Assembly: GCA_034439655.1 (NCBI GenBank) | Contig: JAWXAU010000090.1 | Coordinates: 1 to 38,668, forward strand | DNA: 38,668 nucleotides | Direction: 5' to 3' | Source of the DNA: Bacteroidota bacterium | Lineage (GTDB): Bacteria; Bacteroidota; Bacteroidia; UKL13-3 | In this document: positions 1-38,668 of the stretch, one piece after another | Numbering within the stretch: the first letter of the stretch is position 1 | Layout: each line of letters begins with the position of its first letter | Notes under the pieces: model-generated | The model's database searches: none | What the model saw: only the letters and a program-made list of their open reading frames with translations | What the model was told of the DNA's origin: nothing | Program-made: the position numbers and the translations under genes

Positions 1-106
1 ACTAAACCTGTAACACGGTCGTTGATTGTTAGCATAGCTCCCTGATGATTTTTTCCAATGATGGTGTCTATTTCCAAATCGCCAAACCGTGTCTTTTCAA
101 CCCGCC
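1..106 (-). mobile_element. IS30-family transposase fragment (partial)
   Basis: Read on the minus strand, this stretch encodes VEKTRFGDLEIDTIIGKNHQ followed by GAMLTINDRVTGL. That matches the start of the DDE catalytic domain of IS30-family transposases (consensus GD.E.DT..GK....A..T..DR). The frame runs off the left edge of the window. Upstream of about position 106 the IS30 similarity stops and palindromic repeats begin, so the N-terminal helix-turn-helix part is not contiguous with this piece. I read it as a fragment of a decayed element; whether the C-terminal half is intact cannot be seen. Confidence 0.75.
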
Positions 107-108
107 AT

Positions 109-268
109 CGCAAGTTTAAGCGAAGCGAAACTTGTGAGTTCAATAGGGTCAGTCTCCGACTGACGAAGCCATGGAATGTGATACCCTTTTTTTAGATATA
201 TAGTGGTGTTTTGTGCTGTGCAAGACAGAGTCTTGCAGTATGAAATCACAAGACAGAGTCTTGCGATG
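109..268. repeat. Cluster of REP-like palindromes
   Basis: There are four short hairpins in a row. CAAGTTT (111-117) pairs with AAACTTG (128-134). GTCAGTC (148-154) pairs with GACTGAC (158-164). CAAGAC/GTCTTG occurs twice, at 221-235 and 249-263. The word CTTGCGATGGC occurs in both orientations, at about 104-114 (minus) and 260-270 (plus), at the outer edges of the cluster. This looks like a REP-type intergenic array that replaces the missing part of the IS30 gene. No coding potential was seen. Confidence 0.6.
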
Positions 269-321
269 GCTTACTAAATATTTTGGATTATTCAAAAAAT
301 ATAAAATTTAAAATATTCTTT

Positions 322-420
322 GGGCGTGTGCCGAAGCGGCACCGGGCTATTCGCTGCAATCTTTTTTTGCTCGCCCACAGCCAAACACAAAAAAAGGATT
401 TCCGCTACTATCCCTCACGC
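322..420. repeat. GGGCGTG...CTCACGC intergenic repeat
   Basis: This is a GC-richer block inside AT-rich DNA. It starts GGGCGTGTGCCG, contains CGGGCTAT and AAAAAGGATTTCCGCTACTA, and ends CCCTCACGC. From memory, this wording matches a dispersed repeat common downstream of genes in Bacteroidota genomes; this could not be verified here. It lies just past the 3' end of the minus-strand gene at 473. The short open frame across it is not convincing as a protein. Confidence 0.5.
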
Positions 421-472
421 GGCTAAGGCGTCCTACGTCACAATGAATTCAAAATGTAATTCTATAAATTTG

Positions 473-2017
473 CTACTCCACAACAACTTTTTGAGAAACA
501 TTTCCCACAAGTATTATATATAATCCTTTTGGTAAATGCTCTACATTTATACTATATAACTTCTCTCCGTTCGTAACAGTATTAAATACTTTTTTACCGA
601 GCATATCATATAATGTTATATTTATTTTTTGGGGCGGCAATCCATTTATATATAATAAAGCATTAGTAGGGTTGGGAAATATATGATATACATTTTTTAT
701 TTTCTCAACATCTGATGAACCTTCCCAGATAGACGTTTTATTATATAAATAAATAGTATCAGTTCCACCATCTATGGATAAAGTATCTCCCTTTTTTATA
801 TTGGGTAAATACTCCATTGGTTTAGCTCCTTCATCAAAAGGTATACGTTTTAAATCGCTATCAAATTTCATTAATACTAAAGGGGTAAACCCAAAAGGAT
901 TTAATCTTAAAGATACTAAACTTGTATTATTAGATGTTTTTAAAATGCACGGGTCGTAATTATTCAAATTGCTATCCCAAATCCATTCATTATATACCTT
1001 GCCACTTAGTGATGCTTTTCTGAGCATAAATTTCCAATCCCAATTTGCATAAGGTGGTTTTGAAAATTCGCCTACCTCAATATTGATGCTATCATTGTAC
1101 TGATAACCATTATCTATCTCTTTAAAACTATCCTTTGAACAAGTTGGTATAAAAGATACAATATGCCCATTAGTATCTAATTCAATAATATGCTGATTGT
1201 TACCAAACCCATTGGTGTTTTTTTTAACATTGGCATTAAAATATATATTACCTGTTGTGGTGCTGTATACATTGAAACCAAATATCCCATTAGTTTCATC
1301 ATAATATACCGGATGTTTCCATTTCGATTCCAGATTGTCTAATCTAAGATAGCGAATCACAGGAGCACTCTCCTCAAAAACACTGTCAATAGGCTCCCAA
1401 TGTGTACCAGATAAAATAAGTGCGTTCCATTCACGTTTGATATGAATAAAATCATAAGTTTCTTTAAAGGTACTGTAGTTGGTCGTACTCCCATTACTAT
1501 CCAACTGCATGATAAAAGAAAAATTTTTACCTTGATAATCTTCATCCACATTTCCAGTAGCAAAGAAAGTATTGCTAACAGTATCATATACTATTTCTTC
1601 AAACCTAAAGTACCCGCCTTTCCCTCTATAGTATTTCAAAGATAACTTGTTCCCATTTATGTCCAATTTTAATAAAAAACCTATTATGGTATTTACGTCA
1701 TGTATTCCCATTGTACCAAATACATAAATATTACCTAGTTTGTCTTTATGAATATGCGATATTTTTATTGAAGAAGAGTCTTTGAAACCAGAGCGGTAAA
1801 TATGTTTAAACGCAGCAATATTGCCATTGGTATCAATAGTAGAAATAGCAGCATCGGTTACTTGCAAATTTAGCCCAATCATAAATATACTGTCGTTAAT
1901 TTGAATAGGCTTTGCAAAATAATTAATATACTGCCCATATATTTTGGTACAGCTTTGTCCAAACAAGCCTTGGATAATGCTTTGGAATATAACAATACAA
2001 AGTATATGCTTTTTCAT
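473..2017 (-). CDS. T9SS type A sorting-domain protein
   Basis: A 514-residue secreted protein of unknown function. Residues 1-20 form a signal peptide ending near GLFGQ. The middle consists of repeated beta-strand segments such as IGFLLKLDINGN, LDTNGHIVSF and LMKFDSDL, spaced like a beta-propeller or delta-60-repeat protein. The last ~70 residues are a T9SS type A sorting domain (IFPNPTN ... LYDMLGKKVF ... LPKGLYIILV), which would direct export through the Por system and anchoring at the cell surface. It starts 4 bp after the stop of the beta-helix gene at 2022, so the two are probably co-transcribed. The substrate cannot be predicted. Confidence 0.85.
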   Translation of the reverse strand: MKKHILCIVIFQSIIQGLFGQSCTKIYGQYINYFAKPIQINDSIFMIGLNLQVTDAAISTIDTNGNIAAFKHIYRSGFKDSSSIKISHIHKDKLGNIYVFGTMGIHDVNTIIGFLLKLDINGNKLSLKYYRGKGGYFRFEEIVYDTVSNTFFATGNVDEDYQGKNFSFIMQLDSNGSTTNYSTFKETYDFIHIKREWNALILSGTHWEPIDSVFEESAPVIRYLRLDNLESKWKHPVYYDETNGIFGFNVYSTTTGNIYFNANVKKNTNGFGNNQHIIELDTNGHIVSFIPTCSKDSFKEIDNGYQYNDSINIEVGEFSKPPYANWDWKFMLRKASLSGKVYNEWIWDSNLNNYDPCILKTSNNTSLVSLRLNPFGFTPLVLMKFDSDLKRIPFDEGAKPMEYLPNIKKGDTLSIDGGTDTIYLYNKTSIWEGSSDVEKIKNVYHIFPNPTNALLYINGLPPQKINITLYDMLGKKVFNTVTNGEKLYSINVEHLPKGLYIILVGNVSQKVVVE

Positions 2018-2021
2018 ATAC

Positions 2022-4280
2022 TTATTGCTTGTATATTAACAATACAGAGGTAGCAACATTGCTGCAATAAATTACAGCATAGTAATATCCACTAGTAAGT
2101 GAACTAAGGTTGGGAGTTATGGTTAAAGAATTATTTGCATCAATAGTATAATTTTGCGTAAATTTATCTTGCATGAATAAGTCGACTACTTTAAATGTGA
2201 TGCTAGCTTGGCTTGCATCTGCATTTCCTAAACTAAAAGCTATTGCACTGCTAAAGGGGTTAGGGGCAGCAGTAATGGAAGTATTACAAGGAAGCGAATA
2301 AGAACTCGTATCATCTCCCATAAGGGAATCCAATTCATGTGGGTATAATTTATGGGCAAGTGCACCACTATCTTTTTGAGCAAAATCTATAATGAGCCCT
2401 CGGGCTGTAGCACTTCCCCATGTATGCCCAGCGGCTATCGGTATTAAGGTAGAATAATGTTGTAAAAACCATATACTATCATAATTTTGTATAGCATAGT
2501 CTTTCCAAAAACCATATACTGTAGCTAACTCACCTTGTCCTTCAACGGCTGGGTTTTGATTTTGTAATGCAGCAATCATCACTACGGCATCGCTGTATTT
2601 TGCTTGCTTAATAAGTATGGGAATAAGTTTACTAATAGACCATGGTTTGTTGATATTAGTCAAAAATATTTTTAAACTATCAGGCCATATATGTGTAGTA
2701 TCAGTATCATGTGTTATTTGGTAATCATAATAATGAGCCAACTGATATTGTAAAGACTGCAATTCTATTTTTGCAGAAAAATATATACTACTATCGTCTG
2801 TATTTTGTAATGAACTCGAATCAGGCATATTGCTCGATACCGAATCAAGATTATGCCGAACTGTTGCACCATCAGGAAGGATCGCAGGTGGCTCCGGTTT
2901 TACCCATCCTGAATAGCATGAGCAATTGGAACTACCATTATTCTGTTTCAAGGTTACTTTAGCTGTTGAATGGCCAGGGTATTCTCTATTACCATTTTGT
3001 TGCAGATTATTATGATAATATATAAAGTTTCTTACTTGATTATTTATATGGCAATTTTGATTTGGGAAACTTGTATTGAACCAATTCATGGCTGCAGTAT
3101 TGGGTGTGCCTTGGTTTGGAACACCATCAGTATTCACATTTGTACCCGTAATAAATACATCATTTACAGTATGATTGTCAAAGCGATTACAGCCAAAAGT
3201 ACAAGAAGAGTTGCTACGGTCGTATTCAAGACCTCGATCAAAGTTTAAAAAATAATTATTATATGTTCTTCCAGTAATGGTATTTGTGCCGTCTATTAAG
3301 CAACCAATAATTGGATTGTTCCCGAGTCTGCTGCTATGAATACGATTGGATGAAACATCATGTTTTGTGCCTTGTAGCCAAATACATTGCGAATTTGCTG
3401 TTAACTTGTTCATATACATTTCATTGCCAAATATACTCACCTCCCCACCGGTTGCTCGAATACAATATCTTGAGGGATTCCACATATCATTAGTAGCAAT
3501 ATCTACATAAGGACAATTACTTAGTGTTATTGATTGGTTGAGGAAACTAAAAAAATTTTGGTATACATAGAATATAGCATTAGTTCCAGAAATTCCTGTA
3601 GAACTAAAATTGGCGATTCCATTAAATGCAGGTTTAATAGGTACCTGAAAATAATTGAATAAAAAAGGAAAGAAAAAATTATTACTTGAGTTAATTTGTA
3701 GTAAAGTAGCATTGGTGAAGGTTGCAGGGACATTTGTTAATGCTGGGTCAATATAAAAAGCAGTATTACGGATGATACTATACTGAGAACCGGCATAAGC
3801 TCCAAAAAAAATATTTCGGCCAAAATTGTCCTTAAATAGAATTTTGTTTGTAGTCCCTCCAACATAATTAGTCTCGCCCACTGAGATTATTAGGCCTCCC
3901 GCTTGCACATTTACACCATTTGTCCCCATGTGCGATAGTTTTGGAAATTTTGCGTTATTTTCGGTTCTTTCCTTTTCTAGGATTAACAAACCTTGATTAA
4001 AGACAGATGTATATTGTGAGCGATCAGGTCTCAATGCGTCATCAGATGATATTTCATTTGGGCTTTTTCTAACATTTGGGACCCATTTATTTAGGTTTAT
4101 ATCATATACAATATCGTTCCAAGCTTCCTTTTGTTTTAGTGTCGAATTTCCCTGCACCACTATTCCAGCCCATGCCAAATTTGTACTATTAAGGCCATTA
4201 TCATCTTTGTGTGTAATTGTTGTGCCCCGTAATACTAGCACCGCACCTATTCCTACAGTTATTTTGCAATTTGTTGCCAT
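2022..4280 (-). CDS. Beta-helix T9SS protein, main part (frameshifted from its signal peptide)
   Basis: A 752-residue frame with right-handed parallel beta-helix character from about residue 130 to 420 (ISIFGNEMYMN, NNYFLNFDRGLEYDRSN and similar rungs). A Pro/Ser-rich linker and an alpha-helical section follow, then a T9SS-like C-terminus (PNPFSSAIAFSLGN ... LTSGYYYAVIY). It lacks a signal peptide. The frame is open upstream of its ATG back to about 4313 and reads VIFNAVTIKMATNCKITV, a natural beta-helix continuation of the fragment at 4283-4501. One missing base, most simply in the A-run at 4300-4303 (T-run on the coding strand), would join them into one secreted protein of about 830 residues. 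This is either a real pseudogene or a homopolymer error. Confidence 0.75.
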   Translation of the reverse strand: MATNCKITVGIGAVLVLRGTTITHKDDNGLNSTNLAWAGIVVQGNSTLKQKEAWNDIVYDINLNKWVPNVRKSPNEISSDDALRPDRSQYTSVFNQGLLILEKERTENNAKFPKLSHMGTNGVNVQAGGLIISVGETNYVGGTTNKILFKDNFGRNIFFGAYAGSQYSIIRNTAFYIDPALTNVPATFTNATLLQINSSNNFFFPFLFNYFQVPIKPAFNGIANFSSTGISGTNAIFYVYQNFFSFLNQSITLSNCPYVDIATNDMWNPSRYCIRATGGEVSIFGNEMYMNKLTANSQCIWLQGTKHDVSSNRIHSSRLGNNPIIGCLIDGTNTITGRTYNNYFLNFDRGLEYDRSNSSCTFGCNRFDNHTVNDVFITGTNVNTDGVPNQGTPNTAAMNWFNTSFPNQNCHINNQVRNFIYYHNNLQQNGNREYPGHSTAKVTLKQNNGSSNCSCYSGWVKPEPPAILPDGATVRHNLDSVSSNMPDSSSLQNTDDSSIYFSAKIELQSLQYQLAHYYDYQITHDTDTTHIWPDSLKIFLTNINKPWSISKLIPILIKQAKYSDAVVMIAALQNQNPAVEGQGELATVYGFWKDYAIQNYDSIWFLQHYSTLIPIAAGHTWGSATARGLIIDFAQKDSGALAHKLYPHELDSLMGDDTSSYSLPCNTSITAAPNPFSSAIAFSLGNADASQASITFKVVDLFMQDKFTQNYTIDANNSLTITPNLSSLTSGYYYAVIYCSNVATSVLLIYKQ

Positions 4281-4282
4281 TT

Positions 4283-4501
4283 TTATCGTGACTGCATTGA
4301 AAATAACTCTGCATAATTATTTATGACCACATTACTATTGTATGTGGTGTTTATACTTATAGTTAGCGGTACACTTGGGGTACCTAGATTTTGAGATTTC
4401 ACATGAATAAACAAAAAATTGAAAAGGAGCAATAAGGGAAACTTTTGTACGGTAAGTGCGGCGAAACACCTTAGATTAGTAAGTAATTTTGAATAGAACA
4501 T
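4283..4501 (-). pseudogene. N-terminal signal-peptide fragment of the beta-helix T9SS gene
   Basis: This frame encodes the missing N-terminus of the neighbouring 752-residue protein. It has a hydrophobic export signal (FPLLLLFNFLFIHVKSQ) and then a first beta-strand region (ITISINTTY region, NVVINNYAEL) before a premature stop at 4283-4285. I place the start at the ATG at 4501, not the upstream ATG at 4561, because a convincing promoter (-7 at 4549-4556) lies between the two. The frameshift relative to 2022-4280 falls between a stop in the other frame near 4313 and the stop at 4285. Confidence 0.7.
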
Positions 4502-4548
4502 AGAATTTGATTTTAATTTGTTGAAATTGGATGAATTTAAATAGGAAG

Positions 4549-4580
4549 CAAATATATACACCTAGATTCCAAAAAACAAA
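4549..4580 (-). promoter_or_regulatory. Bacteroidota-type promoter for the T9SS gene pair
   Basis: On the minus strand, TTTG (4580-4577), a 20-bp spacer and TATATTTG (4556-4549) match the Bacteroidota -33 TTTG / -7 TAnnTTTG promoter. The ATG at 4501 follows after a leader of about 40-45 nt. The rest of the 4562-4794 intergenic region holds nothing else recognisable. Confidence 0.6.
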
Positions 4581-4794
4581 CAGATGGTTGCCTAAGGTTT
4601 AAAAATAATTTTCGTATAACTTTTTCGTTTTATTTATTAAGTTTAGCCATATAATTTTCGGTTTAGTTTTATATTAAGTTCGCCTCTCAGTTATTTAGTA
4701 TATTTGAATTTGCTGCGTTCTTAAACTCAATTTATAAATAAACATCAATATATTAAAATAATTTCCAAAACCAAGCGGATACCAATTTATTTTT

Positions 4795-5052
4795 TCATTT
4801 CCCTTTTTTACCTATATATGCTATAACCTCTTCGCACATTTTATTAAGCTCTTTGGTTTTTTCAGAATTGGAAGAAGTTAAATATTTTCTCAATTGGGCA
4901 TCTGTTGCAGGTTTCCCTTTTCCAAAAATTACATCTGCATCTGTTAAGATTGTATCTTTTGTTTTGGTATTTATTTTTACAAAATCAAGTTCCTTGATAA
5001 ATGATATAAAACTCTTTGCCTTGCTGTCTTTAATATTTAGTTCAATAATCAT
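4795..5052 (-). CDS. Small antitoxin-like protein
   Basis: An 85-residue protein starting MIIELNIKDSKAKSFISFIK. I chose the internal ATG at 5052 because the upstream extension is hydrophobic and unlike the rest. The pattern is an N-terminal beta-strand, an amphipathic helix, a second strand (FVKINTK), then a charged helical C-terminus. This resembles the small proteins found as antitoxins beside RelE/ParE toxins in Bacteroidota. No toxin frame flanks it on either side, so it would be an orphan. The family assignment is an inference from layout and composition. Confidence 0.55.
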   Translation of the reverse strand: MIIELNIKDSKAKSFISFIKELDFVKINTKTKDTILTDADVIFGKGKPATDAQLRKYLTSSNSEKTKELNKMCEEVIAYIGKKGK

Positions 5053-5139
5053 TGTACAAATGTAATAATTAAATATTAAACTTAGCAAAATCATATATAC
5101 ATTTTAGTAAACACTTATGCCCCCCATTTTGCACTTCCC

Positions 5140-5147
5140 TATTTTTG
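5140..5147 (+). promoter_or_regulatory. Probable -7 promoter element of the nucleoside transporter gene
   Basis: TATTTTTG matches TAnnTTTG and lies 22 bp before the ATG at 5170. No clear -33 TTTG is visible at the expected distance, so the call rests on the -7 element alone. Confidence 0.4.
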
Positions 5148-5169
5148 TATTATTCTTGCCCTTCAAATT

Positions 5170-6399
5170 ATGACAGGTATTTTAGGCATCATCTTAATTC
5201 TGGGCTTGGCCTTCTTGTTTTCGAACAATAGAAAAGCTATCAACTACCGCTTGGTTATTAGTGGCTTGCTGCTACAAGTGGTATTGGCTGTGCTAGTACT
5301 TAAAGTAGAAGTGGTAACCAATTTCTTTAAATGGATTGGCCACGGAATGGAAAAAATAGAGTCGTTCGGAAGAGAAGGGGGCAAGTTTGTTTTTGGAAAT
5401 GTATTGCCCAATCCACCTGAACTTGCAAAACAATGGGGTGGCGAAAATGCCTTTATATTTTTCTTTAATATTCCTTGTACTATTATATTAGTTTGTGTAA
5501 TAGTTGCTATATTATATCATGTCGGTATTATGCAACGTATTGTTTCTGTACTTGCACGCGGGGTATACTTTATTATGCGTACAAGTGGTTCCGAAAGTTT
5601 GAGTAATGTAGCGAGTGCATTTGTGGGACAAGTAGAAGCACAAGTAATGATTCGTCCTTACTTAGCGGGCATGACTAAAAGTGAATTGCTGGCAAGTATG
5701 AGTGGCAGTTTGGCCTGTATTGCAGGAGGTATTTTAATAGTATATGTGAATATGGGAATACCTGCACAATTTCTGTTGGCGGCAAGCATTATGGCTGCAC
5801 CTGCAGCATTGGTAATATCCAAAATTGTATTTCCTGAAACAGAAGAGAGCGAAACAAAAGGCAGGGTAAAATTGGAAGTAAAAAGTCAATATAATAATTT
5901 GATAGATGCCATTAGCCATGGTGCATCAGATGGAATGAAAATTTCGTTGAATGTAATAGCCATGCTTATAGGTTTTATTGCACTGATTGCTTTCATCAAT
6001 TATTTGCTAGGACTTATATATCCCGGCTTTAGTTTAGAAATGATATTTGGATGGATATTTACACCTTTTGCTTGGGTGATGGGTGTGCCTGCAGATGAGG
6101 TATCTCAAGTTGCAACTTTAATGGGACAAAAACTAAGCATCAACGAATTTTATGCATATAATCAACTCACACATTTGGCCACACCGCTATCGCCCAAAGC
6201 TATGATGATTGCTAGTTTCGCATTATGTGGTTTTGCAAACTTTAGCAGTGTAGGAATGCAGATTGGGGGTATCGGAGAACTTGCCCCGGGTCGCAGGGCA
6301 GACTTGGCGAAGCTTGGAATGAAAGCATTATTTTGTGGTACTTTAGCATCCTATCTTTCTGCAACAATTGCGGGGCTGTTGATGGAGTTGCCGTTTTGA
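5170..6399 (+). CDS. Concentrative nucleoside transporter (NupC/CNT family)
   Basis: A 409-residue inner-membrane nucleoside:cation symporter. It starts with a transmembrane helix (GILGIILILGLAFLFSNNRK) and shows the CNT signature FVGQVEAQVMIRPYLAGMTKSE in the middle, the counterpart of GQTEAPL.IRPYL..MT.SE. Near the C-terminus it has the conserved CGFANFSSVGMQIGGIGELA followed by PGRR. The length fits the bacterial CNT family. The usual TEAPL reads VEAQV, so substrate preference may differ. It stands alone on this strand and is followed by a strong hairpin at 6424. It probably salvages nucleosides from the medium. Confidence 0.93.
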   Translation: MTGILGIILILGLAFLFSNNRKAINYRLVISGLLLQVVLAVLVLKVEVVTNFFKWIGHGMEKIESFGREGGKFVFGNVLPNPPELAKQWGGENAFIFFFNIPCTIILVCVIVAILYHVGIMQRIVSVLARGVYFIMRTSGSESLSNVASAFVGQVEAQVMIRPYLAGMTKSELLASMSGSLACIAGGILIVYVNMGIPAQFLLAASIMAAPAALVISKIVFPETEESETKGRVKLEVKSQYNNLIDAISHGASDGMKISLNVIAMLIGFIALIAFINYLLGLIYPGFSLEMIFGWIFTPFAWVMGVPADEVSQVATLMGQKLSINEFYAYNQLTHLATPLSPKAMMIASFALCGFANFSSVGMQIGGIGELAPGRRADLAKLGMKALFCGTLASYLSATIAGLLMELPF

Positions 6400-6423
6400 T
6401 GTGGTGTCGGGTGAAAGATAGCC

Positions 6424-6455
6424 GTCATGCTGTTCGCTGCGGCGAACAGCATGAC
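6424..6455. terminator. 14-bp perfect hairpin after the CNT transporter
   Basis: GTCATGCTGTTCGC (6424-6437) pairs perfectly with GCGAACAGCATGAC (6442-6455) across a 4-nt loop, 24 bp past the transporter stop. It sits between convergent genes and could terminate both. No U-tract follows, and the wording resembles dispersed GTCAT-type repeats, so it may be a repeat used as a terminator. Confidence 0.6.
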
Positions 6456-6486
6456 GCTGACGCCTAATTTCGCTGACCACGATGTA

Positions 6487-6618
6487 TTACAACTTATCTA
6501 TAGCTTTACTTTTTTTGCTCCAACCATAACCTATCGTCATCATAAAATACAATGCGGTAAAATCCTTTTTTGCAACAGTTGATTTTGCGAAGCCTGGTAA
6601 GTAACCAAATTCAATTCT
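6487..6618 (-). other. In-frame continuation of the barrel protein beyond a TAG codon
   Basis: After the TAG at 6619-6621 the same frame stays open for 43 more codons to TAA at 6487-6489. It reads RIEFGYLPGFAKSTVAKKDF, then TALYFMMTIGYGWSKKS. The aromatic, alternating pattern is that of closing outer-membrane beta-strands. The TAG is therefore probably a nonsense mutation (or read-through site) in a protein of about 312 residues. Confidence 0.7.
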
Positions 6619-7425
6619 CTATATAGATCCTTTGGCGAATACATCGCCTCTATTGGTCATACCAAAACGCCAACCTGTTTTGCGTAATTCGTCAGCATTA
6701 AATCTATAATATGTTTTGGTGGTTTTTGGCCTAAATGTACTATCACCCATAGGGCCTTTATTGCCCATTCCAATTAATATATCATAATATATAGTGAGCC
6801 AATTTGAGCTTACACAAGTGCCATGTTTATTCGAATGTACTTCTGCATAAAAATTACGGGTAAGTGCTCCACCTAGTTGCAATACTTTTATATTATTATA
6901 TTCTTTCATCGTTTGAAAATTCAAACCTATTCGAGGTTGTAATACATGGCGATAGGTTACAGGGAAGGCATCTTCCGATTTTTCATTCACCATGGCCACG
7001 CCATCATAATGCGATTTAAGTGTAAAATGACGGCGGCCTTTATATTTAAAAGTAAGCAAATTATAACCGCAACCAATTTCAAAATTTGAATATCCAAAGG
7101 GTATATATTTATCACTATATTTTTGATTGATGCCAGCAAAAATTTTGGTTTTGTTGACCAAGCCACTCAAATAAGAATTTTCAAAATAAACTCTGGGAGA
7201 AAGTTTCAGTTTCCTCAGCTCAGTATCTATTCTCGACCCTGCCGCTAAAGCAGTAGAATTATTGCTCGTATTTTCGTAATTGCCTACCTTGAAATTGAGA
7301 TACTCAAACGCTATATGCGTGTTGCGGTATGAATTGGGCTCGTCAGATTTTGCAGTAACAACGGGCTGAGCAATTGAGATGGACACTAATAAAAGTGAGC
7401 AAATGAATAGTATATATTTTTTCAT
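6619..7425 (-). CDS. Outer-membrane beta-barrel-like protein, truncated by in-frame TAG
   Basis: 268 residues before the stop. The protein has a clean signal peptide (MKKYILFICSLLLVSISIAQ) and a series of alternating polar/aromatic strands typical of porin-like or OmpW-like barrels (FEIGCGYNLLTFKYKGRRHF, NFYAEVHSN, TIYYDILIGMGNKGP). The function is unknown. Translation ends at TAG 6619-6621, but the frame continues for 43 residues with matching barrel character, including what look like the final strands. Loss of the last strands normally prevents BAM-dependent assembly, so the product is probably non-functional unless the stop is suppressed or is an error. Confidence 0.75.
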   Translation of the reverse strand: MKKYILFICSLLLVSISIAQPVVTAKSDEPNSYRNTHIAFEYLNFKVGNYENTSNNSTALAAGSRIDTELRKLKLSPRVYFENSYLSGLVNKTKIFAGINQKYSDKYIPFGYSNFEIGCGYNLLTFKYKGRRHFTLKSHYDGVAMVNEKSEDAFPVTYRHVLQPRIGLNFQTMKEYNNIKVLQLGGALTRNFYAEVHSNKHGTCVSSNWLTIYYDILIGMGNKGPMGDSTFRPKTTKTYYRFNADELRKTGWRFGMTNRGDVFAKGSI

Positions 7426-7503
7426 GAAACAATAATTATGTTGTAAAAATAGGAACTTTGGTTTAGATAATTCTATACCCTTATCACGGTAATTTCTGGT
7501 TGT

Positions 7504-7630
7504 ATTGCTAACGCGTGATTATACCCTCGCTGGCTTTCAGCCACCTCCCCTCCCGAATAAGACTGGGGATGGGAGGATTGCTGACGTCGGATTACGCTAA
7601 CGGCCGCTGTCGTTTGATTACGCTGACCCC
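7504..7630. repeat. Intergenic GC-rich repeat block
   Basis: No gene was seen between 7426 and 7639. The block holds an imperfect hairpin CCTCCCCTCCC / GGGGATGGGAGG (about 7544-7576) and two near-copies of GATTACGCTRAC (7590-7601 and 7616-7627). A related CGCTGAC word occurs at 6455-6477. It looks like dispersed-repeat debris that could also terminate the upstream transcript. Confidence 0.4.
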
Positions 7631-7639
7631 TGATATAAA

Positions 7640-9316
7640 TTAGGGTAGCTTTTTTGTCCGTTTCAGCACCAATAAATTGAGCGGATTTGTGGGCAAACCC
7701 GAAATATTATTCTGCAATAATCTGATACTTCTATCATAAAATAAAACAACCACAGGTGCATCATCCATAATTTTTTTGTCGATAGTGCTATATAGTTTCG
7801 TTCTTATACTATCGTTGGTTATGGTGAGCGAACTTGCATATAAATTATCAATCGCAGAATTTTTATAATGGAAATAATTTGGGCCGCTGGGGCAAAAGTT
7901 TTTGGAAAAGAACAAACTTAAATAGTTCTCCGCATCAGGATAATCTGCTATCCACGAACCGCGGAAGAACAGGGCTTGACTCTTAGCCACCATCTGCCTG
8001 TGCGTAGTTCCAGGATTGTTTTCTATTTTGCATTTGATACCAATTGCCGTTAATTGATTTTGTATATATACAGTTAAATCCAAATAATTTTTGGTGGTAT
8101 ATAATACGATTTCATCCTTCTTATTATACCCCGATTTATGTAATAATTCTCGAGCTTTTTCTGGATTGTACTCATATATATCGTCTTCAATATTTCCAGG
8201 CAAACCCTTAGGTATAAAACCACCCACATTCCCATTCCCTATATTGTTTCGCAATTGGGCAACCATCTCCTTTCGGTTGATGGCATGGCTAATAGCTTGA
8301 CGAAAACATATATTTGCAAACGGAGAATTTTTCGACAAAGGCAAACTATCATCCACCAAAAAACCCAAATATTCTGTATTGAGATAATTGCCCAAAACAA
8401 GTTTGAATTTACCATGATAGTGTTGTTTCAAACTGCCAGATTTGGTGAGCACATCATCTTTAAAACTACTTTCTAGGCCATTTACAAAATCTAATTTACC
8501 TTGCAAAAATTCTAAAAATGCGGAGTGCTTACTTCCAATAAATGATACTACAATTCCATTGAGATAGGGGAGTGGTTTATTGTAACTATCTTTTTCAAAA
8601 TAAAGCGGATTGCGTTCCATCACCATTTTTACTCCATCTTCCCAAAACTTAAGTTGGAATGAGCCTGTACCCACAGGATGTGATCGAAAATCTTTGCCAT
8701 ATTTTTCTATAGCTTCATGTGGAATTGCAAAACAATACGGCATCGCTAATTGACCCAAAAATGGCGGAAATGCTTTGGCAATATGTATTACAACCGTAGA
8801 ATCATTTGGGGTTTCAATAAGTTTGTTATTATGATATATATCTTTATCAGTTTTTGGATTTGCAATTGGCAGCCATTTTTCATTGAGCAGCCACGCACCG
8901 GGACTTGCAGTTGCGGGGTCAAATATCCTTATTAAACTATACGCTATATCTTTTGAATTTAATTTGCGGCCTTTACCATTTGCAAAGCAATCGTGGTCTT
9001 GAAAATATATATCATCACGCAAATAAAAAGTATAGGTTTTGCCACTGTCACTAATGTTCCACCTTTTTGCAAGCGATGGAATAATATGGAGATTGGAATC
9101 CAATTCCACCAAGCCATTATAAAGTTGCGTAACTGCCCAGATATTGTTCTGATCCTTTGCAAATGCGGGGTCTAACGAACTAATACCCGCATCTTCATTG
9201 TAATAAAACAGGTCGCCACGGTTGCTATTCTTGTTCCCGCAATTAATATATAATAAGGTAAAAAAAAATAGTACTATATAATAGTTTGGGAATTTAGTTG
9301 TGGTCTCTTTTTGCAC
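7640..9316 (-). CDS. Family-5 ABC solute-binding lipoprotein (peptide-type)
   Basis: A 558-residue extracytoplasmic binding protein of the SBP_bac_5 (OppA/DppA/NikA) family. The N-terminal helix ends in a lipobox-like YINCG with Cys27, so it is probably a lipoprotein. Family landmarks are ISSLDPAFAKD, YNGLVELDSNLHIIPSLAKR, WNISDSGKTYTFYLRDDIYF, NSKDIAYSLIRIFDP and the C-terminal WIADYPDAENYLSLFFS. The start overlaps the end of the SPFH gene by 23 nt, which suggests translational coupling. No permease or ATPase gene is nearby, so it either works with a remote transporter or has another role. The ligand is unknown. Confidence 0.9.
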   Translation of the reverse strand: MQKETTTKFPNYYIVLFFFTLLYINCGNKNSNRGDLFYYNEDAGISSLDPAFAKDQNNIWAVTQLYNGLVELDSNLHIIPSLAKRWNISDSGKTYTFYLRDDIYFQDHDCFANGKGRKLNSKDIAYSLIRIFDPATASPGAWLLNEKWLPIANPKTDKDIYHNNKLIETPNDSTVVIHIAKAFPPFLGQLAMPYCFAIPHEAIEKYGKDFRSHPVGTGSFQLKFWEDGVKMVMERNPLYFEKDSYNKPLPYLNGIVVSFIGSKHSAFLEFLQGKLDFVNGLESSFKDDVLTKSGSLKQHYHGKFKLVLGNYLNTEYLGFLVDDSLPLSKNSPFANICFRQAISHAINRKEMVAQLRNNIGNGNVGGFIPKGLPGNIEDDIYEYNPEKARELLHKSGYNKKDEIVLYTTKNYLDLTVYIQNQLTAIGIKCKIENNPGTTHRQMVAKSQALFFRGSWIADYPDAENYLSLFFSKNFCPSGPNYFHYKNSAIDNLYASSLTITNDSIRTKLYSTIDKKIMDDAPVVVLFYDRSIRLLQNNISGLPTNPLNLLVLKRTKKLP

Positions 9317-10238
9317 TCAATTCCAAATTATTAAATGCCATTAATTGTTGGAAAGTTCGTGACATTCCATCGGGCGAACCATCCAAAAATATCACATTGC
9401 CTTTGCCTTGTTCGGCCATGGTTTTCACAGCTTCTGTCCACATGCTAAATAATATTACGGAAGAGTCCAGATTTGAGCTTGCCATTTCTTTAGCAGCTTG
9501 GCTCATACCTTTGGCTACTTCTTCGCGGAATGATGCAACTGCTTGTCCTCTTAATATAGCAGCAACTCTGTCGGCTTCGGCTGAAATTTTTATTGCATTT
9601 CCTTCAGCTTCGGCGGCTTTGGTTTTTGTGATTAATAAGGCCTGCCCTTCATTCTCAGCAGCAGCTTTTAGATTGTTTGATGATACCACTTTGGCCATCG
9701 ATTTCATAATCTCTTCATCGAAAGTTATATCATTCATTTGCATATCGATTAAATGATAGCCCCAGCCTTCTAATGTATTATCCAATTGCATTTTTACTTC
9801 TTCCACAATGTCCCTACGAAGTGATAATATTTCTGCTTGTCTTTTGGTCGCCACAAATGCACGAATGCTTCCTTCTACGGTGCGTATCAATGCCGACTGA
9901 AAGCTTTTAAGATCCATAAATTTGAAAGCTACATTTTTTATAGTTTCTTCATCGTGGTTCACCACCGCATATAATAACATGGCTGAAAAATTTACATTAG
10001 CTTGGTCAACTGTGATAGCTTGAAATCCCAGTTCTATAGAGCGGTTCTGGATAGAAATAGTCTTAAATTCACGCTCGATAAAAGGTATTTTGAAATTGAG
10101 CCCTGGATGAAGCAATCGTCGGTATTTACCAAATATGGTGATCACTGCAATATTACCTTGTTTAACCGTAGAAATACCTGCAATAATGAGTAATAGGATG
10201 ACTCCTAAAATGGAGAGAGTTGTTGGTGATATATTCAT
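9294..10238 (-). CDS. SPFH/Band 7 membrane protein (stomatin/QmcA-like)
   Basis: A 314-residue protein with one N-terminal membrane helix (residues 5-24), then a Band 7 domain (AVITIFGKYRRLLHPGLNFK ... VEGSIRAFVATKRQAEILSL). An Ala/Glu-rich coiled coil follows (AAAENEGQALLITKTKAAEA ... ISAEADRVAAILRGQ). This is the layout of slipin/stomatin proteins that oligomerise at membranes and modulate proteases or other membrane proteins. No NfeD or HflC/FtsH partner gene is adjacent. Instead the gene runs into a solute-binding lipoprotein with a 23-nt overlap. Confidence 0.9.
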   Translation of the reverse strand: MNISPTTLSILGVILLLIIAGISTVKQGNIAVITIFGKYRRLLHPGLNFKIPFIEREFKTISIQNRSIELGFQAITVDQANVNFSAMLLYAVVNHDEETIKNVAFKFMDLKSFQSALIRTVEGSIRAFVATKRQAEILSLRRDIVEEVKMQLDNTLEGWGYHLIDMQMNDITFDEEIMKSMAKVVSSNNLKAAAENEGQALLITKTKAAEAEGNAIKISAEADRVAAILRGQAVASFREEVAKGMSQAAKEMASSNLDSSVILFSMWTEAVKTMAEQGKGNVIFLDGSPDGMSRTFQQLMAFNNLELSAKRDHN

Positions 10239-10286
10239 TTTTATTTTATTTTATTAGGGAGCAAATAACGGGTTTTTTTTTGGAAA

Positions 10287-10388
10287 GTGATAAGTAATAA
10301 GTAGTCAGTGGTCAGCCCGCCGCGGCGGGCAGTGGTCAGTAGCTGACTCCTATTGGCGTACGGCTTACCACTTATCACATCTTACTTA
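10287..10388. repeat. Low-complexity inverted-repeat element E1 at the end of the 1838-aa gene
   Basis: GTGATAAGT (10287-10295) pairs with ACTTATCAC (10370-10378), and TAAT/AAGTA-type words fill both arms. The centre holds a perfect palindrome GCCCGCCGCGGCGGGC. On the minus strand the low-complexity word TAATAAGTAAG begins with the stop codon of the 1838-residue gene. Positions 10307-10341 are repeated exactly at 21806-21840. Confidence 0.7.
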
Positions 10389-13300
10389 TTACTCCTTCTT
10401 AAATTTCGCAATCTGTCTTTCGCCATTCTGATTTATGACAGCTATATAATATAATCCTTGAGCAAAATTATTTACAGGCACTATAATAGATTTGTCGTTT
10501 TTAATATTTGTATTATATACCAATTGCCCTGCCTGATTATAGATGAACACTTGTTTGATATTAGATTGATTTTCAAAAACAAGATTTAATATTTCCTGTG
10601 CAGGATTTGGGTATAACTGGAAGGTCTCTTTTGCAATATTTTGAATTGCATTTCCTGCATATACTACTACCGATCTCGATACATCGTCTGCTTTAATGTT
10701 TGAAGGATCGGTAAGGCTATAAGTTAAAGTATAAGTGCCCAATATAGAAGTATTCACGCTTCCTGTAATAGTAACCAAGGATTGTAAAGTAGCAGCATTA
10801 TAATAATTATCTGTAGCAGTTATACCAAGGTCAGTATAGCTTTGATATTGCATAACAGAGTCAGTTGTCTTTCCATTAATTGTCAATATTGGTTTGGTAG
10901 TTTTCTGTACTATGATAGTTCTGGTTTTATTACTACTATTTCCTGAATGATCGGTGGCTACATAGGTAAGAGATTGTACGCCCAATTGCATTGTATTGAT
11001 ACTTCCAATTACTGTTGCTATAAGTGCGGTATCGTAATCATCGGTAATAGTATAACCAGGGTCAGTAAATGCAAGACCAGCCTCAATATATATAGTATCT
11101 CCTACTTTTAGTTTTATAAAGGGGGCTACATTATCTGTAATAATAACCGTACGTTGTGCTGTGCCTATATTTCCAACACTATCGGTGCATGAATAGGTAA
11201 TATATAGCGTATCTGGTTTTGAGGAATTAATTACAGTTGGATATATATTTACCGTCAGGTTTTGCGAATAATTATCAGTTACTTTATAGCCGGGTTCTGA
11301 ATATACATCACCTATATGAATGGTATAAGGATTGGGTGCAGTAAGTGTTATTATAGGTTTTAATCGGTCAACAACTATTACATCGCGTGCTATTGTTGCT
11401 GATTGGTTTCCAGTTTTATCTGCTACTGTATATTGATATTGATAAGTGCCCAGAACGGCAATATTTGCAGTGCCAGTCCGTACTACATTATTTGATATAT
11501 TTCCATCCACCGAATCATAGGCGATTACTCCAGGATCATTATAGGATGTATTTGCATCAACAGTATCGGGGTTATTGCCAATCAACACTATATAGGGAGC
11601 TGTTGCATCAGGTGTAACTGTTATATATCTTGTTTGCGGGATAGCTTTATTGCCGCTGCTATCCGTTGCATTGAAAGTGAGTGTATAAGTACCAATTGTT
11701 TGTGTATTGAGTGGTAAAGTGCTCACCATTACAGGCACATTTCCATCTATATTATCCAATGCCGTTGCACCACTATCGGTATAAGTTAGTCCTTGTCCTA
11801 CTTTTGCATTTGCACCACCAATAAGTTTAATAACCGGGCCTTCAAAATCATCAACCAGGAAAATACCATAGTCTTCGTACTCTCCACCAAAGGCGGTGCT
11901 AACGCAAGCTGCGACGCCATTTCCATCAACAACAGCAATCCTTAATTTAGTAAAACCAGTTGCTACTTTTCCAGATGATTTTGTGGGGACAGTAATAGTT
12001 GCTGTCCACGTTTTTAATTTTGCAAAACCACTTGAATATACAACTTCTGAACTTTGGAAAATACCATCTATATTATAATCAATCCATATCTTGCACAATG
12101 CACTTTTAGTATTAGCTAACCTCCCTGCATTGAATTTGTATTTCCCACCCAATATCATACAAGTGGTACTGCTCGAATAGTCCCAATAATCGGCGGTACC
12201 AATGCTTGAAACCATAGATATATCTCCAATATTAAACATACTAATTCCTGCTTCCGTTCCTGTAAAAGTAGAGCAAGTAGGATAGCAATAATCATCGCTC
12301 ACATAAAAATAATTGGTAATCGATTTTACATTATTTCCATAAGCATTGGTTGCAGTTAAAGAAATACTATAATAACCGGTATCGGTAAATGATACATCAG
12401 GGTTTTGGTCTGATTGGCTGGTTCCATTTTCAAATACCACATTATTGTTTGGTTGAATATCCCAATCCCAACCTGTGGCACCATATAAAGATTTATCTTT
12501 TAAGGATACGATTTTATATAGTGTAAGTTTACTTGGCGTTGCTTTTTGAACAGCTATGCAACCGCTGGGAACATAAGAATACTCGGCCTCGAAAGCGGCA
12601 ACAGGGCTTTGCGACGGATTAACGATTGTAATAACTTTGTCAACGGTGTCAATTCCACCACAACTCTGCACTATTAAACGACAGGTTTGTGTTCCAACAT
12701 TATTAAATGTATATATATTTTTCCATCCTGTGGCGTCTTCAAATCCATCGTTCTCATAATCCCAACTATAAGTATATGTTTTATCCCAATAAGTTGCTTT
12801 TATATCCATAGTAGAGCCTATATAAACGGTATCGGGAATTACAAAGAGAGCACTTGGTTTTGGGAACGTTCCTGGAGTTGAATACCATTTGGCCTCAAAT
12901 CCTTTTCCTCTTGTATATCTACTATAAAAATATATATACATGCTGCCACTTTTAGCAGTTAATTTGCTGGGCTTATAATTATTGGTAAACCCATAATTAT
13001 TGAATAATTTCTTTCCTGATATACTATCTGTACCATCCCAGATTCCTAGCCACGAAGCATTTCCTAAATCAAATTTACTTTGGTCGAATTCTATCGTAAC
13101 GTCTTTTGCACAAGGAGCTATCAGCAGATGTAATTTTTTATTCGTTCCATGGTTTCCATACTTTCCACCATCATCGTACAAGCGACCTTCTGAAGCACTG
13201 GTATAAGTGGGGCTTCCCATTATAATAGTTTGCAATACTTTTATATATATACTTTTGCAAAGCTGGCTACTTCCTATTGCATTGGTGGCAGTAAGGCATA

Positions 13301-15905
13301 TATTATAATTACCTGGGGAAACAAAAGTTATTACTGGTTGAAAGCTATTAGTATCCGTACCATTTGTATATATCCAATCGGTGCCATAGGTGCCAGGCGT
13401 AACAGTCCAATTGAAGGATTCAGGGCCTTGTATAGTATAGTTTTTAAAAGTGATTGTTCCATTTTCATCTATAACTGTATCGCTTGCATAAAAACTAGGA
13501 ACAGGAACATTCGATGGATTATATACATTGAAATTAATAGTGGTATCGTCCGTTCCTATGCAATTAATTACTTCCAGTTTTATACTATGACTCCCCGTAT
13601 TGCTAATCGTGCTCATTAAATCCTTGGTCAAAACTCCACTGACCAATGTCCCGTCAATATACCAATAATAATGTTTACCTAATTTATTGGAAAGGTTCGT
13701 AGCAGTAAATATACAATTCACAAATATAGTATCTGGTAAACTAAAACTTGCAAATGGGTTGCTATATTTATAGGCACACTCATCGGCACCTAGTTGTGGG
13801 GCAATGGTGCAGCGTTGGTTGCCGTCAATATCATCGCTTACACCTGTAAGGCTATCTCCTTGCAAGGGGGCAATATTGGTCTTTAAATGCAAGTTATAAG
13901 GTGATACGGTACTCATAAAAGCAGGCACTTGGTTAAACACAAAGTTATTTTGTCCATTCACGCCTTGTATATCTTTTACAGTTGTATATAGTGGCCCATT
14001 ATTAATCCTAACCATGTCGGCCCCTAAATCGCCATTGAGGTTATTATATTCTGATAGATTAATATTACTTGCCTGAAACGCCCATATACATTGGCTATTG
14101 GCACGTTGTACACTTATTATATTATTTCTAAAATCAACCGTGGGGCCATATACATATACCCCATACCTTGTGGCAGCTCCAGTTGGAGCATAATTATATA
14201 TGGTATTGTGGTAGATTTTTACGTTAGCTGTACTATTATAGGTATATAGGTATATGCTTCGTACATTAGTGCCCCACACAAAATTATTTTGAACCAATAG
14301 ATCATTACTATAATAACAATTCATTCCCGTAGAAGTGGCATTTATCTTATTGCTCAGTATAAATGATGCATCTGAATAATACAAAAACAATCCAATTGCA
14401 GAACTATAGATGTAATTATTTGATAGTGTAACGGAATCTTCATAATATAAATATATACCCGTGCCATTAGATAGGTTTGAGATATCGCAATTTTTTACTA
14501 AGAAATTATGTCCTCTATTACTCACATCTCCATACATATAAATTCCATAATATCCACCCGAAATATTGGTATTGGTTACGGAAGCATACGTCACCGAATT
14601 TTTGGTGCTATTGGGTACAGTTCCGAAAACAATATTATAACTGGAATTCTTATTCACCACGCATTTAATTATACAACTGTCAACATGTATCTCGGTAATG
14701 TTGCCTGCAAAACTGAGAGCAGTATTTGTTACATTGAGCGTATTAGTTTGATCGATAGTAAGGTTCTTTATGGTAACATAGGAAACGTTGTTAAACGCTA
14801 TAAGTTTAGTCTTACTGCTTGAGAATTTGGTATTAGTGGCATTCCCACCATCAATAGTTAAAGTATTGGTAGTACTAAGTCCAGCAATATTATTAAAGTA
14901 TGCACTGTCGGTATAGGTGCCTGCTTTTATTTTTACTATGGTGGGGCCACTTATATAACAGCTATTCAATAATTGGGCAACCTCGTTGAGTGTATGATAA
15001 TTGGTATATGATTTAGAACTTGACGGATTTACGGTTAAAGTTCCAGACACACCAGTACACAAAAGCAAACTTGTTGTGTCATCGTTAATATTGGCATCAG
15101 GGTTATTGCCATTTGGATATTTTACCCATGCTTTTAATGTATATAAGCCATTTGACGAAGCAGATATTGTTTGCGAAAATTTATGGGTATATTGAGCACA
15201 CGAGGCAAGGTTCAGCCCTGTGATGTTTTCTGTAACAGTAGTGCCATCGAATAAGTAGGAAACCCGCACACTGTCGAGCGTGCTATCGCTGTGGTTTGAT
15301 ATGGTAAGTGCAAGCGTATCGTTTTGCCCTACGGTTAAAGTTGCAGGCCCATTTAATGAAACTGCAGTTATATTAAAATTGGTATCCGCATTCACATTTA
15401 TTTGTAAATCCCAAAAATCGCCATAGGTTACCTTGCAAGGATTGTTTGTTACAGCGAGGTTTCCATAGTCGGCACCGATACGCATGCGATAGGCACCTGA
15501 CGGGGCACCGATGGGTACTATAAAATATCCATACAAACTATCATTGGCACCAATATTTGACTTTTGCAATAATAATTCCGCCGACTCAAAGGTATCATTC
15601 TTATTCCAGTCAATATACATATATGCTTGCTGCGATGGGTAAGTAGCCACCTGGGCTGCCATATACACCGTATCGCCTTTGTTGAGGCAAGTACCTGTAG
15701 TATTATAATAATTGTAATACGATTGTTGGGTATTATACGTTATTGTTTTCGAAAACTGTCCGTATAATTTAACCCTGACAATACCGATGCCGCAACATTT
15801 GTTCGTGGCAGAGGGGCTTGCACATTGTGCCAAGGATTCAAAATTGATTGCTGAGGCAAATAGAAGTATTGCCATTGCTATAATTATTGTAAAATATTTT
15901 GTCAT
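10389..15905 (-). CDS. Giant modular T9SS surface protein (beta-helix, PKD, CUB-like, GEVED, Ig-like repeats)
   Basis: An 1838-residue secreted multidomain protein. Layout by eye: signal peptide 1-27; GEVED-like domain ~80-170 (IDWNKNDTFESAE); CARDB-like Ig domain ~172-285; right-handed beta-helix ~290-700; two PKD-type domains ~715-890; CUB-like domain ~895-1005 (LGIWDGTDSISGKKLFNNYG); two more PKD domains ~1010-1200; second GEVED ~1207-1352 (IDYNIDGIFQSSEVV); five consecutive DUF5011/HYR-type Ig repeats ~1356-1755 (each with a D.GY..TD/ALDN.DGN motif and a closing TYTLTY..TD.SGN); T9SS type A domain ~1762-1838 (LYPNPAQE ... YNQAGQLVYN ... FAQGLYYIAVI). It is probably an adhesin or polysaccharide-binding surface protein. 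No catalytic motif was recognised. Confidence 0.9.
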   Translation of the reverse strand: MTKYFTIIIAMAILLFASAINFESLAQCASPSATNKCCGIGIVRVKLYGQFSKTITYNTQQSYYNYYNTTGTCLNKGDTVYMAAQVATYPSQQAYMYIDWNKNDTFESAELLLQKSNIGANDSLYGYFIVPIGAPSGAYRMRIGADYGNLAVTNNPCKVTYGDFWDLQINVNADTNFNITAVSLNGPATLTVGQNDTLALTISNHSDSTLDSVRVSYLFDGTTVTENITGLNLASCAQYTHKFSQTISASSNGLYTLKAWVKYPNGNNPDANINDDTTSLLLCTGVSGTLTVNPSSSKSYTNYHTLNEVAQLLNSCYISGPTIVKIKAGTYTDSAYFNNIAGLSTTNTLTIDGGNATNTKFSSSKTKLIAFNNVSYVTIKNLTIDQTNTLNVTNTALSFAGNITEIHVDSCIIKCVVNKNSSYNIVFGTVPNSTKNSVTYASVTNTNISGGYYGIYMYGDVSNRGHNFLVKNCDISNLSNGTGIYLYYEDSVTLSNNYIYSSAIGLFLYYSDASFILSNKINATSTGMNCYYSNDLLVQNNFVWGTNVRSIYLYTYNSTANVKIYHNTIYNYAPTGAATRYGVYVYGPTVDFRNNIISVQRANSQCIWAFQASNINLSEYNNLNGDLGADMVRINNGPLYTTVKDIQGVNGQNNFVFNQVPAFMSTVSPYNLHLKTNIAPLQGDSLTGVSDDIDGNQRCTIAPQLGADECAYKYSNPFASFSLPDTIFVNCIFTATNLSNKLGKHYYWYIDGTLVSGVLTKDLMSTISNTGSHSIKLEVINCIGTDDTTINFNVYNPSNVPVPSFYASDTVIDENGTITFKNYTIQGPESFNWTVTPGTYGTDWIYTNGTDTNSFQPVITFVSPGNYNICLTATNAIGSSQLCKSIYIKVLQTIIMGSPTYTSASEGRLYDDGGKYGNHGTNKKLHLLIAPCAKDVTIEFDQSKFDLGNASWLGIWDGTDSISGKKLFNNYGFTNNYKPSKLTAKSGSMYIYFYSRYTRGKGFEAKWYSTPGTFPKPSALFVIPDTVYIGSTMDIKATYWDKTYTYSWDYENDGFEDATGWKNIYTFNNVGTQTCRLIVQSCGGIDTVDKVITIVNPSQSPVAAFEAEYSYVPSGCIAVQKATPSKLTLYKIVSLKDKSLYGATGWDWDIQPNNNVVFENGTSQSDQNPDVSFTDTGYYSISLTATNAYGNNVKSITNYFYVSDDYCYPTCSTFTGTEAGISMFNIGDISMVSSIGTADYWDYSSSTTCMILGGKYKFNAGRLANTKSALCKIWIDYNIDGIFQSSEVVYSSGFAKLKTWTATITVPTKSSGKVATGFTKLRIAVVDGNGVAACVSTAFGGEYEDYGIFLVDDFEGPVIKLIGGANAKVGQGLTYTDSGATALDNIDGNVPVMVSTLPLNTQTIGTYTLTFNATDSSGNKAIPQTRYITVTPDATAPYIVLIGNNPDTVDANTSYNDPGVIAYDSVDGNISNNVVRTGTANIAVLGTYQYQYTVADKTGNQSATIARDVIVVDRLKPIITLTAPNPYTIHIGDVYSEPGYKVTDNYSQNLTVNIYPTVINSSKPDTLYITYSCTDSVGNIGTAQRTVIITDNVAPFIKLKVGDTIYIEAGLAFTDPGYTITDDYDTALIATVIGSINTMQLGVQSLTYVATDHSGNSSNKTRTIIVQKTTKPILTINGKTTDSVMQYQSYTDLGITATDNYYNAATLQSLVTITGSVNTSILGTYTLTYSLTDPSNIKADDVSRSVVVYAGNAIQNIAKETFQLYPNPAQEILNLVFENQSNIKQVFIYNQAGQLVYNTNIKNDKSIIVPVNNFAQGLYYIAVINQNGERQIAKFKKE

Positions 15906-15927
15906 AATAAGTTAGATAAATAATTTT

Positions 15928-15935
15928 CAAATGTA
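15928..15935 (-). promoter_or_regulatory. -7 promoter element of the giant T9SS gene
   Basis: On the minus strand TACATTTG matches TAnnTTTG, 22 bp before the ATG at 15905. A TTTC rather than TTTG lies about 20 bp further upstream as a weak -33 element. Confidence 0.45.
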
Positions 15936-15982
15936 CAGGAGATTTTGGTAAAAAAGAAATTTTTTATAGAGGAATAGGGGGG

Positions 15983-16041
15983 AAGGAATAAGGAACTGTC
16001 TCCTTCAGCCGTTCCGAAGCATCTGAAGGCACTTATTCCTT
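15983..16041. repeat. Low-complexity inverted-repeat element E2
   Basis: AAGGAATAAG (15983-15992) pairs with CTTATTCCTT (16032-16041). An inner stem CCTTCAG (16002-16008) / CTGAAGG (16023-16029) lies inside. The arms match those of element E3 at 17630. Unlike the other elements it lies between two divergent genes, not at a stop codon. Confidence 0.65.
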
Positions 16042-16105
16042 ACTCCTTACTCCTAGTACCTAATTACTGCTTGTTTCATTTCCAACCCTTCCCTAATATT
16101 GTCAG

Positions 16106-16579
16106 GTGAAATATTTTGTAGCTCCCATATTGTTGTGTATTACACTTTTTAGCCAAGCACAATCCATTACGCCGTATGTGTTCAATACCGATGGTGCAAC
16201 TTTGAAAGGTAGCACGGTGCAAATTGAGATTTCCATTGGTGAACCCATTACGACCACTTTATATTCAGCTAATAATATCATAAGCCAAGGACTGTTGCAG
16301 CCAAACTATAATTTGATGACAAGTATATATATAGAAGAGAAAAATATTACGATTAAATATTGCCCCAATCCCACCACAGATAATATATATATAGAAACAG
16401 ATGCAGTATATAACAACATACAGATTTTTGACATGACGGGCAAGTTGGTGCAGATTCAGTAAGGGCAAAGCAAACAATTAATAATGGAGTATTTGGCAGC
16501 AGGGCTATACGAGGTAGTGTTGGTAGATAAAATATGTAATCCTGTTACGCATTTTAAGATTAGCAAAATCACATTTTAA
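16106..16579 (+). pseudogene. Small T9SS protein with in-frame TAA in its sorting domain
   Basis: The start is a GTG at 16106 (KYFVAPILLCITLFSQAQ signal peptide). The mature part ITPYVFNTDGATLKG ... IEISIGEPI ... IISQGLLQPN is the pattern of small Bacteroidota surface proteins that precede adhesin genes. The sorting domain (YCPNPTTDNIYIET ... IFDMTGKLVQIQ) is cut by TAA at 16460-16462 after 118 residues. The same frame continues GQSKQLIMEYLAAGLYEVVL ... FKISKITF to a TAA at 16577-16579, completing a normal T9SS type A domain. A single C-to-T change (CAA to TAA) would explain the break. Confidence 0.8.
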
Positions 16580-16591
16580 AAATATTTTCTA

Positions 16592-16972
16592 ATAAAAAAA
16601 TCCTTACTTTTATTATCGTCTTTCTTTCTAGTACTGCTCGTTTATGGGCAGGTAGCACAAGGTATAAACTATTAAGGTGTTGCCCGAAACCAATTGGGTG
16701 TGACACTTAGTAATAAATCCATTGGCGTGAGGATGAGTATGCAGGATAGTGCTCTCCATAAAGTATTATATACAGAAGTGTATACTGTTGCTACCAATAC
16801 GATGGGATTGTTCACCCATATAGTAGGTCGTGGTACAACTGTATATGGTAAGTTTGATACAGTAGATTGCGTTCGGTTTGGCGTTGTCGCCAACCGAAAA
16901 AACCCTCGCACCACCCTTTTGTGGTTGGCGACAACGCCAGCCCACAAGGAGTACCGCGAGCTTTTGTCTTGA
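16592..16972 (+). pseudogene. Decayed adhesin-type surface protein (5' remnant)
   Basis: One frame reads KKSLLLLSSFFLVLLVYGQ, then VAQGINY, TAA, GVARNQLGVTLSNKSIGVRM, then TEVYTVATNTMGLFTHIVG and GKFDTVDC. This is the N-terminus of the Bacteroidota family beginning with a signal peptide plus INYQGVARN...G (collagen-like or tail-fibre-type adhesins). Three lesions are visible: the initiator position is ATA (16592), the conserved Gln is TAA (16673-16675), and similarity ends near 16870 where an inverted-repeat block begins. With the preceding small T9SS relic it forms a decayed two-gene surface-protein locus. Between 16973 and 17113 I see no gene. Confidence 0.75.
16879..16939. repeat. 17-bp perfect inverted repeat inserted in the adhesin relic
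   Basis: TGGCGTTGTCGCCAACC (16879-16895) is exactly complementary to 16923-16939, with a 27-bp spacer. It begins where similarity of the adhesin relic stops, so it may mark the insertion or deletion that truncated the gene. It is distinctly GC-richer than its surroundings. Confidence 0.7.
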
Positions 16973-17113
16973 GTATATATATGCCTTAATGATTAATGGG
17001 CATTGCCGTATGGCCCCATCCGCCGCCGTGGACCGAATCCATAATCCCGACCCAAAACTTTCTCCCCACTGAATTGTTTCATAAAACAAAACCCTAAATA
17101 AAAACTATATAAC

Positions 17114-17638
17114 ATGCAAAAAGAATTTTTATTAAACAGTATTACAAAAGAAATGAAACTTATTCGCAGAATTTCTACTTTGGTCCCTCAGGATCAAGTT
17201 GATTTTAGACCCAAAGAAGGGATGCGAAGCACCATGGAATTATTACATTATTTATGTCGTATCGGAACGGGAATGATATCATATTGGGAACGAACAGATG
17301 GTGCAGATCCGAGAACTCATTTCGCAGAACTGAATGTAAATGTTAAAGAAATTATCTTAGCTCAAGTACCTGTCGAAATGGATAAACAAATTGCGTTGAT
17401 AGAAAAATTATTCAGCAATTTTTCAGAAGCGGAATTATATACAAAAGAAGTCACTTACCCTTGGGGCGAAAAAGCATTATTGGGTCAAGCCCTAATTGAA
17501 ACAAGTATAAAATATTTAACGTCGTACAAACTACAATTATTTGTCAACCTTAAAATGTCAACCGATTTAAAATTAGGAACTCCTGATTTGTGGAGGAAGA
17601 CGGAGATAGGGGAAATAGGAATAAGGGATAAGGAATAA
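17114..17638 (+). CDS. DinB-like four-helix protein
   Basis: A 174-residue protein resembling DinB/YfiT-like metal-binding four-helix proteins of Bacteroidota. It starts MQKEFLLNSITKEMKLIRRI, has FRPKEGMRSTMELLHYLCRI (helix 2, with a single His where the family often places a metal ligand), and VTYPWGEKALLGQALIETS. The enzymatic role is unknown; some relatives are thiol transferases. The last residues (EIGEIGIRDKE) are encoded by the low-complexity AAGGAATAAGG element, so the natural C-terminus may have been overwritten. It is convergent with paaC and has no operon partner. Confidence 0.75.
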   Translation: MQKEFLLNSITKEMKLIRRISTLVPQDQVDFRPKEGMRSTMELLHYLCRIGTGMISYWERTDGADPRTHFAELNVNVKEIILAQVPVEMDKQIALIEKLFSNFSEAELYTKEVTYPWGEKALLGQALIETSIKYLTSYKLQLFVNLKMSTDLKLGTPDLWRKTEIGEIGIRDKE

Positions 17639-17688
17639 GGCCATACGGCAAATGGTTGCTGGCGTCGGCCTCTTACTCCTTATTCCTT
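17630..17688. repeat. Low-complexity inverted-repeat element E3
   Basis: AAGGAATAAGG (17630-17640) pairs with CCTTATTCCTT (17678-17688). GGCC words at 17639-17642 and 17667-17670 extend the stem. The left arm lies inside the last codons of the DinB-like gene and supplies its TAA stop. The right arm ends about 18 bp from the paaC stop codon, so it could terminate both convergent transcripts. Confidence 0.75.
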
Positions 17689-17705
17689 ACCCCTTGGTAT
17701 TTACA

Positions 17706-18473
17706 TCACCATTCCGCCGAAGGATCTATTTTAAACACCTCGGTCATTTCATCTAAAAGTGGTTGTAAATATTCTGTATGTTTTCCATAGCGTCCGCCCA
17801 GTGAGGGATTCCATCCGCCACTGGCAGATTGTGCAGGGAGTTTTAAATTTGATTGTATAATAATAGGTGTAATTTTTTCTAACCATCTATTATATAATAT
17901 ATTTTCTCCTTCAAATATTTTTTCGTCTTGCAATAATTGTTCGTGTGGTCCGGTTTCAAAAATGCCAAGAGCCATATTGAAGGCATTATCCAAAGCAACT
18001 TGCATGCGGTTATGCGATTCTTCTGTAGCATTTCCCAATTGTTTCAACCATACATCGGCATGCATAATATGATACTTTATTTCACCACGATATTTGCGTG
18101 CAAGTTTTGATATAGGTTCAAATGAAGAATTAATTAACATATCAAAACGTAACCACTCCGCATGGTCAAAAAGAAAATGACGTATCAAACTAAAATCATA
18201 ACCGCCAATGGGCATCTCCACCAAATGAGAACAATGAAATTGTGCGGAGTTACGCATAAATGCAAGGGTGTCGGCATCTTGTTCGCCCAAGGTATTTAAT
18301 ATATTATATATAGCTTGGCTTTGGCCCAATTTATCCTGAGCCATGCTGCTGAAAGCGATATCCTCTTCTAGTATCGGCCCTAGTCCAGTCCACTCGCTGT
18401 TGCGGTGACCTAGTATCAGTTGGTCGTCGGCTATTTTATATAATAGTTCTTTAATAGCAATTTGCTTGTCCAT
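17706..18473 (-). CDS. paaC: Phenylacetyl-CoA 1,2-epoxidase structural subunit PaaC
   Basis: A 255-residue PaaC. It is the non-catalytic ferritin-like partner that pairs with PaaA in the multicomponent monooxygenase converting phenylacetyl-CoA to the 1,2-epoxide. Diagnostic stretches are KIADDQLILGHRNSEWTGLG, LEEDIAFSSMAQDKLGQSQA, HFLFDHAEWLRFDML and HADVWLKQLGNATEESHNRM, and the length fits the family (about 250). It follows paaB by 12 bp on the same strand. The usual next genes, paaD and paaE, do not follow; a convergent DinB-like gene does. The reductase (PaaE) and the maturation factor (PaaD) must lie elsewhere. Confidence 0.95.
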   Translation of the reverse strand: MDKQIAIKELLYKIADDQLILGHRNSEWTGLGPILEEDIAFSSMAQDKLGQSQAIYNILNTLGEQDADTLAFMRNSAQFHCSHLVEMPIGGYDFSLIRHFLFDHAEWLRFDMLINSSFEPISKLARKYRGEIKYHIMHADVWLKQLGNATEESHNRMQVALDNAFNMALGIFETGPHEQLLQDEKIFEGENILYNRWLEKITPIIIQSNLKLPAQSASGGWNPSLGGRYGKHTEYLQPLLDEMTEVFKIDPSAEW

Positions 18474-18485
18474 ATATTATATATA

Positions 18486-18848
18486 TTATTTTTGTTCTTT
18501 TTTGTACTTATTTATTTTGTCCATCACTTTATACCCGCCAGCTTCTCTATATATTTTTTCGGGAGTAGTGTCAAATATATCAGCATCTTCGTAACCAGTG
18601 CTATGTATATTGCACGACTGCACCACCCATATATTAGCGGTATGCCCTCTACGGCCAAAGGTTTCCTTAGCCATCACCAAGGCCATTTCGGCATTGGGTG
18701 CATGTATAATACCCACATGTTCGTGCTGCTCTCCGCGTTTGCGTTGGTGAAAAACTTCCCAGGTTTCCCATTGGTCAAGTTCTTTTTTTTCGGTAATATC
18801 TTCGGGAAAATTTATACGGTTTACCCTTGGGTCAATGGACTTGTTCAT
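18486..18848 (-). CDS. paaB: Phenylacetyl-CoA epoxidase subunit PaaB
   Basis: A 120-residue PaaB, the small subunit that bridges PaaAC heterodimers. Recognisable parts are WETWEVFHQRKRGEQHEHVG, IHAPNAEMALVMAKETFGRR and ANIWVVQSCNI. I start it at the ATG at 18848 (MNKSIDPRVNRINF), 8 bp after the stop of the cytochrome gene, not at the in-frame TTG upstream. It is longer than the ~95-residue enterobacterial PaaB because of N- and C-terminal extensions. It lies 12 bp before paaC but is separated from paaA by two unrelated secreted-protein genes. Confidence 0.94.
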   Translation of the reverse strand: MNKSIDPRVNRINFPEDITEKKELDQWETWEVFHQRKRGEQHEHVGIIHAPNAEMALVMAKETFGRRGHTANIWVVQSCNIHSTGYEDADIFDTTPEKIYREAGGYKVMDKINKYKKEQK

Positions 18849-18856
18849 ACTATATA

Positions 18857-19369
18857 TCAATGTAAATCAAATAATCTTACTAAATCTCTATGTTTGCCAG
18901 AAGTATGGCAACTTATACAATCGGTGCCTTTACTGCCTGCACCAATCTTTACCGAGCCACTGGGTTTATATTCGGCCCAAACCCAACCATTGCCCGCATT
19001 TGAAGCTTTAGGCATTTTATACATTACGGCATATAAACTTAAGGAACCTAATTGTGAGCCGCTCGTTTCTTTTATAATTAAAGAAGAGTCGGGGAAACTT
19101 GCACCTGCGGGTAATTTTCCATCACTACCCAATACAGAATTTGCCTTAGCATTAAAATGAACACGCATAAATTTATCATGCGGGCTCGAAGGGTCGGATG
19201 CTATATAGTTGGTATTATTCTTATAATAAAACAATCCAGAATTGGTTACCAAATCAAACAATGCTTCATCAGTAACACCATTTGCATCCACACTGGGATT
19301 GTGTTTGCAAGTGGTGGTTGCAAAAATAAACATCAAACCCAAAGACAATATACTTATACATTTTACCAC
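18857..19369 (-). CDS. Cytochrome P460-like c-type heme lipoprotein
   Basis: A 170-residue exported protein. The N-terminal helix ends ATTTC, a plausible lipobox with Cys21. The body matches the cytochrome P460 fold by pattern: HDKFMRVHFN, FPDSSLIIKE, LYAVMYKMP, GWVWAEYKP, then a single heme-binding CISCH (Cys151, Cys154, His155) near the C-terminus. P460 proteins oxidise hydroxylamine or act on other small molecules; many Bacteroidota relatives are uncharacterised. The start is GTG at 19369, overlapping the preceding T9SS gene's TAA by 7 nt. It is embedded between paaA and paaB, so co-transcription with the epoxidase is likely. Confidence 0.8.
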   Translation of the reverse strand: MVKCISILSLGLMFIFATTTCKHNPSVDANGVTDEALFDLVTNSGLFYYKNNTNYIASDPSSPHDKFMRVHFNAKANSVLGSDGKLPAGASFPDSSLIIKETSGSQLGSLSLYAVMYKMPKASNAGNGWVWAEYKPSGSVKIGAGSKGTDCISCHTSGKHRDLVRLFDLH

Positions 19370-20754
19370 TTAACTATTTGAAGTTTAGTTATTTGGGCAG
19401 TATTATTATTGGTGGTTTTTACGATATATATTCCAGCAGGTATATCAACTACATTGCATTGTACTTTTGTATAACCACTTCCAATTTTATTGTTATATAG
19501 TTCTTTGATTTGCTTGCCAGAAATGTCTAATAATTGTATAATCATATTGCCAGAATTCATGCTATTTACATCAATGATGATGATATCATTTGCAGGATTA
19601 GGAAATACTTGCATTTGTATATTATTGTCTACTGTATTAATAGCATTCACGTCGTTTAGTTCTAGCTTGTCAATGTATAATACAGAGCCATCTTGTGGGT
19701 CTCCATCCTCGGCACCAGCAAACAAAATAATACTTGCACTATCAGGTATACCTGCAAAACCAATATCATATTTAATTATAGAATTGAATGCAGAATAAGT
19801 TGATACATTTGCAGTAGAACGGAATTCGCCTTGGCCAACATTTGCACCACCTTTGTACACAGCAATTACAAATTTGCAAGTGTCGCCATTCTTTGGAGCA
19901 TATTTATAATACCCAGTTAGGTTCAAATATTTTTTGTTAATGGGAAATGTGGGGTAATCGTCTGTGGAAGAATTCAAATCAGTTTTGCCAGAGAATGCTA
20001 CCCCAGGGAGGGTGCCACTTCCTGTATAGCTTCTATTTGTCAATTTCAAAGCAAAACTTCCATCTTTTGCATCAGAGGTTTTTTCGGTAGTCATAACCGG
20101 CATTCCGATAAATTGAGAAAAAATACTGCTCGTGCTCCAATCAGTAGGTTCATCCATATTTGTGGTGTTTAAGGTTTCAAAACCAGGATTGATTATAGTG
20201 CCTTCTTTTGTTCCATTTTTAGTTAGAGATACATCATCTATTATAACCCAACTATTTGAACTATCTATTGATCCCAATGACATTATAATAGCTATTGTGT
20301 CCAATTTGGCAATAGGGAGAAAGAATGTAATTGGGATTTTTATTAGCGTAAAATTAGTGGAATCGCTTACTGAAAAATTAGCAAAAGCGAATGCAATTTG
20401 TGATCCTGACTTTCCGCCCGAAACAATAACTTGACAACTATCATCAGTTGCAAAATATCCTTTGGCATAAAACGATAAAGTATCAGGGCGACCTACATAC
20501 GGCCAGCCACCGCCTGCAGCACCAGCAGTATAACCAATAGTGGCCTGTTGCCCGCTGTAGGCTATATGTTCCATGAACATAGCTGAATTGCCTTGGTTTG
20601 CTTTTGTGGTGAGCGATGCGGGTCCAAAGGCAATCCAATGGTCGATTGCGGAGAAAGAATATTTTCCCCAATTTTCAAACGAAGCATTGGGAATTTGAGC
20701 CCATGCACTGGTTGTGATAGTAAGAGCAACAATGTATAATAGTATTTTTTTCAT
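19363..20754 (-). CDS. T9SS protein with two carbohydrate-binding-like beta-sandwiches
   Basis: A 463-residue secreted protein. It has a signal peptide (MKKILLYIVALTITTSAWAQ), then two jelly-roll-like modules: IPNASFENWG ... WVIIDDVSL (about 20-180) and IINPGFETLN ... VLYIDKLEL (about 187-370). Each opens with an N..FE.. motif and closes with an IDD/IDKLEL strand, as in PCMD or CBM-like domains. A T9SS type A domain follows from about 380 (VFPNPANDIIIIDV ... LLDISGKQIKELYN ... IPAGIYIVKT). It is probably surface-anchored and glycan-binding; no catalytic residues were seen. It begins 38 bp after the paaA stop, on the same strand. Confidence 0.85.
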   Translation of the reverse strand: MKKILLYIVALTITTSAWAQIPNASFENWGKYSFSAIDHWIAFGPASLTTKANQGNSAMFMEHIAYSGQQATIGYTAGAAGGGWPYVGRPDTLSFYAKGYFATDDSCQVIVSGGKSGSQIAFAFANFSVSDSTNFTLIKIPITFFLPIAKLDTIAIIMSLGSIDSSNSWVIIDDVSLTKNGTKEGTIINPGFETLNTTNMDEPTDWSTSSIFSQFIGMPVMTTEKTSDAKDGSFALKLTNRSYTGSGTLPGVAFSGKTDLNSSTDDYPTFPINKKYLNLTGYYKYAPKNGDTCKFVIAVYKGGANVGQGEFRSTANVSTYSAFNSIIKYDIGFAGIPDSASIILFAGAEDGDPQDGSVLYIDKLELNDVNAINTVDNNIQMQVFPNPANDIIIIDVNSMNSGNMIIQLLDISGKQIKELYNNKIGSGYTKVQCNVVDIPAGIYIVKTTNNNTAQITKLQIVKW

Positions 20755-20792
20755 TTGTATATTTATTTATTTTGTTATATATATATTCTTAG

Positions 20793-21782
20793 TTAAGCTA
20801 AAGGAACTACATAAGCAGATTCTTTCGTATTCAAAGCTCTGCGAACCCATGCACCTTCGGTTTCTGCCCATTTGCGTACCCCCAATCTTTCTTTATTGCA
20901 TGGGCCGTCGCCATTAATTACGCGTTTAAATTCATCCCAATCGGGTTCAGTGTATTCCCATTTTCCAGTAGTTTCATTCTTTTTAAATGCAGGGTCGGGG
21001 AGTACCAAACCAAGATCCCAAATTTTTGGAACATACATATTAAAAAACTGGTTACGCATATCATCGTTGCTCGCCATTTTCACTTTCCACTTCATCAGTA
21101 TTGCACCATGCACACTTTCCTTATCCGATGGACCAAAGAAATGCATAATAGGAGGCCACCAGCGGGTCAATGCTTCTTGCACCATTTGCCTTTGCGTCTT
21201 AGTGCCAGTTGCCAAATGTACCACTACATCGTGACCATATTTAAGGTGAAAAGATTCTTCGGAACATATACGTTCTAATGCTCGGCAATAGGGACCATAA
21301 CTTCCTTTGCTATTGGCTACTTGGTTCACGATAGCACCCGCATCAATTAGCCAAGCTATTACTGCGGTATCGGCCCAAGTAACGGCGGGGTAATTAAATA
21401 CATTGCTATATTTCGATTTGCCCGTGAGCAAATCATCAATCATGGCTTCACGGCTTTTACCAAGGGTTTCGGCGGCAGAGTATAATAGTTGTGCATGGCC
21501 CATTTCGTCTTGCACTTTCGCCATCAACGATAGTTTGCGACGAAAACCAGGGGCACGTGTTATCCAAGTTCCTTCCGGCAAAGCACCGATTACTTCGCTG
21601 TGGGCATGTTGCTCTATCATACGTATAAGTTGTTTTCGATACTCTTTGGGCATCCAATCCATAGGTTCTATTTTGTCGCCACCTGCAATGCGGGCTTCAA
21701 ATTCTTCTAACTTTTGCAAGTCCTCACCTTCAAGAAATGAAGGAATTTTTTCGTTGGGGTCGATGTATGCGTTACCGTACAT
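20793..21782 (-). CDS. paaA: Phenylacetyl-CoA 1,2-epoxidase catalytic subunit PaaA
   Basis: A 329-residue diiron oxygenase subunit that inserts one oxygen atom into the ring of phenylacetyl-CoA. Candidate iron ligands are visible: EQHAHSE (57-63), DEMGH (92-96) and EESFH (175-179), in the E...ExxH...ExxH arrangement of ferritin-like oxygenases. Also typical are [33 protein letters not shown] and PEPD-like [19 protein letters not shown]. It is the first paa structural gene on this strand, downstream of the TetR gene but separated from it by a 260-bp low-complexity repeat. It is followed by a T9SS gene rather than paaB. Confidence 0.96.
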
Positions 21783-21805
21783 ATTATTTTATTATTTATT
21801 TTTTT

Positions 21806-22041
21806 AGTGGTCAGCCCGCCGCGGCGGGCAGTGGTCAGTAATCAGTGATTCGCCGCCGCGGACGTCGTCAGCAAACTGCCTTCTGCTTACTAACCACTAC
21901 TTACTGTCTACTATCTACTACTTACTGTCTACTGTCTACTACTTACTGCCTACTACTTACTGTCTACTGTCTACTTTCTACTTTCTACTGACTACTACTT
22001 ACTGTTTACTACTTACTGTTTACTGTTTACTGTCTACTGTC
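21806..22041. repeat. Low-complexity inverted-repeat/satellite element E4
   Basis: The 35 bp at 21806-21840 duplicate 10307-10341 and contain the palindrome GCCCGCCGCGGCGGGC. AGTGGTCAGTAATCAG (21830-21845) pairs, with two mismatches, with CTGCTTACTAACCACT (21883-21898). From about 21895 to 22041 the DNA is an imperfect tandem of TACTGTC/TACTACT words. On the minus strand this reads GTAGACAGTAGACAG and starts at the TAG stop of the tetR gene. It occupies the whole tetR-paaA gap (21783-22043); no gene was seen. Confidence 0.75.
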
Positions 22042-22043
22042 TA

Positions 22044-22619
22044 CTATATTGGTTTCTTTAATCCGGTTAAAACAAAGTCTGCTAATTTTTGTGCTATTTC
22101 TGAGGGTTTCATTTTTCCTTTGGGGTTATACCATTCCGAAATCCAATTAACGGCCGATAGTATGGTGAGCACTGCAAAACGCTTATCGCCCTCCGCAAAA
22201 ATTTGTTCTGTTTCGCCGGTATTAATAATTTCTGTGAATCCTTGTTCGTATTTGTTACGGAGTATAATAAATTCATTCTTTTTTATTTCTTGCAAATGTC
22301 GCCATTCATGGGTGAAAACTTTAGAGGCATTGGAATCGGCACAAATAATTTCAACATGATTTTTAATCGCCAATCTCAACTTTTCTTCAGCATTAAAATA
22401 TATATCGTTCACTTCATCTATGGCGGTTATGAGTTTATTGCCCATGCTGAAACAGATATCTTGCAACAGGTCGTCTTTCGATTGGATATAAGTATAGAGC
22501 GAACTTGCTTCCAAGCCCATATCGGCAGCCAACTCTCGCATGGATGAACCCGTAAAACCTTTGTTGGCAAAGCGTTTACAGGCCATTTCTATTATCTGTT
22601 GACGACGTCGGTCTACCAT
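22044..22619 (-). CDS. TetR/AcrR-family regulator, candidate PaaR-type repressor
   Basis: A 191-residue one-component regulator. The N-terminal helix-turn-helix is clear: [20 protein letters not shown], then [20 protein letters not shown] and [11 protein letters not shown]. The all-helical C-terminal ligand domain is typical of acyl-CoA-responsive members, but its ligand cannot be read from sequence. I start at the ATG at 22619 (MVDRRRQQ). A 7-2-7 palindrome is centred about 12 bp upstream, next to the -7 element, so autorepression is likely. It points toward paaA, so control of phenylacetate genes is the natural inference. Confidence 0.88.
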
Positions 22620-22623
22620 TGTA

Positions 22624-22639
22624 CCTAACAAGTGTTAGG
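22624..22639. promoter_or_regulatory. TetR operator palindrome CCTAACA-AG-TGTTAGG
   Basis: A perfect 7-2-7 inverted repeat lies 4 bp upstream of the tetR ATG. It abuts the -7 promoter element (22640-22647), so it covers the expected transcription start. Its shape resembles the CNAACGNNCGTTNG site recalled for Thermus PaaR, with A/T in place of the central G/C. No second full copy was found in the window. Confidence 0.7.
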
Positions 22640-22670
22640 CAAAAGTAAACCATACTAATGGCATTTCAAT
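22640..22670 (-). promoter_or_regulatory. Promoter of the tetR gene
   Basis: On the minus strand TACTTTTG (22647-22640) is an exact TAnnTTTG -7 element. ATTG (22670-22667), one mismatch from TTTG, lies 19 bp upstream. The start site would fall inside the operator palindrome at 22624-22639. Confidence 0.6.
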
Positions 22671-22704
22671 TTTTTTTTGAAAAGCCAGCAATAATATTCT
22701 TGGC

Positions 22705-22739
22705 TTTGATTGAGCAAGCCCTATTTTGTACTAATTTTG
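22705..22739 (+). promoter_or_regulatory. Promoter of the wzz-like/ligase gene pair
   Basis: TTTG (22705-22708), a 23-bp spacer and TAATTTTG (22732-22739) match the Bacteroidota consensus. The ATG at 22749 follows within 10 bp, which implies a very short or absent leader. It also shows that the upstream in-frame ATG at 22710 is not the real start. Confidence 0.55.
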
Positions 22740-22748
22740 CCCCATATT

Positions 22749-23777
22749 ATGACAACTGAAAATAATTCAAATCAAGTGGAATATCATTTCAATGTGATTG
22801 AAATGATACAGATATTGTGGAAATGGCGAAAAAAAATTATCATCGTTATACTTATCGCAGCAGGTATTTCGGCCATTGCCACCGGGCCATGGTTTATTAC
22901 ACCATTGTTCAAATCGAACATGATATTTTACCCAACGGTCAACAATTCTTTCTCAGCCAGTTTCTTAAAGGATAATGTGGGCGACAAAAGCGACCCACTA
23001 GTGTTTGGCACAGAGGTGCAAGTGGAGGAGATGTTGCAAATTTTGAATTCAGATTTGACACGTGGTGCCGTGATGCAGCATTTCGATTTATTGAATCATT
23101 ATCATTTAGAGCCAGACGATGACCATAGATATGTAAAACTAGGTCGTATATATGATCGTAAAGTCAGTTTCAAACGTACCGAATTTACCTCGATTGAATG
23201 CACGGTGCTTGATGAAGATCCACTGTTCGCTGCCAAAATGATTGATGGTATTTCCGATATCATGGACTCTATTAAAACACAAATACAAAGGCAAGTTGCT
23301 AGGCAGGCACTAACTATTGTAGAAGAAGCATATCATGCCAAACGCAGCGAAATAAAGTATTATAATGATTCACTAAACCGCCTAGGCGATTTGGGCGTGT
23401 TCAATGTGGCTGAGCAAGCCAAGGTGCTCACAGACATACAATTGAAAGGTGGGGCAAATACCGATGTGCAAAAACAACTCTTGGCCAAATACGGTCGTTC
23501 GTTTGAAACCCTTGCCAGAACTGTATTCTTGGAGCTAGAGAAGGAATCGGATCTGAGAAAATTTTATGACCAAGCTCGTATTGATGCTAGTGCCAATGTG
23601 CAGCATAAATTCATTGTGAGCAAATCGGGACCATCGCAATTTAAAGCATATCCCATTAGGTCGCTGTTCTTATTGCTTACTTGCTTGGCCACACTCATAT
23701 TTACTTGCTTAACAATTTTGGTTTACGAGAAAATATATTTGCCCAATAAAAAGCCTTCCATTGCAACTACTGCTTAA
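22749..23777 (+). CDS. Wzz-type polysaccharide chain-length/co-polymerase protein
   Basis: A 342-residue inner-membrane protein with Wzz topology. A short cytoplasmic start is followed by helix 1 (KKIIIVILIAAGISAIA), a large periplasmic region with coiled-coil-forming segments, and helix 2 near the end (SLFLLLTCLATLIFTCLTIL). No C-terminal kinase domain is present. Such proteins set polymer length in O-antigen or exopolysaccharide synthesis. The start at 22749 (MTTENNSNQVEYHF) is supported by the promoter at 22705-22739. It overlaps the downstream ligase/polymerase gene by 17 nt, so both probably act on one polysaccharide; the rest of the pathway lies outside the window. Confidence 0.85.
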   Translation: MTTENNSNQVEYHFNVIEMIQILWKWRKKIIIVILIAAGISAIATGPWFITPLFKSNMIFYPTVNNSFSASFLKDNVGDKSDPLVFGTEVQVEEMLQILNSDLTRGAVMQHFDLLNHYHLEPDDDHRYVKLGRIYDRKVSFKRTEFTSIECTVLDEDPLFAAKMIDGISDIMDSIKTQIQRQVARQALTIVEEAYHAKRSEIKYYNDSLNRLGDLGVFNVAEQAKVLTDIQLKGGANTDVQKQLLAKYGRSFETLARTVFLELEKESDLRKFYDQARIDASANVQHKFIVSKSGPSQFKAYPIRSLFLLLTCLATLIFTCLTILVYEKIYLPNKKPSIATTA

Positions 23778-25200
23778 TCATCAACGTTGGTTTTGGTTGT
23801 TGACCTTATTATTTATAACGGTCAATGTTTTATTGGTTGCCAATAATATTTATTATGGTCTTTTTTTTCCGCTGGTGGCAGCAATAGTTCTGGTTGGTAT
23901 TTATCGTTTTGATTTGTTGATTATGCTAACGGCCATGCTCACCCCGCTATCATTCAGGTTTAACAATATAGGTTTTGGAATAGGCTTGGACATGCCCTCC
24001 GATTTATTGCTTTTACTGATGGGCGGTATCGTCATATTCAAATTTTTTGCAGATGGGCAGGCCGATATGAAAATTATCAAACACCCAATCACGTTAGCAA
24101 TATTTATCAATTTGTTCTGGATTGCTTTTACCAGTATCACCAGCAGCATGCCCTTGGTTTCCATCAAATATTTTTTATCGAGATTCCTGTATGTAATAGT
24201 ATTTTACTTCGCCCTAGCACATGTTTTTAAAAACCTGGACAAAATAAAATTGTATTTTTGGCTTTATATAATTCCTTTTGCAGGCATCATTATATATACC
24301 TTAATCCAACATTCAGAATACAGTTTCGACCAGCGTGCAAGCTACGGCATGAGCCAGCCTTTCTATATTAACCACGGCATTTATTCTATTCCAATTGCTT
24401 TCTTTGTCCCGTTTCTCATTGCAGTGCTGGGCAATGGGCATAAGTTGAATTACAGCTTGCCTTTTCGCAGTATTTGTTTAGCATTAATAGGTTTGTTTAT
24501 AGTAGGACTTATATATAGTTATACCCGTGCTGCATGGATAAGTTTGATAGCGGCCTTAGGTTTAGCAGTTATATTATATTTCCGTTTTAAGTGGTACATA
24601 TATGCCTTGGGAATTCTTGTAGTACTTATGGTAGGTTATTCTATGCGTGAGCGGTTGCAATTGATGCTTCACAAAAACAAACAAGTATCAGCAGATAATT
24701 TGGAGCAGCATATAAAATCAATATATAATATCTCTAACGACGACTCAAACCTAGAACGCATTAACCGCTGGCGTAGTGCATTGCGTATGACAGCCGAGCG
24801 GCCGTGGTTTGGCTTTGGGGCGGGTACCTACAAATTCCAGTACGCTCCATACCAGCGAGCCAAGGAACTAACTAAAATAAGTACCAATTTTGGAACCGTG
24901 GGCAACGCACACAGCGAGTATTTCCAACCCTTGGCCGAAATAGGGGTGATTGGGCTACTCAGCTTTTTGTACCTGCTTTATTTGGTGGGAAAAACAGCCG
25001 TTAAGCTGCATTACAAATCGCTCGACCCCAAGGTTAGGGTTTTAAATATGGCGGCCTTGCTAGGGTTGACCACTTATTTTGTGCATGGCTTGCTCAATAA
25101 CTATAGCGATCAGGACAAAGCGGCTGTTCTAATATGGGGTTTTATAGCCATTATAGCTGCTTTAGATATTTATCACGATAAAAAAACAAAATTGGTATAA
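23761..25200 (+). CDS. O-antigen ligase/polymerase family membrane protein
   Basis: A 479-residue polytopic membrane protein with about a dozen hydrophobic segments. The Wzy_C/WaaL signature lies in the second half: RINRWRSALRMTAERPWFGF, GAGTYKFQY, then VGNAHSEYFQPLAEIGVIGL. The H.EY....AE.G..G motif is typical of ligases and polymerases such as WaaL, ExoQ and Wzy. Ligase and polymerase cannot be separated from sequence; the Wzz partner immediately upstream favours polymerase. The start is a TTG at 23761 overlapping the wzz-like gene; no closer ATG exists. Confidence 0.87.
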   Translation: MQLLLNHQRWFWLLTLLFITVNVLLVANNIYYGLFFPLVAAIVLVGIYRFDLLIMLTAMLTPLSFRFNNIGFGIGLDMPSDLLLLLMGGIVIFKFFADGQADMKIIKHPITLAIFINLFWIAFTSITSSMPLVSIKYFLSRFLYVIVFYFALAHVFKNLDKIKLYFWLYIIPFAGIIIYTLIQHSEYSFDQRASYGMSQPFYINHGIYSIPIAFFVPFLIAVLGNGHKLNYSLPFRSICLALIGLFIVGLIYSYTRAAWISLIAALGLAVILYFRFKWYIYALGILVVLMVGYSMRERLQLMLHKNKQVSADNLEQHIKSIYNISNDDSNLERINRWRSALRMTAERPWFGFGAGTYKFQYAPYQRAKELTKISTNFGTVGNAHSEYFQPLAEIGVIGLLSFLYLLYLVGKTAVKLHYKSLDPKVRVLNMAALLGLTTYFVHGLLNNYSDQDKAAVLIWGFIAIIAALDIYHDKKTKLV

Positions 25201-25206
25201 TCATTG

Positions 25207-25214
25207 TATTTTTG
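25207..25214 (+). promoter_or_regulatory. -7 element upstream of the thioredoxin-like gene
   Basis: TATTTTTG matches TAnnTTTG, 26 bp before the ATG at 25241. No clear -33 element is visible. Confidence 0.4.
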
Positions 25215-25240
25215 TACAAAATTTCAAATCAATACATACC

Positions 25241-25759
25241 ATGAAAAAGATTTTATTCATTCTCCCATTATTAGCAATGGCAATCAGCTTTTGCTCCATG
25301 AGCCCCGACAAAAAAGTAGAAACCGCTAATACTCCAGTTACTTCCACCACCGACAATAGCGGTGTGGGCAGGAAAATAACTTGGGTCGATTTTAATGAAG
25401 GTTATGCAAAAGCCAAAAGTGAAAAAAAGATAGCCCTTATCGATTGCTATACCGATTGGTGCTACTGGTGCAAACGCCTTGACAAAGATACCTACACAGA
25501 TTCGTCAATAATAGGGTTGGTTAATAGCAAATACGTGGCGATTAAGTTTAACCCCGAAAAAACGGACGTTAAATACACCATAGATGGTAAAACCTATAAT
25601 GGCATGGAATTGCTCAGCATTCTTTCTAATGGGCAGAGTTCAGGCTACCCTACCACATTTTTTATCAATACAAAAGGCAACAAAATGTTGGCTCCATTCG
25701 AAGGATATGCTGGCCCTGCCGATTTCTTGAAAACATTGCAAGAAAGAGCAGGTCAATAA
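25241..25759 (+). CDS. Secreted thioredoxin-fold protein
   Basis: A 172-residue exported protein. The signal peptide ends near ISFCSM; Cys18 is preceded by Phe, a poor lipobox, so lipidation is doubtful. The thioredoxin domain has WCYWC (Cys74 and Cys77), preceded by ALIDCYTD, and a cis-Pro loop SGYPTTFFI. The CYWC centre and the 'SEKKIALIDCYTDWC' setting are typical of DsbD-gamma/Thioredoxin_7 proteins that reduce periplasmic disulfides. It leads a run of four same-strand genes with small gaps (27 bp, 1-nt overlap, 5 bp). Its partner is unknown. Confidence 0.88.
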   Translation: MKKILFILPLLAMAISFCSMSPDKKVETANTPVTSTTDNSGVGRKITWVDFNEGYAKAKSEKKIALIDCYTDWCYWCKRLDKDTYTDSSIIGLVNSKYVAIKFNPEKTDVKYTIDGKTYNGMELLSILSNGQSSGYPTTFFINTKGNKMLAPFEGYAGPADFLKTLQERAGQ

Positions 25760-25786
25760 TTAATCGTTGATATTTTTTTAACATAC

Positions 25787-26854
25787 TTGGCAAAGGTTTT
25801 ATATATATATTGTTTATTGCTCTTCTATATTAATTTAGAGGCCAAACCCAAACCTATACAATATTCTGAGATTGGCCAAACAGTTAAGATTGTAAATGAC
25901 AGTGTCTTTTCGCCGCAGTTAAATGCCTATAAAAAGATATGGATATACTTGCCAACCGGTTATCATACTTCTAAAAAGAATTATTCGGTAACCTATATGC
26001 CCGATGGAGAAAAAGCTTCATTGGTGGATCCTTCTTCACCAGCAAAGCAAAGAGCCGATATATACAGTACCTTGGGTAATTTTGAGAAAAACAATTTGCA
26101 AAGTGGATTACTCGTGGCCATAGTAAACGGCAAAGCCGCAGGCCGCGAATTGTTTTCTCCTTTTGGTGCAAATAGCATTGGTGATGCTTATGTAGACTTT
26201 ATTGCAAATACTTTAAAACCCTATATAGATTCTGCTTACCGCACCATGCCGTATGCCAATAAAACAGCAGTAATGGGGGGGCACTGGGGTTCATATATAA
26301 GTATGTATGCTTGGCTTAAGTATCCAGATGTGTTTGGCAAACTAGGTGTATTAAATCCAGATTTTTGGGTAATGGACTCTATGAATAATTTTATACTTTC
26401 TAATCCACCAAGACCCACACAAAAAGTATATGTTTATCTCGGTACTGGCGAAAACAAACTCATTATTGATGATATGGCAAAGATATTTAAATTGCTCAAG
26501 CTTTCGGGCTTACCCGAAGTCCAAATGGTTGATATCGTGACCACCGACAACGACGGTAGGTGGGAGTTTGGTGTAGCCTATCAATGGCTGTTTTTTAACA
26601 ATGCTTCTCTCGAACTTGATCAAATGAAAGGACGGCCAGTGCTTGAATTTAAAAAACGTATCGCACACTTTACCCCAATCGATTTATCGAAAAACTATAT
26701 GTATCATATTATAGATTCTCACGGCAAACAATTTATGTCGGACGAAAAGCTATATAAAAATTCCATCAATATGGTGAATTTACCCAATGGAACTTATTTT
26801 GTGAATTTACATAATAACAGCCATTCTTATTTATACAAGATCGTATTGGAGTAA
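25787..26854 (+). CDS. Esterase-D-like secreted protein lacking the catalytic serine
   Basis: A 355-residue protein with an alpha/beta-hydrolase of the putative esterase family (KIWIYLPTGYHTSKKNYSVT, YMPDGE, LYPDVFG-like KYPDVFGKLGVLNPDFWV). At the nucleophile elbow, family members read G.SMGG or G.SWG; here it is GGHWG, with His166 in place of the serine. The C-terminal His motif (usually GxH..xxW) reads DNDGRWEFGVAYQWLF, with Arg where His is expected. Both point to an inactive, possibly binding-only protein. The last ~55 residues resemble a T9SS sorting domain. The signal peptide ends near NLEAK. The start is TTG at 25787, and the stop overlaps purK by 1 nt. Confidence 0.75.
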   Translation: MAKVLYIYCLLLFYINLEAKPKPIQYSEIGQTVKIVNDSVFSPQLNAYKKIWIYLPTGYHTSKKNYSVTYMPDGEKASLVDPSSPAKQRADIYSTLGNFEKNNLQSGLLVAIVNGKAAGRELFSPFGANSIGDAYVDFIANTLKPYIDSAYRTMPYANKTAVMGGHWGSYISMYAWLKYPDVFGKLGVLNPDFWVMDSMNNFILSNPPRPTQKVYVYLGTGENKLIIDDMAKIFKLLKLSGLPEVQMVDIVTTDNDGRWEFGVAYQWLFFNNASLELDQMKGRPVLEFKKRIAHFTPIDLSKNYMYHIIDSHGKQFMSDEKLYKNSINMVNLPNGTYFVNLHNNSHSYLYKIVLE

Positions 26855-28020
26855 TGGCCGAAGTATTATATAACAATCAACCTGCTATAGGTATCGTAGG
26901 TGGCGGTCAGTTAGGTTGTATGTTTGTACAAGAAGCAGCAAGGTATGATATTATAATAAATACTTTAGATGCCGATAATGCCCCTGCAAAAACTTGTGCC
27001 AGAAATCATATTGTAGGTTCGCTGCAAAGTGCAGATGATATCAATCTTTTAGCTCAAATTTCGGATGTGCTCACTTTTGAAATAGAGAATATCAATGTCG
27101 AGGCATTGATAGCATTGGAAAAGTCTGGAAAAAAAATTATTCCTAGCCCTAGAGTTTTGCAACTGATACAAGATAAAGCCAAGCAGAAATTCTTCTACCT
27201 CGAACATAGAATACCTACTGCCCCATTTGTGGTGGTTGATGATATACATCAAATAGCTTCGGCCATTGAAGAATTAAAAGTAGCAGACAAATTTGTGATT
27301 AAAACCGCTACAGGTGGTTATGATGGCAAAGGGGTTTTTGTATTATCGAAAAATTCAGATTATATCAATCAAATTTCGATGCTCTCTGGCAAATTGGTCG
27401 TAGAAATATTTATTGACGATGCCATTGAAGTAGCGGTGATTGCTGCCTGCGACCAACAAGGAAATATTAAATGTTTCCCTGCCGTGGAAATGGTTTTCGA
27501 CCCTAAGCTCAATTTGGTTGACACACTTATTTGTCCTGCACGTATTGAAAAAAGTATATTAGAAAGAGCAGAGGAAATTGCAATATCTTTGATTAATCAA
27601 TTTGAAAGTCCGGGCCTATTTGCAGTAGAAATGTTTGTAACGCCAGCAGGCGATATATATATAAATGAAACCGCTCCACGTCCGCACAACTCGGGTCACC
27701 ATACCATAGAAGGATGTTTTACCAGTCAGTATGAACAATTGTTGCGAGTGTTAATGGGTTGGCCACTGGGAAGTTCTGATATTATTAAACCCTCCTCCAT
27801 GATTAATATTATAGGCCCTGCTGATATTGTAGGGAATTATTATCTGCAAAACATGGATGCCTTATTACTTGAAGAAGGTGTATATATACATTTATATGGA
27901 AAGCATGAAACCCGCCCTGGTCGTAAGCTTGGGCATATTACTATTTTGGCAGAAACTATAGAAGATCTTATTGTAAAAACAGAAAAGGTTAAACTATTAT
28001 ATACGGTAGCAGCAGCTTAA
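26854..28020 (+). CDS. purK: 5-(carboxyamino)imidazole ribonucleotide synthase PurK
   Basis: A 388-residue ATP-grasp enzyme that carboxylates AIR with ATP and bicarbonate in purine synthesis. Visible features are the N-terminal GIVGGGQLGCMFVQEAARYD, SPRVLQLIQDKAKQKFFYLE, VIKTATGGYDGKGVFVL (ATP-grasp lid/phosphate loop), VEIFIDDAIEVAVIAA and the active-site loop INETAPRPHNSGHHTIEGC. The length is normal. The ATG overlaps the stop of the esterase-like gene (TAATG). No purE is adjacent, so the partner mutase is elsewhere. Confidence 0.97.
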   Translation: MAEVLYNNQPAIGIVGGGQLGCMFVQEAARYDIIINTLDADNAPAKTCARNHIVGSLQSADDINLLAQISDVLTFEIENINVEALIALEKSGKKIIPSPRVLQLIQDKAKQKFFYLEHRIPTAPFVVVDDIHQIASAIEELKVADKFVIKTATGGYDGKGVFVLSKNSDYINQISMLSGKLVVEIFIDDAIEVAVIAACDQQGNIKCFPAVEMVFDPKLNLVDTLICPARIEKSILERAEEIAISLINQFESPGLFAVEMFVTPAGDIYINETAPRPHNSGHHTIEGCFTSQYEQLLRVLMGWPLGSSDIIKPSSMINIIGPADIVGNYYLQNMDALLLEEGVYIHLYGKHETRPGRKLGHITILAETIEDLIVKTEKVKLLYTVAAA

Positions 28021-28025
28021 AATCT

Positions 28026-29573
28026 ATGAAAAAAGGAATTGTATTCTATATAATGGTACTTGGTTTTGCAAGTGCCCATGCCCAATACAAAGTAGTGAAA
28101 GTAAATTCACTAAGTAATTCACCCAATGAAGTAAGTATTGCTATCGACCCTCTCAATCCTGCACGTTTGGTGGCTGGGGCCAATTTGCAAGCCGTGTATT
28201 ATAGCACCGATAGTGGCAAAACATGGAGTGAAAAAGACTTGAGAAGTAGTATGGGTGTGTACGGGGATCCTGTATTGCATGCCGATAATAATGGAAATTT
28301 CTATTTTGGGCATTTGGCAAAAAACAAGAAATTAATGAAGGGTGCTTATGATGGATTGGATCGTATTATTATACAAAAATCTATTGATGGGGGCAAAACT
28401 TTTAGTGATGGGGACTATGCAGGAATGGATACAACGAAAACGCAAGACAAGCATTGGTTCAGTACCGATAAGCAAAATCATCTCTATGTAACTTGGACAG
28501 AATTTGACAAATATGAGAGCAAAGATCCCGATGACCATTCCCGAATTAGGTTTAGTAAATCAAGAGGGGAGGGCGTTGATTTTACACCTGCTATTACGAT
28601 ATCGGATACGGTGGGCGATTGCGTGGATGGTGATAATACTTTAGAGGGAGCTACTACAGCTATAGGCCCCGATGGCACTGTGTATGCAGTATGGGCAGGT
28701 TATGAAAATATATATATGGATAGGTCGGAGGATGGAGGAATCACTTGGGGAAAAGATATCATCATAGCACATCAAAAAGGTGGTTGGGATTTGCCCGTAA
28801 AAGGTCTGTACCGCAGCAATGCGATGCCTTTTTTACACTGCGATAAAAATGGAAAACTGTATTTGATATATGGCGATAAACGCAATGGCGATATAGATAT
28901 TTGGTTTAAGAGCAGTGCGGATGGTGGTAAAATTTGGACTGATGATAAACGCCTCAACCACGACGCGGTAAAGAACGGAGCAGACCAGTTCACACCAAAT
29001 ATGTGTGTAGATCCCGTTACCCAAAATGTATATATTATATATTATGATGGGCAGCATAGTAAAACCAATATGTTCACCGATGTTTATATGGCTTTCTCAA
29101 CAGATGGTGGTGCAACATTCAATAATTTGAGGCTTACTGCCAATTCATTTCCGATACCCGACAAAGCAATTTTTTTCGGAGATTATATAGATATTGATGC
29201 GGTGAATAATATTGTTCGCCCCATCTGGACCGACTATAATAACAATACTACACAGGTGAAATGTGGTTTAATAAATGCAAATGATATTGTAAACTATAAT
29301 ATCGCACCTCCCAAGTTAGACGTTGCTATTAAGACTTCTGTTTCGGGCAAAAATATATATGTGCATACAAACTCAGCTTATGCCCAAAAATATAAAGTTT
29401 ATATTCAATATAATAAAGTGGGTGAACCTAAGAAAGTAGGAAAATTAAATTTGAAAAAAGGAGATAACGAGTTTCATTTTAAGGCCGCAAAGCTTTCCTA
29501 TGGCTCGTATGATTTGATTTTAAAAACCGAGGTAGGAACTATTACTATTCCTTTTACGCATCCGTTTTTTTAA
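28026..29573 (+). CDS. Secreted sialidase-like beta-propeller with Asp-box repeats
   Basis: A 515-residue exported protein (MKKGIVFYIMVLGFASAHAQ). It carries five Asp-box motifs: STDSGKTW, SIDGGKTF, SEDGGITW, SADGGKIW and STDGGATF. These define a BNR/sialidase-type six-bladed propeller. Arg-triad and nucleophile residues of true sialidases could not be assigned, so enzymatic activity is uncertain. A ~90-residue C-terminal beta-sandwich follows (about 425-515). It lacks a clear T9SS signature. It starts 5 bp after purK, probably by read-through rather than shared function. Confidence 0.85.
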   Translation: MKKGIVFYIMVLGFASAHAQYKVVKVNSLSNSPNEVSIAIDPLNPARLVAGANLQAVYYSTDSGKTWSEKDLRSSMGVYGDPVLHADNNGNFYFGHLAKNKKLMKGAYDGLDRIIIQKSIDGGKTFSDGDYAGMDTTKTQDKHWFSTDKQNHLYVTWTEFDKYESKDPDDHSRIRFSKSRGEGVDFTPAITISDTVGDCVDGDNTLEGATTAIGPDGTVYAVWAGYENIYMDRSEDGGITWGKDIIIAHQKGGWDLPVKGLYRSNAMPFLHCDKNGKLYLIYGDKRNGDIDIWFKSSADGGKIWTDDKRLNHDAVKNGADQFTPNMCVDPVTQNVYIIYYDGQHSKTNMFTDVYMAFSTDGGATFNNLRLTANSFPIPDKAIFFGDYIDIDAVNNIVRPIWTDYNNNTTQVKCGLINANDIVNYNIAPPKLDVAIKTSVSGKNIYVHTNSAYAQKYKVYIQYNKVGEPKKVGKLNLKKGDNEFHFKAAKLSYGSYDLILKTEVGTITIPFTHPFF

Positions 29574-29583
29574 AGGTCTTTAT

Positions 29584-29739
29584 CGTCATTCTGATCCCGA
29601 CACATCGGGATTCAATGCGAAGAATCTGTTCATAGCGTCTCCGATTCTGACAGATTCTTCGTCTCGTCATTGGAAATACACAATAATTGTTATATATTAT
29701 CGAATGTCGATTCCGATAGCTATCGGACTCAGAATGACG
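29584..29739. repeat. GTCATTCTGA-type dispersed element (full-length copy)
   Basis: The element is bounded by CGTCATTCTGA (29584-29594) and its inverse TCAGAATGACG (29729-29739). It encloses CCCGACACATCGGG, a GATTCAATGCGAAGAATCTG stretch shared with 37185-37203, and the palindrome CCGATAGCTATCGG (29713-29726). It lies between convergent genes. Its right end overlaps the last codons of msrB and supplies that gene's TGA. Confidence 0.7.
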
Positions 29740-30142
29740 GTAGTTTCACAAAACCCAAACTCACACTATTAATACAATAACGCAAACCTGTGGGTTTTGG
29801 GCCATCATCAAATACATGTCCTAAATGCCCACCACAATAAGCACAAACGACTTCAATACGCTTCATTCCAAAACTAGTATCTGTAATTTCTTTTATATGT
29901 TTTTTATCAATGGTTTCATAAAAGCTGGGCCAGCCACAACCTGCATCAAACTTAGCATCGCTGGTAAAAAGTTCATGTCCGCAGCCTTTGCATATATATG
30001 TTCCCGCGGCCCAATGGGTTTCATAAATGCCCACATAAGCTTTCTCAGTTCCTTTCTCACGCAGCACACGGTATTCTTCGGCACTTAGCTGCTGTTGCCA
30101 TTGATCATTGCTTTTCTCAATTTCAAATTTTTCCTTTTCCAT
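29729..30142 (-). CDS. msrB: Peptide-methionine (R)-S-oxide reductase MsrB
   Basis: A 137-residue SelR-domain enzyme that reduces methionine-R-sulfoxide in damaged proteins. Zinc ligands are Cys51/Cys54 (CKGC) and Cys100/Cys103 (CAYC). The substrate loop is AGCGWPSF, with Cys69 a possible resolving residue. The catalytic Cys123 is in RYCINSVSLGF. No signal peptide is present, so it is cytoplasmic. The final residues KLPSF and the TGA are encoded by the end of the GTCATTCTGA repeat, so the original C-terminus was slightly altered without touching the active site. Confidence 0.97.
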   Translation of the reverse strand: MEKEKFEIEKSNDQWQQQLSAEEYRVLREKGTEKAYVGIYETHWAAGTYICKGCGHELFTSDAKFDAGCGWPSFYETIDKKHIKEITDTSFGMKRIEVVCAYCGGHLGHVFDDGPKPTGLRYCINSVSLGFVKLPSF

Positions 30143-30178
30143 ATAATATATAACAAGAGTTTTGGTTGTTTGGTTTTT

Positions 30179-30311
30179 ATACCGACACTCAATATATAAT
30201 AGTCCAAAAGAAAGGACTAATCCCGAATGCTTTCGGGATGTAGTTCGGCATTACCATTCTACAAACCAATCCGCCACAGGTGGAGAACTATTTTAGTTTA
30301 AGAATTGGTAT
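30179..30311. mobile_element. MITE copy A
   Basis: A 133-bp element that is nearly identical to 37369-37487. It starts ATACCGACACTCAA and ends TTAAGAATTGGTAT, giving imperfect terminal inverted repeats (ATACC.A). Inside are nested inverted repeats: TAGTTC (30241-30246) / GAACTA (30285-30290) and an internal TCCCGAA/TTTCGGGA hairpin. It has no coding capacity. Relative to copy B it carries 15 extra bp in the TCCCGAA arm. Confidence 0.8.
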
Positions 30312-30465
30312 TATATATGCGTTAGGAAGGATTAATGCTCTTGTTCCGATAGCTATCGGGAGTGTGTTTTCACCAACCACAATCGTAATTATTTCTCGAC
30401 AAAATAAACGGTTTCGGTTTATATATACGAAAGGAAGGATTTTTCAGATTTGCTATTATACAATA
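30312..30465. other. Non-coding gap with one palindrome
   Basis: With the MITE this gap makes the 30143-30465 region gene-free. It holds the palindrome CCGATAGCTATCGG (30347-30360), identical to 29713-29726, and a repeated GGAAGGATT word. No toxin gene for the neighbouring antitoxin is present here. Confidence 0.5.
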
Positions 30466-30822
30466 TCAGTAAGCTTGAATCAAAACCTCTGTAGGTATTT
30501 TCATTGTCTCGTGCAATTGCCTAATCATCTCAAGCGATAATTTTCTTTTCTTGTTTAGAATTTCACTTGCCCTGCTTTTTAAGCCAACAACCTTTGCAAG
30601 ATCTGATTGGTTATAACCCATTTGCTCCATTCTAAACTTAATCGCTTCAATTGGATCAGGGAAGCCGATGGGGAAATGCTCGTTCTCGTACTGGTCGATT
30701 AATATACCTAATACTTCAAGTTCATCACCTTTGGCTGAACCTTTCTTTGCATCAAATATAATCTCAAGCCTTTCTATAGCTTGGTTATAATCTTTCTTTG
30801 TTTTTATGGGTTTGATGGTCAT
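30466..30822 (-). CDS. HigA-like antitoxin (XRE helix-turn-helix), orphan
   Basis: A 118-residue protein of the Bacteroidota HigA type. The N-terminal KTKKDYNQAIERLEIIFDAK and FPIGFPDPIEAIKFRMEQMG blocks are followed by a helix-turn-helix: YNQSDLAKVVGLKSRASEIL, then NKKRKLSLEMIRQLHE. HigA normally follows a ~95-residue HigB toxin gene. Here the gene in front is a DUF2071 protein 2 bp away, and no HigB frame is found on either side. It may have become a plain regulator or protects against a toxin encoded elsewhere. Confidence 0.88.
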   Translation of the reverse strand: MTIKPIKTKKDYNQAIERLEIIFDAKKGSAKGDELEVLGILIDQYENEHFPIGFPDPIEAIKFRMEQMGYNQSDLAKVVGLKSRASEILNKKRKLSLEMIRQLHETMKIPTEVLIQAY

Positions 30823-30824
30823 GG

Positions 30825-31535
30825 TTATATTTTCGTTCCTTCTTTCACAATTATCTCTGAACCTTCCGCTAAAAACACAGATACAGGTTTCTCATGGTTC
30901 AGGAATTCAAAATCTTGTCCGTATACTTTACCAAATTCTACATTAATATCATAACTTTCTATTTTATATACATTCCATTTGGCATGTTCTACGCCGTATT
31001 CAGAAGTTTTTAGATTATCTATTTGTGTATAGCCCCAATAATGTTCAGTAATAAATTCTTCTTCGCTACCCGCCTCAATTTTGAGCTCCGTTGTTCCTGC
31101 AATCACCTTAAAAGAATTCCAATTCCCTTTCTTCCATTTGTACTCAATACTTTGTTGCCCATTGTTAATCGCCCATTCATGGCTCATTGGCATCGTTTCA
31201 TAATTTTCACTATATACAACATTTGCTACAAAAGATAAAGCAGGTTTGGGTACAATCTCTTTGATAAAAACTACGCCACGTTTCCATTCTGAATTATCTT
31301 TATAGCGAACATAAAAACGTAAATTCACTTCTTCAAAATTTGTATGAAAAGGGATTTTAAATCCTTTTATTTTTGTATTTAAAAACATAAAACCAACCAA
31401 GCTCACATAACAAGTATCTCTCCAAATATCTAGTTCTGTTTTATAGGGTAAATATTTCCCCAATACTTTTCTATCAACAGCATAATTTACCATAGCTAGT
31501 TTTCGCCATTCTGCCTGGAGGAAAGGTTTTTTCAT
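30825..31535 (-). CDS. DUF2071 (YqjF-like) protein
   Basis: A 236-residue cytoplasmic protein of the YqjF/DUF2071 family: AEWRKLAMVNYAVDRKVLGK, LPYKTELDIWRDTCYVSLVG, NFEEVNLRFYVRYKD, GVVFIKEIVPKPALSFVANV and YKWKKGN. The family has an acetoacetate-decarboxylase-like beta fold, and its function is unknown. A good promoter lies directly upstream (31547-31577), and the stop is 2 bp before the higA-like ATG, so the two are translationally linked. Confidence 0.88.
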   Translation of the reverse strand: MKKPFLQAEWRKLAMVNYAVDRKVLGKYLPYKTELDIWRDTCYVSLVGFMFLNTKIKGFKIPFHTNFEEVNLRFYVRYKDNSEWKRGVVFIKEIVPKPALSFVANVVYSENYETMPMSHEWAINNGQQSIEYKWKKGNWNSFKVIAGTTELKIEAGSEEEFITEHYWGYTQIDNLKTSEYGVEHAKWNVYKIESYDINVEFGKVYGQDFEFLNHEKPVSVFLAEGSEIIVKEGTKI

Positions 31536-31546
31536 TATATTGCTTT

Positions 31547-31577
31547 CAAAAGTAGTCTATTTCCCCAAATCTTCAAA
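31547..31577 (-). promoter_or_regulatory. Promoter of the DUF2071-higA pair
   Basis: On the minus strand TTTG (31577-31574), a 19-bp spacer and TACTTTTG (31554-31547) match the Bacteroidota consensus, 12 bp before the ATG at 31535. Confidence 0.55.
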
Positions 31578-31650
31578 ATCAAAAATATTTTCACTTCCCC
31601 CTAACATACTATTATATAATTCCATAATTTCGCTGCAAAATATATATTAT

Positions 31651-32433
31651 ATGAATGCTTTTGAATTTATAATTGTAGAGCCTGCATACCAACAACATAT
31701 TGCTTTGGTAAGGCTCAACCGTCCTGATGTACTAAATGCCCTTAACCTACAATTGATGGGCGAGTTGCGTGATGCACTGAAAGAATTGGACGAAATGGAT
31801 GAAGTGCGGGTGATTGTACTTACAGGTAATGAAAAAGCCTTTGCCGCTGGTGCTGATATTAAGCAAATGGCAGACAAGTCGACCATTGACATGTTGAAGA
31901 TAGATCAGTTTAGTACTTGGGATGGAATTAAACGCACGAAGAAACCTATTATAGCTGCTGTGAGCGGTTTTGCCTTAGGCGGTGGTTGCGAATTGGCCAT
32001 GACCTGCGATATGATAGTAGCCAGCGAAACTGCTAAGTTTGGTCAGCCTGAAATTAAGATTGGTGTAATGCCTGGAGCAGGCGGAACACAGCGACTCAGC
32101 AGAGCTGTAGGAAAAGCATTGGCGATGGAAATGATATTGACAGGAAGTTTTATCAATGCCGAGAAAGCGTTGGCAGCAGGATTGATAAATCGTATTGCTC
32201 CTGTGGAATTATATTTAGATGAAGCGATGAAACTTGCTGCTGATATTGCGGCTCAAAGTCCGCTTGCTACACAAATGGCGAAGGAAGCAATTCTTAAATC
32301 GTATGAAATGGGGTTGCAAGAAGGTTTGCATTTCGAACGCAAAAACTATTATATATTATTTGCGGGGCACGATCAAAAAGAGGGAATGAATGCGTTTATT
32401 GAAAAACGTAAGCCTGAGTTTAAGGGTAACTAG
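31651..32433 (+). CDS. Enoyl-CoA hydratase (crotonase family)
   Basis: A 260-residue crotonase that adds water to 2-enoyl-CoA. The oxyanion-hole segments are present: KAFAAGADIKQM and GFALGGGCELAMTCD. The two acid/base glutamates expected in true hydratases are in GGGCELAM and GQPEIKIG, followed by MPGAGGTQRLSR. The start is the ATG at 31651, which gives the family's usual length; the upstream in-frame extension is not protein-like. It could act in fatty-acid oxidation or as the PaaF step (2,3-dehydroadipyl-CoA hydration). The paa genes 10 kb away make PaaF possible but not proven. Confidence 0.93.
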   Translation: MNAFEFIIVEPAYQQHIALVRLNRPDVLNALNLQLMGELRDALKELDEMDEVRVIVLTGNEKAFAAGADIKQMADKSTIDMLKIDQFSTWDGIKRTKKPIIAAVSGFALGGGCELAMTCDMIVASETAKFGQPEIKIGVMPGAGGTQRLSRAVGKALAMEMILTGSFINAEKALAAGLINRIAPVELYLDEAMKLAADIAAQSPLATQMAKEAILKSYEMGLQEGLHFERKNYYILFAGHDQKEGMNAFIEKRKPEFKGN

Positions 32434-32474
32434 TTTTTGTGCAGTAGTAGAGCGTAATTGTGAGTATCACACTT

Positions 32475-32554
32475 CGTGAACGAAGAGTCTGTTGAATTCG
32501 GAGACGGAAGATTAGTGCCCACTCAGAATGACGTGGTGGGAAACTCAGAATGAC
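32475..32554. repeat. GTCATTCTGA-type dispersed element (degenerate copy)
   Basis: ACTCAGAATGAC occurs twice (32521-32532 and 32543-32554). The hairpin CTTCGTGAACGAAG and a GAAGAGTCTGTT word precede them. This is related to the element at 29584-29739 and lies between convergent genes. Confidence 0.55.
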
Positions 32555-32568
32555 TTTATATGTATTTA

Positions 32569-33096
32569 TTACTCTACTTTATCAGGTACAAAACCACTAT
32601 CTGAAAAGAAGCGGCGTATTTTTTTATTGTTTTGTATATAATAAATTTCGTAGTAAGAATTGTTAAAAGGCGTAACAACTTTTGCGGCAGATATAATAGT
32701 TGCAGTTTTATATTGTGCTTTCCATACCTCACTCAAATCTTGCGGCAAACCACTCACTTTATTAAGAACTACAGGTAGCGATTCGCCTGTTAGTTGCCAA
32801 GTTCCGCTCTTATAATATCTTGAAAAGATGGTCGATTTATTGGCCTGTGTTATTTTAACTTCATATACCGTATCATTTGTTTTTTGCCAGATACAACTGA
32901 TATAGTTTTTGTTTTTAAAACCACCACCAGCTTTTTGAGGATACATGGTTTCAAAATTGATGCGTATGCTTTTGGGAATATCTTTATATACTAATCCTGT
33001 TGAAGCGGCAACAACTACAGGTTTTTTTTGAGAATATATATAATTACTTGCGGTAAAGAGTGTGAGAAATAATATACAGTTTTTTAAATTAGTCAT
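32569..33096 (-). CDS. Secreted PepSY-like protein
   Basis: A 175-residue exported protein (signal peptide ending NYIYSQ). Two repeats of the PepSY-like (beta-lactamase-inhibitor-like) pattern are visible. The first is IPKSIRINFETMYPQ ... YEVKITQANKST; the second is LPQDLSEVWKAQYKTATIIS ... YEIYYIQNNKKIRRFFSDSG. Such proteins are common and uncharacterised in Bacteroidota. The stop lies 4 bp after... the pdxJ gene upstream in the same direction, so it probably shares the pdxJ transcript. No enzymatic residues were recognised. Confidence 0.7.
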   Translation of the reverse strand: MTNLKNCILFLTLFTASNYIYSQKKPVVVAASTGLVYKDIPKSIRINFETMYPQKAGGGFKNKNYISCIWQKTNDTVYEVKITQANKSTIFSRYYKSGTWQLTGESLPVVLNKVSGLPQDLSEVWKAQYKTATIISAAKVVTPFNNSYYEIYYIQNNKKIRRFFSDSGFVPDKVE

Positions 33097-33100
33097 AATA

Positions 33101-33826
33101 TTATATAGTAGTTTTTAATTTTCTTTTATACATTTGAATGGTGTTTTCGAATCCGTAATAAATGCTATCGCAAATTAAAGCATGGCCAATAGAAACCTCC
33201 AATAAATTTGGAATTTGTTGCTTGAAAAATTCGAGATTATTTAGGTCGAGGTCGTGGCCTGCATTAATACCCAGACCCATGTTGTTTGCCACATTGGCGG
33301 CATTTATATAATCCTTTACAGCTTCATTTCTATTTTTATTATAATGATGTGCATAAGGACCTGTATATAATTCTACACGGTCAGTTCCCGTAGCTTTTGC
33401 TGCTTCAACCATGCGTTCATTGGCATTGCAAAAAATGGAAACACGGATATTATTTTCCCTGAATTGAGAAATTATATCTTTTAAAAATGAAGCATGGGTA
33501 ATCGTGTCCCATCCTTGGTCTGAAGTAAGTGCATGGTCAGCATCGGGAACCAAGGTAACTTGATTAGGTTTTACTTGTAATACCAGTTTTATAAACTCTT
33601 CAAGGGGATTTCCTTCAATATTAAATTCAGTGGTCACTACTTTTTTTAGTTCAAAAACATCATCATAACTAATATGTCTTTGGTCGGGGCGGGGATGCAC
33701 CGTAATACCATCGGCACCAAAACGTTCAGCATCCTGTGCGGCTTTAACCACATCAGGATTATTGCCGCCACGAGAATTACGTAGGGTTGCAAATTTGTTG
33801 ATGTTTACACTGAGCTTGGTGTGCAT
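33101..33826 (-). CDS. pdxJ: Pyridoxine 5'-phosphate synthase PdxJ
   Basis: A 241-residue TIM-barrel enzyme that condenses 1-deoxyxylulose 5-phosphate with 3-amino-2-oxopropyl phosphate to make vitamin B6 phosphate. Family landmarks are LSVNINKFATLRNSRGGNNP, FGADGITVHPRPDQRHI, PNQVTLVPDADHALTSDQGW, RVELYTGPYAHHY, GINAGHDLDLNNL and EVSIGHALICDSIYYGFENT. Length and conservation are normal. The ATG at 33826 is preceded by TACCTTTG at 33839-33832. The secreted PepSY-like gene follows after 4 bp. Confidence 0.97.
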   Translation of the reverse strand: MHTKLSVNINKFATLRNSRGGNNPDVVKAAQDAERFGADGITVHPRPDQRHISYDDVFELKKVVTTEFNIEGNPLEEFIKLVLQVKPNQVTLVPDADHALTSDQGWDTITHASFLKDIISQFRENNIRVSIFCNANERMVEAAKATGTDRVELYTGPYAHHYNKNRNEAVKDYINAANVANNMGLGINAGHDLDLNNLEFFKQQIPNLLEVSIGHALICDSIYYGFENTIQMYKRKLKTTI

Positions 33827-33831
33827 GGCTG

Positions 33832-33839
33832 CAAAGGTA
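33832..33839 (-). promoter_or_regulatory. -7 promoter element of pdxJ
   Basis: TACCTTTG on the minus strand matches TAnnTTTG and lies only 5 bp from the ATG at 33826, so the mRNA is probably leaderless or nearly so. The nearest upstream TTTG is 15 bp away, shorter than usual. Confidence 0.45.
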
Positions 33840-33917
33840 TTTTAAAAATACGAGCAAAAATATATAATGTTTGATTTGAAGAAATCAAGTCTGAATTTTT
33901 TAGACCTTTACCAAACA

Positions 33918-34202
33918 TCATTCAAAAAGATTTTTCATCAAACTCGCGGAATGATGAACAGTCAAAATATATACAGTTTCAATTTCTAAAAAATATATAA
34001 TTCTGTAATTTCCCTCTATCAATTTCCCTATATTTTTATTATTATATTCGGTAACAAATTTTCCAGATTTGGGATGTGTTTTTAATTTTTCAACTCTTTT
34101 ATTTATTCTTTGAACTCATTGTTCTGTCTAGCGTGTACTATCATGTGTAATGTAGTCTGCAATTTCATCAATATCTGCAAGTGACCGCTCGGTCCAAACC
34201 AT
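33918..34202 (-). pseudogene. ParE/RelE-family toxin with two in-frame stops
   Basis: One uninterrupted frame of 95 codons from ATG 34202 to TGA 33918 reads MVWTERSLADIDEIADYITH, DSTR, stop, TEQ, stop, VQRINKRVEKLKTHPKSG, then IGKLIEGNYRIIYFLEIE and ILTVHHSASLMKNLFE. This is a complete ParE-type toxin (normal length, conserved EGNYRI.Y and VHH motifs) except for TAG at codon 25 (34128-34130, where Tyr is usual) and TGA at codon 29 (34116-34118). There is no frameshift. The start overlaps the antitoxin frame, the standard antitoxin-toxin order. Confidence 0.88.
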
Positions 34203-34381
34203 TTGAGCCGTTTGCTCATGCGTTTCTTTGCTGCTTCATACGATACTGTTTTCTGCTCTTTAACTTGCTGCAAACCTTCTTCAATTTTTTGTATCAATAC
34301 AAGTCTATTAATTGGTTCATCAACAGAAAATTTTTCGGGCAGATTTTTAATGGTATCAAGCAATTGATTTTTCCCAATCAC
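34103..34381 (-). CDS. Antitoxin of the dead ParE module
   Basis: A 92-residue frame. Residues 1-60 (GTG start at 34381; NQLLDTIKNLPEKFSVDEPI ... SYEAAKKRMSKRLKW) match the small helical antitoxins that precede ParE toxins in Bacteroidota. Residues ~61-92 (FGPSGHLQILMKLQ ...) are the out-of-frame reading of the toxin's 5' end, so the functional antitoxin probably ends near residue 60 or has lost its own stop. The cognate toxin is inactivated by two nonsense codons. The GTG start is tentative. Confidence 0.75.
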   Translation of the reverse strand: MIGKNQLLDTIKNLPEKFSVDEPINRLVLIQKIEEGLQQVKEQKTVSYEAAKKRMSKRLKWFGPSGHLQILMKLQTTLHMIVHARQNNEFKE

Positions 34382-34501
34382 ACTTCAAAAATAAATTATT
34401 ATTTTCAAATTAGCTCTAAGATTTTTATTTGAATGAAGTATTAAATTTGTGAATATTAATGAATTCAATACTAGCAACTTAGATTATTTTTTCATTTTAT
34501 T

Positions 34502-34527
34502 GAACAAATAGTTATTTTTATTTGTTC
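34502..34527. promoter_or_regulatory. 9-8-9 inverted repeat upstream of iscS (candidate operator)
   Basis: GAACAAATA (34502-34510) pairs perfectly with TATTTGTTC (34519-34527), centred 43 bp before the iscS ATG. Position and symmetry fit a regulator site controlling the isc operon, but no iscR-like gene is in the window. It could also belong to an upstream terminator. Confidence 0.5.
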
Positions 34528-34557
34528 TAAATAAGCGAAATTTGCATTACAATAATC

Positions 34558-35772
34558 ATGTTAAAACTACCTATATACTTAGACAATAACGCCACCACCC
34601 CCTGTGACCCAAGGGTTGTAGAGGCGATGATACCTTATTTCACCAATAACTTTGGCAATGCCGCAAGCCGCAACCATGCATTTGGCTGGCAGGCTGAAGA
34701 AGCTGTTGACTATGCCCGTGAACAAGTGGCTCGCCTCATTAACGCTGACCCTAAAGAAATTATTTTTACAAGCGGAGCAACGGAAGCTGATAACTTGGCT
34801 ATTAAAGGTGTGTTCGAAATGTATCGTGAAAAAGGCAATCATATCATCACCGTAAAAACAGAACATAAAGCCGTACTTGATACGTGCAAACATATAGAAA
34901 AAATGGGTGCAGAAATTACGTTTTTGCATGTGCGTGAAGATGGTCTTATCAATTTGGAAGAATTGGAGGCATCTATCAAACCAACTACTATTTTGGTGTC
35001 GTTGATGTATGCCAATAACGAAATTGGGGTATTGCAACCCATCAAAGAAATATCTGCAATTTGCAAAAAACATGGCGTATTATTATTTACGGATGCTACG
35101 CAAGCAGTAGGCAAAATACCTGTAGATGTGCAAGCAGATGGAATTGATTTAATGTCGTTTACTGCTCATAAGATGTATGGCCCCAAAGGTGTCGGAGCAT
35201 TATATGTTCGTCGTAAAAACCCACGTGTAAAAGTAACTTCGCAAATGGACGGCGGAGGCCACGAACGTGGTATGCGTTCAGGCACTTTAAATGTGCCAGG
35301 CATTGTAGGTTTTGGTAAAGCGTGCGAAATATGTATGACCGATATGGAAAGTGATAATATTCGTATTAAAGCTTTGCGTGATAAATTGGAAAATACATTA
35401 TTGAAAATGGAAGAAACTTATTTGAACGGAAATAAAGAACATCGTTTGCCGCAAGTAGCTAATATATCATTTAAATATGTAGAAGGCGAAGGTTTGTTGA
35501 TGGGTGTAAAAGATATCGCACTCTCTAGCGGATCAGCCTGTACTTCTGCATCTCTCGAACCATCTTATGTTTTAAAATCATTAGGTTTGGATGATGAGTT
35601 GGCCCACTCAAGTTTGCGTTTTGGCTTGGGAAGATTCACCACCGAAGAAGAAGTAGATTTTGCGATAGACCAAGTAACAACTGCCGTAAATAAACTTCGT
35701 GAAATGAGTCCACTTTGGGAAATGTTTAAAGAAGGAATTGATTTAAAGAGTATAGACTGGCAGGAACACTAA
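34558..35772 (+). CDS. iscS: Cysteine desulfurase IscS
   Basis: A 404-residue PLP enzyme that takes sulfur from cysteine for Fe-S cluster assembly and tRNA thiolation. Conserved points are YLDNNATTP (5' substrate loop), [15 protein letters not shown]103 in [10 protein letters not shown], the PLP lysine K205 in [12 protein letters not shown], and the catalytic C328 in [17 protein letters not shown]. The end [21 protein letters not shown] is typical IscS, not SufS or NifS. It is the first gene of iscS-iscU-iscA. Its stop codon is separated by one base from the terminal repeat of an inserted element. Confidence 0.98.
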
Positions 35773-35773
35773 C

Positions 35774-36304
35774 ATTTAATGATTGGATGAATTAAGATTT
35801 AACGATGTAGGAAGATATGTATAAATGAAGAATCGGATAAATTAATTCAGAGAACTAAAGCACAAGCAATAAAAATAATAGAATCTTTAAAAAATATAAA
35901 ATATGATACAAGTTCACAAGTAATGATTAAGCAATTAGTGAGATCGAGTACTTCAGTTGCAGCAAACTATCGATCTTGTCTAAGAGCTAAATCAAAACCA
36001 GACTTCATCTCAAAAATATCTACTGTAGTTGAAGAGAGTGATGAAACATTATTTTGGCTTGAAATGTTATATGAAACAAAGTACTTAGAAAAAGAAAAAT
36101 ATGAACTATTATATAACGAAAGTTAAGAAATACTTAAAATAATGTCCAAAGCAAGATCAACCGCCGCGAAAAATAAATAAACTCTTCGATAAGCCCGATA
36201 GCCTCGCTTAATCCCGATAATTATCGAGATGCGGGGGGACAGGGTGGCAATAAAATAAATCATTCAACTCAATCATTCAATCATAAATCACCAAATCATT
36301 AAAT
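35774..36304. mobile_element. IVS-like element with four-helix-bundle gene, inserted between iscS and iscU
   Basis: ATTTAATGATT (35774-35784) is exactly repeated in inverse at 36294-36304. The flanking words continue the symmetry imperfectly (GGATGA... versus TGGTGA...). The arms are low-complexity AATGATTGAATG-type DNA. The 531-bp unit starts 1 bp after the iscS stop and ends 5 bp before the iscU ATG. Inside are a decayed four-helix-bundle gene and a GC-rich block containing CGATAATTATCG. Its design recalls 23S rRNA intervening sequences, which are also hairpins carrying an S23 four-helix-bundle gene. Confidence 0.65.
35817..36180 (+). pseudogene. Four-helix-bundle (S23/IVS-type) protein, broken twice
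   Basis: The core frame reads EESDKLIQRTKAQAIKIIES, then VMIKQLVRSSTSVAANYRSC, RAKSKPDFISKISTVVEESD and ETLFWLEMLYETKYL, the hallmark of S23/four-helix-bundle proteins. ATG TAT AAA at 35817 is joined to it only if one base (T35826) is removed. Near the end, TAA at 36124-36126 cuts YNES from EILKIMSKARSTAAKNK, which completes the usual C-terminal helix and stops at 36178-36180. The intact product would be about 120 residues, the family norm. Only the 35923-36126 stretch could be translated as it stands. Confidence 0.8.
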
Positions 36305-36309
36305 ATATT

Positions 36310-36714
36310 ATGGCTTATTCAGAAAAAGTAATCGATCATTATACCACTCCTAGAAATATAGGAACATTGGATAAAAACAAAAAGAACGTAGGTACTGGCC
36401 TTGTAGGTGCACCTGAATGCGGAGACGTAATGCGTCTGCAAATTGAGGTTGATGAGGCAACACATACCATTACCGATGCAAAGTTTAAAACCTTTGGCTG
36501 CGGTTCTGCTATTGCTAGTAGTAGTTTAGCCACTGAGTGGTTAAAAGGTAAAAGTATTGATGATGCATTAACCATAGATAATATGGACATCGTTGAAGAA
36601 CTATCATTACCACCAGTAAAAATACACTGTTCAGTATTAGCAGAAGATGCTATTCGTACTGCAATCAATGATTACCGTGTTAAAAACGGATTGGAAGCGT
36701 TACCGCTTAAATAG
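36310..36714 (+). CDS. iscU: Fe-S cluster scaffold IscU
   Basis: A 134-residue scaffold on which IscS builds [2Fe-2S] clusters. The three ligand cysteines are Cys37 (APECGD, with Asp39), Cys64 (FGCGSAIASSS) and Cys107 (KIHCSVLAEDAI). The chaperone-recognition motif LPPVK is at residues 100-104. Length and spacing are those of IscU rather than SufU (no 18-21-residue insertion). It is the second gene of the isc operon. Its TAG stop is also the first repeat unit of a TATATAG tandem. Confidence 0.98.
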   Translation: MAYSEKVIDHYTTPRNIGTLDKNKKNVGTGLVGAPECGDVMRLQIEVDEATHTITDAKFKTFGCGSAIASSSLATEWLKGKSIDDALTIDNMDIVEELSLPPVKIHCSVLAEDAIRTAINDYRVKNGLEALPLK

Positions 36715-36790
36715 TATATAGTATATAGTATATAGTAAAAGGTATAAAGTACATAGACCATGTGCTCGATAGCCCCGCAAGCTTGCGGGG
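36715..36790. repeat. AGTATAT tandem plus 18-bp palindrome between iscU and iscA
   Basis: A 7-bp tandem (AGTATAT, about three and a half units) begins at the iscU stop codon and grades into GGTATAAAGTACATAG. An inverse counterpart (CTATATACTTTGTACTT) lies beyond iscA at about 37242-37258. The perfect palindrome CCCCGCAAGCTTGCGGGG occupies 36773-36790 and could act as an intercistronic hairpin. Confidence 0.65.
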
Positions 36791-36828
36791 GGATTATTCA
36801 TGGTATTATATATAATAGTAAATATATT

Positions 36829-37155
36829 ATGATAACAGTTTCTGATATAGCAAAAACCAAAATAGACCAACTCAAACAAGAGTCTCATTTAACAGAAGAT
36901 TATATGATTCGTGTTTCTGTGGTGGGAGGTGGTTGCAGCGGCCTCACGTATAATCTTGATTTCGATAACGAGATGAAAGCTGGTGACCAATTATTTGAAG
37001 ATAAAGGCGAGAAAATTTTATGCGATATGAAAAGTTTTCTCTACCTCTGCGGCACCGAATTAGATTTTTCTGACGGACTTAATGGTAAAGGTTTCAGTTT
37101 TATCAATCCCAATGCCAGCAGGAGTTGCGGTTGTGGTGAGAGTTTCGCGGTATAA
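36829..37155 (+). CDS. iscA: A-type Fe-S carrier IscA
   Basis: A 108-residue HesB/IscA protein that carries or delivers Fe-S clusters or iron. The three conserved cysteines are Cys36 (GGGCSGL) and Cys100/Cys102 (SRSCGCGESF). I start at the ATG at 36829 (MITVSDIAKTKIDQ); the upstream in-frame extension crosses the palindrome and is not protein-like. It is the third gene of the isc cluster, 114 bp after iscU. hscA, hscB and fdx do not follow; a repeat and a VOC-family relic on the other strand do. Confidence 0.96.
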   Translation: MITVSDIAKTKIDQLKQESHLTEDYMIRVSVVGGGCSGLTYNLDFDNEMKAGDQLFEDKGEKILCDMKSFLYLCGTELDFSDGLNGKGFSFINPNASRSCGCGESFAV

Positions 37156-37161
37156 TAGTAC

Positions 37162-37220
37162 GTCTTTCTGATCCGATCCATCGGGATTCAATGCCAAGAA
37201 TCTGTTAAACCCAGAGACGA
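37162..37220. repeat. GTCATTCTGA-type dispersed element (partial copy)
   Basis: CATCGGGATTCAATGC and AAGAATCTGTT repeat the central part of the element at 29584-29739 with one mismatch between them (G to C). The left end CGTCTTTCTGATCC is a degenerate CGTCATTCTGATCC. No right terminus is present, so the copy is truncated. Confidence 0.6.
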
Positions 37221-37241
37221 AAAATTTGTATATACTTTTGT

Positions 37242-37757
37242 CTATATACTTTGTACTTCCTCGTCTTCAGCAAAAGTTAGTATCATACCATTAAAATCTT
37301 GTATAGTAAATTCGGTGGCATCATAAAATGTTTTTTCGAGTCCCTTTAATACTTTGGCAAATTGTTTTATACCGAAACTCAATATATAATAGTCCAAAAG
37401 AAAGCTTTCGGGATGTAGTTCGGCATTACCATTCTACAAACCAAATCCGCCACAGGCGGAGAACTATTTTAGTTTAAGAATTGGTATTACTTCTTCAAAA
37501 AAGTCTCGAATTTTTGTTGTTCGGATATATAATAATAGAGGTCCACTGTTTTGTTCTCTGCTTAGTTCAGGCAGGTATTTGCCTAGGCTATCAAAAGTTT
37601 GAAACATGACAGTAACCTTTTCGCAAACCATCATTACCCACTCGTGGTCGGAAGTGTATGGAACGGCTATGGATAGCTGGAATCCGAGTTTTTGGTAGAA
37701 TGAAATTGTAGTTGAAAGGTCGTTTACAAAAATATTGGGATCTAAACTTTGGATTCG
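37242..37757 (-). pseudogene. VOC/glyoxalase-family gene interrupted by a MITE
   Basis: Minus-strand frame: RIQSLDPNIFVNDLSTTISF, YQKLGFQLSIAVPY, HEWVMMVCEKVTVMFQTF, GPLLLYIRTT, KIRDFFEEV, then MITE copy B, then KQFAKVLKGLEKTFYDATEF and TIQDFNGMILTFAEDEE. Without the 119-bp insert the two halves join in frame (E-E-V-I-K-Q) into a normal ~130-residue vicinal-oxygen-chelate protein (glyoxalase/bleomycin-resistance type). No ATG is visible at the expected start, so the 5' end is uncertain or also decayed. The last residues (VQSI) come from a low-complexity AAAGTATATAG word. With iscA, the MITE and the repeats it fills the 37156-37793 gap. Confidence 0.85.
37369..37487. mobile_element. MITE copy B, inserted in the VOC-family gene
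   Basis: A 119-bp element starting ATACCGAAACTCAA and ending TTAAGAATTGGTAT. It matches copy A (30179-30311) apart from a 15-bp deletion, a 1-bp insertion and a few substitutions. The host gene reads through in frame if the element plus one AT (or TAT) is removed, so a 2-3 bp target duplication is the simplest reading. No open frame; it must have been moved by a transposase encoded elsewhere. Confidence 0.85.
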
Positions 37758-37793
37758 GTAAATATAGCAAGCAATAATATAATTTTACAACAA

Positions 37794-38668
37794 TTAAAAC
37801 TCAACTACCATTCCTATTCCGGGTGTGCGGGTAGCATTGGTTCCATTAATTATGAGGGGTATAGCTTTTAAAGGATCTATACTAGAAGCTGGTACCGATA
37901 AGCCATCTGTAGTTATATAGTTTTTGGGATTTGCGGGGTCTCGTTTAAAAGTATAATTGGGCTGAGAAGGATTGTTTCTTCCTGTTGCATTTTGCAATTC
38001 CATAAATATATCTAAGGACCATTTCTTGAAGTTCCATTTTTTATCAACTCTAATATCAATTGCGAAGTAGGGCTTAAACCTCAAAGCATTGAAGTGTGCA
38101 TAATCTAAGTAGCCTTCGCCATTATTTACGTAATAATAGCGTGATTTTAAAGTGTCGTAAGCAGTATAGGGAGAAGAACCTAAGAAGCGAAAACGTGTTC
38201 CTAATTCTAAGTTCTTCTTAAATTTATATCCTCCAGTAAAAGTTGCTAGATGTCTGTTATCCCATGCTGAAGGAATATATATATTTGCATTAGGCCCTGT
38301 AAATTCACTTTTATAAAAGGTATAACTTAATATACCATAAAAGTTTTTGGTAAGCTTACGTTGTAGGCAGAATTCAATTCCGTAAGAGCGGCCTTTACCA
38401 ATGGTTTGCGTAAGTTCATTGCCAATAAAGCCAAAGTTACCCCCTAGGTTTGCATAGGATATTCCTCTGCTAATAGAAACAGGATAATTATTATATATTT
38501 TATAAAATCCTTCTAAAGTAATTCTAAGCGGACCTTTTATATACTCAATCCCCGTTGTTATATGATTACTGATGATATAATCGACATTTTTATTTGCGTA
38601 ATTATTATTACTATCAATATATCCCAATATGGTGTAAGATGGAATTTTTGCATAACGACCAACTGAAG
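37794..38668 (-). CDS. TonB-dependent receptor, C-terminal part (5' end outside window)
   Basis: At least 291 residues of an outer-membrane barrel; the frame is open to the window edge (SVGRYAKIPSYTILGYIDSN upstream of the first Met at 38627). Typical TonB-dependent receptor strands are ISNHITTGIEYIKGPLRITL, EGFYKIYNNYP, GIEFCLQRKLTKNFYGILSY, WDNRHLATFTGGYKFKKNLE, LGTRFRFLGSSPYT, IDIRVDKKWNFKKWSLDIFM and the final GIGMVVEF, where an aromatic C-terminal residue serves BAM recognition. The plug, TonB box and substrate are outside the window. Confidence 0.9.
   Translation of the reverse strand, partial: SVGRYAKIPSYTILGYIDSNNNYANKNVDYIISNHITTGIEYIKGPLRITLEGFYKIYNNYPVSISRGISYANLGGNFGFIGNELTQTIGKGRSYGIEFCLQRKLTKNFYGILSYTFYKSEFTGPNANIYIPSAWDNRHLATFTGGYKFKKNLELGTRFRFLGSSPYTAYDTLKSRYYYVNNGEGYLDYAHFNALRFKPYFAIDIRVDKKWNFKKWSLDIFMELQNATGRNNPSQPNYTFKRDPANPKNYITTDGLSVPASSIDPLKAIPLIINGTNATRTPGIGMVVEF

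Follow-up and report, generated by a model that had tools for sequence, protein, structure and literature searches.

A probable relic of a chromosomal ParE-like toxin–antitoxin module between pdxJ and a cysteine-desulfurase-like gene in a Bacteroidota genome of the UKL13-3 lineage

Introduction

When a ParE-like toxin frame is interrupted by two nonsense codons and the adjoining antitoxin frame stays open, has only the toxin been silenced, or is the whole module being lost? This question is raised by a locus on contig JAWXAU010000090.1 of the draft Bacteroidota assembly GCA_034439655.1, of which a stretch of 38,668 nucleotides (positions 1 to 38,668 of the forward strand), called here the window, was analysed. 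In modules of this type the stop codon of the antitoxin gene overlapping the start of the toxin gene usually couples the translation of the toxin to the termination of the antitoxin, and the fate of this overlap is central to the answer. On the basis of the comparisons described below, the locus is most probably a relic of a chromosomal type II toxin–antitoxin module, with a toxin of the ParE/RelE fold, that is decaying as a whole.

Materials and Methods

Toxin matches were obtained in 18 of 58 relative genomes (E-value 1e-3), in 16 of 64 genomes of the family (E-value 1e-6) and in 42 of 395 genomes of the class (E-value 1e-10), the own genome being included in each count. A profile scan of genome contigs confirmed 450 loci, 80 of which were used; these were picked by the motif [LI]IxGNYRI, and conservation at the columns of this motif is therefore biased. 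None of the 69 stretches in a genome-contig scan with a single protein was confirmed as a relative.

A total of 143 toxin loci were read; tblastn matched 139 of them, and alignment at the start of the toxin was obtained for 134. After removal of the window and application of a threshold of at least 35% identity, 117 loci were retained, and the exclusion of duplicates left 107 distinct loci. Intact toxins (n = 95) were selected for the presence of the start codon and for full length. No close relatives suitable for dN/dS were found among the loci examined, the best of which is 53% identical to the window and thus too distant for a dN/dS test of neutrality. The antitoxin profile used for the search within the genus includes the row of the window itself and was run on three genomes.

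Results and Discussion

Features of the Locus

The coordinates of the module, its lesions and its neighbours are detailed in Table 1.

Table 1. Features of the toxin–antitoxin locus and of the genes that flank it (window coordinates).
Feature	Position	Strand	Remarks
ParE-like toxin pseudogene	33918..34202	minus	PF05016, 48 bits; 107 distinct relatives 36–53% identical
TGA stop closing the toxin frame	33918-33920	minus	94 codons precede
In-frame TAG, toxin codon 25	34128-34130	minus	Tyr in 88/95 intact relatives
In-frame TGA, toxin codon 29	34116-34118	minus	Gln in 37/95, Thr in 30/95; position variable
ACG at the place of the relatives' toxin start codon	34209..34211	minus	ATG or GTG in 101/107
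Antitoxin frame, GTG start, 92 aa	34103..34381	minus	Residues 1–60, antitoxin family; 61–92, out-of-frame tail over the toxin
TGG at the antitoxin stop position	34199..34201	minus	Stop there in 97/107 relatives; 1–2 codons earlier in the other 10
Gap between pdxJ and cysteine-desulfurase-like gene, with module	33827..34557		731 bp; 197 bp without module in 2/2 congeners
pdxJ	33101-33826		PF03740
Cysteine-desulfurase-like gene	34558-35772		PF00266

Two further features of the window were recorded. A frame of 67 aa at 35923-36126 (plus strand), located between the cysteine desulfurase gene and a NifU-like gene, matches the family 23S_rRNA_IVP (PF05635); the match covers positions 32–96 of 106, the C-terminal part of the family, and the frame is perhaps cut at its N-terminus. 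A Flavo-1 RNA (RF01705) is present at 336-428 (minus strand), scoring 64 bits (gathering score, 42).

The Toxin Frame

The profile of PF05016 (ParE_toxin) matches residues 2–86 of the toxin frame, with X written at both stops, at an E-value of 1.9e-12 (48 bits, cut-off 23), and the unmodified genome DNA scores 47.1 bits against the same profile, with '1 TGA, 1 TAG' inside the match. Judged by these sequence scores, the ParE-like frame is not a product of chance. A functional gene of this family has an uninterrupted frame, and the presence of TAG and TGA within the match is that of a pseudogene.

The first-pass annotation had described a ParE frame kept without an indel and interrupted by TAG at codon 25 and TGA at codon 29. 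Both points were confirmed: the frame comprises 94 codons and a stop, its alignment with the open toxin of locus L008 is gapless over residues 3–89, with no indel seen, both nonsense codons lie in frame, and 65 further open codons follow the second one. The residue at codon 25 in the 95 intact toxins is Tyr in 88, Phe in 4, Ala in 2 and Trp in 1, as that annotation had expected of homologues; the bulky residue that it had also expected at codon 29 is not consistently found, this position being occupied by Gln (37), Thr (30), Phe (9) or Val (7). An ATG is present in the remaining toxin frame at native-frame codon 4, so the loss of the usual toxin start would not be fatal by itself.

Missense changes accompany the stops. 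Arg59, near-invariant (94 of 95 intact relatives), is replaced by Gly and Glu60 (91 of 95) by Lys; a functional module carries the conserved Arg and Glu before the motif [LI]-I-x-G-N-Y-R-I, and the window has G and K there. Of the 23 columns conserved at 90% or more, the window toxin departs at five (start, Tyr25, Ala26, Arg59 and Glu60), and the 95 intact relatives depart at 0.97 of the same columns on average and at no more than 4; the intact set having been selected for start and length, the start and stop columns favour a reading of decay by construction. With these two excluded, the window shows 3 departures in 21 columns at the 90% threshold and 4 in 26 at 80% conservation, values each reached by 10 of the 95 intact relatives, and 9 in 33 at 70%, reached by only one. 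The missense departures of the toxin, taken alone, thus appear only moderately unusual, and toxin missense decay is for this reason suggested, not proven, by the alignment.

The Antitoxin Frame and the Lost Overlap

In all 107 distinct relatives the antitoxin gene comes first and its stop lies in the start region of the toxin. An ATG or GTG is placed five codons before a conserved Trp of the toxin in 101 of them, and the same number, 101, have both signals, antitoxin stop and toxin ATG or GTG. The window lacks both, with ACG and TGG in their places, and does not possess the overlap of a functional module of this ParE subfamily. Its antitoxin would have 92 residues, the last 32 beyond the stop of the relatives and out of frame over the toxin.

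It had been noted at first that the antitoxin frame reads through the toxin DNA. It does so, from 34381 to 34103, because its own stop has been lost, and comparison with the relatives, all of which end the frame in the toxin start region, indicates that the overlap is itself a lesion. The same frame is open for at least 31 codons past the native antitoxin stop in 15 of the 107 relatives, which makes the open tail of the window unremarkable; selection for a long antitoxin frame was considered and rejected on these grounds.

Antitoxins of the subfamily have about 60 aa, a near-invariant C-terminal Trp and a stop within a few codons of it, and the window has 92 aa, Arg and no stop. The Trp column holds Trp in 93 and Arg in 1 of 96 relatives. 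Furthermore, a helix position occupied by Leu, Val, Ile, Ala, Phe or Met in 96 of 96 relatives, and by Pro in none, is Pro in the window. The Trp codon of the antitoxin shares bases with the toxin start position, and the changes to Arg and to ACG are therefore probably one event. The window antitoxin is 43–48% identical to four of the 11 aligned antitoxins and 43% identical to a relic on contig C168 of its own genome; no antitoxin family name was obtained at the cut-off in Pfam (window protein) or in NCBIfam (window and L011 proteins).

The most serious rival of a module decaying as a whole, although an improbable one, is that point mutations silenced the toxin and the antitoxin was kept in working order, for instance to protect by anti-addiction from related toxins that come in, a role of chromosomal antitoxins described in the available part of a review (PMC7354431). 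Conservation of residues 1–60 would agree with it: at the conserved columns (70% grouped conservation), an equal or larger number of departures is found in 26 of 96 relatives, so that this part is not unusually degraded overall, and the antitoxin of the window may retain some function. The lost stop, the 32-residue out-of-frame tail, the Arg at the Trp column and the Pro at the helix position argue against it, as does the relic on C168, a related antitoxin broken by two stops in the same genome. Regarding the first-pass claim that point mutations silenced the toxin and left the antitoxin retained, the part on the toxin, interrupted in a frame otherwise kept, stands, and retention of the antitoxin as such does not, the GTG start being added to the changes just listed.

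Related Loci with Cut-Short Toxins

The toxin frame is shorter than 85 aa at 6 of the 107 loci (L013, L038, L040, L077, L088 and L151). Five of these keep the antitoxin frame open over at least 60 codons, which also speaks for a kept antitoxin as a possible outcome, and the sixth, L088, is placed at a contig end. L013 and L038, which are near relatives, may share one event. Wherever the toxin is full-length (101 loci), the antitoxin frame is open over 50 codons or more; that of L135 is of another antitoxin kind. Among the four of seven broken-locus pairs that were compared, L040 and L039 represent, by DNA identity, the cleanest case of toxin loss beside a kept antitoxin: the toxin of L040 has one stop, and its identity to L039, whose toxin is open, is 99.0% in the antitoxin region and 97.5% in the toxin. 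The decay route proposed in the first-pass annotation, with the toxin lost and the antitoxin open, exists in the family at the five loci mentioned, and not cleanly at the window. The counts over the 107 loci fit the expected order of module death.

Within the same set, the toxins of L031 and L042 are near-identical to each other and nearly match that of L041 as well, up to about residue 83, after which they are wholly unlike it. Their C-terminal tail may be a type IX secretion sorting tail; the toxin gene has perhaps been joined there to other sequence.

Genomic Context within the Genus

The neighbourhood of pdxJ and the desulfurase gene is the same in both congeneric genomes compared (G001 and G002), in which the gap is shorter (Table 1) and yielded no tblastn match to either protein of the module. 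Shared-derived sites in the cysteine desulfurase gene number 27, 21 and 11 for the three possible pairings, with G001 and G002 weakly leading, and pdxJ was not found in the flanks of about 1.5 kb of seven outgroup loci. A single gain in the species of the window is as possible as a single loss in the common ancestor of G001 and G002. As a signature of a mobile element at the module island, only short imperfect pairs were found, one of 22 nt (77%) near the module ends (33907-33928 and 34370-34391) and an inverted one of 12 nt, and these were taken as chance.

The antitoxin profile matched three loci in the three genomes of the genus: the window, the relic on C168 and one in G001, the latter two with internal stops. 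The relic of the own genome (C168:10233-10412) has two stops inside the antitoxin and a toxin that ends after 8 codons, and that of the congener (G001, C112:20487-20663) has one internal stop; both are placed at other sites of the genus, with little or no recognisable toxin behind them. The own genome has two further PF05016 matches, one on C160 with two TAA codons and one on C71 with an open toxin frame; the antitoxin profile has no match at the latter, where the frames are read as an antitoxin of a different kind.

An intergenic dispersed repeat of about 139 bp is present in the window at 30175-30313 and at about 37365-37490, in the same orientation; its inverted ends are imperfect and its internal stems strong. 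The own genome contains at least 40 near full-length copies on many contigs (87–100% identity, those of the window included), 40 of the 342 first-look candidates having been scored; in the two congeneric genomes there were no matches, all 21 and 20 candidates having been scored. No Rfam family was found at the gathering score, and below it only a match at chance level. These copies suggest that a MITE- or REP-like element has undergone a species-specific burst.

A still less probable explanation of the locus is that the module is intact and its stops are sequencing or assembly errors. In its favour, the genome is a draft of 205 contigs, the species is represented here by this one strain, and both congeners are without a copy of the module for comparison. 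Against this, the lesions are several and of differing kinds, affect both genes and include near-invariant positions, with no indel seen, and the flanking genes are open and 87–95% identical to those of the congeners (desulfurase, 95% and 93%; PdxJ, 87% over 241 residues and 91% over the 88 residues present).

Probable Decay of the Module

The preferred reading, decay of the whole module, can be set out as follows. The stop/start overlap of the relatives suggests that their translation is coupled. In the window, changes affect the toxin start, the antitoxin stop and the reading of the toxin (two stops), as well as near-invariant toxin residues; taken together, they would appear to preclude a working toxin, and any antitoxin still produced would carry an unrelated tail of 32 residues. 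The module would now be drifting, and we infer the loss of function, the neutrality of this drift and any order of the events from a single sequence.

Loss of the antitoxin stop could instead have been an early and selected step, by which termination moved 96 bases downstream, toxin translation was uncoupled and silenced first, a longer antitoxin-tail protein was still made and protective, and the toxin decayed afterwards; this variant is given very little credence. Readthrough or recoding of the toxin stops by a suppressor tRNA or an altered code, favoured by the 65 open codons beyond the second stop, is hardly credible, the toxin start position and the antitoxin stop being changed too, and altered decoding is unlikely from what the window offers, in which 16 long frames checked end on TAA (14), TAG (1) or TGA (1) and no tRNA gene is found.

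Read as a module decaying as a whole, the locus is an ordinary relic of a kind in which such gene pairs are already known to end, and commonly so, and toxin loss beside an open antitoxin frame is already in print. By itself, a further type II relic matters little. It calls for caution in annotation: an antitoxin frame continuing across a broken toxin does not show the antitoxin to have been kept, and its native end must be taken from relatives.

Comparison with Known Systems

The toxin resembles type II toxins of the ParE/RelE superfamily (PF05016; chains 5cw7, 5czf, named 'ParE', and 6x0a, named 'plasmid stabilization system') through the PF05016 match over residues 2–86, and a profile of 11 toxins, the row of the window included, finds 8 solved sequences at E-values from 2.3e-9 to 0.0068. 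It differs from them in its two internal stops, the changed start-codon position and the replacement of Arg59 and Glu60. The antitoxin is similar, at the identities given above, to four of the 11 aligned antitoxins of about 60 aa, a kind whose genes precede those of these toxins, mainly in Bacteroidota, and differs in the lost stop, the 32-residue tail, the Arg at the Trp column, the Pro at the helix position and the GTG start.

Mutation-broken toxins beside antitoxin frames are described in the available parts of two publications: a parE pseudogene beside ParD at a parDE locus of Caulobacter and the yacB of Shigella flexneri, shortened by a frameshift (PMC7354431), and 2253 orphan antitoxins of Klebsiella, for which degraded modules have been proposed as a source (PMC7192599). 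The window shares with these cases a toxin broken by mutation next to an antitoxin frame, and differs from them, as far as they are described in those parts, in that the end of the antitoxin and the signals of the overlap have been changed as well.

Follow-up and report, generated by a model that had tools for sequence, protein, structure and literature searches.

The window analysed here, a stretch of 38,668 nucleotides that forms contig C90 of a 3.5-Mb, 205-contig Bacteroidota genome, carries a VOC/glyoxalase-like gene split by a MITE with TACC...GGTA ends, and the same genome holds an IS630-type element with similar ends. We propose that the MITE is a non-autonomous element made of two adjacent palindromic modules, that a cut-and-paste event at TTA placed it in the VOC gene, and that the enzyme was most likely an IS630-family transposase of the DD31E subgroup, which would act in trans and use a 3-bp stagger at TWA when joining the element to its target. 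To this explanation as a whole we assign a probability of about 0.85.

Results

The VOC/glyoxalase-like gene (37242..37757, minus strand) is a pseudogene whose frame meets a stop within the insert and resumes beyond it. Its homologue in the same-genus genome G001 is uninterrupted, with 75% protein identity, and reads GAAGAAGTAAGTAAGTTTGCC (E-E-V-S-K-F-A) at the corresponding site. In alignment, the window gene is longer than this homologue by exactly 120 bp, that is, by the 117-bp MITE copy (TACC...GGTA, 37370..37486, plus strand) and one 3-bp unit of the TTA read on both of its sides (37367..37369 and 37487..37489); removal of the 120 bp leaves E-E-V-K-Q-F-A. The copy at 37.4 kb is a real insertion that splits the gene, and the intact gene of the congener bears out a reading made earlier from the window sequence alone, which had described a MITE interrupting a glyoxalase/VOC gene with a readable empty site and had advised looking for the uninterrupted gene in relatives. 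Both copies that this sequence-only reading had placed in the window (119 bp at 37369-37487 and 133 bp at 30179-30311) exist at those sites, but the ends had to be corrected to TACC/GGTA, which makes the first element 117 bp; the AT/TAT duplication it had proposed is replaced by the 3-bp TTA, and its E-E-V-I-K-Q joint, obtained by removing 117 bp, stays in frame but exceeds the G001 reading by one codon. A second lesion is seen at the start codon position (window 37750-37760), which is ATC here and ATG in G001, and we infer that the gene is probably non-functional.

At locus L013, a 133-bp copy splits a membrane-protein gene. When 133 + 3 bp are taken out, this gene reads FRVYYILFYYAGVDYAYNYE, with 20 codons colinear with FRVYHILFYLGGADHVYNYE of the congener G002; the restored stretch matches G002 at 88% and G001 at 84%, and the G001 stretch also comprises 20 codons (a count made by eye from the DNA alignment). 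As read from these alignments, the empty site follows the same element-plus-3-bp arithmetic against both congeners, and the MITE family has broken at least two genes.

The MITE is a composite, with palindromic module A lying next to palindromic module B and each folding with alternative hairpin loops. In the VOC-gene copy, HMM matches and folding place module A at 37370..37424 and module B, with its CCGCC..GGCGG loop and the terminal repeat GTTTAAGAATTGGTA at its end, at 37428..37486, while the left terminal repeat (A-left, TACCGAAACTCAATATATAATAGTCCAA) occupies 37370..37397, all on the plus strand. Across the family, module A extends from TACCGAAACT to AGTTCGGCA and module B from TACCATTCTACAAAC to GTTTAAGAATTGGTA; the modules also form ABB, AAB and AA arrays, and A-only and B-only copies occur. 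The A loops (n = 64) include 27 of the 'GAATGC' form, 23 short ones and 10 long ones (ATAATTAT), and the B loops are CCGCC..GGCGG in 53 cases and sometimes AAAATAGTC palindromes. The terminal inverted repeats read TACCGA../..TTGGTA, the predicted hairpins are strong (z about -5), GTAG/CTAC lies at the centre, and an Rfam search of the window found no RNA family at the MITE locus.

The second copy in the window, located by sequence and genome search, is intergenic (30180..30310, plus strand, 131 bp from TACC to GGTA), has the full A arm, and is also flanked by TTA on either side (30177..30179 and 30311..30313). Aligned with each other, the two window copies differ by two substitutions, a single 1-bp indel and a gap of 15 bp in the A hairpin. 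Recent mobility had been deduced from the 15-bp difference; because the arm deletion of the VOC-gene copy is also present at loci L036 and L077, it marks a subfamily and is not private to the window pair, and the deduction loses its support.

Other repeats were observed in the window. A 34-nt repeat (CCGACACATCGGGATTCAATGCGAAGAATCTGTT, 91%) lies in intergenic DNA close to both MITE copies (29597-29630 and 37173-37206), and an identical 35-bp palindromic repeat (AGTGGTCAGCCCGCCGCGGCGGGCAGTGGTCAGTA) is found at 10307-10341 and 21806-21840, the 16 bp of its core turning up again in the sampled genome. A minisatellite of ACTACTTACTGTCT-like 7/14/21-bp units occupies 21854-22060, and a Flavo-1 RNA (RF01705; 64 bits, over the gathering score) lies at 336-428 on the minus strand.

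A search of the genome recovered at least 40 MITE copies with 87-100% identity, nearly all full-length, so that the further copies expected from the window sequence exist and the identification as a MITE holds, with a multi-copy family, terminal inverted repeats and a target duplication. Because a 17-bp core pattern with up to three mismatches occurs at 483 sites (263+220) against 154 (66+88) for the reversed control pattern, we estimate roughly 300 copies genome-wide, a figure built from searches and sampled stretches of the genome. Copies measure 112-162 bp and lack a transposase gene, and 63 distinct ones were read with both ends recognisable; most are clear of long reading frames, and among 60 copies 8 join a frame longer than 360 nt. 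Several contigs begin inside a copy, which suggests that the family broke the assembly. Since the main A-type copies differ by a median of 7% in pairwise comparison, the family does not appear to be the product of one very recent burst. The full element is absent at E<=1e-3 from 57 related genomes, two of them of the same genus, the sole weak match being a 21-bp palindrome in G034, and the exact 22-bp core had no match in genome_contigs or viral_contigs, where the window's own genome was possibly excluded. Within the genome set searched, the family was found only in this species; it is a new family of a known kind and an ordinary genome parasite.

The triplets directly outside TACC...GGTA were compared in the 63 copies, giving 23 cases of TTA/TTA, 19 of TAA/TAA, 14 of TWA on both sides with a discordant middle base (TAA/TTA or TTA/TAA) and 7 others. 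Identical triplets thus flank 42 of 63 copies, whereas 28 would be expected from permutation (p=4e-4); right flanks were shuffled among copies in 10,000 permutations, and more than 42 matches were never reached. Flank identity over exactly 2 bp accounts for 10% and over exactly 4 bp for 2% of these copies. Judged from the flanks, the target duplication of the MITE is 3 bp long and of the form TWA, and our guess is that the discordant pairs arose by recombination between copies or by mutation.

Four family searches of the genome for transposases left one candidate with matching ends. In this candidate, contig C91 ends with the IS630-type gene and C5 bears the right end of the element. The gene is the only one of the IS630 family that the family model found in the genome, although contig breaks could have hidden an intact copy; its product scores 83 bits with DDE_3 (PF13358) and 115 bits with NF033545 (cut-off 100), both above cut-off. 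The ends of this element are TACCATTACCTATTACGTTTTAGTCCAA and, on the right, TACCATTACTCAATATGTTTTAGTCCAA, and the MITE A-left repeat is identical to the latter at 22 of 28 positions, the two sharing TAGTCCAA in register. The same comparison at the 3,419 TACC sites of a 413-kb portion of the genome gave scores of at least 23 at 36 sites and of at most 20 at all others; the 36 were assumed to be MITE copies without a one-by-one check. The common form of the B end agrees with the IS630 end at only 14-16 of 28 positions and another form (L089) at 19-21. Because an IS630 element with matching ends resides in the same genome, the earlier suggestion of an IS630-family DDE transposase is supported, and its advice to look for an autonomous element with similar termini was borne out. 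We infer that the MITEs were probably moved by this very enzyme and not by a relative since lost. The two parts of the element lie on different contigs, and its GAA/GAA flanks possibly do not belong to one insertion.

In addition, another IS630 left end (TACCATTACTTAATACACATTAGTCCAA), which is diverged and starts with TACC, occurs within MITE ends at two places (C121:21-110 and C148:10884-11038); on C121 it follows immediately upon MITE left-end sequence (..ATATATAA; ..CAATATATAA). A decayed IS630 transposase remnant (YSPQLNLAEKTWW) was also seen immediately upstream of another MITE copy (L078, 15420-15530).

The transposase of the genome is encoded in two frames, and A7 runs, one of them at 71 nt, lie upstream of its catalytic QDE motif. 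Because 36 of 43 relatives likewise have a run of A7 or longer within 220 nt upstream of this motif, usually 71 nt away, programmed frameshifting at the A7 run is suggested, and the DD31E transposase is probably expressed in this way.

We fetched 80 IS630 relatives from other species, of which 30 had ends that could be paired automatically. Identical 3-bp flanks (TTA, TAA, TCA or GTA) were present in 22 of these 30, against a permutation mean of 9.6 (p<5e-5), although L132, among the 22, is probably a chance pairing of ends. The flanks are TCA/TCA in L098, and plasmid members show TAA in Nostoc, TTA in Sinorhizobium (S. meliloti), TCA in Thermus and TTA in Sphingomonas. Of 58 motifs read, 57 have a D-E spacing of 31 residues and not the 34 of DD34E elements; the searches also returned other IS630 proteins, and these have 34-36, except for a DGAGWH-type branch that also has 31. 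One DD34E element with clean ends (L200), a single and thin control, shows TA only. The resident element, itself split between contigs, and its relatives in Bacteroidota, Cyanobacteria, Alphaproteobacteria and Thermus thus appear to duplicate 3 bp (TWA/TNA) and not TA, in line with the MITE empty sites.

Discussion

The textbook description of IS630, backed by in vitro work (PMC2170065), is that these elements duplicate TA, and the MITE could accordingly be delimited as CC...GG with a TA dinucleotide duplication, as in ISY100 and Tc1/mariner. Any TACC/GGTA element necessarily shows TA at either edge, the insertions of ISY100 are almost all at TA (PMC2170065), and the behaviour of L200 agrees with such a rule. 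However, it leaves the matching outer triplets of both the MITE copies and the IS630 relatives unexplained, and it predicts a gain of 115 bp in the VOC gene or 131 bp in the L013 gene, which would break both frames, whereas length and frame agree with the congeners, in both genes, only when the element plus 3 bp is removed. On the two empty sites and the flank statistics we rejected a TA duplication, and we consider this explanation very improbable.

A 3-bp TWA-like target is typical of IS5/PIF-Harbinger-type enzymes, and the MITE has such a duplication, so an IS5/ISL2-like (DDE_Tnp_4) transposase could be the mobiliser; ends of a DDE_Tnp_4 gene are indeed present in the genome, apparently abutting TWA triplets. 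These ends (AGACCTCTTTCATAATT) are unrelated to those of the MITE (TACCGAAACTC), for which reason the element was rejected as partner, the full IS5 model NF033580 had no match in the genome, and it is the IS630 ends that match the MITE; we consider this enzyme very improbable. We also give a very low probability to a third reading, in which the repeat is REP/REPIN-like or a regulatory RNA and owes its spread to a Y1/RAYT transposase or to recombination, and not to a DDE enzyme. The strong hairpins, the abundance of copies, their position mostly outside long reading frames and the central GTAG/CTAC would suit such a repeat, but it does not account for the target duplications and the terminal-repeat match, and the locus matched no Rfam family. 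The preferred reading remains mobilisation by the IS630-type enzyme, probably with a 3-bp stagger.

Other transposable elements accompany the MITE in this genome. The IS5/ISL2-like element (L092 on C19, 1-213, and L093 on C168, near its end), the ends of which also occur in L029 and L064, likewise appears to target TWA and is itself inserted into MITE copies. The PF01609 matches were set aside, as their ends do not match: that on C95 is an IS1182-like fragment, and that on C83 (L088, about 430-1862) is an IS4-like element whose transposase gene is broken and which is itself inserted in the B hairpin of a MITE copy, with a duplication of apparently about 6-7 bp (CCACAG).

Target-duplication length is one defining feature of transposon superfamilies. 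We think it rather probable that DD31E IS630 elements form a widespread subgroup (Bacteroidota, Cyanobacteria, Alphaproteobacteria and Deinococcota) with TAC[CG] ends and a 3-bp TNA stagger, in which the rule that IS630 duplicates TA fails; if so, the ends of such elements and of their MITEs may often be misannotated. Our literature search found no paper treating a 3-bp duplication as a property of an IS630 subgroup, and ISTth6 is given 2 bp in a Thermus survey (PMC6352166). The combination of such a subgroup with a MITE expansion in one species, which offers many insertion sites and empty sites in congeners, makes the stagger directly testable. This by-product of the analysis is moderately interesting, and more so than the MITE itself.

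Among known systems, RUP is reportedly tied by its ends to a resident insertion sequence, IS630-Spn1. Nezha of cyanobacteria has been attributed to ISNpu3-like elements (PMC3049150). Both resemble the present MITE in being short, non-coding and hairpin-forming, with terminal inverted repeats similar to those of a resident insertion sequence, and the present MITE probably differs from them in its sequence family, 3-bp TWA duplication and two-module build. ISDrpg7/8 of Deinococcus radiopugnans share with the resident element an IS630-family transposase, a terminal inverted repeat starting with TAC (TACGGACTCCGATTAA) and 3-nt direct repeats (TGA/TAA/TCA), so that a 3-bp IS630 duplication has already been noted once in passing; the passages on these elements mention no MITE and do not frame the repeats as an exception to the TA rule (PMC10017437). 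ISY100 has the same transposase family and presumably the same cut-and-paste logic as the partner element, but its TA target and TA duplication were tested in vitro (PMC2170065). Non-TA duplications likewise occur elsewhere in the IS630-Tc1-mariner group, in Fot (TAA) and Sailor (TATA); Fot belongs to the pogo branch and Sailor is DD82E, and neither is a member of the bacterial DD31E subgroup.
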